Source: a marine actinobacterium PHSC20C1
GTDB lineage: Bacteria > Actinomycetota > Actinomycetes > Actinomycetales > Microbacteriaceae
Length of the DNA stretch: 64,000 nucleotides
Reading direction: 5' to 3'
Assembly (NCBI GenBank): GCA_000153145.1
Contig: CH672415.1
Coordinates: 827,208 to 891,207, forward strand
Each line of letters starts with the position of its first letter. The first letter of the stretch is position 1. Positions 1 through 64,000 of this stretch are shown here, piece after piece. The notes beneath the pieces are model-generated. The model made no database searches. It saw nothing but the letters and a program-made list of their open reading frames with translations, and had not been told where the DNA came from. Made by a program: the position numbers and the translations under genes.

Positions 1-367
1 AACCGGAAACCAGTCCAAGGAGCACACCGGCGAAGATCGAGAGCGCAACTGCCACGACAATCACGAGAACCGCAGTACGCGATCCCCAGATCACGCGAGA
101 CAGCACGTCATAGCCGCCGACAGTCGTACCGAGAATGTGCTGGCCACCCGGAGGAACCTGAGCGCCAAACGTGCCATCGTCATCGCGCAGTTGCGAGAAG
201 CCGTAGGGGGCAAGCAGCGGCGCAAAGAGAGCCGTAAGCAAGAAAATTCCGGTCAGGATGAGACCAGCAACGAGCATTCCCCGCTGAAGGCCAACTGACT
301 GACGCACGTGGTGGACGACGGGCAAGCGTCGCCAAATACGAACCAATCGAGAGTTTGTTGTAGTCAT
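1..367 (-). CDS. Peptide ABC transporter permease, DppC/OppC type (C-terminal part outside window)
   Basis: Inner-membrane permease subunit of a peptide/nickel-type ABC importer. Only the first 122 residues lie in the window. A basic cytoplasmic N-terminus of about 30 residues is followed by a hydrophobic segment at about 31-52, then the family-typical extracytoplasmic stretch ending HILGTTVGGYDVLSRVIWG (about 77-95) and a second membrane segment at about 98-120. The ATG at 367 lies two bases after the stop of the upstream DppB-like gene, so the two are translated as a pair. The EAA loop that contacts the ATPase is beyond the edge. Family assignment is secure; the substrate is unknown. Confidence 0.88.
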   Translation of the reverse strand, partial: MTTTNSRLVRIWRRLPVVHHVRQSVGLQRGMLVAGLILTGIFLLTALFAPLLAPYGFSQLRDDDGTFGAQVPPGGQHILGTTVGGYDVLSRVIWGSRTAVLVIVVAVALSIFAGVLLGLVSG

Positions 368-369
368 GA

Positions 370-1464
370 TTAGTACCTCACTCTCGGGTCGATGATCGCC
401 GCAATTATGTCGACGATGAAGTTAGTTAGAGCAACGATTACAGCCAGCAGCACAACAATGCCCTGTACCGCAACGAAGTCACGCGCGCCGAGGTATTCGA
501 CGAGCTTGAAGCCGAGGCCTTTCCACTCGAAGGTCGTCTCAGTCAGCACCGCGCCTCCCAGCAAGAGCGCGATCTGCAAACCGATGACCGTAATGATCGG
601 GATAAGGGCTGGCTTGTACGCGTGCTTGCGTACGAGACGGAACTCGCTAACGCCACGTGAGCGTGCGGCATCCACGTAGTCCATCGACAACGAGCCGATG
701 ACGTTAGTGCGCACCAATCGCATGAAGATTCCGGCCGTGAGTAGACCGAGTGCGAGTCCAGGCAGCACAGCATGCGAAAGCACATCGCCAATTGCTGCAG
801 GACTACCCAAACGGACTGCATCAATCAAATAGATGCCCGACGGGTCATCCATAGACGTGAGTTGCAGTTCAGTGCGAGTGGATGCACGTCCGGCGACCGG
901 CAAAACCTTCAGCCACACGGCGAAGACCAACTTGAGGAGCAGCCCTGCGAAGAAGACGGGGGTTGCATACGCGAGGATTGCGGCAACACGCAGCACTGCG
1001 TCCGGCCACTTATCGCGAAAATATGCTGCAACCATTCCGAGAGGAATACCGAAAATTAGTGCAACAAGAATCGCGTAGGACGCGAGCTCAAGCGTGGCAC
1101 TTCCGTAGGTCACAAGGAGTTCGGAGACGGGGCGGCCATCCGTGATTGCCGTACCGAAGTTTCCGGTGAAGATCTGACCCAAGTACTCGAAGTACTGGAC
1201 GAGGATCGGACGGTCGTACCCGGCTGAGCTAATTCGCTCAGCCAATTGAGCCGCCGTCAAACGGCCACCGAGTGCGGCCGTAATTGGGTCACCAATCGAG
1301 CGCATCAGCACGAACACCATCGTTACGAGGATGAACACCGTGGGAAAAATGAGGAGGAATCGAACAATAAGAAATCGAGCGAGAGGATTTGTAATCCCCC
1401 GAAAACGCCGGGTGGGCGTTGGAGATTGTGCCGGATTAATCACGGCGGGAGCAGACTGCGACAT
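370..1464 (-). CDS. Peptide ABC transporter permease, DppB/OppB type
   Basis: First permease of the peptide/nickel-type importer, 364 aa. After a 26-residue polar extension come a first membrane helix (about 30-53), a periplasmic region with the family's GNFGTAI stretch (about 101-107), and further helices at about 125-147, 158-186, 230-250, 285-310 and 330-355. The EAA coupling loop, with DYVDAARSRGVSEF, sits at about 262-275. The N-terminal extension is slightly longer than in typical DppB. It lies between the binding-protein gene and the DppC-like gene, so it forms the membrane channel with the latter. Substrate is inferred only as peptides or similar compounds. Confidence 0.9.
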   Translation of the reverse strand: MSQSAPAVINPAQSPTPTRRFRGITNPLARFLIVRFLLIFPTVFILVTMVFVLMRSIGDPITAALGGRLTAAQLAERISSAGYDRPILVQYFEYLGQIFTGNFGTAITDGRPVSELLVTYGSATLELASYAILVALIFGIPLGMVAAYFRDKWPDAVLRVAAILAYATPVFFAGLLLKLVFAVWLKVLPVAGRASTRTELQLTSMDDPSGIYLIDAVRLGSPAAIGDVLSHAVLPGLALGLLTAGIFMRLVRTNVIGSLSMDYVDAARSRGVSEFRLVRKHAYKPALIPIITVIGLQIALLLGGAVLTETTFEWKGLGFKLVEYLGARDFVAVQGIVVLLAVIVALTNFIVDIIAAIIDPRVRY

Positions 1465-1497
1465 ACCTACCTATCGTGCAGAAAATGAAGACGAGGA

Positions 1498-1524
1498 GGT
1501 GACCCACATTGTGTGTGGGCCACC
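1498..1524 (-). terminator. Intercistronic hairpin between binding protein and permease genes
   Basis: The arms CCCACA/TGTGGG with a five-base loop are extended, after one mismatch, by GGTG/CACC. The hairpin lies between the stop of the substrate-binding protein (1573) and the start of the permease (1464). No U-tract follows it on the minus strand, so it may be a partial terminator or an mRNA-stabilising stem that lets the binding protein outnumber the permeases. Confidence 0.4.
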
Positions 1525-1572
1525 CCCTGTTCGTCACAACGCTAGACCGAGGCCTAGCTGGGGCGAATTACC

Positions 1573-3198
1573 CTAGTTTTTTGCCAAGCTACCGTAACGG
1601 AACTTGAACGAACCATCGAGCGTAGCTCCGGTAACGTCCTTGCCAGTTACAGCGATTTGCGCTCCCTGAAGGAACGGAACTGTCGACAGCTGAGCTGCGA
1701 CCTTCGCCTGGATTTCCTCGATCATTCCCTCACGCGTTGCAGGGTCGAGTTCGGTTGCTTGAGCCACGATCAGATCGTTGACTTCAGCATCAGCGTAGTG
1801 GTTGCCGAGGAAGTTACCATCGCCGAAGAACGGGGTCAGGTAGTTGTCAGCATCGGAGTAGTCAGGGAACCAACCCAGCTGGTAAGCCGGGTAAGCATCT
1901 GCCGTGCGCTCCTTGGCGTACGTGACCCACTCAGTCGACTGCAAGCTCACCTTGAAGATACCGTCGGCCTCAAGTTGGCTCTTCACAAGCGCGTACTCGT
2001 CACCCGAGGACTCACCGTAGTGGTCTGGGTTGTACTGCAAGTTGAGAGCAACAGGAGTCTCGACTCCGGCATCCGCAAGACGCTTCTGCGCAGCTTCAGT
2101 GCTCGGTCCACCCGAACCGTCGCCGTAGAGGTCCTTGAGAACCTCAGTTGCGCCGGTCAGTCCGTCTGGAACGTAGGAGTACAGCGGCAGGTAGGTGCCC
2201 TTGTAAACCTGATCAGAGATTTCCTGGCGGTTGATGAGGTCAGCAACAGCTCCGCGGACCGCAAGCGACTTCGCTTCGTCGGCCTCAGGAGTTGCAGCGC
2301 CGAAGGGCTGCGTGTCGAAGTTGAACACGATGTAGCGGATTTCTCCACCGGGGCCCACGACGACATTGACGTTGTCATTGCCTTCGAGGTCAGCGACGTC
2401 CGTTGCCGAAAGGCTACGGTGCGCGACATCAATGTTGCCCTCTTGAACATCGAGCTTCAAGTTCGAAGCATCGGTGTAGTACTTGAGCGTGATGCTGTCG
2501 GTCGCGGCTGCTCCAAGAACGCCCTGGTAGTCAGGGTTAGCCTTGAAAGCCACGATGTTGTTGAAGTCGTAGCTGTCGATGACGTACTGGCCAGCAAACG
2601 CGTTGCCAGCAACGATGTCAGCGTCAGGAGTAACGGCATCTGCAGCGAAAACGTCTTCGTCAACGATCGGTGCAGCAGGGCTCGACAGGATCTGTGCGAA
2701 CGTCTGGTCATTACCATTCTTCAAGTGGAATACCACTGTGGTCTCATCGACGGCTTCAACGCTGTCGATGTTGCCGAGAAGAACTGCAGGCCCGTTTTCA
2801 TCAGCAATTGCGACCTGGCGGTCGAAGCTGAACTTCACGTCAGATGACGTGAGGTCGTTGCCGTTGGCGAACTTGAGACCCGACTTGAGTACAACCGTGT
2901 ACTCGTCTTCGCTCGTGTACTCGGCGGACTCAGCGATGTCAGGTTCAACATCGGAAGTGCCGAGCGGGGAGTTAAGCAGGAACGGGAAAACCTGGTTCAT
3001 TACTGCAAAAGAACCGTTGTCGTACGAACCGGCCGGGTCGAGGAACGTGACCTTGTCAGTCGTGCCCACGATAAGCGACTCAGAACCGCCACCGCCGGAG
3101 TCTCCTCCAGCTTGGCAGCCAGTCAAAGCAAGCGCGAACGCTGCTGAACCGGCAACTACAGCAAGGACTCGCTTGCTGTTCTTGGATGCGGATGTCAT
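1573..3198 (-). CDS. Peptide ABC transporter substrate-binding lipoprotein (SBP_bac_5 family)
   Basis: Extracellular solute-binding lipoprotein of the peptide importer, 541 aa, normal family length. A basic start and hydrophobic stretch lead to the lipobox LTGC, so Cys28 would be the lipidated residue. A Gly/Ser linker is followed by the family 5 body, with LIVGTTDKVTFLDPAGSYDN near the mature N-terminus and the typical DVKFSFDR segment at about 120-127. The ATG at 3198 follows an AGGAAGAGG ribosome site. The two permeases lie downstream on the same strand; no ATPase gene is visible, so it is either outside the window or elsewhere. Substrate specificity cannot be read from the sequence. Confidence 0.9.
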   Translation of the reverse strand: MTSASKNSKRVLAVVAGSAAFALALTGCQAGGDSGGGGSESLIVGTTDKVTFLDPAGSYDNGSFAVMNQVFPFLLNSPLGTSDVEPDIAESAEYTSEDEYTVVLKSGLKFANGNDLTSSDVKFSFDRQVAIADENGPAVLLGNIDSVEAVDETTVVFHLKNGNDQTFAQILSSPAAPIVDEDVFAADAVTPDADIVAGNAFAGQYVIDSYDFNNIVAFKANPDYQGVLGAAATDSITLKYYTDASNLKLDVQEGNIDVAHRSLSATDVADLEGNDNVNVVVGPGGEIRYIVFNFDTQPFGAATPEADEAKSLAVRGAVADLINRQEISDQVYKGTYLPLYSYVPDGLTGATEVLKDLYGDGSGGPSTEAAQKRLADAGVETPVALNLQYNPDHYGESSGDEYALVKSQLEADGIFKVSLQSTEWVTYAKERTADAYPAYQLGWFPDYSDADNYLTPFFGDGNFLGNHYADAEVNDLIVAQATELDPATREGMIEEIQAKVAAQLSTVPFLQGAQIAVTGKDVTGATLDGSFKFRYGSLAKN

Positions 3199-3231
3199 AT
3201 CCGTCTACCTCTTCCTGTTGCGTGCAGAAAT

Positions 3232-3258
3232 GCGACGGCGCGTTTGTAGGCGCCGCGC
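3232..3258 (-). other. GC-rich hairpin in the leader of the binding-protein gene
   Basis: The arms CGGCGC/GCGCCG with an eight-base loop are extended by GCG/CGC after one bulged base. It lies about 35-60 bases before the ATG at 3198, inside the probable 5' untranslated region. It may affect stability or translation of the transcript; no known riboswitch class was recognised. Confidence 0.3.
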
Positions 3259-3360
3259 ACTGTAGTTCTCCTATGGAAACACAAAGTGAGACGTAACCAC
3301 TAGGTTGTTGGCATCCAAATGAACGATGTTTACACGAACGCAACCAAGCGGGTAGAACTA

Positions 3361-5244
3361 CTAGTCCTCGCGGAGCGCACGACGCTCAGCTTCGATCCGC
3401 ATCAGGTCGCGTTGAGTTTGCACGTAGCGTGCGGGATCACTCTCTCGATCCATGCGCTGTAGCACCCCGAGAAGCTCACGTTTCTGCCGCAAAAGATCGC
3501 GCTCTACAAGGTCAGTCGTTACCTGCACGCAATACACCGGGATGCGGTCCTCGCGTTCAGGAATCGGCGCGACGCTCAGTTGCTTCACAAAGGTCGCGAA
3601 CGACTGGGGCACCTCTTCAGCAACGACCGAGGCCCACCCCGGCTGCAGGGCACGATCAACCTGTGACGCAATCGCGTCGCGAACCACAGCAAGCGTGCCG
3701 TCTGCGAAAGCAATCTGCGTGAGCTTGCGAATAAGCTCGTCGCCCACAACGTCCGGATGCTGCAGTACAGCCATGAGCGCGTCGCGCTCAAGGCGAGTGC
3801 TGGCATCGGTACGCAAATCCATGATGGACGGTCCCTGCTCCGGCTGCGGGTCAGCAGGCGCCCCCGACGAACCCTGCTGCGATGGGGCGTGAGCCGGCGC
3901 GGCACTCGGTCCCTGACGTTTGGCAGAATTCACCGCGCTCTGGACCTCGGTTGGTTCCATGCCCAACCAGCCAGCAACACTGCGAACGTAGCCGATACCG
4001 AGCGCTTGATCGCGAATTCCGGCAACGACAGGAGCTGCTGCACGCAACGCAGCAACCCGGCCCTCAACAGTCTCAAGATCGTGAACAGCAAGTTCGCGCC
4101 GAATCTTGAACTCAAACATTGGCTTGCGGGTGCTCACAAGACGACGAACAGCGCCATCGCCCTTCTTGAGACGCAAATCACACGGGTCAAGGCCGTCAGA
4201 AGCAACCGCAACAAAAGTTTGAGCGGCAAAGCGATGCTCCTCTGCGAACGCGCGGTTCGCGGCCTTCTGACCTGCCTCATCCGGGTCAAAAGTGAAGATC
4301 ACCTCGCCAGTGGCAGTCGTGTCCGCATTGTCGTAGTCGCCGATCATCCGCCGAACAATCTTGATGTGGTCAACACCAAACGCGGTTCCACAGGTCGCGA
4401 CGGCGGTCGTAACGCCTGCAAGGTGGCATGCCATCACATCCGTATAGCCTTCGACGACAACGATCTGCTTGCTGCGCGAAATATCTTTCTTGGCGAGATC
4501 GAGACCGTAGAGCACTTGGCTCTTGTGATAAACCGGCGTCTCGGGCGTATTGAGATACTTGGGGCCCTTGTCGTCCTCAAGTAGCCGGCGCGCACCGAAC
4601 CCTAGAGTCTGGCCGGTAACATCGCGGATCGGCCACACCAGTCGCCCACGAAAACGATCGTAATATTCGCCACGCTCGCCCTTACCGATCAGGCCAGCAA
4701 CGACAAGTTCCTCAGACGAGAACCCCAACGTGTTGAGATGCTTCGTAAGAACGCCGCCACGGGGAGCAAAACCGATCCCGAAACGTTCGGCCGCAGACTG
4801 ATCGAAACCGCGCTCCCCCAAGAACGCGCGCCCAGGCTCAGCCTCAGGCGTTGCCAACTGCGTTACAAAGAAATCGGATGCCGCCTGATTAGCCGCAAGG
4901 ATTCGTGCGCGGTTGCCGTGGTCGGTTGCAGCCCCGCCATCCTCGTAATGCAGCTCATAGCTGATTCGGCCGGCAAGACGTTCAACTGCCTCAGAGAACG
5001 AAACATGGTCCATGCGCTGGAGGAAAGTAAAGACGTCGCCGCCTTCTCCGCACCCAAAACAGTGGTAAAAACCGACCTGGGGGCGCACATGAAAACTCGG
5101 GCTGCGCTCTTCATGAAAGGGGCACAAGCCCTTCATCGAACCGGAACCAGCACTCTTGAGCGTGACATAGTCGCCAACGATGTCGGCGAGGTTGGTGCGC
5201 GAACGCACCTCGTCGATATCGTTTCTTCGGATCAGGCCAGCCAC
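3361..5244 (-). CDS. dnaG: DNA primase DnaG
   Basis: Synthesises RNA primers for replication together with DnaB. It is 627 aa from the chosen GTG, so that the protein begins AGLIRRNDIDEVRSRT as usual for actinobacterial DnaG. An ATG at 5301 would add 19 atypical residues and overlap dgt, so I rejected it. The CHC2 zinc finger is complete (Cys41, His44, Cys62, Cys65 in the chosen numbering). The Toprim domain follows, with VVEGYTDVMA and the FDPDEAG acidic motif. A Pro/Gln/Ala-rich linker then leads to a DnaB-binding-like C-terminus. It directly follows dgt and dusB on the same strand, probably as one transcript. Confidence 0.96.
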   Translation of the reverse strand: MAGLIRRNDIDEVRSRTNLADIVGDYVTLKSAGSGSMKGLCPFHEERSPSFHVRPQVGFYHCFGCGEGGDVFTFLQRMDHVSFSEAVERLAGRISYELHYEDGGAATDHGNRARILAANQAASDFFVTQLATPEAEPGRAFLGERGFDQSAAERFGIGFAPRGGVLTKHLNTLGFSSEELVVAGLIGKGERGEYYDRFRGRLVWPIRDVTGQTLGFGARRLLEDDKGPKYLNTPETPVYHKSQVLYGLDLAKKDISRSKQIVVVEGYTDVMACHLAGVTTAVATCGTAFGVDHIKIVRRMIGDYDNADTTATGEVIFTFDPDEAGQKAANRAFAEEHRFAAQTFVAVASDGLDPCDLRLKKGDGAVRRLVSTRKPMFEFKIRRELAVHDLETVEGRVAALRAAAPVVAGIRDQALGIGYVRSVAGWLGMEPTEVQSAVNSAKRQGPSAAPAHAPSQQGSSGAPADPQPEQGPSIMDLRTDASTRLERDALMAVLQHPDVVGDELIRKLTQIAFADGTLAVVRDAIASQVDRALQPGWASVVAEEVPQSFATFVKQLSVAPIPEREDRIPVYCVQVTTDLVERDLLRQKRELLGVLQRMDRESDPARYVQTQRDLMRIEAERRALRED

Positions 5245-5276
5245 ATTCGTAATTGTAGGCTCACCGGCAGGTGACT

Positions 5277-6521
5277 CTAGCCAACCAGCTTCGTGTGCCA
5301 AGCAATCGCGGACTGATCCGTAAGGCTGGCGACCTGATCAACAACGGCCCGCTTGCGCTGATGGTCGTTGTCGGCGTCGTTCCAATCCGCAGCAAATCCG
5401 GATTCCAGATTGCGCGGGGCAGTCCACAGCAACACATCAGCAAGCTCAGTCAGCACATCGCGCTGCTGCTGATAAATCGGGCGGCGCGCGTTCGTAGACA
5501 TGACAAACGCAGCGACAATCCCCTTGAGCACCGCAATCTCAGCCTGAATCTCTTGAGGCACAACAAGACTCCCGCCAAAACGCGCAAGGGCATCAGTGTT
5601 GTGCGCTTCCCGAGTGGCCTGCACCGCGGCCCCAGCGAACCTACCGATGAGCTGACTCGTGAGATTCTTAAGCCGTCCATGCGCGGCCCGGCTGGCATCC
5701 CACTGATCAATCCACGGGTCGAGAAGATCAAGTCGATCGAACGCCGCAATGAGCTCGTCGTGAGTGAATTCGCCACCAATCCACTCGAACATCGACTCCA
5801 CGAGGTCATCGTGATTGACGCGGGCACCGAGCGCAGTGACGTCAATGTAATCGCCGACGATCGCATCCTCAAAGTCGTGTACCGAATACGCGATGTCGTC
5901 AGAGAGATCCATTACCTGAGCTTCGATGCAGCGCTGCCGGTCAGGTGCGCCAGCACGAAGCCACTCAAACGCAGGAGTGTCGTCGTCGAAGAACCCGTAC
6001 TTGCTGCGACCGCTTGGATCAGGAATACCCTGCGCACTCGGCCACGGGTACTTAGTACTAGCGTCCAAGCTCGCACGCGTCAGATTAAGCCCATACGTGA
6101 CACCGTCAGGCCCAAAAACTTTAGGTTCAATACGCGTCAGCAGGCGCAGAGTCTGCGCGTTACCCTCAAAGCCGCCAATATCTGCCGCCCACTCATTGAG
6201 CGCACGTTCCCCATTGTGGCCAAAAGGCGGATGCCCAAGGTCATGCGAAAGACATGCGGTGTCGACCACATCGGGGTCAAGCCCCAAACTATCGGCGAGC
6301 TCGCGGCCCACTTGGGCAACCTCGAGCGAATGAGTCAACCGATTGCGGGCAAAATCGGTGCCCATCGTTGGGCTCAAAACCTGTGTCTTCGCGGCGAGAC
6401 GGCGAAGCGCGCTGGAATGCAACACTCGTGCCCGATCCCGCGCAAAATCACTGCGACGACTCGAATGCTGCTCCGGTAGCCAACGCTCAGCGTCAGCCTC
6501 CGTATACCCCTTAGCCGCCAC
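5277..6521 (-). CDS. dgt: Deoxyguanosinetriphosphate triphosphohydrolase-like protein
   Basis: HD-domain dNTP triphosphohydrolase, 414 aa, which releases tripolyphosphate from dGTP or other dNTPs and so affects dNTP pools. Metal-binding HD residues are visible: the histidine in LTHSLEVAQVGRE, then CLSHDLGHPPFGHNGE with the HD pair, and a later DLSDDIAYSVHD. The N-terminal RSDFARDRARVLHSSALRR is typical of the dGTPase-like family. It starts with GTG at 6521, overlapping the end of dusB by 11 bases, and is followed by dnaG; the trio is a conserved actinobacterial arrangement. Confidence 0.95.
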   Translation of the reverse strand: MAAKGYTEADAERWLPEQHSSRRSDFARDRARVLHSSALRRLAAKTQVLSPTMGTDFARNRLTHSLEVAQVGRELADSLGLDPDVVDTACLSHDLGHPPFGHNGERALNEWAADIGGFEGNAQTLRLLTRIEPKVFGPDGVTYGLNLTRASLDASTKYPWPSAQGIPDPSGRSKYGFFDDDTPAFEWLRAGAPDRQRCIEAQVMDLSDDIAYSVHDFEDAIVGDYIDVTALGARVNHDDLVESMFEWIGGEFTHDELIAAFDRLDLLDPWIDQWDASRAAHGRLKNLTSQLIGRFAGAAVQATREAHNTDALARFGGSLVVPQEIQAEIAVLKGIVAAFVMSTNARRPIYQQQRDVLTELADVLLWTAPRNLESGFAADWNDADNDHQRKRAVVDQVASLTDQSAIAWHTKLVG

Positions 6522-7677
6522 TGGTACTCAGCTCTGCTTGGTTGAGCTCTGAACGATGCGTCTCCTGGAGTTCACGACTGTCAAGCCAACCCTGCGGAAG
6601 CGAAGGCTTCTTAGGGGTACCGGCACGACCTCGCTGACCTTCAGCATCCGCACCGGGATACTGCTGAGACCAATCAAGTTGGGCCAGAAGATCATCGAGT
6701 TGCGCAAGCGACTGAACGGTCGCCATACCGGCACGCAGTTCACCACCAACCGCATAACCCTTGAAATACCAAGCGACATGCTTGCGGATGTCGCGGCACG
6801 CACGATCCTCTTCGCCGAAGAACTCCACCAACAACTCCGCGTGCCGCTTGAAAGCGGCCGCAACCTCGCCAAGACTTGGCTCCGCCTTGAGGGTTTCACC
6901 ACGGAAAGCGGCGGCAAGGTCACCAAAAAGCCACGGGCGGCCGAGGCAACCGCGTCCAACAACGACACCATCGCATCCGGTCTCATCGACCATGCGCAAA
7001 GCATCCGCAGCACTCCAGATATCACCGTTACCCAAGATCGGGGTGTCGGTGATCGTGTTCTTGAGCTTTTCAATGGCCGACCAGTCGGCGGTGCCCGAAT
7101 AGAACTCGGCGGCGGTACGTGCGTGCAGCGCAATGCTCGCGACGCCAGCACCCGCCCCAACGCGCGCCGCTTCGAGATACGTCAAGTGGTCAGAATCGAT
7201 ACCCTTACGCATTTTGATCGTCAACGGAACATCTCCGGCAGCTTTAACTGCCCCCTCAACAATGTCCCGGAACAGATCAATCTTCCACGGGAGTGCCGCT
7301 CCCCCACCCTTGCGAGTGACCTTGGGCACAGGGCATCCGAAATTCAAGTCAATGTGGTCCGCGCGATTTTCGGCGACCAGCATCGTGACAGCTTCTTTGA
7401 CCGTCTTCGGGTCGACCCCGTAAAGCTGAATGCTGCGCGTCGTCTCTGACTCGTGGTGCGTGATGAGCCGCATGCTCTCCGGCGTACGCTCAACCAAGGC
7501 TCGGCTCGTGATCATTTCGCTGACGTACAGCCCAGCACCATATTCGCGACACAAACGTCGAAAAGCTGTATTCGTGATGCCCGCCATGGGCGCCAAAACG
7601 ACAGGCACATCGAGCTTGAGACGCCCGATGGCAAGCTGTGGCGCGACACGCGGGTCGGCAGGAGCAAGAATAGTCAC
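6511..7677 (-). CDS. dusB: tRNA-dihydrouridine synthase (DusB type)
   Basis: FMN- and NADPH-dependent reduction of uridines in the tRNA D-loop. It is 388 aa with the TIM-barrel signature MAGITNTAFRRLCRE at 31-45 and the catalytic-site segment LNFGCPVPKVTRKGGG with Cys115 as the general acid. FMN phosphate-binding segments GNGDIWSA and DGVVVGRGCLGRPW follow. The start is GTG at 7677. A GACAAT hexamer at -12 to -7 from the start suggests a leaderless transcript. It is the first gene of the dusB-dgt-dnaG run and is divergent from the YbaK-type gene. The C-terminal 60 residues are variable. Confidence 0.95.
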   Translation of the reverse strand: MTILAPADPRVAPQLAIGRLKLDVPVVLAPMAGITNTAFRRLCREYGAGLYVSEMITSRALVERTPESMRLITHHESETTRSIQLYGVDPKTVKEAVTMLVAENRADHIDLNFGCPVPKVTRKGGGAALPWKIDLFRDIVEGAVKAAGDVPLTIKMRKGIDSDHLTYLEAARVGAGAGVASIALHARTAAEFYSGTADWSAIEKLKNTITDTPILGNGDIWSAADALRMVDETGCDGVVVGRGCLGRPWLFGDLAAAFRGETLKAEPSLGEVAAAFKRHAELLVEFFGEEDRACRDIRKHVAWYFKGYAVGGELRAGMATVQSLAQLDDLLAQLDWSQQYPGADAEGQRGRAGTPKKPSLPQGWLDSRELQETHRSELNQAELSTSGG

Positions 7678-7734
7678 GTAGCAATTGTCCCATGTCGCGC
7701 CTGAACTGGCGTTGCATTCCCCGGAAGGCTCAGA

Positions 7735-8214
7735 ATGACGGCAGGAACCGACCGAGTTCGCGACGATGCTGAGCGCCGCGGCATCCCAATTGAAATCGTC
7801 GAACGCCCTGTCGCAACATCACTTGAGCATGCCGCCCAGCTGTTAGGAATTACCCCAGCGGAGATCGTGAAATCGCTCGTCGTCAAACGCAGCGACGGCA
7901 GCTACCTGTTCGCGCTCGTACCCGGCGACCGCCAAATCTCTTGGCCAAAACTTCGCGCAATTGTTGGGGTCAATAAGCTCCGGATGCCCGAAGCCGACCT
8001 TGCGCTCGAAGCCACAGGTTTTGCGCGCGGCACCATCACGCCCCTCGGCAGCAGCACCGCCTGGCCCGTGTATGCCGACAATCGCATTGCAGGCAAACGA
8101 GTCTCAATGGGATCAGGAGAACACGGCTACACCGCGTGGGTGCTGGCCGACGATCTCATCAGCGGGCTCGACGCCACCGTCGCAGACATCACCATCGAAG
8201 GAACGACCAACTAA
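7735..8214 (+). CDS. YbaK/EbsC-family aminoacyl-tRNA deacylase
   Basis: Small cytosolic editing protein of 159 aa; the family hydrolyses mischarged aminoacyl-tRNA such as Cys-tRNA(Pro). Visible features are the helical N-terminus with SLEHAAQLLGITPAEIVKSLVV, the conserved lysine in that KSLV stretch, the LVPGDRQISWPKL segment, and the C-terminal RVSMGSGEHGYT loop typical of YbaK/ProX-like proteins. It runs opposite to dusB, and its TAA overlaps the ATG of the next gene by one base, indicating coupled translation. The exact tRNA substrate is not determined. Confidence 0.88.
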   Translation: MTAGTDRVRDDAERRGIPIEIVERPVATSLEHAAQLLGITPAEIVKSLVVKRSDGSYLFALVPGDRQISWPKLRAIVGVNKLRMPEADLALEATGFARGTITPLGSSTAWPVYADNRIAGKRVSMGSGEHGYTAWVLADDLISGLDATVADITIEGTTN

Positions 8215-8654
8215 TGGCACTCGACAATCACCCGAACGTATTCCGCTTCGAGGGTCGAACGTGGGTGAGTGAAGCTGAAGGTGGCGAAGCGCTCAAACAA
8301 CTTCGCGCGCAAAGAGCCTGGGATGCCGAAAACGCTAAGCTTCAGCGATGGTGGGTCGCGTTGGCGATTGGAGCCGTCGCCGGTGTGGCCGCTGTTCTCG
8401 CAATCGGGACGACTGCAGGCTTGGATCCAACCCTCTACTTGCTTGTGCTTCCGCTCGGGTTTGGTGGAGGGGCAATTCTTGCCGCCCTCATCAACAAGCG
8501 CTTCAATGCTCCTGACCCGCGCCACGCGTCGTTGCCCGATCGTCCAACCACTGTGCCGCTCACGCTCGTGCCCTCGCGAGTGGCCAAAGCCGCTCCAGAG
8601 CATGCGACCGCAACCGAACTCATTGAATGGTCGAACAGAGGTTTCGTCGGCTAG
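8214..8654 (+). CDS. Small two-helix membrane protein of unknown function
   Basis: A 146-aa protein that I do not recognise as a named family. A hydrophilic N-terminus of about 45 residues is followed by two closely spaced hydrophobic helices at about 47-67 and 74-93, then a cytoplasmic-type tail with NKRFNAPDPRHASLP. The ATG at 8214 overlaps the stop of the YbaK-type gene (TAATG), so the two genes are co-translated. A longer in-frame reading from 8136 would begin with an implausible Arg/His-rich run that is the shadow of the upstream gene, so I rejected it. Confidence 0.75.
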   Translation: MALDNHPNVFRFEGRTWVSEAEGGEALKQLRAQRAWDAENAKLQRWWVALAIGAVAGVAAVLAIGTTAGLDPTLYLLVLPLGFGGGAILAALINKRFNAPDPRHASLPDRPTTVPLTLVPSRVAKAAPEHATATELIEWSNRGFVG

Positions 8655-8803
8655 ACCAAACCTTCATCGATCTGACGGTTCACTAATGCTTGAGAGCGGT
8701 GATCGTCAACGATGCACGAATCGCCTTCACAGACTCCAACATTGGGGTCGCCGACCTGCTGAAGGGCAAAAGTCGGGATTGGCTTCGTTGCGGCATCCAT
8801 TAA

Positions 8804-9472
8804 TTACGCATCTCTCTCAGTAAGTACCTGTGTGAGAACGTTAGCGAAAGTTTCACTCTCTTGCGCACCTGAAACTCCATATTTGCCGTCAATAACGAAA
8901 AATGGCACACCCTGGATGCCATATTGCATCGCAACTTCCATGTCAGCCTTGACAGCTGGGAGGTATTCGCTCGACTCAAGAACTCTGACAACGTCATCGC
9001 GATCGAAGCCAATGGATGCCGCGATGTCAGCAAGAACTTCAATGCGGCCCACATGTTCGGTTTTGATGAAGTACGCGTCAAGGAGACGCTCTTTCATCTC
9101 AAGCTGGCGGCCGTGCGCCTTCGCATAGTGAAGAAGTTCGTGAGCTTTGACCGTGTTCGTCTGGTGGATGTGCTCATAGTCGTAGTCGAGCCCTAAGCTC
9201 GTGGCGATGTCGGTAACGCGAGTAAGCATCTCTTCGACCTGCGGCAATGCGAGCCCTTTGCGCTCACTCAGGAACTGGGTGGGGGTACCTTCGTACTCAA
9301 CAGGGGTATCTGGAGCAAGCTCGAAGGAGTGGTATTCGATGTCAACAGCAATCCCTGAGCTGTCGACGGCGGCTTCGAACCGTCGTTTTCCGATGTAGCA
9401 CCACGGGCACTGAACATCAGACCAGATATCGACTTTTACAGGGGCAATCGGGTTTACAGCAGTTTCATTCAC
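8804..9472 (-). CDS. DsbA-family oxidoreductase, FrnE-like
   Basis: Thioredoxin-fold thiol oxidoreductase of 222 aa resembling FrnE and 2-hydroxychromene-2-carboxylate isomerase-like proteins. The CPWC active site is at Cys22-Cys25, in DIWSDVQCPWCYIGKRRFE. The all-helical insertion typical of DsbA proteins follows, and the cis-proline loop appears as GIQGVPFFVID near residue 185. There is no signal peptide, so it is cytosolic; the family is linked to polyketide tailoring or disulfide handling, and its natural substrate here is unknown. It is a single gene, convergent with the small membrane-protein gene across a 149-base gap with no clear terminator. Confidence 0.88.
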   Translation of the reverse strand: MNETAVNPIAPVKVDIWSDVQCPWCYIGKRRFEAAVDSSGIAVDIEYHSFELAPDTPVEYEGTPTQFLSERKGLALPQVEEMLTRVTDIATSLGLDYDYEHIHQTNTVKAHELLHYAKAHGRQLEMKERLLDAYFIKTEHVGRIEVLADIAASIGFDRDDVVRVLESSEYLPAVKADMEVAMQYGIQGVPFFVIDGKYGVSGAQESETFANVLTQVLTERDA

Positions 9473-9518
9473 TGTGACTCCAACGTGTGGACGTTGAGGA
9501 TATTCCCGCTCCCGCGCT

Positions 9519-9610
9519 CGGAAACTCAGGAAATCCTAGAACGCCCAGCCGTTAGCCCGCTTCCAAGTAGCCGAGAGCTGGCCGGTCCCTCTGGATTTCC
9601 TGAATTTCCG
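9519..9610. repeat. 92-bp inverted-terminal element, copy A
   Basis: The left arm CGGAAACTCAGGAAATCC (9519-9536) and the reverse complement of the right arm at 9593-9610 match at 17 of 18 bases. Two further elements of exactly the same 92-bp length are at 10573 and 22544; their interiors are unrelated. The right half of this copy lies inside the 3' end of the AbiEi-like gene and encodes its last 19 residues and stop. It may be a small non-autonomous mobile or REP-like element, or a structured DNA/RNA site. Confidence 0.8.
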
Positions 9611-10475
9611 TGGGCGGGCGGGCCTTGCGGGACGCTAATGCGATCCCAATTGCTTCCTGAACTAAGCCCCAACGGTTAAACACCATTTTTGCGCTCACGC
9701 TCATCGCATGGAACCCAGCGATAGTGATCTCGATTCCCTTGAGGTGGTCTTCTTCGAACGTGTGGGCATGAAACTGTTTTCCATTGATCTCCAGCCCGAC
9801 AATTCCGTTGACGACGATGTCAATCCTTTTGTTCTGGACGGCGACCTGAGTTTCCACACAGTGGCCGGCAACCCTCAATCTCGTGCGCGCAATACTCTCC
9901 GGAAGGCTGTCGCATCTGCCGTCAATCCATGATCGTATCCATCGTTTGTGGATCGGCAGACTGAGAAGAAGTTGCTCGAAATCGAACTCATCAATGCGGC
10001 CCGAATGAAGCGCCCAGTCGATAGCCGCGACGGCAGTCTCAAGATTCTCATCAACAACAACGCGCCGGAGAGCCTCTGGCAGGCTGACGTGCCAGATAGA
10101 TCCGCGTTCGACGATCGACGGCGGATCCCAATGTAATCTCACCCCTCGGCTCTCGCCGATAGGTACTCTTCGGTTCCACTGGCTACGCAATCGCGCCGCA
10201 TTCTGAGGGACCGATACCTGAAGTGGATACTCCCCTAGGACCCAGCCACCCCAGTCCTGGATGGCTGATATTCCTGTTAGCCGCCCGCCGACTCGAACCG
10301 CTCTCACCCGCGGCTCAGCTGTATCAACAGTCGTGTACCAGCCTTGCCTGGCCCTCTTCACGAGCCCTTCCTTTACGGCGCGGGTCAGGTCAACGTCTCG
10401 CGCTCCTCTTGCCACAAGTTGCCGTTTCTGAGCAAGACCGCCTAGGTCGTCCACGAGCGCCGGAATGTCCACCAT
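9552..10475 (-). CDS. AbiEi-like winged-helix protein with DUF559/Vsr-like nuclease fold
   Basis: A 307-aa protein. The N-terminal 50 residues (DDLGGLAQKRQLVARG... VKRARQGWYTTV) resemble the winged-helix domain of AbiEi-type antitoxins. The C-terminal part has a DUF559-like PD-(D/E)XK core with RIDIVVNGIVGLEINGKQFH (Asp, then Glu-Ile-Asn-Gly-Lys) and a later FHAMSVSAKMVF strand. Related proteins are common in actinobacteria, and no toxin partner is next to this one. The gene lies between two 92-bp elements; the nearer one supplies codons 289-307 and the TAA. The function is unknown: it could be a DNA-binding regulator, a nuclease, or a gene carried by the elements. Confidence 0.72.
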   Translation of the reverse strand: MVDIPALVDDLGGLAQKRQLVARGARDVDLTRAVKEGLVKRARQGWYTTVDTAEPRVRAVRVGGRLTGISAIQDWGGWVLGEYPLQVSVPQNAARLRSQWNRRVPIGESRGVRLHWDPPSIVERGSIWHVSLPEALRRVVVDENLETAVAAIDWALHSGRIDEFDFEQLLLSLPIHKRWIRSWIDGRCDSLPESIARTRLRVAGHCVETQVAVQNKRIDIVVNGIVGLEINGKQFHAHTFEEDHLKGIEITIAGFHAMSVSAKMVFNRWGLVQEAIGIALASRKARPPTEIQEIQRDRPALGYLEAG

Positions 10476-10533
10476 GTGGAAAGCGTCGCGAGTTCAACAC
10501 AAGGCCACGTTGCGGGATCCGCTATTAGTGGAA

Positions 10534-10551
10534 TCGCCGCACACACGGCGA
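10534..10551. other. Short perfect hairpin upstream of the AbiEi-like gene
   Basis: The perfect arms TCGCCG/CGGCGA flank a six-base loop, 59 bases upstream of the AbiEi-like start. It could be an operator or part of the 5' leader. It falls within the 344-base gene-free stretch 10476-10819, which also holds the 92-bp element B and the glyS hairpin. Confidence 0.3.
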
Positions 10552-10572
10552 GTGTGGAGTAGGTGTCGAAGT

Positions 10573-10664
10573 TGAAAACTCAGGAGATACGCGCAACTTC
10601 TCCCGTGCCTGTCAGCATTCAGTGCGGGAGATTCGTCAGCGTGGTCGCTTTTCCTGAGTTTCCG
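10573..10664. repeat. 92-bp inverted-terminal element, copy B
   Basis: The left arm TGAAAACTCAGGAGATAC (10573-10590) pairs with a right arm ending TCCTGAGTTTCCG (10652-10664). The shared core AAACTCAGGA is the same as in the copies at 9519 and 22544, and the total length is again exactly 92 bp. An interior inverted pair TCTCCCG/CGGGAGA (10599-10605 and 10625-10631) is specific to this copy. It lies 97 bases upstream of the AbiEi-like start, so that gene is framed by copies A and B. Confidence 0.8.
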
Positions 10665-10756
10665 AAGGGACAAGGGGCAGGTTTACAGGAACGGGCGCAT
10701 CTGCACAAGCCGGAACGCGCGTTTACGGGAAGCTGAGTAGCGGAGGGCCCGCCCAC

Positions 10757-10795
10757 GTGCGGTATCTCAAGCGGATGCCGCTTGAGATACCACAC
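10757..10795 (-). terminator. Strong hairpin downstream of glyS, probable terminator
   Basis: A perfect 14-base stem, GGTATCTCAAGCGG with CCGCTTGAGATACC, encloses a three-base loop and is lengthened by GTG/CAC beyond one mismatch. It starts 25 bases past the glyS stop. It lacks a U-run on the glyS strand, so termination efficiency is uncertain. Confidence 0.6.
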
Positions 10796-10819
10796 GGACG
10801 AATATCACTCAGGGGCTTG

Positions 10820-12205
10820 CTAGCAGCCGATGAGCTCCTGCGCGAGGTAACCGCGCAGTTCTTCGAGAGGCATCCGCTTTTGCTCCATCGTGTCGCGCTC
10901 GCGCACCGTCACGGCATTGTCATCGAGCGAATCGAAGTCGATCGTGACACAGAAAGGCGTACCAATTTCGTCTTGGCGACGGTAGCGACGACCGATCGCA
11001 CCGGCATCATCGAAGTCGACGTTCCAGAACTTGCGCAGATCAGCGGCAACGCTGCGGGCAAGTGGAGAGAGGCGTTCGTTGCGTGAGAGCGGCAGAACGG
11101 CAACCTTCACTGGCGAAAGACGGCGGTCGAGACGCAGAACGGTTCGCTTGTCGACTCCGCCCTTGGCGTTGGGCGCTTCGTCTTCGGCATACGCGTCAAT
11201 GAGGAACGCCATGAGTGCACGAGTGAGTCCAAACGCGGGCTCAATCACGTAGGGCGTCCAGCGCTCATCCTTTGCCTGGTCGAAGTACGACAGGTCAGCC
11301 CCGGATGCTTCAGAGTGCGTGCGCAGGTCGAAGTCGGTGCGGTTCGCGATACCCATGAGTTCGCCCCACTCGCTACCGGCGAAGCGGAATCGGTACTCGA
11401 CATCCACGGTTCGCTTGGAATAGTGGGAAAGCTTTTCTTGAGCGTGCTCGTAGAAGCGCAGGTTTTCGGGCTTGATGCCGAGGTCGGTGTACCACTTCAT
11501 CGACTCGTCGATCCAGTACTGGTGCCACTCTTCATCCGTTCCGGGCTCGACGAAGAATTCCATCTCCATCTGTTCGAACTCGCGGGTGCGGAAGATGAAG
11601 TTTCCGGGAGTGATTTCGTTACGGAACGACTTACCTACCTGGCCGATGCCGAACGGCGGCTTCATACGAGCAGCGCCCATAACGTTGGCGAAGTTGGTGA
11701 AAATACCCTGGGCGGTCTCGGGGCGCAGGTAGTGCATGCCCTCCTCGTTGTCGACTGGGCCGAGGAAGGTCTTGAGCAGGCCGGAGAAGTTTTGTGGTTC
11801 TGTCCACGATCCGGGCTGACCTGTATCGGGGTCGCGGATGTCGGCAAGCCCGTTGACGGGAGGGTGGCCGTGCTTCTCTTCGTAGGCTTCAAGAAGGTGG
11901 TCGGCGCGGTAACGCTTGTGGGTGTGCAGCGATTCTACGAGCGGGTCGGAAAAGACCTCGACGTGACCGGATGCTTCCCAGACTTTGCGGGGCAGGATGA
12001 CGGCGGAGTCAATTCCTACGACATCGTCACGGCCTTGAACAATGGTCTGCCACCACTGCTTCTTGATGTTTTCTTTGAGAGCCATTCCGAGGGGGCCGTA
12101 GTCCCAGGCTGAGCGTGAACCGCCGTAGATCTCTCCCGATTGGAAGACGAAACCTCGGCGCTTGGCGAGGTTGATAACGGCGTCGAGGGGGTTAGGCGTA
12201 GCCAC
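10820..12205 (-). CDS. glyS: Glycyl-tRNA synthetase (single-chain, eukaryotic/archaeal type)
   Basis: Class II synthetase charging tRNA(Gly), 461 aa, the alpha2-type used by actinobacteria. The start is the GTG at 12205, preceded by GGAG; it gives [20 protein letters not shown], the usual N-terminus, whereas the ATG at 12238 would add an unlikely 11 residues. Motif 2 is seen as [20 protein letters not shown], followed by FEQMEMEFF. Motif 3 lies near [14 protein letters not shown]. The C-terminal anticodon-binding domain contains [12 protein letters not shown] and ends near [17 protein letters not shown]. It is a single gene ending at a strong hairpin. Confidence 0.96.
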
Positions 12206-12260
12206 AGAAACTCCAATAGTCAGCCGGACTGGATGCACGGTCGGCGGATGACCAGTTTAG

Positions 12261-13307
12261 CTAGACACGAAGCGCAGCAATAACCGCAGCGACGTCTTCG
12301 TCAGTATTCCAGAGATGGAAAGCTGCACGCAGCCTTCCGGCACGTACCGATGCGCTGATTCCTGCAGCGGTGAGCTTCGCGAGATCGGCGCCGCTCTCGT
12401 CTGGCCAGGTGACAATGGCCTGATTTTGGTGCGGAATTCCGAGGGCATCGCAGAGCATATTGCCAAGTCGACTCGAATGCTCCCAGACTTCGGTCATGTT
12501 GAGGTCGGCAAACATTCCGATTGAGTGCTCGGCACCGACCCAGGCTTGCCACGCTGGCGAGACGTCGAATCTGCGGGCATCTGTTGCCAGGTTCATGGCG
12601 GGGCCATAAACGCTCGCCCACACGTCGTCGCCGGCGTACCATCCGGCCTGAACCGGCGTGACGTGTTGTGCGAAATCCTCGGAGATTGTGAGGAACGCGA
12701 CGCCGCGAGGCGCACACAACCACTTGTAGGCATGACACACGGTCGCGTCGAACAGGCTGGCATCCACGGGGTAGACGCCGGCGGCTTGGGTTATGTCGCA
12801 CAGCGTTCGTGCTCCGTAACGTGTTGCGGCCGCGATGATTGCGTCGACATCTGCCACTGCACCATTGCACGACTGCACGAGGGAGAACACGACGAGCGCT
12901 GTGCTCTCGCGAACCGCGCCGGCGAGGTCGGCGAGCTTAACTGAGCGCACAGTGAGCTCCGGGTGCTGCAAGAACGGAAACACGATCGAGGTGAAGTCAG
13001 ATTCAACACACACCACTTCTGAGCCCGCAGGAAGCGAGCACGCGATGACGGATGCCAGCACTGAGGTTTGAGAGCCGATTGCTACGCGCGTGTGGTCTAC
13101 ACCAACGAGTCGCGAATAGTGTCCCCGCGTGCGCTCGACGATTTCGCCATAGTGCATGGGATTGCGTTGCGCCGCTGACCAGGTTGCAAGGTCATCAGCA
13201 AGCGCGGTGACTGCTGCCTTGGGCGGCAGTCCCATCGTGGCAGCGGCAAGATAGCCGCGAGTGTTCTCGAAGCTGTCAATTGCCTGTTCCATAGCCGGTG
13301 TCGTCAT
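12261..13307 (-). CDS. Aminotransferase class V family protein (PLP enzyme)
   Basis: Fold-type I PLP enzyme of 348 aa resembling the cysteine desulfurase/isopenicillin epimerase branch. The PLP lysine is Lys195 in CHAYKWLCAPRG, and the aspartate that holds the pyridine nitrogen is Asp171 in LCDITQAAG. There is no active-site cysteine loop as in true cysteine desulfurases, so the reaction may be a different lyase or transaminase step. The ATG at 13307 is divergent from a LysR regulator whose promoter contains a 15-bp palindrome, so the regulator probably controls it. Substrate unknown. Confidence 0.82.
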   Translation of the reverse strand: MTTPAMEQAIDSFENTRGYLAAATMGLPPKAAVTALADDLATWSAAQRNPMHYGEIVERTRGHYSRLVGVDHTRVAIGSQTSVLASVIACSLPAGSEVVCVESDFTSIVFPFLQHPELTVRSVKLADLAGAVRESTALVVFSLVQSCNGAVADVDAIIAAATRYGARTLCDITQAAGVYPVDASLFDATVCHAYKWLCAPRGVAFLTISEDFAQHVTPVQAGWYAGDDVWASVYGPAMNLATDARRFDVSPAWQAWVGAEHSIGMFADLNMTEVWEHSSRLGNMLCDALGIPHQNQAIVTWPDESGADLAKLTAAGISASVRAGRLRAAFHLWNTDEDVAAVIAALRV

Positions 13308-13350
13308 GCCTCAATAGTGCTCTCGCCCCATTCATGCGACAAGAGCATGA

Positions 13351-13389
13351 TTGACATATAAACAATAACGTTTAGTTATGATTATGAGC
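13351..13389 (+). promoter_or_regulatory. Promoter and LysR-type palindrome between the aminotransferase and lysR-type genes
   Basis: A TTGACA box is at 13351, and a TATGAT box at 13377-13382 ends seven bases before the ATG at 13390, which suggests a leaderless transcript; the 20-base spacer is long. The palindrome ATAAC-GTTTA-GTTAT at 13365-13379 overlaps the -10 and has the dyad layout of LysR operators. It could serve autorepression and control of the divergent aminotransferase. Confidence 0.45.
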
Positions 13390-14352
13390 ATGGACACTAC
13401 CCCTGACCTCCTGACGCTGCGCATCGTTCGCGCGATCTCTGATCACGGCACGATCAGCGGGGCCGCGCGTGCGCTCGGCTACAGCCAACCCGCGCTCAGC
13501 CAGCACCTCACGAGGACCCAGTCGAGGCTCGGGCTCGCACTCGTGGTGCGTTCTGGGCGAGGTGTCCGCCTCACCGAAGCCGGTCGTGCACTCGCCAGCC
13601 ACGCCGTCACAGTAATCAATGCCGTGGATGCCGCGAGCGCCGAACTCGCAGAACTGGCTGGCTTGTCGAGCGGAACGGTGCGCATCGCTGCTTTTCCCAC
13701 TGTTTCGTCAACGGTTATTCCGAGGCTGATCCGACAGTTGAGACAACAGCATCCGAATCTGACGGTGAAGTATGTGGAAGCGGAGCCTCCTCAGGCGCTG
13801 CAGTTGCTGCGCGATGGCACGGCAGATGTGGCGATTACGTTTTCGTACCCTGGTGATCGGGCAGACCCACACCTCTTGCGTGATGGCGGCCATACGACGG
13901 TCCCGTTGTTCACAGAGCCCGTAGTTCTCGCGCTTCCCGACAGTCACCCCTTGGCGAGCGCAGACAGCGTGAGTCTCGCGGACCTCGCCGACGATGCGTG
14001 GATTGCTGGCTGCGCACTATGCCGCGGTCATCTACTCGCCCTGTGCAGCGTGGAGGGATTTGCTCCGGCGATCGGCTTGGAGACAGATAATGCTCTCGCG
14101 GTGTTGAGTTTTGTGTCGCGTGGGCTTGGTGTTGCGCTTCTGCCTCAGCTGGCACTGGCATCGCTTACCGTGCCGGAGGGCGTGAGCATCCATTCTCCGC
14201 AGCCAGCAAGCGAGCGCACCATTCAGTACGTGATTCAGCCGGGAGCAACACGGATCCCCAGCGTCGCGACGACGATTGCTACGCTTACTGCGCTTGGCGG
14301 GTCTGCGTGGGGGTTGCGGGACTATCCCGAGAGCGAGCCAACCGCGCGGTAG
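13390..14352 (+). CDS. LysR-family transcriptional regulator
   Basis: DNA-binding regulator of 320 aa from the chosen ATG. The N-terminal winged helix is typical (LRIVRAISDHGTISGAARALGYSQPALSQHL at about 9-39, here the HTH), followed by the linker and a LysR substrate domain beginning VRIAAFPTV and containing ALPDSHPLASADSVSL. The start at 13390 is favoured over ATGs at 13378 and 13384 because the latter overlap the promoter palindrome and -10 box. It is divergent from the class V aminotransferase, its likely target. Its 3' end overlaps the convergent cysteine desulfurase gene by 31 bases. Confidence 0.88.
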   Translation: MDTTPDLLTLRIVRAISDHGTISGAARALGYSQPALSQHLTRTQSRLGLALVVRSGRGVRLTEAGRALASHAVTVINAVDAASAELAELAGLSSGTVRIAAFPTVSSTVIPRLIRQLRQQHPNLTVKYVEAEPPQALQLLRDGTADVAITFSYPGDRADPHLLRDGGHTTVPLFTEPVVLALPDSHPLASADSVSLADLADDAWIAGCALCRGHLLALCSVEGFAPAIGLETDNALAVLSFVSRGLGVALLPQLALASLTVPEGVSIHSPQPASERTIQYVIQPGATRIPSVATTIATLTALGGSAWGLRDYPESEPTAR

Positions 14353-15476
14353 GCGGTTTCAATTTCGGCGGCAACGGCTTGAAGTTGTTCGGCCGTGGTG
14401 TCTGCGCTGAGACTGAATCGCACAGCAGTTTGCGCAATGGCGTCATCAATTCCGAGAGCCGAGAGCACGTGAGAGACTTCGTCGCTGCCCACCGCGCAGG
14501 CTGAGCCTGCGGAGCAGATTATGCCGGCGCGACCAAGCTCGAGCAAGAGAGATTCTCCACTCGTGCCGGGGAAACAGAATGAGGCATTGTTCGGAAGTCG
14601 ACGCGATTCGGCGGCGTCTGTTGGCCCCGTATAGATCGCTTGTGGTACTCGCGTGAGTACGTCAGCCACGAATTCGTTTCGTAGCTGAGTTGTGCGTTCG
14701 GCACGGTCGACGCGATCGCTCTCCGCGAGCGTAAGAGCATGCGCGAACCCAACGGCCCCGGCAACATTCTCAGTGCCGGAACGTTTTCCGCGTTCCTGTC
14801 CTCCGCCATGCAGTACTGGTTCGAGACCGCGGCGCCCTTTCACGATGAGTACACCGATTCCTTTCGGCGCCCCCAGCTTGTGTCCCGAGAGGCTAAGTGC
14901 GTCGACACCGAGCTCGGCTATGTTCAGCGGCAGCCAGCCTGCGGCCTGAACTGCATCCGTGTGCATTGGTATCGCAAGTTCACGACACAGCGCTGCGATT
15001 GCAGCAATGGGCTGAACGACACCGACCTCGTTGTTGGCGTACATGATTGTGCAAAGAGTTGTGTCTGGGCGAAGCGCCTCGCGTGCTTGCTGCACGTCTA
15101 CGAGTCCGGCGCTATCTACCGGCAGTACTGTGACCTCAAAGCCGTGGATGCGTCGCAAGTAGTCGACAGACTCCAGCACTGCTTCATGCTCGATAGCACT
15201 CGTCACGATGTGTCGTCCGCGCGGTTCCGCGAGTGCCAGCCCTTTGATCGCGAGGTTGTCTGACTCTGTTCCACCTGAAGTGAAGACGACATCGGATGCC
15301 CGACACCCGATCACGGCGGCGACACTCTTTCGCGCACCATCAAGGGCACGCTTCGCGGACTCCCCCAGTTCGTGATGACTAGAGGGGTTGCCAAAGTCTC
15401 CCGTCAGCAGTGGCCACATCGCTTCGAGCACCTCGCGGCGGACAGGGGTTGTTGCTGCTGAGTCGAGAAAAATCAT
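14322..15476 (-). CDS. nifS: Cysteine desulfurase, NifS/IscS type, in the NAD operon
   Basis: PLP-dependent enzyme of 384 aa that takes sulfur from cysteine for Fe-S cluster assembly. PLP lysine is Lys200 (SLSGHKLGAPKG), with His97 in SAIEHEAV stacking on the ring. The persulfide loop reads GIICSAGSACAVGS, with Cys327 at the usual position. It starts at the ATG overlapping the nadC stop (TAATG), as the last gene of nrtR-nadA-nadB-nadC-nifS. This placement suggests that it builds the [4Fe-4S] cluster of quinolinate synthase NadA, as proposed for NifS-like proteins in other nad operons. Confidence 0.92.
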   Translation of the reverse strand: MIFLDSAATTPVRREVLEAMWPLLTGDFGNPSSHHELGESAKRALDGARKSVAAVIGCRASDVVFTSGGTESDNLAIKGLALAEPRGRHIVTSAIEHEAVLESVDYLRRIHGFEVTVLPVDSAGLVDVQQAREALRPDTTLCTIMYANNEVGVVQPIAAIAALCRELAIPMHTDAVQAAGWLPLNIAELGVDALSLSGHKLGAPKGIGVLIVKGRRGLEPVLHGGGQERGKRSGTENVAGAVGFAHALTLAESDRVDRAERTTQLRNEFVADVLTRVPQAIYTGPTDAAESRRLPNNASFCFPGTSGESLLLELGRAGIICSAGSACAVGSDEVSHVLSALGIDDAIAQTAVRFSLSADTTAEQLQAVAAEIETAYRAVGSLSG

Positions 15477-16333
15477 TAGACGGATGCGCTCACTGCAATG
15501 TCGAGACCGAGATCGAGCGAGCGAACACTGTGGGTGAGTGCCCCTACTGAAATCACGTCAACGCCCGTTGCTGCGATTGCGGCAACAGTGTCAAGGTTCA
15601 CGCCACCGCTCGCCTCTACGATCGCGCGGCCCGCCACCATGGCAACTCCGGCACGCAAGTCGTAGGTCGAGAAGTTGTCGAGCATGATCGTATCTACGCC
15701 AGCAGACACGACGGTCTCCACCTGATCGAGCCGATCAACCTCCACCTCAAGATGCGTGGTGTGGCCGATGCGAGAACGGGCGCGGCGAATCGCCTCAGCG
15801 AGATCGATCCCCTCGGCCGCGAGGACCGCAAGATGATTGTCTTTCGCCATCACGGCATCGGAAAGACTGAAGCGGTGGTTGTGACCACCACCACACCGCA
15901 CGGCGTGACGTTCGAGAGCTCGCAGCCCAGGCGTCGTCTTGCGGGTATCGACGATGCGCGCGCGAGTGCCAGCCACTTTCGCAACATAGGCTGCCGTCTG
16001 AGTGGCGATTCCTGACATCCGCTGGCTGAGGTTGAGAGCGATTCGCTCCGCCCGCAAGACGGCACGTGCGTTACCTGACACGGTTGCGAGTTGTTGGCCT
16101 GCGGTGAAAGTGTCGCCATCGTTGGCATGCAGCGTGACTTGGGCTTGAGCATCCACGAGCATGAAGGTGCGCGCGAACACGTCGAGTCCGCTCGCAACGC
16201 CAGGCTCGCGAGCGTTGAGTACTGCGGTCGCAACGGCACTGGCAGGAACGAAGGCTTCGCTCGTCACGTCTCCCCACGGGGCGTCCTCAGCGAGTGCTAA
16301 CAGGATGACGTTGTCAACGAGTTCTTGATTCAT
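15476..16333 (-). CDS. nadC: Nicotinate-nucleotide pyrophosphorylase (quinolinate phosphoribosyltransferase)
   Basis: Converts quinolinate and PRPP to nicotinate mononucleotide, CO2 and pyrophosphate, the third step of de novo NAD synthesis. It is 285 aa with the N-terminal EDAPWGDVTSEAFV, the active-site stretch RIVDTRKTTPGLRALERHAV, and the HNHRFSLSDAVMAKDNHL loop that binds substrates. The barrel ends with EASGGVNLDTV. Its ATG overlaps the nadB stop by four bases (ATGA) and its stop overlaps nifS by one, so translation is tightly coupled in the operon. Confidence 0.95.
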   Translation of the reverse strand: MNQELVDNVILLALAEDAPWGDVTSEAFVPASAVATAVLNAREPGVASGLDVFARTFMLVDAQAQVTLHANDGDTFTAGQQLATVSGNARAVLRAERIALNLSQRMSGIATQTAAYVAKVAGTRARIVDTRKTTPGLRALERHAVRCGGGHNHRFSLSDAVMAKDNHLAVLAAEGIDLAEAIRRARSRIGHTTHLEVEVDRLDQVETVVSAGVDTIMLDNFSTYDLRAGVAMVAGRAIVEASGGVNLDTVAAIAATGVDVISVGALTHSVRSLDLGLDIAVSASV

Positions 16334-17943
16334 CGTATGGCCGTCTCTGCTTGGTTCTCTGCTTGGTTCTCTGCCGGATTTCGATCCTCGGCTGGGAAAC
16401 GATCTTCGGCGGGAATGAAGGCTCCGGCCACGTTTACGGCCGCCCAGCGCGTGGAAAAGGCGAGCTCTTCGTGTGTCCCGGGGTAGTCAGTGCGTTCGTG
16501 AGCACCACGTGACTCCTTGCGACGGAGCGCCGCAACAACAACCAGTCGAGCAATGTCGAGGAGATTGGCATTTTCGGCACCCTCAACGGTATTCGCCTCG
16601 GAGTGCCAGCTCGCGAGGATTGCGGCTGCTTCTTCAAGGCGGGTCGCATCACGCTCGAGACCGACGTGCGTCCACATGAGTTCGCGCAACTGACCGCGCG
16701 TGAACGACTCTTTACCGGTGATTTCGAACTGGGGCTCCACAGCGTCGACCTCGATCGCACGCTGGGGCTCATTGAGCGCATCGGCTGCACGCCAAGCGAA
16801 GACCAAAGACTCGAGCAGCGAGTTTGAGGCGAGGCGATTTGCTCCGTGAACACCGGTGCAGGATGCTTCGCCAACCGCATAGAGTCCGCGAACGCTTGTG
16901 CGACCAGAAATGTCGGTACGGATGCCACCCATCCAGTAGTGAGCTGCTGGCGTGACGGGAATGGGCTGGGTTCCCCACTCGAAGCCGTGCTCGGCGCATA
17001 CTTCGGTGATTCCGGGGAATCGCGTGGCGAGGAACTCCACACCGAGGCCAGTGGCATCGAGCATGATCGGTCGACCGCCTTGCTTTTCCATTGCTCGAGC
17101 AATGCCACGCGCAACAACGTCGCGTGGGGCAAGCTCGCCATCGGGGTGCACGTCGAACATGAAGCGTTTGCCGTGTTCATCGAGCAGCGTTGCACCTTCT
17201 CCGCGAACCGCTTCAGAGACGAGCGGGTTGCCGGGGACCGCGAGCGAAGTGGGGTGGAATTGAAAGAACTCGACATCGGCGAGCGCAGCCCCGGCACGGT
17301 AGGCGGCGGCAACCCCATCTCCGGTCGTCACGAAGGGGTTTGTTGTGTGTTTGTAGAGCTGGCCTGCTCCGCCACTGGCGATCACTACAACGTCGCCATC
17401 AATCACGCGTGAGTTCCCATCAGGGGCGATCACGTCAATCCCGGTGACTCGGGGTTTTCCATCGGCGTCGGTCTCGGTGACGAGGTCGCGCATGAAGGTG
17501 TACGCGTAAGTCTCAACCGCGAGGGCACGGACCGCACGCACAAGCGCGACCTCGATCGCAAGGCCCGTGGCATCTCCGCCGGCGTGGATTACTCGACGTG
17601 AGGAGTGGGCTGCTTCGTGACCTCGATCGAGTTCGCCATTCGCGATGCGGTCGAAATCCACACCGAGCGAAATCAGTTCTTGCACCCGCAATGGACCCTC
17701 GCTGCACAACACTTCAACAGCATCCCGCTCGCAGAGACCGGCGCCAGCACGCATAGTGTCGGCAACGTGGCTCGCAATCGAGTCGTCCGGGAACAGAACC
17801 GCAGCAATACCGCCCTGTGCGTACTTAGTGTTGCTCTCTGCGAGTTCTGATTTGGTCACAAGAACCACATCGTGGTGAGCACTCGCTCGGTACGCGGTGA
17901 TGAGCCCTGCAATGCCTGTGCCGACAACAATGACCCTGGCCAC
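16330..17943 (-). CDS. nadB: L-aspartate oxidase
   Basis: FAD enzyme that oxidises L-aspartate to iminoaspartate for quinolinate synthesis, 537 aa. The dinucleotide fold begins at the N-terminus (VIVVGTGIAGLITAYRA). Next are the flavin-contacting segments SNTKYAQGGIAAVL and SSRRVIHAGGDATG, and the substrate-site stretch FFQFHPTS. The HYWMGGIRTDISGRTSV segment and a helical C-terminal domain complete it. The start is GTG at 17943, two bases after the nadA stop. The C-terminus ends in an odd degenerate repeat, EDRFPAEDRNPAENQAENQ, probably a recent short duplication. Confidence 0.95.
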   Translation of the reverse strand: MARVIVVGTGIAGLITAYRASAHHDVVLVTKSELAESNTKYAQGGIAAVLFPDDSIASHVADTMRAGAGLCERDAVEVLCSEGPLRVQELISLGVDFDRIANGELDRGHEAAHSSRRVIHAGGDATGLAIEVALVRAVRALAVETYAYTFMRDLVTETDADGKPRVTGIDVIAPDGNSRVIDGDVVVIASGGAGQLYKHTTNPFVTTGDGVAAAYRAGAALADVEFFQFHPTSLAVPGNPLVSEAVRGEGATLLDEHGKRFMFDVHPDGELAPRDVVARGIARAMEKQGGRPIMLDATGLGVEFLATRFPGITEVCAEHGFEWGTQPIPVTPAAHYWMGGIRTDISGRTSVRGLYAVGEASCTGVHGANRLASNSLLESLVFAWRAADALNEPQRAIEVDAVEPQFEITGKESFTRGQLRELMWTHVGLERDATRLEEAAAILASWHSEANTVEGAENANLLDIARLVVVAALRRKESRGAHERTDYPGTHEELAFSTRWAAVNVAGAFIPAEDRFPAEDRNPAENQAENQAETAIR

Positions 17944-17945
17944 GG

Positions 17946-19235
17946 TTATGCCTCTTTCGTAGCGACCGGTGGCTTGGCAGCGAGCATCCGCTCAAGGGCA
18001 ACCCTGGCGGGTTCTGCAACATCCTCAGAGACCGTGATCTGGTTCAGAACTTCACCACGAACGAGACCTTCGAGCACCCAGGCAAGGTAGCCGGGGTGGA
18101 TGCGGTACATGGTCGAGCATGGGCACACCACGGGATCGAGGCAGAAAATCGTGTGCTGCGGGTTCTCGGCGGCCAGTCGGTTCACCATGTTGATTTCGGT
18201 GCCGATTGCGAACGTCGTCGGCTCGGTCGCGGCGGCAACGGCCTTCTGAATGTAGTCGGTCGACCCTGCCTCATCTGCGGCATCCACGACAGGCATCGGG
18301 CACTCGGGGTGCACGATCACACGGACACCGGGATGCTCGGCGCGGGCCTTCTCAATCTGGCCGACGGTGAAGCGCTTGTGCACGCTGCAGAAGCCGTGCC
18401 AGAGCACGACCTTCGCTTCGTCGAGAGTCTGAGTGTCGTTTCCACCGAGCGGCTTGTTGGGGTTCCACATCGGCATGAGATCGGTCGAGATGCCCATCTT
18501 CTTCGCCGTATTGCGACCCAGGTGCTGGTCAGGGAAGAACAGCACGCGCTGACCACGCTCATAAGCCCACTCGAGCACGGTGGTGGCGTTCGAGCTTGTG
18601 CACACGATTCCGCCATTGCGGCCGCAGAAGCCCTTGAGCGCGGCAGACGAGTTCATATAGGTCACGGGGATGATCGGCACGCGGCCATCGGCATCCGGCT
18701 CGGTTCCGTAAATCTCGGTGAGCTGCTCCCAGCACTCTTCAACAGAATCGATGTCGGCCATATCGGCCATCGAGCATCCGGCGGCGAGGTTCGGCAGAAT
18801 CACTGCCTGATCGGAGCGCGCGAGGATGTCTGCGGTCTCGGCCATGAAGTGCACGCCGCAGAACACGATCGCTTCCGCGTTTGGCACGGTCTGTGCGGCG
18901 TTGGCGAGTTGGAAAGAATCGCCCAAGAAGTCGGCGTGCCGAACGACCTCGTCGCGCTGGTAAAAGTGACCGAGAATGACCGCACGATCGCCGAGTGTTG
19001 CTTTGGCAGCAATGATTCTGGCGTGCAGGTCTTCGTTGGATGCCTTCTGGTACTCAACGGGCAACTGCCCCTGACGCGGTGCGCCTGTGGGGATTACGTC
19101 GCCCATCGAGGCGCCGGGGCCATAGCTGGGTACGCCGAGATCAAATGTCCAAGGACCATCTGCGAGTTCAGGCGCACAGGTTTCGCCATCACCGGTCGCG
19201 GTGATGCGCTGAATTGTCGAATCAATTGATGACAC
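17946..19235 (-). CDS. nadA: Quinolinate synthase NadA
   Basis: [4Fe-4S] enzyme that condenses iminoaspartate with dihydroxyacetone phosphate to quinolinate, 429 aa in the long actinobacterial form. The chosen GTG at 19235 follows AGGGAG at good spacing; the ATG at 19256 would lie further into nrtR. Conserved parts include VILGHFYQRDEVVRHADFLG, FCGVHFMAETADIL, the HPECPMPVV stretch and CLDPVVCPCSTMYRI, with cysteines suited to bind the cluster. It overlaps the end of the regulator gene by 14 bases and precedes nadB. Confidence 0.95.
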   Translation of the reverse strand: MSSIDSTIQRITATGDGETCAPELADGPWTFDLGVPSYGPGASMGDVIPTGAPRQGQLPVEYQKASNEDLHARIIAAKATLGDRAVILGHFYQRDEVVRHADFLGDSFQLANAAQTVPNAEAIVFCGVHFMAETADILARSDQAVILPNLAAGCSMADMADIDSVEECWEQLTEIYGTEPDADGRVPIIPVTYMNSSAALKGFCGRNGGIVCTSSNATTVLEWAYERGQRVLFFPDQHLGRNTAKKMGISTDLMPMWNPNKPLGGNDTQTLDEAKVVLWHGFCSVHKRFTVGQIEKARAEHPGVRVIVHPECPMPVVDAADEAGSTDYIQKAVAAATEPTTFAIGTEINMVNRLAAENPQHTIFCLDPVVCPCSTMYRIHPGYLAWVLEGLVRGEVLNQITVSEDVAEPARVALERMLAAKPPVATKEA

Positions 19236-19938
19236 GAGTACTCCCTGTCTTTTCATGCCCCAGCGGGCCGTTATCGACGAGCTCTACGCCCTCGTCATAG
19301 CGGTACAGCCTCGGCGGCCGGTGACGTCCACCCGAGACAACGTGGTTTGTGGGTACGAGCGTGCCCGAGTTCTCAATCTGGCGGCGGAAGTTTGCCGGGT
19401 CGAGTTCCCGCTGCAGCACAGCCTCGTGTACGAGCCGCAATTCGCTCAGCGTGAAGGTCTCACCAAGGAAGGCGCGCGCGATTCGCGAGTACTCCATCTT
19501 GGTGCGCAGTCGCCAGAGGGCGTAGTCAATGATGACGTTGTGATCGAAGGCCAGCTCGGGAAGGCTGTCGGCGGCGAACCAGCGCACGTTTACGCCCTCG
19601 GCTGCGCGCTCTGCCTCTTCCTGCCGCACAAGCGCCCAGTAAATGATGGAGACCACTCGACTGTTGATCGAACGTTCTACATCACCGAAGGCATAGAGCT
19701 GTTCGAGGTAGGCGGGTTCGAGTGCGGTGGTTTCGAGCAGATTGCGAGCCGCAGCATCCGCCAAGCTCTCGTCGTTGGCAACCCAACCGCCGGGTAGTGC
19801 CCACTGACCGGCGAATGGTTCACGGGTGCGGCGCACCAGCGGGATCCAGAGGGCGCTCTGTCCAGACTCCGGAATGGGGCGAAGCGCGAAGATCACAGTA
19901 GAAACGGCGAGTGAGATCTTTTGTTCGCTCTTGTTCAT
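19222..19938 (-). CDS. nrtR: NrtR-like NUDIX transcriptional regulator of NAD synthesis
   Basis: A 238-aa two-domain protein. The NUDIX-like N-terminal domain has GQWALPGGWVANDESLADAA; its NUDIX box is degenerate (ARNLLETTALE in place of REL..ETG), as expected of a sensor. A C-terminal winged helix of the NrtR type (TLSELRLVHEAVLQRELDPANFRR) follows. NrtR proteins bind ADP-ribose-type ligands and repress NAD genes. The chosen ATG at 19938 follows AAGGGGG; the ATG at 19962 has no such site. It heads the nadA-nadB-nadC-nifS operon and probably autoregulates it. Confidence 0.86.
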   Translation of the reverse strand: MNKSEQKISLAVSTVIFALRPIPESGQSALWIPLVRRTREPFAGQWALPGGWVANDESLADAAARNLLETTALEPAYLEQLYAFGDVERSINSRVVSIIYWALVRQEEAERAAEGVNVRWFAADSLPELAFDHNVIIDYALWRLRTKMEYSRIARAFLGETFTLSELRLVHEAVLQRELDPANFRRQIENSGTLVPTNHVVSGGRHRPPRLYRYDEGVELVDNGPLGHEKTGSTRVIN

Positions 19939-19955
19939 CGCCGCCCCCTTAGTAA

Positions 19956-20005
19956 GTGTCATGTTGACCTGAACACAGAATACACGTTAAAGTCAGTCCG
20001 ACCAA
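19956..20005 (-). promoter_or_regulatory. Promoter of the nrtR-nad operon with imperfect operator
   Basis: On the minus strand a TTGGTC -35 (20000-20005), a 17-base spacer and a TATTCT -10 (19977-19982) precede nrtR. Just downstream, at 19956-19976, is an imperfect dyad beginning GTGTTCA and ending TGACAC, where the transcript would start. This is a plausible repressor site for NrtR; the match to any known NrtR motif is not established. Confidence 0.4.
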
Positions 20006-20018
20006 AACGGCGAACGGA

Positions 20019-20831
20019 CTAGCTGGAAGAGGTACTCGGGGCGTCGACAGCGCCACCGAAACGTCGCGTGCGCTTGGCGTAAATCTCAATCGCGTACCAC
20101 AACTGCTCACGAGTGAAATCAGGCCACAGCGTGTCTAAAAACACCATCTCGGCGTACGCGCTCTGCCACGGCATGAAGTTGCTCATCCGCTGCTCCCCCG
20201 ACGACCGCACAAACAGGTCAACGTCGGGCAGTTGCGGCTGATAAAGACGCCTCTGGATGAGCTTCTCCGTGACGGCAGACGGCTTCAACTTGCCTGCCGC
20301 AACATCATCCGCGATCGAACGTACGGCATCCGCGATCTCATTGCGGCCGCCATAGTTGACACACATTGTGAGAGTCAGGGTGTCGTTCTTGTCAGTGAGC
20401 TTCTCGGCGAACTGCAATTCCTTGATCACGGAGGTCCACAAACGCGGTCGCCGGCCCGCCCAACGCACGCGCACTCCCCACTCATTGAGCTGGTCGCGGC
20501 GACGGTGCAACACATCGCGATTGAAACCCATGAGAAACCGCACCTCTTCGGGGGACCGACTCCAATTCTCGGTCGAGAAGGCGTACACACTCACATGCTT
20601 GACACCGATTTGGATGGCGCCGGCAACAACATCGAGCAGGCTCGCCTCCCCCGCCTTGTGACCCTCGACCCGCGTCAGTCCGCGCGCATTTGCCCAACGG
20701 CCATTGCCATCCATGACGATAGCGATGTGCTCAGGAACGGCACCCTTGGGCAGACTCGGTGGGTGGATGCCTGTCCAATCAAGCGGACGAAAATCTTCGG
20801 CATCCTTGTGAGTTTTTGCTACGCGGCTCAT
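20019..20831 (-). CDS. uppS: Isoprenyl transferase (undecaprenyl/decaprenyl diphosphate synthase, UppS family)
   Basis: cis-Prenyltransferase making the polyprenyl diphosphate carrier for cell-wall precursors, 270 aa. The substrate site is clear: [17 protein letters not shown] with catalytic Asp41, then [15 protein letters not shown] and the C-terminal [20 protein letters not shown]. The chosen ATG at 20831 overlaps the recO stop (ATGA); a longer reading from 20954 is recO's shadow. Chain length is not readable from the sequence; actinobacteria commonly have more than one such enzyme. Confidence 0.94.
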
Positions 20832-21556
20832 GCGCTCCGATCCACATGCTGAATGGAACGAAGACTGCGTTCCAAATGAAATTGGGCATAAGCGGCAACG
20901 ACGCCGCTGGCTTGCGAGCGCGAACGTTCGTCGGCGGCCTCGGCAACATCCCATGTTCCCGCCAGCAGTGCGCCGAGCAGTTCTAGCGTGTCTTCGCTCA
21001 AACGCGGAGCACCAGGAGGGGCAACCTCATCGGAAACCACACCGCCCATCTGGGCTACGAAGACCGAGTGCGGACCTGGCGCACCGGTCACAGCACAATC
21101 GACAAAACTCGGCGCCCAGCCGGCAATCGAGAGGCTGCGCAGCAGATAAGAATCAAGCGTCAGGCTGGGATTGTGCTCCCGCCGCGCGAGCGAACGCAAC
21201 GCGCCAACCAACAGGAGATATTGCTGCAGCGAGCCGTCATCATCCGTGACCTTATCGGCCGTTTCGACCATCACACTCGCTGCCGTGTAGCTCGCATAAT
21301 CGGCGGTGATATCTGAGCCGTAGGACCCGAGTGACTCAGCCTGCTGAATGATGTCGAGGCTGCGCCCGATGTAACACTGAATGTCGGCGACCATAAAGGG
21401 TTCAAGCCGCGCCCCAAACTTTGAGGCAGTACGACGCACCCCTTTTGCTACCGCGCGAATCTTTCCGTGCTCTCGCGACAACATGGTGACGATGCGGTCT
21501 GCTTCACCCAATTTATGGGTGCGCAGCACGACGGCTTCATCACGATAGGTAGGCAC
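20828..21556 (-). CDS. recO: DNA repair protein RecO
   Basis: RecF-pathway mediator that helps load RecA on SSB-coated DNA, 242 aa. The N-terminal OB fold begins [25 protein letters not shown] and continues with [24 protein letters not shown], both typical. A helical region follows; the usual zinc-site cysteines of RecO are reduced here to a lone DCAVTG stretch. The start is GTG at 21556. It is coupled to uppS through an ATGA overlap. In many actinobacteria leuA lies just upstream of recO; here about 3.7 kb of accessory genes lie between them. Confidence 0.93.
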
Positions 21557-21709
21557 CCGTCAAGTATCCCCCTGTTGCTGGCTCTTTGCCTCAGCGACCG
21601 CCCGCAGCGACCACGTTTTTGGCCAGCCCTATCTGCCAACAGCGTTACCGGTAGATTGTGAACGACGCACTGAAACTATGAGACACGCGAACGCGGCACA
21701 AGGAAGAGC

Positions 21710-22459
21710 ATGATGATTCTGGTCACCGGTGCAACCGGCAGTCTCGGCCGCCACACTGTCGATCTGCTGCTGCAATCGGGATACAGCGTGCGTGGGCTCA
21801 GCCGCCACCCCGGCCCAGGCAATGTGGTTGCCGACCTGAGTACAGGAGTAGGGCTTGCGGATGCTCTCGCCGGAGTCACCACTGTCGTGCACTTGGCCAC
21901 GGGCGCGAATTCTCACGATTCGCAGCAGACACGGCAGCTCTTGAGGGCATTTGCCGCGCATCCCGTCAAGCACCTCATCTTTATGTCAATCGTTGGCGTG
22001 GATCGGCACTCCTTCTCCTACTATCGAGACAAGTACCTCAGCGAGCAACTAATCGCTGATTCGGGAATCCCGTACACGATTCTTCGCGCCACTCAGTTTC
22101 ATAGTTTTGTGGCACGACTGTTCACGGGTCAGCAACGACTACCGGTGACAATCGTTCCTCGCTTTAGCGTGCAGCCCGTCGCAGTCGAAGAGGTCGCCGA
22201 ACGCGTGATCGAGCTCGTCGATGCTGGCCCAAGCCAGCGAGTTCCGGACTTTGCTGGACCGGAACAGTTGAGCTTCCGCGAGCTCGCACAGCAGTGGAAT
22301 GCTGCTCATTCTCGTCGTCGGCCCGTGTGGGCAATCCCGTTTCCTGGCGCCGCTGGTCGATCGTTTCGTGAGGGCGTTCATCTTTCGGCGCTTCCCGGTG
22401 ATGCGCACGTGCCGTTTTCTGCCTTCGCGCACGAGCACGCTCAGACCAAGGGTTTGTAA
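21710..22459 (+). CDS. NmrA-like NAD(P)-binding protein (atypical SDR)
   Basis: A 249-aa Rossmann-fold protein with the cofactor motif VTGATGSLGRHTVDLL at the N-terminus. Further on are the VVHLATGA strand, SIVGVDRHSFSYYRDKYLSE, with a YxxxK-like arrangement, and SGIPYTILRATQFHSF, all typical of NmrA/atypical SDR proteins. Members reduce quinones or act as redox sensors; no specific substrate is indicated. The start is one of two adjacent ATGs (21710 or 21713), after AAGGAAGAG. It is divergent from recO and followed by a 92-bp element. Confidence 0.83.
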   Translation: MMILVTGATGSLGRHTVDLLLQSGYSVRGLSRHPGPGNVVADLSTGVGLADALAGVTTVVHLATGANSHDSQQTRQLLRAFAAHPVKHLIFMSIVGVDRHSFSYYRDKYLSEQLIADSGIPYTILRATQFHSFVARLFTGQQRLPVTIVPRFSVQPVAVEEVAERVIELVDAGPSQRVPDFAGPEQLSFRELAQQWNAAHSRRRPVWAIPFPGAAGRSFREGVHLSALPGDAHVPFSAFAHEHAQTKGL

Positions 22460-22543
22460 CTACGCCAAAGTTTGCTGAGGTATCAGCGCGCCGCCGGCGA
22501 ACCTACACTCGCGCCCTCAGCATGTCGGCCGTCCCGATTTTTT

Positions 22544-22635
22544 CGGAAACTCAGGAAATCCACGCAGGTAGATGTAACGAAGCACCAGTTTTCAGGGTTC
22601 AAGTCACGGCTCGCGCGAATTCTCCTGAGTTTCCG
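22544..22635. repeat. 92-bp inverted-terminal element, copy C
   Basis: The left end CGGAAACTCAGGA (22544-22556) is an exact inverse of the right end TCCTGAGTTTCCG (22623-22635). The first 18 bases are identical to the left arm of copy A at 9519. Total length is again 92 bp, with an unrelated interior. It lies between the NmrA-like and TRIC-family genes, outside any coding sequence. Confidence 0.85.
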
Positions 22636-22723
22636 ATGGTCGCACTCGCGCTGCGGCGCGCCGATTGCAGGCTTGCCCGCCGCACAACTGAGAACGCTGC
22701 CTCACGCATGGTACGAATAGTGC

Positions 22724-23380
22724 GTGAACGAGACTTTCGAGATTCCGCTGTGGGCTGGACTGTTGGCCGTCGGTGTCGGCGCAATGCAAGGCGCGATGTT
22801 CGCTTCCCAGTTTCGCGACCGCCGGCTCGACCTTCTGGGCATCGCAATTATTGGAATTTCGACGGGGTTCGGCGGCGGAATGGTCCGCGATATTGTGCTC
22901 GATGAGATCCCCGCCGTTCTCACAACAAACTGGTATCTCATTGTCGCGACGGGAGCCGCACTCTTCGGGATGCTGCTCGAGAGACTCATAGCCCGCCTGG
23001 GTCCTGTCGTTACCGTGCTTGACGCGCTCACAATCGGACTCTTTGGCGCTATCGGAACCACGAAAGCGCTTTCAATTGGACTCCCCGAAGTACCTGCAGT
23101 CTTCGTGGGAGTTATCTCAGCCATCGGTGGGTCAATCTTGCGCGACATGCTCCTGTCACTGCCGATCGCACTCATGCATGTGGGATCGCTCTATGCGATT
23201 GCCGCAACAGCCGGCGCCACAAGTCTCGTAGTGATGCGCGCCTTCGACGTTCCCGTGTTTCTAGCCGCCACAATCTGCGTTGGACTCACGGTCGGAGTGC
23301 GCGTATTGGCGGTGCTGTTCAACTGGACGCTGCCCGAACAGCGCACCATCAGCGGCATGCCCAAGTTCCGTAGACCCTAG
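22724..23380 (+). CDS. TRIC-family (UPF0126/YadS-like) membrane channel protein
   Basis: A 218-aa integral membrane protein with about seven hydrophobic segments and the internal twofold repeat of the trimeric intracellular cation channel family. The duplicated signatures are GGGMVRDIVLDEIPAVL (about 48-64) and GGSILRDMLLSLPIALM (about 143-159). Bacterial and archaeal members can conduct monovalent cations; the physiological role here is unknown, and some relatives are suspected amino-acid transporters. It begins with GTG at 22724 and is a single gene convergent with the RCC1 protein. Confidence 0.9.
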   Translation: MNETFEIPLWAGLLAVGVGAMQGAMFASQFRDRRLDLLGIAIIGISTGFGGGMVRDIVLDEIPAVLTTNWYLIVATGAALFGMLLERLIARLGPVVTVLDALTIGLFGAIGTTKALSIGLPEVPAVFVGVISAIGGSILRDMLLSLPIALMHVGSLYAIAATAGATSLVVMRAFDVPVFLAATICVGLTVGVRVLAVLFNWTLPEQRTISGMPKFRRP

Positions 23381-23461
23381 TACGCACTTTGCCGCATCTG
23401 ACTACGCGGGTCTCTGTCAAGATCAGACGTCGCCGAGAGTGTCGGTATCTGCTCCCTACAA

Positions 23462-25036
23462 TCACTTGACTGTGGAGCGGTCGCGACGACCACGCGCTAC
23501 AAGCAACCCGACACCAAACGCCAGAAGCACCAGGGTAGATCCTGCGGCAATCAACAGTGTCGATGATCCCGTTTCGGCCAAAACGTCAGCTCCCGCTACG
23601 TTAGAGGCTTCAGAAAAGGTGAATCCGTCAATCGTCGTTCGTGCGTTGGCAAAACCAAACTGGGTGTACGAGACAATGACGTCAACCACGCCTGGCTCGT
23701 GGGCGGGAGCAACCACCGTCCATGAGCCGTTGGACTGGGACAACTCTGTGCCGACCACGCCACCAAAGCTCACTTCAGTGATCACAGGGAAGCGGGATAT
23801 CGCTACTGGCACCAGCGAACCATCGCTAGTGCCGTTCCCCAGCTGTCCAAAAGAATTAGCTCCCCAGGTGTAAGTGTTCTCGTCCGAAGCCGCGGTCAAC
23901 GAATGTAAGCCACCAGCCTCAATCCGCGTAAACGTCACGCCGTCTGGCGCCGTGACCATCACCGGCACCGTCGAAGTTGTGATCGTGTTGTTTCCCAACT
24001 GCCCGTTGACGTTCAATCCCCAAGCGTAGGCATTTCCATCAGCACCGATCGCCAGTGAATGGTCGGCACCGGCGGACACCTGCGTGACTGCCAGACCACC
24101 CATCGGTGAAACCAATACCGGTGCCAACGAGGAAGTTGTCGTAGCGTTTCCTAGCTGCCCTGAATCGTTGTTGCCCCAGGCATAGGCCTTGCCGTCGGAA
24201 CCCACCGCCAAAGAATGGAGGTCACCGGCTGACACTTGCGTGAACGATACCCCGGCAGGCGCCGAAACCAGCGCCGGCGCCGGGGTTCTGCTAATCGAGC
24301 CGATACCTAGTTGCCCTCCACGGGCCTCGCCCCAAGCATAGGTTTTGCCATTACTGCCAATGGCCAGCGAATGGCGGTCACCTGCTGACACTTGCGAGAA
24401 TGTCACGCCCGCGGGAACTGCGCCCGCGGACACCTTCAGCGGCACACTTGAGGCTAGGGTCGTGCCGTCCCCCAGCTGCCCACTGCGGTTATAGCCCCAA
24501 GAGTAGATATCTCCGTTTGAGCCCACCGCTAGCGAATGGAAGCCACCGGCCATTACCTGCGATATCGTCACACCGCTGGGTACCGCACCCGCCGACACCA
24601 GCAACGGAACCGAGGAACCTGTCGATGTACCGTTCCCCAACCGCCCGTCGGTGTTCCGACCCCAAGCGTAGGCATTTCCATCGGAGCCCACCGCTAGCGA
24701 ATGGTCGGCACCGGCGGAGACCTGCGTGAATGTCACGCCGTCCGGCGTCGACACCAGCACCGGCACTGACGAGTTCAGGATCGAATTGTTCCCCAGCTGC
24801 CCTGAGGAGTTATAGCCCCAAGCATAGATATTCCCATCAGAGCCCATAGCCAAGGAATGATTGATCCCGGCCGACACCTGAGTGAACACCACTCCAGGAA
24901 GGACCCCGGACACTGTGGTGCCGCCCGCGGTCGGGCCGGAACCAAAAGTTTCTGCCGGCGCGGCGAAAGCGGAACCACTCATACCAACGAGCAGCGCTGA
25001 GAGCGCAACAACACTGGCTACACGAAAAGAGAACAT
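23462..25036 (-). CDS. Secreted RCC1-repeat beta-propeller protein with LAETG wall-sorting signal
   Basis: A 524-aa surface protein. A signal peptide ends near AFA-26; a short GPTAGGTTVSG segment follows; then seven consecutive RCC1 repeats of 51-55 residues (about 50-420), each with QVSAG..HSLA.GSDG..YAWG...GQLG, enough for a full seven-bladed propeller. The next stretch (EVSFGG...WTVVAPAHEPGVVDVIVSY) reads like the second half of an IPT/TIG domain. The tail is a sortase-type LAETG, a hydrophobic helix and RGRRDR. LAXTG signals suit class E sortases. The role is unknown; adhesion or ligand binding is a guess. It is a single gene with AT-poor, repetitive coding sequence. Confidence 0.85.
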   Translation of the reverse strand: MFSFRVASVVALSALLVGMSGSAFAAPAETFGSGPTAGGTTVSGVLPGVVFTQVSAGINHSLAMGSDGNIYAWGYNSSGQLGNNSILNSSVPVLVSTPDGVTFTQVSAGADHSLAVGSDGNAYAWGRNTDGRLGNGTSTGSSVPLLVSAGAVPSGVTISQVMAGGFHSLAVGSNGDIYSWGYNRSGQLGDGTTLASSVPLKVSAGAVPAGVTFSQVSAGDRHSLAIGSNGKTYAWGEARGGQLGIGSISRTPAPALVSAPAGVSFTQVSAGDLHSLAVGSDGKAYAWGNNDSGQLGNATTTSSLAPVLVSPMGGLAVTQVSAGADHSLAIGADGNAYAWGLNVNGQLGNNTITTSTVPVMVTAPDGVTFTRIEAGGLHSLTAASDENTYTWGANSFGQLGNGTSDGSLVPVAISRFPVITEVSFGGVVGTELSQSNGSWTVVAPAHEPGVVDVIVSYTQFGFANARTTIDGFTFSEASNVAGADVLAETGSSTLLIAAGSTLVLLAFGVGLLVARGRRDRSTVK

Positions 25037-25178
25037 GACAGCTTTCTTCGGGCTGACTGGGCCGACTAGGGGCCACTACGGTAGAGGGTGCCGCGAGCTG
25101 GTGCTCCACTGCCCCAAAGGCCTAAAACCCTGAGGCTGGGCCGTAGGCCAACATGAAGGTGCTTTGACTTCGGGTAAT

Positions 25179-25211
25179 CCTGCGGTTGCCCGAGTCGTCT
25201 AGGGCCGCAGG
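25179..25211 (-). terminator. Possible leuA terminator hairpin
   Basis: The perfect arms CCTGCGG/CCGCAGG are separated by 19 bases in the 259-base gap between leuA and the RCC1 gene. The loop is long and no U-tract follows, so the call is weak. Confidence 0.3.
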
Positions 25212-25295
25212 AATTCCTTTGCGCAAGGCTATCGCCCTCAGCGCAAGTGCGACTGTATCTCACTATCGTGTCGTGGCCGCACTCGCTTAAGTGTT

Positions 25296-27092
<1,797 letters not shown>

Positions 27093-27143
27093 TCAAAGCC
27101 TTGTGGGCCACTCGTTACGGATCTGGTCAGCCAATGACAAACT

Positions 27144-27180
27144 CCGCGACGAGTGAGGCCTGGATTAGGACTCGTCGCGG
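27144..27180 (-). promoter_or_regulatory. leuA attenuator hairpin
   Basis: The perfect 10-base stem CCGCGACGAG/CTCGTCGCGG has a 17-base loop. Its 5' arm lies inside the leader peptide's last codons, and its stop codon is in the loop. Stalling of ribosomes at the leucine codons just upstream would change this fold. The arrangement matches the leucine-responsive leaders described for actinobacterial leuA genes. Confidence 0.75.
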
Positions 27181-27209
27181 CAGCTAAGGAGGAGCAGACC
27201 GAACAACAC
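27165..27209 (-). CDS. leuA leader peptide
   Basis: A 14-codon open frame, GTG to TAA, reads M-L-F-G-L-L-L-L-S-C-R-D-E-S. Five of its codons are leucine, four in a row (CTG CTC CTC CTT), directly before the attenuator stem and about 90 bases before leuA. Ribosome speed at these codons would report charged tRNA(Leu). The GTG start is the only one that gives this arrangement; no strong ribosome site is seen. Confidence 0.7.
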   Translation of the reverse strand: MLFGLLLLSCRDES

Positions 27210-27286
27210 AAATTCAGACTACCACCGCGAACGCCGCAAGAAACGAGTGGTTCCCTAACCGTTATCGCCCGGCCGCGCTTCACCGA

Positions 27287-27390
27287 GAGCTGGAGCTAGA
27301 GCTAGAGCTAGAGCTAGAGCTAGAGCTAGAGCTAGAGCTAGAGCTAGAGCTAGAGCTAGAGCTAGAGCTAGAGCTAGAGCTAGAGCTAGA
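27287..27390. repeat. Hexanucleotide tandem array (GAGCTA)16
   Basis: There are 16 perfect copies of GAGCTA (27293-27388), with one degenerate unit, GAGCTG, before and two extra bases after. On the minus strand it reads TAGCTC and its first TAG is the era stop codon. The array lies in the 311-base gap between leuA and era, which also carries the leuA leader. Confidence 0.97.
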
Positions 27391-28285
27391 AGCCGAGTCG
27401 TCCGAGCTGCTTCGAGTCGCGCTGCCATTCCTTGGCAACCTTGACTCGAAGCGACAGGAAGATTTGCTTACCAACAAGCTTCTCGATTTCCTTCCGAGCG
27501 CGGGCCCCGACATCTTGCAGCCGTTCGCCACCCTTACCGATAATGATGCCTTTTTGACTGTCACGCTCAACGAAAATGTTCGCGAAAACTTCGAGAAGGT
27601 CTTTGTCATCTCGCTCGATCATGTCGTCGATCGTGACAGCGATTGAGTGTGGCAGTTCGTCCATGACGCCCTCAAGAGCTGCCTCACGGATCAGCTCCGC
27701 AACGCGAGCCTCCGTGGACTCATCGGTGACTGTGTCTGTCGGGTACAGGGCGTGCGAAATGGGCAGTAGTTTCACGAGCTCGGTCGACAAAATGTCCAGC
27801 TGAATGCTGTCGAACGAAGAAATCGGGATGATTTCATCCCAGTCGCGCAATTCGCTCACCGCTTTTAGCTGCTCAGCGACACCCGGTCGTGAGGACGCAT
27901 CAATTTTGGTGACGATGGCCACCTTTTTTGCGCGAGGGAACGAGTCAAGCTGTTCATTGATGTAACGATCACCAGGACCGATCTTCTCGTTTGCCGGGAT
28001 ACAGAGGCCGATCACATCGACTTCGCCGAGAGTGTCTTGAACGATCGAGTTGAGGCGTTCCCCTAGCAGCGTGCGTGGCCGGTGCATCCCTGGTGTATCA
28101 ACGATGATGAGCTGACCGTCTTCACGGTGCACAAGCCCGCGGATGGCTCGACGAGTTGTCTGCGGTTTCGACGAAGTAATGGCCACCTTCTCACCAACAA
28201 GCGCATTGGTGAGCGTTGACTTTCCGACATTGGGTCGACCAACAAAGGTCACAAATCCTGCTCTGAACTCACTGGCGTCGGTCAC
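27386..28285 (-). CDS. era: GTPase Era
   Basis: Ras-like GTPase that binds the 3' end of 16S rRNA and helps 30S assembly, 299 aa. G-motifs are complete: G1 GRPNVGKST (about 16-24), G3 VDTPGMHRP, G4 TKID (about 126-129). The KH domain near the C-terminus has KGIIIGKGGERLQDVGARA. It starts at the ATG overlapping the CNNM-family gene's stop (ATGA), following ybeY and phoH as in many bacteria. Its TAG stop is the first base triplet of the hexamer array, so the natural 3' end may have been replaced or lengthened by repeat expansion. Confidence 0.96.
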   Translation of the reverse strand: MTDASEFRAGFVTFVGRPNVGKSTLTNALVGEKVAITSSKPQTTRRAIRGLVHREDGQLIIVDTPGMHRPRTLLGERLNSIVQDTLGEVDVIGLCIPANEKIGPGDRYINEQLDSFPRAKKVAIVTKIDASSRPGVAEQLKAVSELRDWDEIIPISSFDSIQLDILSTELVKLLPISHALYPTDTVTDESTEARVAELIREAALEGVMDELPHSIAVTIDDMIERDDKDLLEVFANIFVERDSQKGIIIGKGGERLQDVGARARKEIEKLVGKQIFLSLRVKVAKEWQRDSKQLGRLGF

Positions 28286-29592
28286 TGTGATTCACCGTTC
28301 TCTCGTTCATCCGAGATTGAGTCGTTCTGATTGTCTATGGTGGGGTCTTTCGCAACAAGCACCGTACTGATGCGTTTGCGTCGCCCTTCGGTGCGCTCGG
28401 CGGTGAGCACAAGACCTGAATAGTGCGCTACCGCACCACTCTCAGGCAGTCGACCCAGCGTCTTCATGATCAAGCCACCAACGGAATCAACTTCGTCGTC
28501 ATCAAGTTCGAGACCAAAAAGGTCTCCCAGTTCGTCGATCGGCAGTCGCGCGCTCACTCGGAACGTGCCGTCTGCGAGTTCTTCGAACTCCGCTACTTCG
28601 CGGTCGTACTCGTCGGAAATATCTCCGACAAGTTCTTCAATGAGGTCTTCTAGCGAGACTAGTCCTGCAATGCCGCCGTATTCGTCGACAACCATGGCGA
28701 GATGGTTTGATTCCAGTTGCATCTGGCGCAGAAGACTGTCGGCTCGCTGGGATTCCGGCACGAACAGCGCGGGGCGCGCAAGCTGTTCGGTTGTGAGCTT
28801 GTCTGCCTCAATCGGCTGCTCGTACACAACACGCGCTACGTCACGCAGGTAAAGCACGCCCATCACCTGGTCGATGTCATCACCGATTACTGGCACTCGT
28901 GAAACGCCGCGACTCAGGAACAGTCCCATCGCAGCGCTCGCGGTAACCCCAGCTTCTACAGTGACCATGTCGGTTCGCGGGATCATGACTCCACGAACAA
29001 CGGTGTTATTAAACTCGAAGATTGAATGGATGAGGTCTCGATCGTCTTGATCCAACACTTCATGTTCGGTAGCTTCATCGACCATGCTCAGCAATTGTTC
29101 CTCGCTAGAGAAGGTCGCCGTTCGCGGTCGTCCCGGTGTTACGCGATTGCCGATGGCGACGAGCGCGTCAGCGATGGGGCCCAAGATCACGCGGATGCCG
29201 CGAACGAGCGATGCGGAAACTTGCACAACTTTTCGCGAGTGAGCTCGTCCAACGCTGCGAGGACTGGATCCGACTAGAACGAAAGATGCCCCGGTCATGA
29301 TGAGCGCGCTAAAGAGGAGTGCAAGCCACCATTGCTCGAATACTGTGGCAAATACGAGGGTTACGAGCACCGCCGCCGTGGTTTCGAGAACAATTCGCAT
29401 GAAGTTGAGCGCATTGAAGTGAGCGCCCATATCTTTCGAAATTGCCAGAATCGAATTCTTCGCGCGGCTGCGCCCAGCAAGCTCGACGAGATCGCTTCTA
29501 CTGAGCACTGTCAATGCGGAGTCGGCCGCGGCGAGAAGTCCGCCGATGGAAACCAGCAGGATTGCGACGGTAATAAAAATGCCGTTCAGCAT
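28282..29592 (-). CDS. CNNM/CorC-HlyC family membrane protein with CBS pair
   Basis: A 436-aa protein: DUF21/CNNM transmembrane domain with about four helices (residues 3-25, 60-85, 88-108, 133-150), then a CBS pair (about 205-325, with VMIPRTDMV and VVDEYGGIAGLVSLEDLIEELVGDI) and a CorC_HlyC transporter-associated domain at the C-terminus. Relatives are linked to Mg2+ or other divalent-ion export, and the CBS pair usually binds adenosine nucleotides. It overlaps era by four bases and follows ybeY at six bases. Older names call such proteins hemolysins, without good evidence. Confidence 0.9.
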   Translation of the reverse strand: MLNGIFITVAILLVSIGGLLAAADSALTVLSRSDLVELAGRSRAKNSILAISKDMGAHFNALNFMRIVLETTAAVLVTLVFATVFEQWWLALLFSALIMTGASFVLVGSSPRSVGRAHSRKVVQVSASLVRGIRVILGPIADALVAIGNRVTPGRPRTATFSSEEQLLSMVDEATEHEVLDQDDRDLIHSIFEFNNTVVRGVMIPRTDMVTVEAGVTASAAMGLFLSRGVSRVPVIGDDIDQVMGVLYLRDVARVVYEQPIEADKLTTEQLARPALFVPESQRADSLLRQMQLESNHLAMVVDEYGGIAGLVSLEDLIEELVGDISDEYDREVAEFEELADGTFRVSARLPIDELGDLFGLELDDDEVDSVGGLIMKTLGRLPESGAVAHYSGLVLTAERTEGRRKRISTVLVAKDPTIDNQNDSISDERENGESQ

Positions 29593-29598
29593 TTTCGG

Positions 29599-30060
29599 CT
29601 ACCTTTTTCGTTCGGAGAGAGCGAATCCAAGCAAGATTTCGCGCTGGAGACCAAACATTTCTTTTTCTTCCTCAGGTTCCGCGTGGTCGAATCCAAGCAA
29701 GTGGAGAAGACCGTGGGTAGTCAGCAGCAGCATTTCCTCAAGCGGCGGATGCCCGGCAGTTTCGGCCTGGGAAATTGCAACCTGTGGGCACACAACGATG
29801 TCACCGAGTAGGCCGGCCGGAGTTTGGCGGTCTTCGGTTCCCGGCCGCAATTCATCCATGGGGAAGCTGAGCACATCGGTGGGGCCTGGCTCATCCATCC
29901 ACTGCACGTGGAGTTGTTCCATGGCCGCTTCGTCGACAAAGACAATGCCTAGTTCGGCATCCGGATGCACGTGGAGCTGGTCAAGCGCAAAGGTGCAGAG
30001 TCGCTGAAACGCGTGCTCGTCTACCTCGACGGCCGACTCGTTGTTGATTTCAATTGACAC
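29599..30060 (-). CDS. ybeY: Endoribonuclease YbeY
   Basis: Metal-dependent endoribonuclease for 16S rRNA 3' maturation and ribosome quality control, 153 aa. The zinc signature HGLLHLLGFDH is near residue 115, with three histidines. Upstream are MEQLHVQWMDEPGPTDVLSFP and LGDIVVCPQVA, also typical. The chosen start is a GTG at 30060, preceded by GAGGGA and one base after the phoH stop; the ATG at 30156 would add 32 residues that mirror phoH coding. It lies between phoH and the CNNM gene, the normal cluster. Confidence 0.94.
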   Translation of the reverse strand: MSIEINNESAVEVDEHAFQRLCTFALDQLHVHPDAELGIVFVDEAAMEQLHVQWMDEPGPTDVLSFPMDELRPGTEDRQTPAGLLGDIVVCPQVAISQAETAGHPPLEEMLLLTTHGLLHLLGFDHAEPEEEKEMFGLQREILLGFALSERKR

Positions 30061-30061
30061 G

Positions 30062-31126
30062 CTATCGTCCCTCGTGAGTGCGGTTGCGGCCCCGTGGCCG
30101 AGAGTGGCGGTTGAACTTGTCGCGCTGCTGTTCGGCATCGTACGTCGTATACGCATCGACGATTTGGCCGACGAGAGTGTGGCGCACGACGTCAGCGCTC
30201 GTCAGTTCGGCGAAATGGATGTCGTCGATGTCGCGAAGTACGTTGGAAACGAGCTTGAGTCCACTTGCGCCCTCGGGCAAGTCGACTTGCGTGATGTCAC
30301 CGGTAATGACCATTTTGGAATCGAATCCCAATCGGGTCAGGAACATTTTCATTTGCTCAGGGGTCGTGTTTTGGGCCTCATCAAGCACCACGAACGACTT
30401 ATTGAGGGTGCGACCGCGCATATAGGCGAGTGGCGCAACCTCTACCGTTCCCGCAGCAAGAAGTTTGGGAACCAATTCCGGATCCATCATGTCGTTGAGG
30501 GCGTCATAGAGCGGTCGAAGGTACGGATCGATCTTGTCGGTGAGCGAACCAGGTAAGAACCCTAAGCGCTCCCCTGCTTCAATCGCTGGGCGACTGAGAA
30601 TGATGCGGTCGACTTCTTTTCGCTGCAGCGCCTGCACTGCTTTAGCCATCGCGAGGTAGGTCTTGCCCGTTCCCGCTGGACCGATACCGAAAACGATCGT
30701 GTTGTTGTCCATAGCGTCGACGTACTGTGACTGACCGAGCGTCTTCGGACGAATTGCCTTACCGCGCGCGGTGAGAATTGTTTGGCCCAGCAATTGGTTC
30801 GGGCTTCCTTGGCTCTGCCGCAGGATGCTCGCAGATGACTCAACTTCGATCTCGCCGAGGTCATGTCCGCCGCGCACCATTGTGACGAGCTCCTCTACTA
30901 GCTCTCGAGCAGCTGCGAGGGGTTCTGGCGATCCCGTCAATGTGATCTCGTTGCCACGAACGTGAATCTCGACGTCGGGAAACTTGCTTTCCACTACCCG
31001 AAATAGTCGGTCGTGGGGGCCGAGAAGCCGCACCATAGCGACACCGTCTACCTCGATTGAGATGCTTTCGCGCTCAATCGGCTGTGTTTTTTTGGAGCGT
31101 GCGGACTTGGAGTCACTAGTGACCAA
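30062..31126 (-). CDS. phoH: PhoH-like ATPase
   Basis: RNA-associated P-loop protein of the PhoH/YbeZ type, 354 aa from the chosen start. An N-terminal KH-like region (VRLLGPHDRLFRVVESKF...VHVRGNEITLTG) precedes the ATPase with Walker A GPAGTGKTYLA and the Walker B-like FVVLDEAQNTT. YbeZ-type PhoH works with YbeY in rRNA processing, and ybeY follows at once. The start appears to be TTG at 31126, after AGGAAGG, overlapping the HIT gene by 11 bases; an upstream ATG at 31192 lies within HIT coding. Confidence 0.9.
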   Translation of the reverse strand: MVTSDSKSARSKKTQPIERESISIEVDGVAMVRLLGPHDRLFRVVESKFPDVEIHVRGNEITLTGSPEPLAAARELVEELVTMVRGGHDLGEIEVESSASILRQSQGSPNQLLGQTILTARGKAIRPKTLGQSQYVDAMDNNTIVFGIGPAGTGKTYLAMAKAVQALQRKEVDRIILSRPAIEAGERLGFLPGSLTDKIDPYLRPLYDALNDMMDPELVPKLLAAGTVEVAPLAYMRGRTLNKSFVVLDEAQNTTPEQMKMFLTRLGFDSKMVITGDITQVDLPEGASGLKLVSNVLRDIDDIHFAELTSADVVRHTLVGQIVDAYTTYDAEQQRDKFNRHSRPRGRNRTHEGR

Positions 31127-31466
31127 GGGTGCCTTCCTCGAGGTTTCCACCGAGCACATGGGCGTGCACGTGAAAAACTGTTTGTCCGGCATTTTCGCCG
31201 GTATTAAAGATCAATCGGAATTGACCATTCGCGTATTCGTCTGCGAGCCGCTGGCCGACAGCAACGAGTTCAGCCAGCAACGCTGGGTTGCCAGCAGCGA
31301 GCTGCGCAACGTTAGCGAACTCTTCAGTCTTGGGCACAACAAGCAAGTGCACTGGCGCTTGAGGTGCGATGTCGCGAAACGCAATTACTGAATCTGACTC
31401 GAAGACAATATCCGCGGGAATCTCGCGGGCGATGATCCTCGTGAAGATCGAAGGTGAATCAGACAT
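31116..31466 (-). CDS. HIT-family protein (HinT-like)
   Basis: A 116-aa nucleotide-binding hydrolase or transferase of the histidine-triad superfamily. The start SPSIFTRIIAREIPADIVFE is typical of HinT. The triad appears as TVFHVHAHVLGG near residue 100, with the catalytic central His. HinT proteins hydrolyse AMP-lysine-like adducts; the true substrate is unknown. It lies between rsmE and phoH on the same strand and overlaps the phoH start. Confidence 0.93.
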   Translation of the reverse strand: MSDSPSIFTRIIAREIPADIVFESDSVIAFRDIAPQAPVHLLVVPKTEEFANVAQLAAGNPALLAELVAVGQRLADEYANGQFRLIFNTGENAGQTVFHVHAHVLGGNLEEGTLGH

Positions 31467-31483
31467 AGTCCTAGCCTAAACCT

Positions 31484-32215
31484 CTAGCCCCAACGCCCGA
31501 GCTTGACGTTCAAGACTGCGAGTGCGGCAGGCCCAGCCGTTGATGTGCGCAATACCTCGTTACCCAGTCGAACAGTGGATGCTCCGGCCGCGGTCAATAG
31601 TTCTAACTCATGATCCGCCACGCCACCCTCTGGCCCAACGACGAGCACGATATCGCGACCATCAACCTCAAGTTCCGAGAGGGTTTCCGTGGCAGTTGGC
31701 TCGAGCACGAGCATCCGCGTGGTTGCGGCGAACGCGGCAAGCTGCTTAGTCGTTACAAGATCGAGCACGTCTGGGAGCCAGGTGCGCAAAGACTGTTTGC
31801 TGGCCTCCCGCACGATTGCTGCCCAACGATCGCGTCCCTTAGCAACCTTTGGCCCTTGCCAGCGCGAAATACTGCGAGCTGCTGACCACGGGATTACACC
31901 ATCGATGCCGAGTTCAGTTGCTACTTGTACGGCAAGCTCATCACGGTCCGCCTTTGCCAGCGCCTGAGCGAGAAAAACCGCAGGGGTGCTTCGAGCAGTG
32001 CGCTCTGCATTGGCAACTTCGATCGTCAGCTCTGTGTGTTCTGCGGTAGTGATTGGCCCAGAAACTACGAGCCCAGCTCCATTACCGATCGCCACTGTTT
32101 CGCCGACCTTCAACCGAGACACCGTCACAGCATGACGTGCTTCAGCGTTGGTCAGTGAAACCGTGTCACCGACCTTGGCGTCTTCGAGTTCTTCATCGAT
32201 ATAGAGATGCGCCAC
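31484..32215 (-). CDS. rsmE: 16S rRNA (uracil-1498-N3)-methyltransferase RsmE
   Basis: SPOUT-class methyltransferase, 243 aa, which methylates U1498 of 16S rRNA using SAM. The N-terminal PUA-like domain includes AEARHAVTVSRLKVGETV. The trefoil-knot part ends with the SAM-binding segments VVGPEGGVADHELELL and VRLGNEVLRTSTAGPAAL, both characteristic. The start is GTG at 32215. It follows dnaJ by eight bases and precedes the HIT gene, in the conserved hrcA-dnaJ-rsmE order, so it is probably made under heat-shock control. Confidence 0.95.
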   Translation of the reverse strand: MAHLYIDEELEDAKVGDTVSLTNAEARHAVTVSRLKVGETVAIGNGAGLVVSGPITTAEHTELTIEVANAERTARSTPAVFLAQALAKADRDELAVQVATELGIDGVIPWSAARSISRWQGPKVAKGRDRWAAIVREASKQSLRTWLPDVLDLVTTKQLAAFAATTRMLVLEPTATETLSELEVDGRDIVLVVGPEGGVADHELELLTAAGASTVRLGNEVLRTSTAGPAALAVLNVKLGRWG

Positions 32216-32223
32216 GGTTTTTC

Positions 32224-33324
32224 CTACAGGAACCGGTCGCGAAGTTTTGCGAAGAGACCCTGCTGGAACTCAGCAAATTCTGGCTCTTTGCTCTTGCGGA
32301 TGGCAGCAAGCTGTTTGATCAAAGTCTGCTCAGCGCCACTCAGTTTGGTTGGAGTGACCACTTGGATTCCCAATCGCAGATCGCCGCGACCACCACCACG
32401 CAAGCTAGTGATGCCGCGCTCCTTGATCGTAAGCACCTCGCCACTCTGCGTACCGGGCTTGATGTGCACCTCAACCTTGTCATCCAATCCGTCAAGCGTG
32501 ACGGTAGTGCCAACGATTGCATCGATCATCTGAACCTCGACGGTAGCGAGCAAATCGTCGTCTGAACGGCTGAAGATGTCGTGATGCCGCACCTTCATCT
32601 CCAGGAAAAGATCTCCGCTCGGTCCGCCAGCTGGTCCGACTTCACCCTGGCCGGGCATCTGCAACCGCAAACCGGTTTCGACGCCGGCCGGAATATCCAC
32701 CGAGATGGTGCGTTGTGCGCGCACTCGGCCTTGACCGGCACACGTGGCGCACGGGTTCACAATGATGTTGCCATAGCCACGGCACGTACCACAGGGACTC
32801 GATGTCATCACATTGCCCAAGAGGCTGCGAACCTGACGTTGAATCTGGCCACTACCCTGACAAATGTCACAGCGAATTGGCGATGAGCCGGGCGCCGTGC
32901 AGCTGCCCTCGCAGGTCTCGCACAGTACGGCTGTATTGACCTCGATGTCGCGAGAGACGCCGAACATCGTGTCCTTGAGGCTGACTTCGACTCGAAGCAG
33001 CGCATCTTGACCGCGCTCCCGACGCGAACGGGGACCAGCAGTCTGACCGCCACCTCCACCGCCGAAGAAGGTTTCGAAGATGTCGCCAAAGCCAAAGTTT
33101 GCCCCACCGAAACCGCCGCCGCTTCCGCCCATGTCGTACTGCTGACGCTGCTGGGGGTCACTCAAGACGTCATAGGCGTGGGTAACCGACTTGAAGCGCT
33201 CCGACGCATCAGCGCTCGGATTCACATCGGGGTGCAGCTCACGCGCGAGCTTGCGGTACGCCTTCTTGATTTCTTCCGGCGTGGCCTCGCGCGCAACGCC
33301 GAGTGCTTCGTAGTGATCTGCCAA
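32224..33324 (-). CDS. dnaJ: Chaperone protein DnaJ (DnaJ2 type)
   Basis: Hsp40 co-chaperone of DnaK, 366 aa. The J-domain starts at once ([36 protein letters not shown] motif near 32-34). A Gly-rich stretch with [10 protein letters not shown] and a run of six glycines follows. The four zinc-binding CxxC repeats ([30 protein letters not shown]) and the C-terminal substrate domains complete it. The start is TTG at 33324, preceded by AGGAACT. It lies downstream of hrcA; a second DnaJ usually accompanies dnaK elsewhere in actinobacteria. Confidence 0.96.
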
Positions 33325-33346
33325 AGTTCCTAGTGCTCCTTACGAG

Positions 33347-34369
33347 CTAGTTGTCATCCAAAAGTCGAGACAGGTAACGCGCTACCGCGCGAACTGCTGC
33401 CATATTGTTCGAGTAATCCATTCGAGTCGGGCCGAGAACGCCCACTCGCGCAACACCGCCGCCAGACGAGGAATACCCACCCGTAACGACAGAAGTTTCT
33501 TCAAGTCCAAATTCTGCGTTCTCTCGCCCAATGCGAGTAGATACGGATCCGCTCGTTACTTGCATCTCTCCAAAGAGCCTCAACAACGTTACTTGCTCTT
33601 CTATTGCCTCAAGCACGGGAAAGATGCTGCCAGAGAAATCTTGTTCGGTGCGTGCGAGATTTGCTGTGCCAGCTAGTACAAGCCTGTCGTGACGATTGGC
33701 CAAAACCTGCTCAACCAAACTGGATGCCACTTGGCTGACTACCGGACGACGCTCGACAGAAAAAACGTCTGCAAAATTCGCGAGGCGCTCGGCCGCTTCT
33801 GGAAGCGATTGGCCGTTAAGCGCAGAGTTCAGCTTGGCGCGCATTTCGCCCAAGAAAACGTCATCGAGTGCCTCTGAGACGTCAATTAATCGTTGCTCAA
33901 CACGACCAGAATCAGTAATAAATACGGTCATAATGCGAGATGCGCTCAATGGCACTAACTCGATATGGCGCACTCGAGCAGTCGCTAGGGATGGATACTG
34001 AACTAGCGCAACGCTGTTAGTTAGTTGAGAAAGCAACCGCACAGTGCGCGCAAGAACGTCATCTAAGTCGTCAGCCTGTCCAAGGAAAGACTCAATTGCT
34101 TGGCGCTGAGCGCTCGTCAGCGGGCGCAAGTCTGCGAGTTGGTCCACAAACATGCGATAGCCCTTGTCTGTGGGTACACGGCCAGACGAAGTGTGTGGAG
34201 CAGTGATCAGCTCTTCATCTTCAAGCAGCACCATGTCGTTGCGGATCGTTGCCGCGGACACACCAAATGAATGACGCTCCACTATCGACTTCGATCCGAC
34301 AGGCTCGCGCGTAGCAACGTAGTCCTGCACGATGACTCGAAGCACGTCAAGCCCGCGGGCGGAAACCAT
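33347..34369 (-). CDS. hrcA: Heat-inducible transcription repressor HrcA
   Basis: Repressor that binds CIRCE operators and is stabilised by GroEL, 340 aa. The winged-helix N-terminus reads LDVLRVIVQDYVATREPVGSKSIVERH, followed by GVSAATIRNDMVLLEDEELI. The C-terminal domain resembles an enzyme-like sensor fold and ends with RVGVLGPTRMDYSNNMAAVRAV. The chosen ATG at 34369 gives the usual family N-terminus; the earlier ATG at 34432 would overlap the operator. A CIRCE-like element lies 22 bases upstream. Confidence 0.95.
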   Translation of the reverse strand: MVSARGLDVLRVIVQDYVATREPVGSKSIVERHSFGVSAATIRNDMVLLEDEELITAPHTSSGRVPTDKGYRMFVDQLADLRPLTSAQRQAIESFLGQADDLDDVLARTVRLLSQLTNSVALVQYPSLATARVRHIELVPLSASRIMTVFITDSGRVEQRLIDVSEALDDVFLGEMRAKLNSALNGQSLPEAAERLANFADVFSVERRPVVSQVASSLVEQVLANRHDRLVLAGTANLARTEQDFSGSIFPVLEAIEEQVTLLRLFGEMQVTSGSVSTRIGRENAEFGLEETSVVTGGYSSSGGGVARVGVLGPTRMDYSNNMAAVRAVARYLSRLLDDN

Positions 34370-34390
34370 GCCACCACCCACCTCTCCTGA

Positions 34391-34417
34391 TTGGCACTCA
34401 ATCCGTTCGACTGCCAA
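34391..34417 (-). promoter_or_regulatory. CIRCE-like operator upstream of hrcA-dnaJ
   Basis: TTGGCACTC, nine bases, GACTGCCAA: the 9-9-9 inverted layout of CIRCE with one mismatch between arms. It lies 22 bases before the hrcA ATG, within the likely promoter (a TAAGAT box is at 34418-34423 on the minus strand). HrcA is encoded immediately downstream, giving autoregulation of the hrcA-dnaJ-rsmE run. Confidence 0.82.
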
Positions 34418-34581
34418 TCTTACTCGACACACCGCGACACAACCGTTGCACCGCGCAAGTCATTAGCGCTAGCGTGTCTCTGTACTTGAGCGCAACCCAA
34501 CCGGGGAGATGCTCAGGTGTGAAACCGAGCACTTTGATGAAACCCGGGAAGTTCCCTCGTTCACCTGAAAGGCACGAAATC

Positions 34582-34980
34582 ATGACTGACGCAAATCCGC
34601 AGCCCGCCGCTCCGCAGCCGGCAGCCCAACTGACCACGGCTGAGGACAACCAGTGGGCGTCTTTCGCTCATCTGGGTGGAATCATTGGCTTCCTGCCTTC
34701 GCTCATCATCTGGCTGGTATTCAAGGACCGTGGTGCGTTCACTAACGCTGAAGCCAAGGAAGCCTTGAACTTCCAGATCACGATCGCCATTGCACAGATT
34801 GCGCTATTGATTCTTGGTTCGATCCTCACTGCAGTAACCTTCGGCCTCTTTGCCATCATTCAAACTCTTCTGAGCTTCGCCATTTGGGCGGCTTCGTTGA
34901 TCTTCTCGATCATCGGATTCACCAAGGCAAAGGACGGCACTAGCTACCGCTACCCATTCGCACTTCGCCTCATCAAGTAA
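34582..34980 (+). CDS. DUF4870 membrane protein, first copy
   Basis: A 132-aa protein with a short Pro/Ala/Gln-rich N-terminus and three hydrophobic helices (about 32-50, 65-90, 95-120). The DUF4870 signatures are WASFAHLGGIIGFLPSLIIWLVFKDRG and EALNFQITIAIAQIA. The tail KDGTSYRYPFALRLIK is also typical. The chosen ATG at 34582 begins MTDANPQP; an ATG at 34474 would prepend 36 unlike residues. Function unknown. It is followed by a good intrinsic terminator and then by a paralogue. Confidence 0.88.
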   Translation: MTDANPQPAAPQPAAQLTTAEDNQWASFAHLGGIIGFLPSLIIWLVFKDRGAFTNAEAKEALNFQITIAIAQIALLILGSILTAVTFGLFAIIQTLLSFAIWAASLIFSIIGFTKAKDGTSYRYPFALRLIK

Positions 34981-35008
34981 CACGGTAGTTACTAGCGAAT
35001 TGAGATTC

Positions 35009-35046
35009 AGCCCCGGGAGCTTCCGCTCTCGGGGCTATTCTTTTTC
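35009..35046 (+). terminator. Intrinsic terminator after the first DUF4870 gene
   Basis: The 12-base stem AGCCCCGGGAGC/GCTCTCGGGGCT has one G-U wobble and a TTCC loop, and is followed by ATTCTTTTTC. It is a textbook stem and T-run on the plus strand. Confidence 0.88.
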
Positions 35047-35069
35047 CCAATGCAGGGTTTAATGGAGTC

Positions 35070-35444
35070 ATGTCAGATTCCACACCCCCCACCAGTTCAC
35101 CGTACGAACCAATCCAACCGATGAGTCCGAGCGATGAGAAGCTCTGGTCGACACTCATTCATGTCGGTGGAATCTTTTTCGCCTTCATTCCAGCCCTGAT
35201 CGGCTACCTAGTGTTCAAAGACCGCGGACCATTCGTGCGCGCTCACACCCGCACGGCACTCAACTTTCAGATCACCATGGCCATCGGCTACTTCCTCGGC
35301 GTCGTTCTCTCAGTCGCGTTCATCGGACTGCTGCTGATTCTCGCCGTCGCCGTCGTCGTCGTCATTTTCAGCATCGTCGCGGCTATTGCTGCCAATAACG
35401 GGCAGGCATACAAGTACCCGCTCACGTTCGAGTTCATCAAGTAG
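35070..35444 (+). CDS. DUF4870 membrane protein, second copy
   Basis: A 124-aa paralogue of the preceding gene. It has a Pro/Ser-rich head (SDSTPPTSSPYEPIQPM), the same LIHVGGIFFAFIPALIGYLVFKDRG start, the TALNFQITMAIGYFLG helix and the ending QAYKYPLTFEFIK. Two or three membrane segments lie at about 28-47, 68-92 and 94-110. The gene follows the first copy's terminator, so it is probably expressed separately. The function is unknown; this is a local duplication that has diverged well. Confidence 0.88.
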   Translation: MSDSTPPTSSPYEPIQPMSPSDEKLWSTLIHVGGIFFAFIPALIGYLVFKDRGPFVRAHTRTALNFQITMAIGYFLGVVLSVAFIGLLLILAVAVVVVIFSIVAAIAANNGQAYKYPLTFEFIK

Positions 35445-35459
35445 CTCAAACTCTTCGCT

Positions 35460-36710
35460 CTAAATAGGGGCGTCAGCTAGCAATCGCCGCACTACGGCAT
35501 CCGCGAGCAGGCGCCCCTTTAGTGTGAGCTCGATCGTGCCCTTCAGCGCGGCACGAGCATCCACTAGCTCTTCGGCGATGAGGCCAGCGACAGCTTTGCG
35601 GCCGTCAGCATCCAACGTGTTAATGTGCAACCCGTTTCGAACTCGCGCGCGCAACAACACATGTTCGAGATATTTGCTCGAATCAGCCAGGGTCTCTCTG
35701 CCAGCGGCCGGGGAATGTCCAGCGGCAATCCGGTCGGCATAGGCTGCCGGATGTTTGACGTTCCACCAGCGCACTCCCCCAACATGGCTGTGAGCACCGG
35801 GGCCGATTCCCCACCAGTCGTTGCCAAGCCAATACCCAAGGTTGTGGCGGCTCGTGTTGCTGATTGCTGGATCATCGGTACGCTTCGCCCAGTTGCTGAC
35901 CTCATACCATTCGTAGCCAGCCGCATGAAGTTTTTGTTCAGCCAGCTCGTACATGTCTGCCTGCAGGTCATCATCGACGGGTGCAACATCGCCGCGGCGA
36001 ATTTGCCCAGCCAGCTTGGTGCCCGTCTCGATAATTAGCGCATAGGCCGAAACGTGATCGGGGTTCTGCGAGATCACGTGGTCAAGCGAACGCTCCCAAT
36101 CAGCCAAGCTCTCGCCAGGGGTTCCGTAAATGAGATCAAGACTCACATCAAGACCAACCTCGCGAGCCCACTTCACTACGTGAGGAACCCGCTCGGGATC
36201 GTGAGTGCGCTCCAAAGTCGCCAACACATGCGGAACCGCGGACTGCATACCGAAGGAAACGCGAGTAAATCCAGCGTCTTTAAGCGCGAGAAGATACTCG
36301 CGGTCAACCGAGTCAGGGTTCGCTTCGGTCGTCACCTCAACATCCGAAGTGAAACCCCACGTCTCGCGCGCCGCAGTGAGCATGCGGGTGAGATCAGTTA
36401 CCGGCAGAAGAGTCGGTGTGCCACCACCGAAAAATACAGTAGATGCTTCGCGGAGAGCGACGCCAGCTTGGGCGAGCACGCCGGATGCCAGTGACATTTC
36501 TGCGATAGCTTCCGTAGCGTAGTCGGATCGCTTTGCTCCGCGCAGCTCCTCGCTCGTGTAGGTATTGAAGTCGCAGTAGCCACAGCGAACCCGACAGAAC
36601 GGAACATGAATGTAAACGCTCCACGGTCGGCAATCAGAATCGACTGCGGCGCTCTCGGGGAGCAATCCATCCAAGGGAGCGGGATCAGCTATCGGCAATG
36701 CACCTGGCAC
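35460..36710 (-). CDS. hemW: HemW-like radical SAM protein (coproporphyrinogen III oxidase-like)
   Basis: Radical SAM protein of the HemN/HemW family, 416 aa; HemW is a heme-binding chaperone rather than the oxidase itself. The cluster motif is YIHVPFCRVRCGYCDFNTY (CxxxCxxC). SAM-binding features include FFGGGTPTLLP, and the EANPDS, FGMQS and DLIYGTPGES stretches follow. The C-terminal HemN domain contains WWNVKHPAAYADRI. The chosen GTG at 36710 sits eight bases after AAGGGG; a TTG at 36716 is closer and less likely. It is convergent with the second DUF4870 gene. Confidence 0.92.
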   Translation of the reverse strand: MPGALPIADPAPLDGLLPESAAVDSDCRPWSVYIHVPFCRVRCGYCDFNTYTSEELRGAKRSDYATEAIAEMSLASGVLAQAGVALREASTVFFGGGTPTLLPVTDLTRMLTAARETWGFTSDVEVTTEANPDSVDREYLLALKDAGFTRVSFGMQSAVPHVLATLERTHDPERVPHVVKWAREVGLDVSLDLIYGTPGESLADWERSLDHVISQNPDHVSAYALIIETGTKLAGQIRRGDVAPVDDDLQADMYELAEQKLHAAGYEWYEVSNWAKRTDDPAISNTSRHNLGYWLGNDWWGIGPGAHSHVGGVRWWNVKHPAAYADRIAAGHSPAAGRETLADSSKYLEHVLLRARVRNGLHINTLDADGRKAVAGLIAEELVDARAALKGTIELTLKGRLLADAVVRRLLADAPI

Positions 36711-36806
36711 GAACAAGTCCCCTTAAGCAGCTGATCACGAGCGTGCCTCGAAAGCACTTTTCGGCACTCGTCAATTGTTGCACCTTGCACATGGGAGCAT
36801 GTAACG

Positions 36807-37484
36807 GTGGAGACTCACATTCTTTGGGACATCGACGGCACCCTCATTCACAACTCCCGCGATGGCGCCACCGTCTACCGGGACGCGTTCACGCGTGTCA
36901 CAGGAGCAGCGCCGCGTCGAACCATAACGAACCCGCACGGCATGACAGAAGGCCAGCTTCTGGCTGAGCTTCTCGAGCTGAACGGTCATCCGTCCTCCAT
37001 GCTGGATGCCGTACTCGCCGAACTCGACGAACGTACGCGCGAACAGCATGAACTGGGATTCGCGCGTGAAGCAGTCGCCGGAGGCTCGCAGGCCCTGCAC
37101 GAAGTCGCGAACAGAGGCTGGCGGAACGGTCTGCTGACCGGAAATGGCCCGCTGCACTCTCGCTACAAGCTCTTGGCAGCCGGCTACTCCATCGACGATT
37201 TCGACTGGAATACCTCGTTCTTCGGAGACCACTCACCAGATCGCCACCACCTCACCGCGCTAGTGGCACCGCGACTCGGTGCGGGCACTCCCATAATTAT
37301 TGGAGATACGCCCAACGATGGGCTAGCCGCTGACTCCGCAAACATCCCCTTCATCGCTGTCGCGACCGGAGCGTACACAGTCGCGGAACTGCGCAACACA
37401 AGCGCCCTCGTCGTAGTCGAAGATCTCGAACGTGGCCTCGCCGACGTTCTCAACACAATCAGTGAGCTGACCAACCGCGGCTAG
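36807..37484 (+). CDS. HAD-superfamily hydrolase (phosphatase-like)
   Basis: A 225-aa protein with the HAD motif I at the N-terminus (LWDIDGTLIHNS, nucleophile Asp in DxDGT), a helical cap with AELLELNG, the motif II-type GLLTGN, and motif IV in PIIIGDTPNDGLAA. This set suits a small-molecule phosphatase such as phosphoglycolate phosphatase-like proteins. The GTG at 36807 starts the gene, divergent from hemW by 96 bases. Substrate unknown. The 3' end faces the DUF1990 gene with four bases between. Confidence 0.88.
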   Translation: METHILWDIDGTLIHNSRDGATVYRDAFTRVTGAAPRRTITNPHGMTEGQLLAELLELNGHPSSMLDAVLAELDERTREQHELGFAREAVAGGSQALHEVANRGWRNGLLTGNGPLHSRYKLLAAGYSIDDFDWNTSFFGDHSPDRHHLTALVAPRLGAGTPIIIGDTPNDGLAADSANIPFIAVATGAYTVAELRNTSALVVVEDLERGLADVLNTISELTNRG

Positions 37485-37488
37485 CGTC

Positions 37489-38082
37489 CTAATTTGTTGG
37501 AATCGCTCCCGAAAGAGCACGCAAGTAGCGCCCAACCACGATGTGCTGCAGAAGACGGAGCGCAGGCGACAGCAGCATCCACTTGATGGACGCAGGTCGC
37601 GAGAACGAGCGAACCGTTATCCACACCGAGTTGTCGTCACGCCGCTCAATCATGAACGCCTCTTCGCCACGCAGCGGATGCCCTTCTAACGTTCCATACG
37701 CAAACCCGGCACTCTGTGGTTCGTCAACGACGTACACCACCCGCACAGGCTCATGAGCGGTGAACCACCCGCGACCAACGCCAAGAATAATTGTGTCTCC
37801 CGGGCGAACTTTAGGGTGCGAAGTGCTGTCCTTCGACAGATCAAGTGGCTGACCAGCCGGATCACGCGGCAGCAGCGTTACGCCAAAACCGCTGCGGCGC
37901 TTGACACCCCACGTGAGAATCTGTTCTCTCGCAAAAACCCAGCGCTCCTCGCCGTGCCCGATGCGCGCACTTCGATTGACGCGACGAAAACCTGTCGGCG
38001 GAAGTACCGTAAATGTGCTGCCGCGCGTGGCACCCACCGCTCCGTATGTAACGGGCGCATTGGGGTAGGTGCGAGCATCCAA
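37489..38082 (-). CDS. DUF1990 family protein
   Basis: A 197-aa cytosolic protein. Family-like features are TYGAVGATRG near the start, the GHGEERWVFAREQILTWGVKRRSGF stretch, GDTIILGVG, and the AGFAYGTLEGHPLRGEEAF motif. The fold resembles the START-like or SRPBCC type, suggesting ligand binding. The start is probably TTG at 38082, five bases after the lepA stop, so it is likely co-transcribed with lepA. The function is unknown, and the TTG start is uncertain. Confidence 0.82.
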   Translation of the reverse strand: MDARTYPNAPVTYGAVGATRGSTFTVLPPTGFRRVNRSARIGHGEERWVFAREQILTWGVKRRSGFGVTLLPRDPAGQPLDLSKDSTSHPKVRPGDTIILGVGRGWFTAHEPVRVVYVVDEPQSAGFAYGTLEGHPLRGEEAFMIERRDDNSVWITVRSFSRPASIKWMLLSPALRLLQHIVVGRYLRALSGAIPTN

Positions 38083-38087
38083 TTCGT

Positions 38088-39956
38088 CTACTTCTTCTCT
38101 TTGCCGGACTCGACGTCACCAGACAGTGCCGCAATAAATGCAGCCTGCGGCACCTCGACGCGACCAACCATCTTCATGCGCTTCTTGCCCTCTTTTTGCT
38201 TCTCGAGGAGCTTACGCTTGCGGCTAATATCGCCGCCGTAGCACTTAGCCAAAACGTCTTTGCGCATCGCGCGAATTGACTCACGAGCGATGATTTTGGA
38301 GCCGATTGCTGCCTGGATAGGAACCTCAAATTGCTGACGCGGAATCAGTTTCTTCAAGCGTTCGGTCATCAGCACGCCGTACGCATACGAATTGTCGCGG
38401 TGCACGATCGCGCTAAACGCGTCCACCGCCTCACCCTGAAGCAGAATGTCCACCTTTACGAGGTCAGCCTCTTGATGGCCGCTGGGCTCATAGTCGAGGC
38501 TTGCATAGCCCTGCGTTCGGCTCTTCAAGTGATCAAAGAAGTCGAAAACGATTTCGCCGAGCGGCATCGTGTAGTGAAGCTCCACGCGGTCTGTACCGAC
38601 ATATTCCATGCCCTGCATAGTTCCGCGACGCGACTGGCACAACTCCATGACCGTGCCGACGAAATCCTTCGGCGTAAGAACCGATGCCTTCACCATCGGT
38701 TCGCTCACACTAGCGATCTTGCCGCCAGGGAACTCGCTCGGGTTCGTCACGGTGGTGGACTTCTTATCGTCACCCATCACTTCGTAAATCACCGACGGCG
38801 CCGTGGCGATCATGTCGAGGTTAAACTCGCGTTCGAGCCTCTCACGCACTATCTCCAAGTGCAGCAGCCCCAAAAATCCGCAACGGAAACCGAACCCGAG
38901 AGCAACTGACGTCTCAGGCTCATAAACGAGCGCAGCATCCGACAGTTTGAGCTTGTCGAGGGCCTCGCGCAGCACGGGGTAATCGGAACCATCAATCGGG
39001 TACAGTCCCGAGAAAACCATCGGCTTGGGCTCGGAATAACCCTTGAGCGGAACCGTAGACGGTTTAGCGAAGTTGGTGACCGTATCTCCAACCTTGCTCA
39101 GGCGCACGTCCTTCACGCCCGTGATGAGGTATCCAACTTCGCCAACACCGAGCCCCTTAGTCGGCGTGGGCTCCGGTGAGCTCACACCAATTTCAAGCAA
39201 CTCATGCGCCGACTTCGTCGACATCATCATGACTTTCTCGCGCGGCGCCATCTTGCCGTCAATCATTCGCACATACGTAATAACACCGCGGTAGGCGTCA
39301 TAAACGGAGTCGAAAATCATTGCGCGAGCCGGAGCATCCGGGTCACCCACTGGGGCGGGAATCAGGCGCGTGGCCTCATCTAAGAGCTCAGGGACGCCCA
39401 TGCCCGTCTTACCGGACACCCGAAGGACAGTCGCCGGGTCGCAACCAATAAGGCCAGCAATTTCCTCGGCGTACTTATCGGGATCGGCGGCAGGCAAATC
39501 GATCTTATTCAGCACCGGAATGATCGTAAGGTCATTCTCCATTGCCAAATACAGGTTTGCGAGCGTCTGGGCCTCAATGCCCTGCGCCGCATCCACCAAA
39601 AGAATCGCACCCTCGCACGCAGCCAACGAACGCGACACCTCGTAGGTGAAGTCGACGTGACCAGGAGTGTCGATCATGTTGAGCGCGTAAGCCTGCTCTT
39701 TACCATTCTCGTCGGTAAGAGACCACGGCATGCGAACAGCTTGGCTCTTGATCGTGATGCCGCGCTCACGCTCAATATCCATGCGGTCTAGGTACTGCGC
39801 CCGCATATCGCGGTCGCTAACAACCCCCGTGACCGACAACATGCGGTCAGCGAGGGTCGACTTGCCATGATCGATATGCGCGATGATGCAAAAGTTGCGG
39901 ATGAACGCGGGATCGGTCGAAGCAGGCTCAAGTGTGTAAGAAGCGCGAGGAGACAT
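38088..39956 (-). CDS. lepA: Elongation factor 4 (LepA)
   Basis: Ribosomal GTPase that remodels stalled ribosomes or assists 30S biogenesis, 622 aa. G1 is AHIDHGKST near residue 27, followed by [16 protein letters not shown] (G3) and NKID (G4). The EF-Tu-like domain 2, the EF-G-like domains and the LepA-specific C-terminal domain follow, with SGDVESGK at the end. The ATG at 39956 lies after GGGCGG. It lies between hemW and rpsT as in most actinobacteria, with the HAD, DUF1990 and DUF4190-type genes inserted. Confidence 0.96.
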
Positions 39957-40024
39957 CCGCCCAATTCTCCCACGATAGCGACGATCCTGCGTGCACCTGA
40001 CTTATGGGGTGTTCCGAGGACCGA

Positions 40025-40411
40025 TTAGAGCGCTGCGAGAAGTAGGAATGGCAACGAAATAACCGCTCCCGCGACGACGATCACAACCCAACCAAACGTT
40101 GCGACTATCGCCAGCACGATGCCCCAGATCGAGAAGCTACGCCCCGACGGCTCATCCCGTAACCCGAAAACGCCCAACACAATCGCGGCCAGCGGCACCA
40201 CAACACTCTGTGCAAAGAAGAACGAGGCAATACCCAAGCTCAGAGCCAGAATGCTGAGCGTGCGCTGCGGACGAGCAACGGATGCCGGAGGGAGAGATTC
40301 AGGCGCTGCATTCGTAGCGCTTGTGCCACCCTGATCTGTGGGGGCCGCAGCATCGAATGAAGAATCGGCGGTCGAATCGGCGGGAAGATTAGAAAGAGTC
40401 GAAGTAGTCAT
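40025..40411 (-). CDS. DUF4190-like small membrane protein
   Basis: A 128-aa protein: a Ser/Thr/Ala-rich hydrophilic head of about 45 residues, then RTLSILALSLGIASFFFAQSVVVPLAAIVLGVFGLRDEPSGRSFSIWGIVLAIVATFGW with two or three hydrophobic helices. The first pair of helices and the GLRDEPSGRSFSIWGI loop suit DUF4190. The chosen ATG at 40411 is followed by TTSTLSNLP; an ATG at 40717 would take in the 71-bp repeat and is rejected. Function unknown. It is divergent from rpsT. Confidence 0.8.
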   Translation of the reverse strand: MTTSTLSNLPADSTADSSFDAAAPTDQGGTSATNAAPESLPPASVARPQRTLSILALSLGIASFFFAQSVVVPLAAIVLGVFGLRDEPSGRSFSIWGIVLAIVATFGWVVIVVAGAVISLPFLLLAAL

Positions 40412-40589
40412 AAGTCCAGAGTAGAAAAAAGGGTCACCCTGCTGAATCGGGGTAACCCCCGGAAATCTGGGAGGGACCACCCGCCGCCTGAGACAGAGGC
40501 GTGAAGCTTGGCGTGGCAAAATCGCGCAAGAAACCGAGCTGAGGTACCTTGGTTGCTGAAGACAACAGGTACAGGAACCGACAACAACG

Positions 40590-40727
40590 CCGTGCAAACA
40601 TAGTTTGCTCGGCGTTGGGGTCGCGCAATTGCTCCGCAATTGCCATAGCTCCACCGGAACCCGTGCAAACATAGTTTGCTCGGCGCTGGGGTCGCGCAAT
40701 TGCTCCGCAATTGCCATAGCTCCACCG
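40590..40727. repeat. 71-bp tandem duplication with palindromes upstream of rpsT
   Basis: Two copies (40590-40660 and 40661-40727) differ at one base over their common length. Each contains the dyad GCAAAC-ATA-GTTTGC (40594-40608, 40665-40679) and a pair of GCAATTGC palindromes three bases apart, able to form an eight-base stem (40625-40643, 40696-40714). They lie in the 455-base gap 40412-40866 between the DUF4190-like gene and rpsT. Confidence 0.9.
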
Positions 40728-40866
40728 CGCTGGTAACATTGCCCGTTGGCTTATGCATACGGTTCTTCGTCGAACATTATGCGCATCGCGGCCGGGAATC
40801 AGAACACCGATTCTCTTCCACGGCCGCCCCACCATCTCTGATCCACAAACAAGAAAGCACATAAAC

Positions 40867-41127
40867 GTGGCAAATATTAAGTCGCAGATCAAGCGCATCG
40901 GCACCAACAAGAAGGCACAAGACCGCAACCGTGCGGTCAAGAGCCAGGTCAAGACCGCTATCCGCGCAACCCGCGAAGCAATCACCGCGGGTGACAAAGA
41001 GACCGCAACCGCACGCCTGCTCGCAGCAACCAAGACTCTCGACAAGGCTGCAGGCAAGGGCGTACTGCACAAGAACCAGGCAGCGAACCGCAAGTCGGCC
41101 ATCGCCAAGCAGGTCGCAGCACTCTAA
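40867..41127 (+). CDS. rpsT: 30S ribosomal protein S20
   Basis: Small-subunit protein that binds 16S rRNA, 86 aa, strongly basic and helical. The GTG at 40867 begins [20 protein letters not shown], the normal S20 N-terminus; a reading from 40753 would add 38 unlike residues. The sequence includes [15 protein letters not shown] and ends [11 protein letters not shown]. An AAGAAAG site precedes the start. It is divergent from the DUF4190-like gene and ends at a strong bidirectional terminator shared with holA. Confidence 0.96.
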
Positions 41128-41155
41128 AGACCTCTAGTCGGCCCAACGCCGACCA

Positions 41156-41196
41156 CACTAAACGCCTCTACCGTTCACGGTTGGAGGCGTTTAGTG
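41156..41196. terminator. Bidirectional terminator between rpsT and holA
   Basis: The perfect 13-base stem CACTAAACGCCTC/GAGGCGTTTAGTG encloses a 15-base loop that can itself pair as ACCG/CGGT. It lies between convergent rpsT and holA and can serve both. No long T-run is present on either side. Confidence 0.85.
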
Positions 41197-41197
41197 G

Positions 41198-42241
41198 TTA
41201 ACGGTTACCGCGCGCTGCCACTACCGCGATCATGCGCTCTAAGGCAAAAACAGGGTCCCGCCCCAAACCTTTCACTTGAGCATCCGTGTCGGCAATCGTC
41301 TCGATAGCTGCGCCCAAACCCTCGTCGCTCCAGCCCTTCACATCTTTCATGGCGCGCTCCGCCTGCCACGGTGCCATACCGAAAGTCTTCGCCGCCTGCC
41401 CCGACGACATCGAACCACCCGAAAGTTTTGCCATTGTGCGCAGCTTCATGGCGAACGCCGCAACGATGGGCACAGGGTCCGCTCCCGAGGCCAACGCATG
41501 GCGCAGAAGAACCAGAGCCTCCCCTGGCCGTCCTGCAATAGCAGAATCAGCCACCTTGAACGCGCTGGTCTCTACTCTGCCCGAGTAATAGCGAGCGACA
41601 GTTGCCTCATTGATTTCGTCGGCATCGTCAGCAATCAGCTGCTGACACGCAGCGGCAAGCTCCGCAAGGTCAGCAGAGAAAGCCGACACGAGCGTACGCA
41701 AAGCACCAGGCGTCACGCGGCGGCCCTTGCTGGAAAATTCGGCAGCGGCGAATTCGTACTTTTCGGTGTCTTTCTTCAGATCGACGCACATAATTTCAAT
41801 GCCACCGCCTGCGCCAGCGCGAATAGCATCCAGCAGCTTCTTACCGCGGACTCCCCCAGCGTGACGAAGAACCACATATGTGTCATCAGCGGGAGCATTC
41901 AAGTAGGAAAGTGTCTCGGTTATGAACGCATCCGTACACTTCTCGACATTCGTTATCCGGATCAATCGGGGTTCGCTGAACAGCGAAGGGCTCGCCAAAC
42001 TAATCAGTTCACCCGGAGCATACTGATCTGCTTCAAGATCGCTCACTTCAAGATCGCTCACTTCAAGACTGGGATCTTCTACTTTGAGCGTCTCGCGCAA
42101 CAATCGAATTGCTCGGTCAGCCAGAAAACCCTCAGTACCGCTCACCAGAACGATAGGTGCCGGTCGAACCTTGTTCCACGCCAATTGTGGGATTGCAACC
42201 TTCGCCTTAGCCGACGATCGTGCGGGGGGTTTAACAGCCAC
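41198..42241 (-). CDS. holA: DNA polymerase III subunit delta
   Basis: Clamp-loader subunit that opens the beta clamp, 347 aa. Family features are the VLVSGTEGFLADRAIRLLRE start of domain I, the long helical middle and the C-terminal KGLGRDPVFALERMIAVVAARG. The chosen GTG at 42241 lies after AGGAG; an ATG at 42292 is further off. Two and a half in-frame copies of a 15-bp unit at 42031-42068 give the repeated LEVSD in domain I, in a surface-type stretch. It is convergent with rpsT and lies in the usual comEC-holA-rpsT order. Confidence 0.93.
   Translation of the reverse strand: MAVKPPARSSAKAKVAIPQLAWNKVRPAPIVLVSGTEGFLADRAIRLLRETLKVEDPSLEVSDLEVSDLEADQYAPGELISLASPSLFSEPRLIRITNVEKCTDAFITETLSYLNAPADDTYVVLRHAGGVRGKKLLDAIRAGAGGGIEIMCVDLKKDTEKYEFAAAEFSSKGRRVTPGALRTLVSAFSADLAELAAACQQLIADDADEINEATVARYYSGRVETSAFKVADSAIAGRPGEALVLLRHALASGADPVPIVAAFAMKLRTMAKLSGGSMSSGQAAKTFGMAPWQAERAMKDVKGWSDEGLGAAIETIADTDAQVKGLGRDPVFALERMIAVVAARGNR
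42031..42060. repeat. In-frame 15-bp tandem repeat inside holA
   Basis: Two perfect copies of a 15-bp unit lie end to end (42031-42045 and 42046-42060), and a partial third begins at 42061. On the holA strand the unit encodes one LEVSD pentapeptide, so slippage changes the length of the delta subunit without a frameshift. Confidence 0.9.
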
Positions 42242-42308
42242 GAGACTCCTCAACTTGAATTGCGAACTCAGCCTAATGCCGCCCGCCCACATGCGCGTCG
42301 GGGAAGGA

Positions 42309-43949
42309 CTATTCCTTGATCTTGTCGCTCACTGCTAGCTCTGCTGAGTCATCGAACTCCGTCTCGAGGACTTCCTGATCGGTCAAATCAGAAGCAAACG
42401 CAGCAGGACCTGAAAGTCGAGAACTCGCAATGAGCGCGCCCACGAATATCAGCAGTGCTGCCCCGGTGAGAGCTAGATAGACAAATGGAGGAATACCGAA
42501 ATAGTTCGACGCGGACGCCACCGGAAGGCCAGTAGGAGAGTAAAGATTCGGCCACGAGGTCAGAATTAGCCACCAATTGTTTCCCCAGGCAATAATCGCG
42601 CTTCCGGCAATCACAAGCACAAACAGCCGGCTTCGCACTCGAAGCGAAAAGCGCCTCCCCAGAACTCCAAAGAACCCGGCGAACACCATCGAGTATGCGA
42701 GGATTCCGCCGAAAACGTACCGGCCCTGCACTCCTCTTTCGGCGACCCCGAACATTTCATAAATCTTGAAGGAGTTGACAAAGAGAGTGGCGATGATGAT
42801 CGCGGGGAAAGACAAAAGCACGATCGCGGTTCCGCGGTTGCGGGAGAAAACAACGACCACGATCAAGGCGATCACGAGAACTACCCCTGCAATTCCAACC
42901 AGCACAACAGGAACATCATGACCGCCGTCTTCTACGCGTACTCCTCGCGCCCAGAATAGCGAGTTCATCCTCAACCAGAAGTTGGCGAAGTACTTCAGAA
43001 AATCAATATCTGCTAGCGGTTCGCTCAGCGGACTCCGCAGGTTTCCAGCCACGCTTGGTTGAACTGAGCCGACAAGAACTATGTTGCGAATCCACCACCA
43101 TCCCCCGATCAGTGCAGCGACGATCGATGGAGTGAGCGCAAGCAGTAGCTTGTTTCTCCTCTTCGGATGCCCCGAGAATATCGCCAAGAATGAAAGCCAG
43201 ACGATCATCGGAATCGCGAAGAGGGCAAATCCCTTAGTCAACAGAGCCATTCCAAAGAGGACTCCAGACCCAATAAGCAGACTGGTGGTGTAGTTGGGCG
43301 TATACCGCGCTCGTATCAGCAGGTACAACGCACCACTGATTGTCGGGACCAGAAGAGTATCGTTCGAAACTAGGCCCGCGAACCCGATGAAAAACGGAAT
43401 TGAGAGCAGAGAGTAGGCACCGATAATTCCAAGCGATCGGGAGCCGGAAACTAGGCGGATGGATCCCGCAATCGCTGGAACGGAAAGGGTCACCAAGAAG
43501 ACCGAGAATATTCGCATCAGCAGCATGGCTTGGTCCCACTTCAAGTTGTCGAGGTCTGCTGTCGCAACGACACCGGCTGTGAGGAAGTAGTACAGCGGTG
43601 GATGTTGCACCATGTTGTCGATATCGGAGAGATCGGGCCCTGAATCGGCAAGAACGTGTGAACGATCCTCAGCGAGGGGAATCGGATCGAGCTTTGAGAC
43701 ATTGGCAAGCGCTCGACCAGACTCGAGCCAGGCAAGATGCACGGATGGCTCTATCCCCGCTTCGTAGGGAAGTGGCCAACCACCACCATCCACTACGCGC
43801 ACTACAGAGTTGTAGTGGTTCCGCTCGTCAGGACCGCCAAAGTACGGAACGGCGACCGCAGCAAAAACTCCGGCCAGAAAAACAAGAAGCGTTGCTGCCG
43901 CGATGTGAACGAGATACGCACGCTCGCTACTTATTCGTACTTCTCGCAC
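42309..43949 (-). CDS. DUF2142-like polytopic membrane protein (GT-C/glycosyltransferase-39-like)
   Basis: A 546-aa protein with about 11-13 hydrophobic helices. The N-terminal region after the first helix reads PYFGGPDERNHYNSVVRVVDGGGWPLP, which suits the DUF2142/GT-C glycosyltransferase fold, where an acidic pair lies in the first extracytoplasmic loop. It therefore may transfer a sugar from a polyprenyl carrier, but no sugar or acceptor is shown. The start is GTG at 43949, after AAGGGG. It interrupts the common comEC-holA adjacency and stands on the same strand. Confidence 0.72.
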   Translation of the reverse strand: MREVRISSERAYLVHIAAATLLVFLAGVFAAVAVPYFGGPDERNHYNSVVRVVDGGGWPLPYEAGIEPSVHLAWLESGRALANVSKLDPIPLAEDRSHVLADSGPDLSDIDNMVQHPPLYYFLTAGVVATADLDNLKWDQAMLLMRIFSVFLVTLSVPAIAGSIRLVSGSRSLGIIGAYSLLSIPFFIGFAGLVSNDTLLVPTISGALYLLIRARYTPNYTTSLLIGSGVLFGMALLTKGFALFAIPMIVWLSFLAIFSGHPKRRNKLLLALTPSIVAALIGGWWWIRNIVLVGSVQPSVAGNLRSPLSEPLADIDFLKYFANFWLRMNSLFWARGVRVEDGGHDVPVVLVGIAGVVLVIALIVVVVFSRNRGTAIVLLSFPAIIIATLFVNSFKIYEMFGVAERGVQGRYVFGGILAYSMVFAGFFGVLGRRFSLRVRSRLFVLVIAGSAIIAWGNNWWLILTSWPNLYSPTGLPVASASNYFGIPPFVYLALTGAALLIFVGALIASSRLSGPAAFASDLTDQEVLETEFDDSAELAVSDKIKE

Positions 43950-44036
43950 CCATAAACCCCTTGCCTCGATTTTCCACCCTAAACCACCGATCCACTAAGC
44001 AACTACCGCTGAACTTGCGGGCACCCACAGTGTCGC

Positions 44037-46400
44037 TTATCCCTGTATGCCACCCCGCCGCTCTGACCACATTCGGAGCATCCCGGAGCCGCTACCGGGC
44101 GACACTAATACCAATCCGCTGGTGTCACTTCGCACCACCAAGGTTCCCGCGTCATCGAGCATCTGGAGCGCGTCGGGGGTCGGATGCCCATAACCGTTTG
44201 CAGCTCCAACCCCCACCAGCCCCACGGTCGCCTGAAGCTCCACATAGAGCTGCGGAAACTGATCGCCAGATCCGTGGTGACTCACCTTGACAACGTCAAC
44301 TGGCGATAGCCCGCCCTCAGCGACAAGCCGCGATTGAGCACTCTGCCCCAGATCACCAAGAAACACCGAACTAAGACATTTCTCTGAGCAGTCTGGTCGA
44401 GGCACAAATTCTATAATCACGCTGGCATCATTGCCTGGATCGATACCACTGAGTCGCTCGGCAGGCCACGCAACCGTCCAGCGTAATTCTCCAAGTTCGC
44501 CCTGATCGCCAGTACGTGCCGGAATCACCTGCGCGCCCGTCGCCGAGAATTGCTCCAGCAAGCGGGCATCCTGCTCCGAACCCACCGGACCAACGAGTAC
44601 GGTATCTGCTCGTCCGACGACTGCCTCAGCTCCGCCAACATGATCGTGATCAAAGTGCGTGAGCACAAGCAGATCGATCCGGTCGATACCGAGCCGATCG
44701 AGACATTCTGTCAGCAGTGGTGGAGCTGCCCCAGTATCGACGAGTGCAACGCGGTCCAAGCTGCGAACAACGACTGCATCGCCCTGACCGACATCACACT
44801 GCGCGTACTGCCAATCGCGTGGCCACGAGAGTGCAGCACTTACGTGCGAGCCGACCACAACAGCGCCGGCCAGTGTCGTGATGACAACAAGTGCCACGGC
44901 GGCTCGCCGCCGCCATGGGTGCCTCATCATTAGCGACATCAGCAGCAAGGCGGTAATTACACAGAGCGCTGCCACTCCGATCCACCCCTCCAACCAAGGG
45001 ATGCGCGCTCCCGGCAATCCGGCAAAGAACATCGCCACAGCAGCGACCCACGCCGAAGGAAGCCAGGCAATCCATATGAGAAGCGTGCCAAGGGCCGGAA
45101 CCACCGGCAACACCACGCACGCGGCCAACCCTACGACCGTTGCAACCGGCGCGGCAGGAGCTGCCAGCACATTAGCGACCACTCCGTAGGTTGGTAGCGA
45201 AGGTTGCAGCAGCAGGAGCAGGGGCTGGCAGGCCAGTTGCGCCGCCAAAGGAACGGCGATGACAAGTGACAACCCGCGCGGCATCCATTGGCTGAGGAAT
45301 TTGGACAGGGGCTCTGCGAATAGCAATAGACCCGCGGTCGCGAATACTGACAGCGCAAAGGCGAAGTTGCGCGAAAGCCAGGGATCGAACACGAGTAGCG
45401 AGATCGCTGCGATCGAGAGAACCGCCATTCCCCGAATGGGCCTCCCGCTGCCGAGCGCGAAGAGAACGAACGTGGCCATGAGCGCAGCGCGCAACACACT
45501 CGGATCCGGCGTGACAACGATCACGAAAGCCAGTAGCACCATGACCGCCAGCACGATTCGTACCACTCGATGCACCCCCATTCGAGCTCCGAGCAACATA
45601 ATTAGTCCCACAACAATCGCGCAGTTTGCACCAGAGACCGCAGTGAGGTGACTGAGCGAACTTGTCTTCATGGCAGCATCTAAATCGTCAGTAACCGCAC
45701 TGGTATCGCCGATAGCGAGTCCTGCCATGAGCTCGCCGCCACCGCCCGGTAGCGCCCTTGCCGCCTCAGCGAAGATGTAGCGAAGCTGATTAGCCCAGTC
45801 GATCCACCAGCCAGGGTTCGCGCGCCACTGTGCCTCGTCAGAGGCAAAAACTAGCAGTGCGCGACCGTCGCCCGGCTCCGTCACCGTGAGGCTCCCCGTA
45901 ACCACAAATTCGACGCCGATGCCCCACCCGGTGTCCGACGGCAGGATTGCCGGTTCGTCACCATCGGCATTGGTGCTGAAGCCGCCAGTCTCGCGAAACA
46001 CGAGAGCAGGTGAGTCGAGCTGGACGCTCTCGCCGTCGAAGCTCACTGATGAGACTCGCGCGTGAAAATAGTCATCCCCGAGCCGCTCCGTTGATGTGGT
46101 CGTTGCCACAACCTGAACTTGAGCGTGCCGAGCAGCGAGAGCGGTGAGCGTATCTGGTTTTCGTGTACCCTCCTGCAGAGCGACTGAGGTAGAACACAGC
46201 GCTGCAAGGGCGCACGCGAGCGCAACGCTCGCGAGAATGCCACTTCGCGAACCTGCCGCGAGAGCTACAGCGGCCACGAGTCCAGCGAGGAACCACAGTG
46301 CGACCGCGCTTGCCGTTGACCACTGCGGGGCGCCTATCAGCAGCACCGCGACGAGCCACGCGAAGGCTACCGGGATGCTGAGTCGCAAATCAAGGCTCAT
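44037..46400 (-). CDS. comEC: ComEC/Rec2 DNA-uptake channel protein
   Basis: Membrane channel for entry of single-stranded DNA in transformation, 787 aa. The N-terminal region has two helices and an OB-like part; the competence domain has SLSHLTAVSGANCAIVVGLIMLLG and many helices up to about residue 500. The C-terminal metallo-beta-lactamase domain shows VLTHFDHDHVGG, DLGQSAQSRL and VKVSHHGSGDQFP, as expected of a nuclease-like ComEC. It overlaps comEA by four bases. Whether the organism is naturally competent cannot be told from this window. Confidence 0.94.
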   Translation of the reverse strand: MSLDLRLSIPVAFAWLVAVLLIGAPQWSTASAVALWFLAGLVAAVALAAGSRSGILASVALACALAALCSTSVALQEGTRKPDTLTALAARHAQVQVVATTTSTERLGDDYFHARVSSVSFDGESVQLDSPALVFRETGGFSTNADGDEPAILPSDTGWGIGVEFVVTGSLTVTEPGDGRALLVFASDEAQWRANPGWWIDWANQLRYIFAEAARALPGGGGELMAGLAIGDTSAVTDDLDAAMKTSSLSHLTAVSGANCAIVVGLIMLLGARMGVHRVVRIVLAVMVLLAFVIVVTPDPSVLRAALMATFVLFALGSGRPIRGMAVLSIAAISLLVFDPWLSRNFAFALSVFATAGLLLFAEPLSKFLSQWMPRGLSLVIAVPLAAQLACQPLLLLLQPSLPTYGVVANVLAAPAAPVATVVGLAACVVLPVVPALGTLLIWIAWLPSAWVAAVAMFFAGLPGARIPWLEGWIGVAALCVITALLLMSLMMRHPWRRRAAVALVVITTLAGAVVVGSHVSAALSWPRDWQYAQCDVGQGDAVVVRSLDRVALVDTGAAPPLLTECLDRLGIDRIDLLVLTHFDHDHVGGAEAVVGRADTVLVGPVGSEQDARLLEQFSATGAQVIPARTGDQGELGELRWTVAWPAERLSGIDPGNDASVIIEFVPRPDCSEKCLSSVFLGDLGQSAQSRLVAEGGLSPVDVVKVSHHGSGDQFPQLYVELQATVGLVGVGAANGYGHPTPDALQMLDDAGTLVVRSDTSGLVLVSPGSGSGMLRMWSERRGGIQG

Positions 46401-46987
46401 ACCCTGATCAATTCACGGAGTCCCTCAAATGTTGCATCTCCGATTCCGGCGACGTTTCGCAAATCATCGATCGTCACGAACGGGCCGTTACTCTCGCGCC
46501 ACGCGAGAATTCGCTTGGCCATAGCCGGGCCAATTCGCGGGAGCGTGTCTAGCGCTGCCGCGTCGGCAGTATTCAGGTTCACTCTGGAGTCTGATACCGC
46601 GGCCTCCGCTGATTTCGCGCCAACTTCGGGTACTGAGAACTGTTCACCGTCGGTAAGCAGTCTCGCCAAATTGAGCTCATCGTGATTAGCCGACTCAGTG
46701 AAGCCGCCGGCCGCCGCGATCGCGTCGATGACACGAGACCCTTCGGCCAACTGGAAAAGGCCCGGTCGCGCGACCGCTCCCGTGACGTGCACAAAGAGGG
46801 CCGGAGAATCGAGAGAGAATTCTCCGACCTGCTCCCCCGGAGCTGTGCGCGAAAGCTCGACAGCATCCGGGCGCTCGGTCAGCGCTGCCGCAAGAACCGC
46901 ACACCCCAGCGCAACGAGAACGAGGACTACAACCGCGCCAACGCGCAGCCGCAGCCGCGTTCTTCTGGCCTGCTCAAACTCTTCCAC
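46397..46987 (-). CDS. comEA: ComEA-like helix-hairpin-helix DNA receptor
   Basis: Membrane-anchored DNA-binding protein that hands DNA to ComEC, 196 aa. A single N-terminal helix (about 14-33) is followed by a SLBB-like domain (FVHVTGAVARPGLFQLAEGSRVIDAI) and the C-terminal helix-hairpin-helix pair (VNLNTADAAALDTLPRIGPAMAKRILAWRE...LRNVAGIGDATFEGLREL). The start is GTG at 46987. ATGA overlap with comEC indicates co-translation. The gene lies just downstream of leuS, the usual place. Confidence 0.94.
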   Translation of the reverse strand: MEEFEQARRTRLRLRVGAVVVLVLVALGCAVLAAALTERPDAVELSRTAPGEQVGEFSLDSPALFVHVTGAVARPGLFQLAEGSRVIDAIAAAGGFTESANHDELNLARLLTDGEQFSVPEVGAKSAEAAVSDSRVNLNTADAAALDTLPRIGPAMAKRILAWRESNGPFVTIDDLRNVAGIGDATFEGLRELIRV

Positions 46988-47048
46988 CCACAGAAACTAC
47001 GTGCGCCCAAGACAAAAGGGCACGTGCAGTTTCGAAGTGTGGAGTTGC

Positions 47049-49655
<2,607 letters not shown>

Positions 49656-49809
49656 GTAAATACTCTCAATTCATTACAGGGAAGATCCAAGATTACCCAT
49701 ATCAGGGCCGCACTCGAGGGGGCTAAACATGACCGGGTACATCAATTGTCTATAAGTTGACGCATCTCACAGTACACAGCCAAGCAGGTTGTCGAGCAAC
49801 GACGACTAT

Positions 49810-51174
49810 CTACTCTGGCTCTACGCCAAGAACAGCAAGAAGCGCAGCAGCCTTGAGCTTGACCTCTGCGAGTTCTTCCGTGGCACTTGAAAGCGCCGTA
49901 ATACCACCACCGGCCCCAATCGTGGAGCCCCGGTCATCCATCACAATTGAGCGGATGACCATGGCCAGGTCGACGGCACCGTCGAGGCCCACATAGCCGA
50001 ACACTCCCGAATAGATGCCACGCGGTGATCGCTCAAGCGAGTCAAGAATGAGAGTCGCGGAGTGCTTAGGCGCTCCCGTCATCGACCCAGCAGGGAAGGT
50101 AGCCGCTATCGCATCGACAGCGCTCACCTCGGGCCTGAGCTGCCCGGTGACTGTACTGACCAGTTGATGCACCGTGGCGTAGCTCTCTACCGCGAACAGG
50201 TGCGACACGGCGACCGAGCCGACCTCGCAGACTCGCCCAAGATCGTTGCGCATGAGGTCGACGATCATGAGATTCTCGGCGCGTTCTTTGTCACTCGCGA
50301 GCAGTTCAGCACGGAGGCGGTTATCTTCGGTCGGGTCGCGATCGCGGCCCCGAGTGCCCTTGATCGGCTTGGTCTCGATCCTTCCGGAGGGATCAATCGC
50401 GAGAAACCGCTCGGGCGATGAACTCAGCAGCGCGATGTCACCGACCTGCAGGAAGCCCCCATGATGACTTGGATTTGCCGTCCGAAGCGCGAGGTAGGTC
50501 TGCACTGGATCGGCGGCGGGTTCTACACGCACGTTCGTTGTTAGGCACAACTGATACGCATCACCCTCGACGATTGAATCTTGGCACTTCGCGATCTTTG
50601 CAAGGTACTCATCGTCGGTGTCACGCCACGTCGCGCTCGGCCGTTCGACGCTCACGGTGAGTGATGGCACAACGGATCGGTGTGCTGCTCGCTCGACGAG
50701 AGCTTCCATATCGTGCTTCCACTGCAGAAGCTCTCCACCCCAACGCTCCCCCAACGCCATGATGCTGAGACGACGTGACTCGTGATCGCACACAATCGCG
50801 CGATCTACCCAGAGCCACGCAGCATCCGCTGTTGGCGCAGCAACAGAAACCGGCACCCCCATCGTCGCCGATCGCAGCTCGTAGCCCAGCCAACCGACCC
50901 ATCCCAGCCGAAATCCAGGCGCAGTCTCAGAACAATCAACGTCAGGCACCGAAAACTCGCGCCTCATCCAATCAAGGACCGGTTCGGCGAGCTCGGTACT
51001 GAGCACCGCTCGAGAAGCCAGAGCAAGGTAGCTTCGACCCGACGTTGCCGAGACTCCACTATCGAGCCACACAGCTCCCGACACATCGTCACCACGCACT
51101 GCCATCAGTTCGGCGAAGACCGCTGCAGGGTCGACCCAGCTCGGCAAGTCAGCGGAAAGAACGCGAGAGCGCAT
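49810..51174 (-). CDS. pabB: Aminodeoxychorismate synthase component I (PabB-like chorismate-binding enzyme)
   Basis: A 454-aa chorismate-utilising enzyme that makes 4-amino-4-deoxychorismate for folate synthesis, usually with a glutaminase partner (PabA) not seen here. The catalytic core has DAYQLCLTTNVRVE, LLSSSPERFL, ETKPIKGTRGRDRDPTEDN, ERAENLMIVDLMRNDLGRV and GSMTGAPKHSATLILDSLE, where the last matches the binding site of the TrpE/PabB family. PabB rather than TrpE is inferred from the adjacent divergent pabC. The ATG is probably leaderless (TAGGCT box at -12 to -7). Confidence 0.88.
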   Translation of the reverse strand: MRSRVLSADLPSWVDPAAVFAELMAVRGDDVSGAVWLDSGVSATSGRSYLALASRAVLSTELAEPVLDWMRREFSVPDVDCSETAPGFRLGWVGWLGYELRSATMGVPVSVAAPTADAAWLWVDRAIVCDHESRRLSIMALGERWGGELLQWKHDMEALVERAAHRSVVPSLTVSVERPSATWRDTDDEYLAKIAKCQDSIVEGDAYQLCLTTNVRVEPAADPVQTYLALRTANPSHHGGFLQVGDIALLSSSPERFLAIDPSGRIETKPIKGTRGRDRDPTEDNRLRAELLASDKERAENLMIVDLMRNDLGRVCEVGSVAVSHLFAVESYATVHQLVSTVTGQLRPEVSAVDAIAATFPAGSMTGAPKHSATLILDSLERSPRGIYSGVFGYVGLDGAVDLAMVIRSIVMDDRGSTIGAGGGITALSSATEELAEVKLKAAALLAVLGVEPE

Positions 51175-51186
51175 AACCTAAGCCTA
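51174..51186. promoter_or_regulatory. Overlapping divergent leaderless promoters of pabB and pabC
   Basis: Only 11 bases separate the two ATGs. For pabC a TAACCT box at 51174-51179 lies at -12 to -7 relative to its A at 51186; for pabB a TAGGCT box on the opposite strand at 51186-51181 lies at the same distance from its ATG. Both messages would start at the initiation codon. Confidence 0.6.
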
Positions 51187-51950
51187 TGAGTGCGAACGCG
51201 GTTTACCAGTGGCAAGGCAATCAACTCACCGAGGTAGATTCTGAATCTAACGAAGCCGTGCCGCTAACCGTTGCTGACTCGTGGCTAGTCGACGGTGGAA
51301 AGACTCTTGGTCTCAATCTGCATCGTCAGCGATTCTTGGATGCCGTACCCAACTCTCTGCACGAGGTTGCGAGCGATTTTTTTACAGCTTCGATCGCGCA
51401 ACTTCCGCGCGCTGGGGCCTGGTTTCCGCGTGTAGAGCTTCGCGGAGCCGAGTTCTTCCTCTCTCTCCGCCCTGCCCCTGAACGTCACCGGTCAGCCAAA
51501 GTGATTAGCTTCTCGGGCGATGATCCGCGAACTTCACCGACAGTAAAGGGGCCAGATATCGCTGCCATGGGCGCGCTGCAGGCTGGCGCCCGCACCCACG
51601 GCGCTGATGAGGCAATCATTGTGAGCGACGACGGTTACGTCATTGAGGGCGCCTACAGCGCTGTGCTCTGGTGGCGAGGCGAGATTCTGTGTGGACCGCC
51701 AGCCGATTTCGACCGCATCGATAGCGTGACTGCTCGAAGTGCCCTGACGCTCGCACGAGCGCTCGGGCTTGACACTCACGAGGAGGCGGTTACGCCGTCC
51801 GAGCTCGAGGGCACAGAATTGTGGGTCCTCAACGCACTGCATGGCATCCGAATTGTCTCGGCCTGGGTCGACGGCCCCGCGTTGGCTGAGAAGCCTGGGC
51901 GGCTCGTACAGTGGCGCACTCGTCTGGCTGCCCTCTCGCGCACGATTTAG
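51186..51950 (+). CDS. pabC: Aminotransferase class IV, probable aminodeoxychorismate lyase
   Basis: PLP enzyme of 254 aa. Features of fold-type IV are the N-terminal VYQWQGNQLTEVD, a KGPDIAAMGALQAGARTHGADEAI stretch with the likely PLP lysine of the family, and the conserved VSDDGYVIEGAYSAVLWW before the central strand. The end is LWVLNALHGIRIV. Assignment to aminodeoxychorismate lyase (4-amino-4-deoxychorismate to p-aminobenzoate) rests on divergence from pabB. Other class IV reactions, such as D-amino-acid or branched-chain transamination, are not excluded. Confidence 0.8.
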   Translation: MSANAVYQWQGNQLTEVDSESNEAVPLTVADSWLVDGGKTLGLNLHRQRFLDAVPNSLHEVASDFFTASIAQLPRAGAWFPRVELRGAEFFLSLRPAPERHRSAKVISFSGDDPRTSPTVKGPDIAAMGALQAGARTHGADEAIIVSDDGYVIEGAYSAVLWWRGEILCGPPADFDRIDSVTARSALTLARALGLDTHEEAVTPSELEGTELWVLNALHGIRIVSAWVDGPALAEKPGRLVQWRTRLAALSRTI

Positions 51951-51987
51951 CCAGCCACTGCCCGGATACGGTCGCTAGGCTCACTGT

Positions 51988-52710
51988 GTGGACCCGGTTG
52001 ACCTCTCCCTCAACACAGCACCGTTTGCCGCCGTCGGCGACTTCGGCCAGTGGCTCAACGACGCCCTGAGCTACGTTCTCGACACTGTGCAGTCGGTTGA
52101 TCCGGCCTTGCGAACGCCGCTGGCTGGGCTCGCAATACTGTTGGAGACTTCGATCCTCATCGGATTGATTGTTCCCGGTGACACGATCGTCATCGTCGCG
52201 AGCACTGCGGTCGATGGGCCAGTCGAGATGGTGGCGTTGATTGCAGCGGTCATCGTCGGTGCGCTCGCTGGAGAGAGCATCGGATTCGCCCTTGGTCGCT
52301 ATTTCGGGCCAAAGATTCGGCACTCGGCACTGGGCAGACGTATCGGTGAGGCGCATTGGGAACAGGCTGAACGCTATCTTGGGCGCCGTGGCGGAATCGC
52401 CGTGTTCATTTCTCGATTCCTTCCGGTGTTGCACTCGCTCATCCCCGTAACAGTGGGAATGAGCGCGATGAGGTACCGCACCTTCATGGCGTGGACTGTC
52501 CCTGCGACAACAATTTGGTCGATCGGCTATGTCTCGGTCGGGGCGCTTGCTGCTGGTAGTTTTCGAGAACTGCTCGACCAGCTGCACTACGCCGGCTACA
52601 TTTTTGTGGCGATTGTCGTTGGATTCGTGGTGCTGGCGCTCGTTGCCAAGAAACTTCTTCAACGTTCACAACGACGGCACATGGAACATTTAGACAGCGA
52701 CTCCGAGTAA
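51988..52710 (+). CDS. DedA-family membrane protein
   Basis: A 240-aa protein with about five hydrophobic segments. DedA signatures are LAILLETSILIGLIVPGDTIVIVAS, GESIGFALGRYFGPKI and the RGGIAVFISRFLPVLHSLIPVTVG stretch. In most members the site after FxP is an arginine; here PVLHSL has His in that place. Family members act in lipid-carrier or envelope homeostasis and membrane-potential maintenance; recent work links some to undecaprenyl-phosphate recycling. The start is GTG at 51988. It ends at a bidirectional terminator shared with the osmoprotectant operon. Confidence 0.9.
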   Translation: MDPVDLSLNTAPFAAVGDFGQWLNDALSYVLDTVQSVDPALRTPLAGLAILLETSILIGLIVPGDTIVIVASTAVDGPVEMVALIAAVIVGALAGESIGFALGRYFGPKIRHSALGRRIGEAHWEQAERYLGRRGGIAVFISRFLPVLHSLIPVTVGMSAMRYRTFMAWTVPATTIWSIGYVSVGALAAGSFRELLDQLHYAGYIFVAIVVGFVVLALVAKKLLQRSQRRHMEHLDSDSE

Positions 52711-52737
52711 TTTCGGCTGCCAGTGGCGTTGAACCAA

Positions 52738-52771
52738 AAGAGGGGCGAATGCACGCGCATCCGCCCCTCTT
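52738..52771. terminator. Bidirectional terminator between dedA and the osmoprotectant operon
   Basis: The perfect 10-base stem AAGAGGGGCG/CGCCCCTCTT has a 14-base loop. Flanking A and T residues allow it to act in either direction, between convergent dedA (plus) and the ProX-like gene (minus). Confidence 0.88.
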
Positions 52772-52795
52772 CACTGGACTAGCCAGTGGTATTTG

Positions 52796-53707
52796 CTAGC
52801 TGAGGCCGTTTTCGCTCAACCACGCACTTGCGATGTCGTCAGACGACATTTTATCTACCGTGCTCTGCACGTTGAGTGCCACGAGGCCCTCAGGGGTGAG
52901 CTTGGCGCTGACAGCATTGATGACGTCCGCAATCGAGTCAGCAACATCCGCATTGACGAGTGGAACAACGTTGGATGCCAAGAACAGTCCCTCAGGGTCA
53001 GTCAGGCTCACGAGGTTCTCAGTCTGGATCCGCGGATCGGCGCTGTAGACGTTTGCGATGTTGATCGTTCCGGCTACGAGAGCGTCGACCGTGGTGTCGC
53101 CCGTTGCGGTAAAGCTCACCGTTGCACCGTAGGTGTCTTCAAGACCGGCAGGACCGTAGGGACGCTCTTCGAGCTCAGCGTTTCCACCGAGCTTGAGGTC
53201 GCTCACTCCCGCGAGATCCGCGAGGGTTTCAAGCGAGTTCTCTGCAGCGAAGTCTGCTGTCACGTTGTACGAATCCTGGTCAGTAGCGGATGACTGGTCG
53301 AGTACGGTGAGCCCCTCGGGCAGTGCGTCGGCCAACTCAGCGTAAACATCCTCGGACGCCGTAGCGGTCGTGTCGGGGCTGTAGAACTGGAGAAGGTTTC
53401 CCGTGTACTCCGGGAACACGTCTACTTCGCCGCTCTCAAGCGCGGTGAGGTAGGCGTCGCGCTGACCGATCTGGAACTGACGATCAACGTCGAATCCAGC
53501 GTTCTCGAGGGCCTGCGCATAAATTTCGGCAATGATTTCGTTGGAGTAATACGCCTGCGAACCAACAACGATGGTCTCGCTGTTGGCGTTCTCATCACCC
53601 GAACCGGTGTCTAGAGGGTCACCGGATGCACACCCTGACAGGGCCATTGCCACCCCGACCGCGGCGGCGCCAAGCGCGAGCCGGCCTTTGTTTTTTGCTG
53701 TGAACAT
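52796..53707 (-). CDS. Osmoprotectant ABC transporter substrate-binding lipoprotein (OpuAC/ProX-like)
   Basis: A 303-aa lipoprotein that captures quaternary amines such as glycine betaine or choline. The lipobox LSGC makes Cys26 the lipid anchor. Family features include IVVGSQAYYSNEIIAEIYAQALE, VDVFPEYTGNLLQFY, TALESGE and NIANVYSADPRIQTENLVSL. It is the last gene of a four-gene minus-strand operon, two bases after the permease stop. Its ligand is inferred from the gene set, not from the binding-pocket residues. Confidence 0.9.
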   Translation of the reverse strand: MFTAKNKGRLALGAAAVGVAMALSGCASGDPLDTGSGDENANSETIVVGSQAYYSNEIIAEIYAQALENAGFDVDRQFQIGQRDAYLTALESGEVDVFPEYTGNLLQFYSPDTTATASEDVYAELADALPEGLTVLDQSSATDQDSYNVTADFAAENSLETLADLAGVSDLKLGGNAELEERPYGPAGLEDTYGATVSFTATGDTTVDALVAGTINIANVYSADPRIQTENLVSLTDPEGLFLASNVVPLVNADVADSIADVINAVSAKLTPEGLVALNVQSTVDKMSSDDIASAWLSENGLS

Positions 53708-53709
53708 TT

Positions 53710-54462
53710 CTATCCTCTTCCTTCTTGGGCAGGCTTTGCTGCCACCGCACGACGTCGAGGTGACGACGTGCGGACATCTTTAGCACGCCCAGCCGAGACT
53801 CCGCGGGGAATCGCGAATTGCTGAATGAGCGCGAATATTCCATCGAGCGCGAGCGCGAGCGCGGCGATGAGTAGAGCACTACCGAGCATCTCGTCGTAGC
53901 GCTGTAGCGGCAGTCCTCGGAAGATGTAGATACCGAGGCCGCCCAATCCGACGTAGGCCGCGAGCGTGGCCGTGGCAACCACTTGGAGCGTGGATGCGCG
54001 CAGCCCTCCTATGAGTAGCGGTAGCCCGATAGGCACTTCAACTTTCCAGAGAATCTGCCACTCGGTCATGCCGACGGCACGCGCAGCGTCTATGACACGA
54101 CGATCCACTGCCTCGACCCCTGCGTAAGCACCGGCAAGAATTGACGGTATCGCGAGTAATACGAACGCGAGGATGGCGGCGAACTGCAGCTGTGCTTGAG
54201 CGACGCCGATGAGCAGCACGAGGAACAGGATGAGGCCGAATGATGGCAACGCTCGAGCTGCCCCGGAGAGTCCGACCGCAAAGTCACGGCCTTTACCCGT
54301 GTGGCCGATGAAAAATCCCAACGGAATTGCGATGAGAGCTGCGAGTGCCACAGAAATAAAGGTGTAAAAGAGATGCTCTTCGAGACGGAGGGGAATGGGG
54401 TTGCTGCCTTCGAGCCGCTCTGGTGAGAACAGCCACTGCAGTGCTTCAAGGAGCAAATTCAT
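53710..54462 (-). CDS. Osmoprotectant ABC transporter permease (OpuCD/ProW-like)
   Basis: A 250-aa membrane subunit with about five to six helices; the permease signature is RVIDAARAVGMTEWQILWKVEVPIGLPLLIGGL. The C-terminal tail is basic. The chosen ATG at 54462 overlaps the preceding permease gene by four bases (ATGA); a reading from 54525 is that gene's shadow. It pairs with the 54459-55142 permease and the ATPase. Confidence 0.9.
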   Translation of the reverse strand: MNLLLEALQWLFSPERLEGSNPIPLRLEEHLFYTFISVALAALIAIPLGFFIGHTGKGRDFAVGLSGAARALPSFGLILFLVLLIGVAQAQLQFAAILAFVLLAIPSILAGAYAGVEAVDRRVIDAARAVGMTEWQILWKVEVPIGLPLLIGGLRASTLQVVATATLAAYVGLGGLGIYIFRGLPLQRYDEMLGSALLIAALALALDGIFALIQQFAIPRGVSAGRAKDVRTSSPRRRAVAAKPAQEGRG

Positions 54463-55142
54463 GCGGCTGCCCCTTCTAGCGCTGCTTCCGGCTGGCCATT
54501 TTTCACCTTTTTGACCGTTGTCCACGGCATGAGTAGCCGCCCAAGCAGAACGAGCCCCCTGTCGATGAGCAGTGCGACCACGACGGTCATCACGACACCG
54601 GCAAAAATTTCTTCGATGATCCTACGCTGGAATCCGTTGGTAAATAGATACCCCAGGCTCTCAACCCCAATCAAGATTCCCACAGTTACGAGACTCACTG
54701 TCGAAACCGCAGCAACCCGCAGTCCGGCGAGAACTACCGGTCCGGCAAGCGGAAAGTCGACAGTCCAGAATCGGCGCCATCCACCGAATCCCACTGCTGT
54801 CGCCGACTGCCTGATCGCAGGATCAACCGACGCAAGGGCATCCGCGACTGACCGCGCCATAATGGCGACGGCGTACAGAGTCAGAGCAATCGTGATGTTA
54901 AGTTCACTGAGAAAACTGATGCCAAGTAACGGCGGCAGTATCACGAAGAGCGCTAAAGACGGAATTGTGTAAAGCAATCCCGCAACGGTCAACAGGATGC
55001 CTCGAGTGAGCTTGAAGCGGTACGCAAACCAGCCCAACGGAATTGAGATAAGGAACCCGAGAACGATGGGAGGGACGCTCAACCGAACATGTTCGAGCGT
55101 CAGGCTCCAGATCAAATCAAGGTTATTGATGATCCAGTTCAC
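54459..55142 (-). CDS. Osmoprotectant ABC transporter permease (OpuCB/ProW-like)
   Basis: A 227-aa inner-membrane subunit with helices at about 20-43, 48-75, 80-100, 128-150 and 175-200. The coupling loop ASVDPAIRQSATAVGFGGWRRFW is typical. The GTG at 55142 overlaps the ATPase stop (GTGA) and its own stop overlaps the next permease (ATGA), so all subunits are co-translated. Confidence 0.9.
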   Translation of the reverse strand: MNWIINNLDLIWSLTLEHVRLSVPPIVLGFLISIPLGWFAYRFKLTRGILLTVAGLLYTIPSLALFVILPPLLGISFLSELNITIALTLYAVAIMARSVADALASVDPAIRQSATAVGFGGWRRFWTVDFPLAGPVVLAGLRVAAVSTVSLVTVGILIGVESLGYLFTNGFQRRIIEEIFAGVVMTVVVALLIDRGLVLLGRLLMPWTTVKKVKNGQPEAALEGAAA

Positions 55143-55966
55143 TCGTGCCCCGACCCGCCAACGAGTACTCCAGCGCCACGACCTTCGCTGTCCACGAGAA
55201 TCGTTCCCGCAGCAGTCTTCTTGAGAGTGAGAGCGCGTTTGCCGCGGTCAGTGCCTATGAAGTTCGCGACAAACTCGCTTGCGGGATTCGCCATGATTTC
55301 GTTAGGGCTGCCGACTTGCGCAATCCTGGCACCCTTTTCGAGGATCACGACTTGATCGCCCAGGAGGAATGCCTCATCGATGTCGTGGGTGACAAAAACG
55401 ATCGTTTTATCGAGCTCATGCTGGAGACGAATGGTCTCTTGCTGCAATTCAGCCCTGACGATCGGGTCGACAGCTCCAAAAGGTTCATCCATCAATAGGA
55501 TGTTGGGGTCGGCTGCAAGACCGCGCGCGACTCCCACTCGTTGTTGCTGACCCCCGGAAAGCTGACTGGGGTACCGGTCAGCGAGCGTTCGGCTCAGCCC
55601 AACCGTGTCGAGAAGTTCAAGGGCTTGAGCCCTGGCCAGTTTCTTGGGCACACCATTAAGCATGGGAACGGTCGTGACGTTATCTATGACCTTAAAGTGC
55701 GGAAGGAGGCCCGAATTTTGCATGACGTAGCCGATGCTCCGCCGCAGAGCGACTGGCTCTTTGCGCATGATGCTGTCGCCATCAATCTCGATGTCGCCCT
55801 GACTCAGATCAACCATGCGGTTGATCATCCTGAGCAGAGTTGTTTTTCCACTGCCCGATGACCCCACAAACACGGTGATCTTGCGCGACGGAATCACGAG
55901 ATCGAAATTATCAACAGCAACGGTACCGTCGCCAAAACGTTTGGTTACTGCTCGAAATTCAATCAA
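55139..55966 (-). CDS. Osmoprotectant ABC transporter ATP-binding protein (OpuCA/ProV-like)
   Basis: The energising subunit, 275 aa. Walker A is GSSGSGKTTLLRM near residue 37, Q-loop MQNSGLLPHFKVIDN, signature LSGGQQQRVGVARGLAADP, Walker B LLMDEPFGAVD, and H-loop FVTHDIDEA. It lacks the C-terminal CBS pair of OpuAA-type sensors, so it may not sense ionic strength by that route. The start appears to be TTG at 55966; the ribosome site is weak. Upstream lie 129 bases and then a TetR gene on the same strand. Confidence 0.9.
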   Translation of the reverse strand: MIEFRAVTKRFGDGTVAVDNFDLVIPSRKITVFVGSSGSGKTTLLRMINRMVDLSQGDIEIDGDSIMRKEPVALRRSIGYVMQNSGLLPHFKVIDNVTTVPMLNGVPKKLARAQALELLDTVGLSRTLADRYPSQLSGGQQQRVGVARGLAADPNILLMDEPFGAVDPIVRAELQQETIRLQHELDKTIVFVTHDIDEAFLLGDQVVILEKGARIAQVGSPNEIMANPASEFVANFIGTDRGKRALTLKKTAAGTILVDSEGRGAGVLVGGSGHE

Positions 55967-56095
55967 GATTTCGGCTCATTCCTCGCGCCACTGCGCGGAT
56001 CGACACTTGCCAGCACTATTAGCTAAACAGTATTCGAAGCCGCTGTCATTCCCGATTGGGGATAACTAAGCAGATTTACATGAAGCCGAGACTTG

Positions 56096-56743
56096 TTACC
56101 AGCCGATGTTGTCGCCGATAAACCCACGAACGGCCGAGGTGCTTACGTTGATGAATTCTTCGTCACCCTGAGGGTTCATAAGGAAAGCCCGAGCAACGAG
56201 AGCATCGCTCATCTCAAGACCAGCTTCAAGCGTGAACCGCGATGCAGCGGAGTTGTCAACTCCGAAACGAGCCGAAAGTGCTTCGACAATTCGCTCAGCT
56301 ACAAGGGACTTGTGCGTACGGCCATTAGGCAACGGACGAAGATCAAGTTGGTCTCCAACACGGAGTCCGCGGAATCCAGGCTCCGTGCGGTAGGTGTCGA
56401 TCACAGAAGAAAAAGCTGTGCTGAGTGCGCCACGCCAGTCGGACTGAGCCGGGTCATTGATGGCTTCAGTGATGCGCGCCATTACGCGCTCGAAGTTGCG
56501 CGAACCGAGAGCCTGAAGCAACACGATACGGTCGGGAAAGTAGCGGTAAACGGTGCCGATAGACGCTCCTGCGCGCTCGGCGACCATGGCGGTGGTGAGC
56601 CGCTCAATGCCGACTTCATCGACGATCGATGCTGCTGCATCGAGTAGTGCTGTAAGTCGAGCGGTGCTTCGTGCTTGCACAGGCTCGTTACGGAGCGAGA
56701 CTGCTGGTTCAGCCGCGATGTCTATGGTTGTTTGTGCGGACAC
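56096..56743 (-). CDS. TetR-family transcriptional regulator
   Basis: A 215-aa one-component repressor. The N-terminal HTH is TALLDAAASIVDEVGIERLTTAMVAERAGASIGTVYRYFPDRIVLLQAL. The C-terminal ligand domain is variable. The start is GTG at 56743, after AAGGGGG. A 16-bp palindrome, TAGAAC-GCTT-GTTCTA, lies in the intergenic region before it and could be its operator. It precedes the osmoprotectant operon on the same strand, but no direct link is proven. Confidence 0.86.
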   Translation of the reverse strand: MSAQTTIDIAAEPAVSLRNEPVQARSTARLTALLDAAASIVDEVGIERLTTAMVAERAGASIGTVYRYFPDRIVLLQALGSRNFERVMARITEAINDPAQSDWRGALSTAFSSVIDTYRTEPGFRGLRVGDQLDLRPLPNGRTHKSLVAERIVEALSARFGVDNSAASRFTLEAGLEMSDALVARAFLMNPQGDEEFINVSTSAVRGFIGDNIGW

Positions 56744-56781
56744 AATGGCCCCCTTCTCGGTGTCTGATCAATCCTAACCTT

Positions 56782-56797
56782 TAGAACGCTTGTTCTA
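56782..56797. promoter_or_regulatory. Palindrome with GAAC-N4-GTTC core (TetR operator or LexA box)
   Basis: The perfect inverted repeat TAGAAC-GCTT-GTTCTA lies between the divergent TetR gene (start 56743) and the SRAP gene (start 56848). Its core has the GAAC-N4-GTTC layout of Gram-positive SOS boxes, and also the size of a TetR-type dyad. Confidence 0.65.
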
Positions 56798-56847
56798 CGG
56801 GAGGTAGAAGCTGACTTTTTTCTTAGTTGACGCTTTACAGTGGACTC

Positions 56848-57531
56848 ATGTGCGGTCGATTTGCCATGGATGACACGGTCAACGAAATGATTACGGAGTT
56901 CGTAACGGCTACGGGAAGGCCTCCCGAGGAGTGGCAAGCGGACTGGCTTGCGACACCCATCGTGCGCCCAACTGATCAGATTCCCATACTGCTCAAGACC
57001 CGCGCCCACCGTGACGATCCTGACTCAGAACTCATCCCTCGCGCGGCGTTAGCGCAGTGGTGGCTAACTCCACCGTTCTCCCCTGTGTTGCGAGGCAAAC
57101 ACGCCACTTTCAATGCCCGCAGTGAAACTGTTACGCAGAAACCAACATTTCGGGCTGCAGTCGCACACCAGCGCGCCGTGCTTCCGTCGATTGGATACTT
57201 CGAGACAAAGAAGAGTTCCGGGACGTCGGTTCCGCACTACATCACTCCACCGGAAGGTCTACTCTTTTTTGCCGGGCTCTATTCTTGGTGGCAAGATCCG
57301 TTGCTTAGCTCTGATGACCCGACACGATGGCACCTCACAACGACGATGCTGACGCAAGCGGCGACGGGAGCACTGGCAGAAATCCATGATCGGATGCCGG
57401 TCATCATCGCGCATGATTCCCTCGATGAGTGGATCGATCCACGCACTCTCGGAGACGAGAGTTTGGTGCAAGCGACGGTTGCCGCATCCGCTCGGTTGAG
57501 CGAGCAATTGCACGCCGAACCGCAGGTTTAA
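56848..57531 (+). CDS. SOS response-associated peptidase family protein (SRAP, YedK/HMCES-like)
   Basis: A 227-aa protein that crosslinks to abasic sites in single-stranded DNA through an N-terminal cysteine. The chosen ATG at 56848 places Cys2 in MCGRFAM, the required self-processed start; the ATG at 56827 would destroy this, so I rejected it. Other family residues are in TFNARSETV, the YFETKKSSGTSVPHYI stretch and the HDRMPVI motif. The gene is divergent from a TetR gene across an SOS-like palindrome. Actinobacteria often have more than one member. Confidence 0.93.
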   Translation: MCGRFAMDDTVNEMITEFVTATGRPPEEWQADWLATPIVRPTDQIPILLKTRAHRDDPDSELIPRAALAQWWLTPPFSPVLRGKHATFNARSETVTQKPTFRAAVAHQRAVLPSIGYFETKKSSGTSVPHYITPPEGLLFFAGLYSWWQDPLLSSDDPTRWHLTTTMLTQAATGALAEIHDRMPVIIAHDSLDEWIDPRTLGDESLVQATVAASARLSEQLHAEPQV

Positions 57532-57589
57532 CGGTAGGCCAGTCGTTTCCGATGCCACCGTGGTAGCCGGGTGACCTTAGGCTGGAGTA

Positions 57590-58642
57590 ATGGCTCGAAC
57601 CGGCAAGGCCCACACGCCCTCGCAGACTGCAGACGAAATTCTGCATCGCGCGGCTCGCATCGAGGACACGTTCCACCGGTGGAGGGAACGCCGCGGCCGA
57701 AAGCGTGGGCTCACAACCACGATCATTCCTTACAGCAGCTATGGAGCGCCTGACTGGGCTCGTGTTGTGTGCCGGGTTGTCCTCACCCGCGGAACCGAAG
57801 CGTCAAAGAAGCGTGCAGAAAAGGTTCGCGGCTGGCGCAGTTTCTTCAGCATCCCGGTCAACGATGAAGTTGTCACGGTCACCATTGGCGGCACTGAAGT
57901 GCAACTGAGCCCGTCACGCGGAGGCGTTATTGATGAGCAAGTGGATGTGACCCTTGCCCCAGGATGGCAGACCGCAACAATAGGTTCGGCAGGTTCCGAT
58001 CCCACCATTGCGCACATTTTCGTTGTCGACCCCCAAGCCAGTTTCGGGATCATTTCTGACGTGGATGACACGGTCATGGTCACCGCCCTGCCGCGACCGT
58101 TGCTCGCGGCCTGGAATACGTTCGTTCTTGATGAGCACGCGCGGCGACCAGTTGCTGGCATGGCGGTGTTGTACGACCGGCTTGCCCGCGCAAACCCTCT
58201 CGCGCCTGTGGTCTACCTTTCTACCGGCGCGTGGAACGTTGCGCCTACTCTTACTCGTTTTCTTCGACGCAACCTCTATCCGAGAGGAGCCATGCTCTTG
58301 ACCGACTGGGGGCCGACCCACGATCGATGGTTCCGTAGCGGCGCAGATCACAAGAGAGACAACCTTCGACGACTTGCTACCGAGTTTCCGAACATCAAGT
58401 GGTTGTTGATTGGTGATGACGGGCAGCATGACGAGGAAATCTATGGCGAGTTCGCTGCCAGCCACCCCAACAATGTTTCGGCGGTAGCAATACGACAGCT
58501 GTCAACGGGTGAAGCTGTTCTTGCCGGTGGACGCAGCAAGTCTGCAGAACGAGAACTCGAGTCACCGGTTCCGTGGCGCTTCGCACCAGACGGGGCACGG
58601 TTGGCCATTGAGCTTCGAGAACTCGGGCTCATCAACGACTGA
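57590..58642 (+). CDS. App1-like phosphatase (DUF2183)
   Basis: A 350-aa protein of the App1/phosphatidate-phosphatase-like family. Residues 1-40 are basic; a beta-rich middle part is followed by the HAD-like catalytic start IISDVDDTVMVTAL, with DVDDT at 157-161. Further motifs are VVYLSTGAWNV and LLIGDDGQHDEEIY. Yeast App1 is a phosphatidate phosphatase; the bacterial role is unknown. The gene follows the SRAP gene and lies 98 bases before the GH15 gene. Confidence 0.87.
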   Translation: MARTGKAHTPSQTADEILHRAARIEDTFHRWRERRGRKRGLTTTIIPYSSYGAPDWARVVCRVVLTRGTEASKKRAEKVRGWRSFFSIPVNDEVVTVTIGGTEVQLSPSRGGVIDEQVDVTLAPGWQTATIGSAGSDPTIAHIFVVDPQASFGIISDVDDTVMVTALPRPLLAAWNTFVLDEHARRPVAGMAVLYDRLARANPLAPVVYLSTGAWNVAPTLTRFLRRNLYPRGAMLLTDWGPTHDRWFRSGADHKRDNLRRLATEFPNIKWLLIGDDGQHDEEIYGEFAASHPNNVSAVAIRQLSTGEAVLAGGRSKSAERELESPVPWRFAPDGARLAIELRELGLIND

Positions 58643-58739
58643 GCATCAGCCGACTATCGGGTGTACGTCGATTGTTAATTTTGGCGCACGATGAGTCGAT
58701 GTGCAGGATCAAGGCTCCTGACGCTGCAATGATTGTCTT

Positions 58740-60536
58740 ATGGCGTTACCAATCGAAGACTATGCCCTTATTGGCGACTGTCAGACAGCCGCCCTCGTAG
58801 GCCGTGACGGGAGCATTGACTGGCTCTGCTTTCCCCGATTCGACTCTGCATCGATGTTCGGCGCACTGCTCGGCAATGAAGATCATGGTCGCTGGCTTGT
58901 TGCCCCCATTGCGAGCATTGACGAGCCTGCAACAGTTTCGGTGACGCGCAAATATCGCGAGAACACGTTCATCCTTGTAACCACGTGGGTCACGGATCAA
59001 GGTGAAGTCGAGGTCATCGACTTCATGCCATACGGAAATCGCCGGGCAGACGTCGTTCGTCGTATACGCGGAATCCGCGGTTCGGTTGCGATGCACACCG
59101 AGCTGCTCATCCGATTCGGCTACGCAACAGCACTCCCCTGGCTACACCAGGCACCCGAGGCAGGCGGCCATGCGGTAATCGGTGTTGCAGGACCTGACGC
59201 AATTGTCGCTCGAGGAATCGAACTGCACTCGGCCGACCACAAGCACACAGCAGACTTCGTTATTGGGGAAGGCGAAACCCGCGACCTGACCATGACCTGG
59301 TATCCGGCGCACCGCAATCCGCCAGCAGCCGTGAACGTCGACGATGTACTCGCCCGCACGAGCGAATGGTGGCACAACTGGGCCGCCCACTGCGAGCCGA
59401 CCGAACAGTACCCGGAGATCGTCAAGCGGTCTCTCTTGGTACTTCGCGCGCTCACTCACGAAGACACCGGCGGAATTGTTGCCGCGGCCACGACGAGTCT
59501 GCCCGAATGGTTTGGCGGCAGCCGCAACTGGGACTACCGCTATGTCTGGCTGCGCGACGCAGCTCTTACCCTTCATGTATTGCTCGACCATGGTTACATC
59601 GCCGAAGCGGAAGCATGGCGACGTTGGCTTCTCCGCGCAATCGCTGGCGACCCCGCCGATGTTCAAATCATGTACGGGCTTTCCGGCGAGCGCTGGCTCG
59701 AAGAACGCGAAATAGATTCGCTGCCAGGCTACGAAGGCGCGACACCCGTCCGCATAGGCAACGGCGCCTTCAATCAATTCCAAGGAGACGTCTTTGGTGA
59801 AGTGATGATCGCGCTACAAGCAGCCCGCAGATCTGGTGTTCACGAGAACGACTTCTCATGGCCCCTGCAGCGCGCCCTCATGACGTTCGTCGAAGACAAC
59901 TGGAACCGACCTGACAACGGTATTTGGGAGATTCGCGGCCCCGAACGACACTTCACCCACTCGCGGGTAATGCTGTGGGCCGCAATGGATTGTGCGATCA
60001 CCGCCGTCGAAGAGTTTGGACTCGAGGGACCGGTCGAAAAGTGGATCAAGATCCGGGCAGAAATTCACGACGAGATCGAGCGCGACGGTTGGGATGCCGA
60101 ACGCGGCACGTACACGCAGTACTACGGTGGAGCCGGCGTTGACGCTTCCCTCCTGCAACTCCCCCAGGTCGGATACCTTGCTGCGGATGACCCGCGCATG
60201 GTCGGCACCGTTGCGGCGATCGAAGACGAACTCCTCGTCGACGGCCTTGTACTGCGGTACCGCACCGAAACCGGAGTTGACGGACTTCCCGAGGGGGAGA
60301 ATCCGTTCCTCGCTTGCTCCTTCTGGTTAGTCGAGCAGTATGCCTCTTCCGGGCGAATCGACGATGCAACGGTGCTGATGGATCGCCTTGTAGGCTTCGC
60401 CAACGATGTGGGACTCATTAGCGAGGAATACGACACGGTCAACGAGCGCCAAGCCGGAAACACGCCGCAAGCACTCAGTCATCTTGCGCTCGTGCGCGCA
60501 GCGGACGCGATTTCGAAAGTAAAGAGCCGCAAGTGA
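58740..60536 (+). CDS. Glycoside hydrolase family 15 protein (glucoamylase/trehalase-like)
   Basis: A 598-aa cytosolic GH15 enzyme. The N-terminal beta domain starts LPIEDYALIGDCQTAALVGRDGSIDWLCFPRFDS, typical of actinobacterial GH15. The (alpha/alpha)6 barrel includes SRNWDYRYVWLRDAALTL (about 261-278) and WLEEREIDSLPGYEG, with acidic residues near the catalytic site. The C-terminus has GLISEEYDTVNERQAGNTPQALSHLALV with the likely general base. Mycobacterial homologues act as trehalases; glucoamylase activity is the alternative. Its end overlaps the FUSC gene by four bases (GTGA). Confidence 0.9.
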   Translation: MALPIEDYALIGDCQTAALVGRDGSIDWLCFPRFDSASMFGALLGNEDHGRWLVAPIASIDEPATVSVTRKYRENTFILVTTWVTDQGEVEVIDFMPYGNRRADVVRRIRGIRGSVAMHTELLIRFGYATALPWLHQAPEAGGHAVIGVAGPDAIVARGIELHSADHKHTADFVIGEGETRDLTMTWYPAHRNPPAAVNVDDVLARTSEWWHNWAAHCEPTEQYPEIVKRSLLVLRALTHEDTGGIVAAATTSLPEWFGGSRNWDYRYVWLRDAALTLHVLLDHGYIAEAEAWRRWLLRAIAGDPADVQIMYGLSGERWLEEREIDSLPGYEGATPVRIGNGAFNQFQGDVFGEVMIALQAARRSGVHENDFSWPLQRALMTFVEDNWNRPDNGIWEIRGPERHFTHSRVMLWAAMDCAITAVEEFGLEGPVEKWIKIRAEIHDEIERDGWDAERGTYTQYYGGAGVDASLLQLPQVGYLAADDPRMVGTVAAIEDELLVDGLVLRYRTETGVDGLPEGENPFLACSFWLVEQYASSGRIDDATVLMDRLVGFANDVGLISEEYDTVNERQAGNTPQALSHLALVRAADAISKVKSRK

Positions 60537-61576
60537 AGTTCATAACGACGCTCACCCTCGCGCGTCGTTCGCCTCTGCTGCAGGTGCTGAAGACTTCGGT
60601 CGCTGCAGTTGTCGCATGGATGGTTGCTAGCTTTGCGCTTCAACAGCCACTGCCCATATTTGCCGCGATTGCGGCGCTATTGGTCGTTCAACCGAGTGTC
60701 ACTCAGTCGATAGAGAAGGGACTCGAACGCAGTATTGGCGTCGTCGCTGGTGTCGCCATTGCGCTTGGCGCCGGCCAACTCTTTGGCGACCACAGTTGGG
60801 TGATTCTCAGCGTCATCATCATCTCCGTGATCGTTGCCTGGGCGCTGCGCTTGGGCCCTGGTTCTGCAAACCAAATCCCCATCAGCGCGATGCTGGTGAT
60901 CGCGCTCGGCGGCCAGAACTCCGGCTATGCGCTTGAGCGTATCGTCGAAACAATTATTGGGGCATTGATCGGTTTAATCGTCAATCTCGCCATCGTTGCC
61001 CCCGTCTTCGTTAGCCCCGCCAGAGTGGCTGTCGCATCACTCACCAAGAGGACAGCTGCGGTACTCGAATCTTTGGCACGAGCGCTGAGTACTCCGCAGT
61101 CCGACGCTGAGCTTCGCAAACTTCTTGCAGAATCTCGGATGCTTCGGGATCTGCGCGACGCCGCAGCCATAGCACTTCAGCAAGGTGCCGACAGCCTCAC
61201 CCTCAACCCGCGAAAGAGCAAACATCATCGGCTCCTGCGGCGTGAGACAGAATTGTTTGCGATGTTGAGCGTGCTCGTCACCCGCACTTTGGGCATGGCC
61301 CGCGCCATTCACGACCGCTACGACACCAATCTCATGACAGATCCGGTCGTGATCTCAATCGCACGAGAACTCGAGCGCGCAGCCCACGACTTGCGAGTGC
61401 GCGGACGGGCGCCTGGCGAACGCGAATCCGCACCGGCGACGATTGAGCTTCTCACGCTCACGGCGCCGCTAACGGTGCTCACTCCGCATCCGCAGCACTG
61501 GATATTGATCGGCTCACTGCTAGAAGACATTCGCCGAGTCCACGAGGTAATTGTCGGGGACAAAGACCGCGGTTAG
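60533..61576 (+). CDS. FUSC-family membrane protein (aromatic-acid-exporter-like)
   Basis: A 347-aa protein with an N-terminal membrane half of about six helices (residues 18-165, with IGVVAGVAIALGAGQLFG) and a cytosolic helical half. This suits the fusaric-acid-resistance/aromatic-acid-exporter superfamily in half-size form. Substrate unknown. It starts with GTG at 60533, overlapping the GH15 stop by four bases, so the two are translated together; I do not see the reason for that pairing. It is convergent with nagZ. Confidence 0.85.
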   Translation: MKFITTLTLARRSPLLQVLKTSVAAVVAWMVASFALQQPLPIFAAIAALLVVQPSVTQSIEKGLERSIGVVAGVAIALGAGQLFGDHSWVILSVIIISVIVAWALRLGPGSANQIPISAMLVIALGGQNSGYALERIVETIIGALIGLIVNLAIVAPVFVSPARVAVASLTKRTAAVLESLARALSTPQSDAELRKLLAESRMLRDLRDAAAIALQQGADSLTLNPRKSKHHRLLRRETELFAMLSVLVTRTLGMARAIHDRYDTNLMTDPVVISIARELERAAHDLRVRGRAPGERESAPATIELLTLTAPLTVLTPHPQHWILIGSLLEDIRRVHEVIVGDKDRG

Positions 61577-61592
61577 CTGGCCAGAGTTCGAA

Positions 61593-62783
61593 TTAGTCCG
61601 CAATCACGGCGCACTCGTTAAGGCAGCGGACAAAACGTCCGGTCTCGCCCGACAGTGTGCGCCGAACCGTCAACAGCTTGAGCACTGCGTCATCGATTAC
61701 AGACTCATCGAGCACGTCGTCGTCGATCGCCTGAGCCACAGCATCCACGATTGCCACGGGGTCTACAGCCCCGACATAGAGCAGCATCGTGTTCCCGGCT
61801 TCTATAGCGCGGACGGCATTCGTGACCTGGTTCGAGTACTCTGGCACGCCCGAACGCTCCAACATTCCCATGTCATCCGTGATCACGACGCCGTCGAAGC
61901 CGAGCTCGTCCCGCAGAATTTCGTGCCATTTCGTCGAGAAGGTTGCAGGTTCCGGGTCTACTGCGGTGAATGCGAGGTGTCCGAACATGACGACGGGTGC
62001 TCCAGCATCGATCCCCGCCTTAAACGGCAGCGCGTGGCTGGTGCGCCACTCCTTCAACGACAGGCTGGTGGAAGGGATGCTCGAGTGCGAATCGCCAGGC
62101 GCTGCGCCGTGCCCTGGAAAGTGTTTGAGCGTGGAAAGCACTTGCGACTCACCAGCGACCGCTTGCGCTACCCGGGCCGCCGCATCAGCCCCCGTTGCGC
62201 CAAATGATCGGCTGAAAATAAAGCTTGATTGATCACTCGCGATGTCAGCCACCACACCAAAATTCACGGTGACACCGACTGATTCCAACAGTGCTCCGCG
62301 CTGAGCAAAAGCATCAAACGCTGCCTCAGGTTTGAGGGACCGCAATTCGGATGCCGATCTAGCGTTGTCAGTGGGCACGCGCCGAACGATGCCACCTTCT
62401 TGATCGGTCGCAACGAGCACGGGGAGCTCCGATTCGCTACTGAGCGCCGCAGTTTCAATGCTTAGTTGTGCAAGGCTTCCCGGAATATTGTCGCCCATAA
62501 GAATGAAGCCGCCGACGCCCTCGAACACGGCAGGCAGGTCCGCGGCGGGTTGAGTGCCAGCAACATGCACCATCAGCATGCTCATCACTTTTTGTTTGAG
62601 CGTCATGGTGCCGAGCCGGTCTCGCGCGTACTGATCGACCGGGTCAACCAGCACCGGTTCGGCCCGCGGCGCAAAGGTAGGGGACGGCACAATCGTGCGC
62701 TGTGGTTCCGCGCTACACCCGCCAAGGCTAGCGAGGAGGGCAACAGTCAAGACGACCGTTAGGTACCGCCGTGCGCTCGCCAT
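61593..62783 (-). CDS. nagZ: Lipoprotein beta-N-acetylhexosaminidase (GH3, NagZ-like)
   Basis: A 396-aa GH3 enzyme that cleaves GlcNAc from peptidoglycan fragments. A signal with lipobox LGGC (Cys23) anchors it outside the membrane. Further features are GGFILMGDNIPGSLAQL, VATDQEGGIVRRV, the NagZ KHFPGHGAAPGDSH motif with catalytic-dyad His and Asp, and GVVITDDMGML. NagZ proteins of Gram-negatives are cytosolic, so the lipoprotein form shown here is the Gram-positive type. A single gene. Confidence 0.9.
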   Translation of the reverse strand: MASARRYLTVVLTVALLASLGGCSAEPQRTIVPSPTFAPRAEPVLVDPVDQYARDRLGTMTLKQKVMSMLMVHVAGTQPAADLPAVFEGVGGFILMGDNIPGSLAQLSIETAALSSESELPVLVATDQEGGIVRRVPTDNARSASELRSLKPEAAFDAFAQRGALLESVGVTVNFGVVADIASDQSSFIFSRSFGATGADAAARVAQAVAGESQVLSTLKHFPGHGAAPGDSHSSIPSTSLSLKEWRTSHALPFKAGIDAGAPVVMFGHLAFTAVDPEPATFSTKWHEILRDELGFDGVVITDDMGMLERSGVPEYSNQVTNAVRAIEAGNTMLLYVGAVDPVAIVDAVAQAIDDDVLDESVIDDAVLKLLTVRRTLSGETGRFVRCLNECAVIAD

Positions 62784-62817
62784 CCTGCGATGTTACCGGG
62801 CCTGTGCGAGCACGAGC

Positions 62818-63306
62818 TCACTTGAGCCACGTGAGCGAGGCAAATTCCTCGGCGCTGAGCCCAAACTGTTCGGCGGCATGCGCAACGGTGGATCGCGCTG
62901 CCGGTACTGCCGCGCTCTTGCGCACAAGGACGTCGATTCCTGCTGGCGACAGTCGAGAGCGTGAGAAGCGGATCACGACAATGTCAAAGGCATCGTTCGC
63001 TCCAACTACCTGCCAACGGCTCGTGAGAACCTTAAGCCACCCTTTACCGCGCCAAACGAATTCACCGTCTCTTAAGCGGTCAGTGCCGACGATGGTCTTA
63101 GGCTCGCCCGCAGTGTTTGTGTAGCTCACTGTGTCAGAAAGCGTCAGCTCTGCGGCGTCGACCGTTTCATACGTAAATTCTGGATTGTGGCGCGTGCCAT
63201 CGAGCCACATCGGAAAATTGGTCGCCTCAACACTCCACGTGCCGGGCAGCTTGGCGGCAAGCACCGAAGCATCAAATACATCACTCACGAGATCAACATA
63301 GGTCAC
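62818..63306 (-). CDS. Conserved-style protein of unknown function
   Basis: A 162-aa soluble protein that I do not recognise. Aromatic and acidic residues are spread over a beta-rich pattern (TWSVEATNFPMWLDGTRHNPEFTYETVD... SRWQVVGANDAFDIVVIRF), which recalls small lipocalin-like folds of about 160 residues. The C-terminus has VPAARSTVAHAAEQFGLSAEEFASLTWL. The start is GTG at 63306; no signal peptide or membrane segment is visible. It lies next to nagZ on the same strand, but 34 bases away, so an operon is possible. Confidence 0.62.
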   Translation of the reverse strand: MTYVDLVSDVFDASVLAAKLPGTWSVEATNFPMWLDGTRHNPEFTYETVDAAELTLSDTVSYTNTAGEPKTIVGTDRLRDGEFVWRGKGWLKVLTSRWQVVGANDAFDIVVIRFSRSRLSPAGIDVLVRKSAAVPAARSTVAHAAEQFGLSAEEFASLTWLK

Positions 63307-63356
63307 TGTTGCTGTGAGTCAGTAATGAGCCCGCCGAACACCGCTACTCTTGCCGC

Positions 63357-64000
63357 ATGCTTCGCTCTCTCATCGGCTCATCCCATCCGGGGCCGAGTGT
63401 TGCAGTCACGTTGATTTCATTCGCGCTCGCTGTTGGCGTTGGTCTTGAACCGTGGCAAATTGCTGCCGTTACGGTCATGATTCTGTTCAACCAATTTTCG
63501 GTTGGCCTCTCGAACGATTGGCTCGATGCGACACGAGATCGTCGCAGCGGCCGAACCGATAAACCCATCGCTGTTGGCGAGATTTCATCGCGTGCAGTTG
63601 CTGTAGCGGCGCTCGCTTTCGCTTTGGCCGCCGTCCTGCTTTCGCTCACCTTAGGTCCGCTCGCGGCGATCGCGCACGCCGTGTTTCTTGCGAGCGGCTG
63701 GGTGTACAACCTCGGAGTAAAATCGACCCCAGCCTCAGTGATCCCCTACATCGTTGGATTCGGATCGCTACCGGCCATCGTGACTCTCGCTGCCTCGCCA
63801 CCCCAGCTCGCGCATTCATGGGCGCTTGCTGCCGGCGCATTATTGGGAGTTGCCGCGCACTTCAGCAATGTACTGCCCGATCTCGGTGACGATCGCGCCA
63901 CTGGTGTTCGCGGACTCCCCCACATCATCGGGGCGCGATCGTCCGGAATTGTTATCGCCGTGAGTCTGGTCGCCGCATCACTGGCTGTTGTGTTTGGCCC
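63357..64000 (+). CDS. UbiA-family prenyltransferase (partial, cut at window end)
   Basis: Membrane prenyltransferase; the first 214 residues are present. The first Asp-rich motif is NDWLDATRDRRSGRTDKP (about 58-75), which binds the prenyl diphosphate through Mg2+, and the second begins NVLPDLGDDRATGVRGLP (about 170-187). Hydrophobic helices lie at about 15-30, 35-52, 80-105, 125-150 and 155-168. The ATG at 63357 has no rival in frame. The acceptor cannot be assigned; menaquinone synthesis is one candidate. No stop before 64000. Confidence 0.88.
   Translation, partial: MLRSLIGSSHPGPSVAVTLISFALAVGVGLEPWQIAAVTVMILFNQFSVGLSNDWLDATRDRRSGRTDKPIAVGEISSRAVAVAALAFALAAVLLSLTLGPLAAIAHAVFLASGWVYNLGVKSTPASVIPYIVGFGSLPAIVTLAASPPQLAHSWALAAGALLGVAAHFSNVLPDLGDDRATGVRGLPHIIGARSSGIVIAVSLVAASLAVVFG

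Follow-up and report, generated by a model that had tools for sequence, protein, structure and literature searches.

A predicted AbiEi-EDxHD nuclease gene bracketed by helically phased pairs of inverted arms in a marine actinobacterium and its relatives

The window, a 64,000-nt stretch of the 2.77-Mb genome of the marine actinobacterium PHSC20C1 (Salinibacterium group), contains three short elements, A, B and C, and, between A and B, a gene encoding a predicted nuclease of 307 aa (9552..10475, minus strand). The gene is free-standing, with no intron or intein at the locus, and is flanked by two genes given here for context only: one for a DsbA-like thioredoxin-domain protein (8804..9472, minus strand) and one for a class II aminoacyl-tRNA synthetase with an anticodon-binding domain (10820..12238, minus strand), probably glycyl judging by its size and domains. 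Element A (9519..9610) has arms at 9519-9536 and 9593-9610; it extends into the 3′ end of the nuclease gene, and the DsbA-like gene starts about 47 bp downstream. Element B (10573..10664) precedes the start codon of the nuclease by about 98 bp; its right arm (10652-10664) is perfect and its left arm (10573-10585) reads TGAAAACTCAGGA, with two mismatches. Element C (22544..22635; arms 22544-22556 and 22623-22635) has an NmrA-like gene on one side and a glycine-transporter gene on the other. None of the three is assigned a strand. The original prediction placed three elements of exactly 92 bp here, and we verified all three positions and lengths, together with the 17 of 18 matching arm positions of A and the perfect 13-base ends of C. 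No target duplication was seen in the sequence at the ends of A, B or C.

The 307-aa protein consists of an AbiEi-like part (residues 1-185) and an EDxHD/Vsr-like nuclease part (residues 190-285). Its Pfam matches, PF18741 MTES_1575 and PF13338 AbiEi_4, are weak and both below cut-off; nine relatives matched MTES_1575, AbiEi_4, DUF559 and, in one weak case, DUF2726. A structure model predicts an AbiEi fold and a Vsr-like catalytic fold, and comparison of the model places the predicted catalytic domain close to a homing endonuclease. E193, D219, H236 and D243 show no variation in either family alignment and form a candidate E-D-H-D catalytic motif. No AbiEii (DUF1814) toxin gene was found next to the nuclease at the window locus, where the neighbors are the DsbA-like and synthetase genes.

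A scan of the PHSC20C1 genome with CGGAAACTCAGGA-N66-TCCTGAGTTTCCG, allowing up to three mismatches, gave five places vs. none for the reversed-pattern control. With exact arms and gaps of 52-82, three perfect N66 copies and nothing else were recovered. Unpaired arms were near chance: one exact match, and four with one mismatch vs. about three expected from a uniform-base estimate. Reversed-pattern controls gave no match for any paired pattern scanned, and single-arm scans gave few (two in one scan, one in another). The unit is the pair of inverted arms of about 13 bp, not the single arm. Several single-arm candidates were dropped: two exact matches in a genome outside the genus (G059), whose best partner arm had at least five mismatches; L035 (G015), whose partner had five mismatches; and L032 (G004), whose partner had three mismatches at 82 bp.

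Canonical elements occurred in 14 of 27 genomes, and these are exactly the 14 that carry a close nuclease orthologue. Genes for more distant nuclease relatives have bracketing arm pairs of their own at 33 of 44 testable loci, vs. 1 of 244 control genes. The starting set was 49 loci; a usable family gene was present at 47, and the flank sufficed for scoring at 44 of these but not at the remaining three. The 11 failures include three of five Microbacterium loci and both Agromyces loci; the two Microbacterium loci that passed have unusual arms, and in G004 and G013 a variant arm pair was found on the upstream side only. The arm sequence varies with the nuclease protein lineage. An arm pair was resolved at 48 of 64 loci, of which 42 entered the first Mantel test and 39 were kept after removal of three near-identical proteins that had been fetched twice. 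The arm-gap table was kept out of all counts, as 2 of its 48 entries had no anchor and some anchors (e.g., L108, L142) were wrong. A single genome can hold several parallel systems with private arms, with up to 19 copies; the lowest copy number is two (G014). Elements of a second system were found in G023 (13) and G015 (3); in neither genome did we see a nuclease whose arms match. These data bear on a toxin-antidote or gene-drive arrangement, in which the nuclease would harm the chromosome and the dispersed pairs would act as sinks or protected sites. The exact co-occurrence of gene and element in the first system and the homing-endonuclease likeness of the predicted catalytic domain would suit it, but the apparent orphan elements in G023 and G015 and a copy number as low as two make it quite improbable.

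Within the genus, 97 elements from 16 genomes have core lengths of 79-81, 89-92, 100-102 or 111-112, with the exception of one 108-bp core. The period of this ladder is about 10.6-10.7 bp, which indicates that the arms are kept in helical phase, a whole number of turns apart. The 97 were obtained from 106 raw rows by removing nine nested or overlapping alternatives with hand-set rules, and the removed rows included cores of 60, 82, 93 and 121. The constant length that had been proposed holds in part: the commonest spacer is 66 (32 of 97 elements), yet it is one rung of several, and members of 110 and 114 bp are present in PHSC20C1 itself. The proposal of selection on end spacing is supported by the ladder. 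Lengths also differ by one turn between species, in the upstream bracket (90-91 or 100-102) and in an element within a xylulokinase gene (80 and 92). A 79-bp core in G017 that clustered with C was rejected as a length change of C and not used as its variant, because it lies on the opposite side of the transporter gene. The ladder also bears on RNA hairpins or terminators with conserved stems, which had been put forward as a terminal-stem RNA. In each of the five copies folded the arms pair into a stem, and several elements lie at 3′ ends, but a step of one DNA helical turn is unexpected for an RNA loop, the window has no Rfam match at gathering thresholds, some elements lie in coding sequence, and the arms track the nuclease lineage; we regard this reading as very improbable.

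The interiors of the elements are not shared. Within a genome, no pair of first-family elements (97 in all) had interiors matching at E < 0.01, in a comparison of 129 sequences that included 32 from the second system, the latter not grouped by genome. Copy-and-paste that includes the interior was thus rejected for non-local first-family copies. Two close pairs in G023, near-identical second-system elements 151 bp apart and similar 79-bp cores 262 bp apart, look like local duplications. The claim that the interiors are unrelated needs qualification for the 90-bp core class, whose 30 distinct members carry a weak motif near the center: the best window reached 6.67 bits per element, and 60 shuffles, for which the central window alone was scored, did not exceed 3.01 bits. 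At shared loci the arms are 92-97% identical, a figure biased upward in part because the elements were found via their arms. Decayed MITEs of an ordinary transposase, linked to the nuclease by chance, would have terminal inverted repeats, small size and multiple copies as seen here, but MITE copies have a common interior. Near-perfect arms around unrelated interiors, and a nuclease bracketed across genera, which already disfavors a chance link, make this origin very improbable.

Elements occur in several settings: upstream of a gene, in the gap separating two convergent genes, and within coding sequence. A, B and C each have a gene start about 47-98 bp downstream. Some elements are part of protein genes and keep the reading frame. 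The xylulokinase element encloses native host sequence, and in the SMC linker four arm families are found, with the gap constant at 57 bp; further in-gene elements occur in HrpA, a methyltransferase and MutM (these genes and SMC were named by eye). SMC, the one other gene compared with its orthologues, has a linker too variable for the comparison, and since the other in-gene elements were uninformative the claim of a native interior is drawn from the single xylulokinase case, in two arm variants. Element C is kept in 11 of 11 genomes examined of the window's clade, with drifted interiors; nine other genomes have it at the same position and a tenth (G026) has a one-base gap in one arm. The comparison of orthologous loci that had been proposed did not reveal a clean empty site or target duplication, either at the C locus or at a shared locus that follows a 463-aa gene: at both, genomes lacking the element have an intergenic region that is shorter by more than one element, and there is no clean junction. 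Element sites differ between species, yet many elements occupy one locus across many species, so movement is rare.

Such persistence could also reflect a site network that serves the host. The nuclease-like protein would then be an architectural or regulatory DNA-looping factor with a secondary nuclease domain, and arm pairs would arise by mutation and be selected where a loop is useful. The retention of C with drifting interiors, the arm identity at shared loci (with the search bias mentioned above), the one-turn shifts between species, the position of A, B and C ahead of gene starts and the native xylulokinase interior are all in keeping with this. Less expected are the elements between convergent genes or within coding sequence, the parallel private-arm systems with up to 19 copies in one genome, and the invariance of the likely catalytic residues, and we consider a host network unlikely, if deserving of attention.

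On balance, we think that the 92-bp elements probably act in cis in a dispersed, REPIN-like repeat system, with the AbiEi-EDxHD nuclease from the gene between A and B as its trans factor. Of the readings first offered for the end spacing, a protein gripping both ends fits best with the ladder, the bracketed nuclease gene and the co-occurrence of gene and element. Each arm may be bound by one AbiEi-type domain, and two (or four) protomers aligned along one helical face would join the arms and bend the intervening DNA, bringing two nuclease domains together near the element center. Central cutting followed by repair could then let arm pairs spread and persist around whatever DNA lies between them, so that the interior would not be cargo. 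We count against this explanation the lack of a target duplication or exact empty site at the loci compared, the rarity of movement, the apparently orphan second-system elements, the 11 bracket failures, the upstream-only pairs in G004 and G013, and the 108-bp core. Overall, the evidence points to a little-noticed selfish or genome-marking system. A bolder version, which we offer tentatively and think rather doubtful, is a cargo-less mobile system: the AbiEi-EDxHD complex would engage two points of host DNA whole helical turns apart and install or maintain its own inverted arms there without altering the intervening sequence. Each lineage would write private arms, which would explain several systems side by side in one genome, and permissive loops such as the SMC linker would collect them.

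A close known parallel is REPIN-RAYT, with which the elements share inverted doublets around a variable, less conserved spacer, copies of the repeats on both sides of the cognate gene, and several private repeat-gene systems per genome. Unlike in REPIN-RAYT, the trans factor is, by Pfam and the model, an AbiEi-EDxHD nuclease rather than an HUH/Y1 tyrosine transposase, and the spacing follows a ladder of double-stranded helical phase, with native host sequence in one interior. The commonest REPIN spacings reported in PMC3116915 are 71 and 110 bp. Copies in our searches number 2-19 per genome, whereas that study worked with 560 doublets for SBW25. The protein shares a predicted Vsr-like catalytic fold with EDxHD homing endonucleases such as I-Bth0305I, but its gene is free-standing and bracketed by arms, with no intron or intein at the window locus, it has an AbiEi domain, and interiors are not copied as they are by homing. 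It shares a predicted AbiEi antitoxin fold with AbiE type IV toxin-antitoxin systems, but has a fused nuclease domain, no AbiEii toxin gene next to it in the window, and repeats on both sides of its gene and across the genome. Rickettsia palindromic elements are short inverted-repeat sequences inserted in frame in protein genes; unlike these, the present elements have a single geometry that is common to several arm families and their cognate nucleases. The literature on MTES_1575 includes PMC3710099 and that on AbiEi and inverted repeats PMC7319586. The PMC open subset held no papers on DUF559 with inverted repeats or on AbiEi with DUF559, and among the matches listed no title or abstract opening described a system of this kind; our claim of novelty is limited to that subset, since subscription journals and preprints lie outside it.

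AbiEi_4-DUF559 proteins are common orphan genes in actinobacteria. They are not known to be annotated as anything beyond toxin-antitoxin or endonuclease-domain proteins. Our results match them with private, helically phased DNA sites: arm pairs on both sides of the gene that, in the two systems scanned, are also dispersed genome-wide. This would constitute an independent counterpart of REPIN-RAYT that uses another enzyme and depends on the geometry of double-stranded DNA, and, if the arms are indeed written around native DNA, an example of spread without cargo. The matched arms and proteins form a natural series for reading how AbiEi-type domains choose DNA, and the ladder yields sharp binding predictions, with whole-turn spacings working and half-turn spacings failing. 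Together they offer a testable function for a large unexplained protein family.

The three 92-bp elements A (9519-9610), B (10573-10664) and C (22544-22635) were confirmed in the window. A scan of the complete genome (a single contig of 2,772,187 bases) for two arms separated by 66 bases, with up to three mismatches, gave five matches: those at 9519, 10573 and 22544 of the window and two further copies outside it, at genome positions 1,632,302 and 1,644,395. The reversed pattern had 0 matches in the whole genome under the same settings. Arms without a partner are about as frequent in this genome as chance predicts, so that the unit is the pair; longer members, of 110 and 114 bp, are also present. 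GGATGCC/GGCATCC recurs within many elements. A single canonical arm, G000:C1:765061 (L021, L223), adjoins a run of 100 N. The flank of this arm is similar to the reverse-complemented flank of the 114-bp element at 1,560,223, with approximately 87 identical bases around the arm; the site probably marks a scaffold join or an end that was duplicated. Between B and the tRNA-synthetase gene (window 10761-10791) lies a hairpin, GGTATCTCAAGCGG-ATG-CCGCTTGAGATACC, with a perfect 14-bp stem, which is probably the terminator of that gene.

The constant length of 92 bp in the original prediction proved to be one of several, and what stands is that the lengths are non-random, stepped by approximately 10.7 bp. 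Canonical pairs were found in 14 of 27 genomes of the Salinibacterium group in one search and in 11 in another. Fetched regions of 16 genomes (14 with canonical arms, and G013 and G004 with variant arms) gave 97 distinct first-family elements. Their core lengths (the element minus its outer C and G) were 79 (11 elements), 80 (6), 81 (3), 89 (1), 90 (32), 91 (13), 92 (3), 100 (2), 101 (5), 102 (5), 108 (1), 111 (8) and 112 (7); once nested alternatives were dropped, no first-family cores of 82-88, 93-99 or 103-107 were observed. The best period was 10.7 bp (R 0.91, vs. a null maximum of 0.37 in 2000 draws), and with one value for each of 31 loci R was 0.885 near 10.9 bp, reached by 0 of 20,000 random sets. 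Lengths at the same locus differ by a whole turn between species: the upstream bracket of the nuclease described below has a core of 90-91 in 8/14 genomes and 100-102 in 6/14, and the xylulokinase element has a length of 80 in G017 and 92 in G023.

Spacing in an independent arm family, GAAATGAMGGA, behaves like that of the first. Its 56 elements in 7/27 genomes (search range 70-100; control 0) measured, by hand tally, 77 (1), 78 (30), 79 (18), 80 (4), 90 (2) and 100 (1). Dispersed copies were scanned for two arm families, and the second dispersed system, with GAAATGACGGA arms, has 19 copies in G017 and 13 in G023. The ladder is the signature of two predicted protein-binding sites facing the same side of double-stranded DNA. 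Its helical phase in two arm families upholds the suggestion of selection on end spacing, in which a protein at both ends is the predicted part. At one locus, G000:C1:1560224, seven other genomes have two elements of 111-112 bp with starts approximately 180-320 bp apart, and the window's genome has one; several of these keep a conserved centre near GGATGCCCGGAAATCCGGGCATCC, and the paired elements may have a role of their own.

Canonical elements and an orthologue (≥59% identity) of the 307-AA nuclease encoded between A and B occur in exactly the same 14 of the 27 genomes (Fisher 5e-8 for co-occurrence, a figure inflated by uncorrected relatedness). Canonical-pair searches gave no canonical element in G004 or G013, whose nucleases are at 57% and 56% identity; each has a variant-arm pair, GGCAACTCAGGA, upstream of its own nuclease, and no pair was found downstream. 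Among 14 distant family members (L104-L117, 29-36% identity), a private pair with shared arms was present on both sides in 10, on one side in 3 and on neither in 1. One family gene, L108 (G007:C3:3636), has an internal stop, so at least one broken member stands beside intact ones; further members were also listed with a stop. For the family at large we sampled 49 named loci, mostly Microbacteriaceae with a few MAGs, in which 44 genes were evaluable. Inverted pairs of the same arm on both sides, with ≤3 total mismatches, bracketed 33/44 family genes vs. 1/244 neighbouring control genes, and that sole control (in L148) has family-like arms. The 11 unbracketed cases (L131, L134, L139, L148, L149, L152, L153, L156, L157, L163 and L164) include 3/5 Microbacterium and both Agromyces loci; the bracketed Microbacterium loci, L150 and L151, have unusual arms. 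Arm distance tracks protein distance over 42 loci, 39 once near-identical proteins were removed (Mantel r 0.56, 0/5000 permutations, a figure inflated by relatedness).

Some elements lie in frame within protein genes, the clearest case being the SMC linker, compared in 27 genomes. Here the arms are canonical in G008, GAAATGACGGA in G017 and G023, AAATGCAGGA in G014 and CAACTCATGG in G003 and G018, and the inner gap is exactly 57 bp in all six, a value that suits the reading frame as well as the 55-58 rung. The SMC arms are those bracketing a nuclease of the same genome in 4/6 (G008, G017, G014, G003); no nuclease with SMC-matching brackets was seen in G018 or G023. A TTCTCCGGAG pair with a gap of 55 is present in G021 and G022, and pairs of other kinds occur in G007 (gap 69) and G013 (gap 64). 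No perfect 10+10 pair was found in the linker of the remaining 17 genomes, and since control windows of the SMC gene hold such a pair in 6/81, a lone pair such as that of G013 may be due to chance. Since different species have inverted pairs from several arm families here, all in frame, the linker (L340-L366) is a hot spot from which the history of insertions could be read. A different palindromic repeat, GGTTGAGTAGC ... GTATCGAAACC / GGTTTCGATACG ... GCTACTCAACC, is present in the linkers of L341 (G007) and L343 (G004, where it is imperfect) and may represent another dispersed system.

The prediction of unrelated interiors largely held: of the 97 first-family elements, no two at separate loci in the same genome had an interior in common. 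In xylulokinase (identified by eye; 23 orthologues among 27 genomes), G017 and G023 have canonical arms and G004 has GGCAACTCAGGA-type arms, the type found upstream of its own nuclease. A native LPRVVAPGESAG-like stretch between the arms is also present in 20 orthologues without arms, suggesting, from the sequence of this one gene, that the interior need not be cargo. The arms are 92-97% identical at shared loci, a value partly built in as elements were found by their arms. A less biased check is offered by the C locus, where the element persists in 11/11 genomes of the clade that includes the window's genome; in G026 one of its arms has a one-base gap.

A weak, near-central oriented motif in the 90 class scored 6.67 bits vs. 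≤3.01 for shuffles, whose scores were taken at the central window, and a free motif search gave 8.19 vs. ≤7.33 in 10 shuffles. In the 90 class, the free-search motif is no more than 3.5 bp from the middle in 19/47 elements; in the 101 class it is displaced by 4-7 bp in 8/11, and in the 111 class 10/14 have it 2.5 bp or less from the middle. These positions fit an arm-to-centre distance that gains a turn either on a single side or on both. That reading is no more than suggestive, as the free search gave no central motif of this kind for the 79 class and orthologues are among the members of the 101 and 111 sets.

We infer that AbiEi-type domains bind the arms, in the way that antitoxins of the AbiEi family bind inverted repeats; AbiEi also bends DNA (PMC7319586). 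With the arms in helical phase, two or four protomers could bridge them, and the nuclease domains would meet near the element centre. Arms could spread by a break and its repair, or by mutation under selection for a network of binding sites. Parallel private systems in one genome, copies between convergent genes or in permissive loops, and the bracketed gene lead us to lean towards a selfish REPIN-like system. Against it stand the lack of a clean empty site or target duplication at the compared loci in related genomes, the native interior known from one gene, and second-system elements in G023 (13) and G015 (3) that are apparent orphans, no nuclease with matching arms having been seen there. 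A network of sites serving the host would suit elements so long conserved in place, yet we consider it rather improbable. The selfish system would work like REPIN-RAYT as outlined in PMC3116915, but falls outside it for want of the defining HUH transposase. It shares a fold with the EDxHD homing endonucleases, but the window locus has neither an intron nor an intein; the AbiEi fold is that of AbiE, but no AbiEii toxin lies beside the window gene. No comparable system was found among the titles listed from the open PMC literature.
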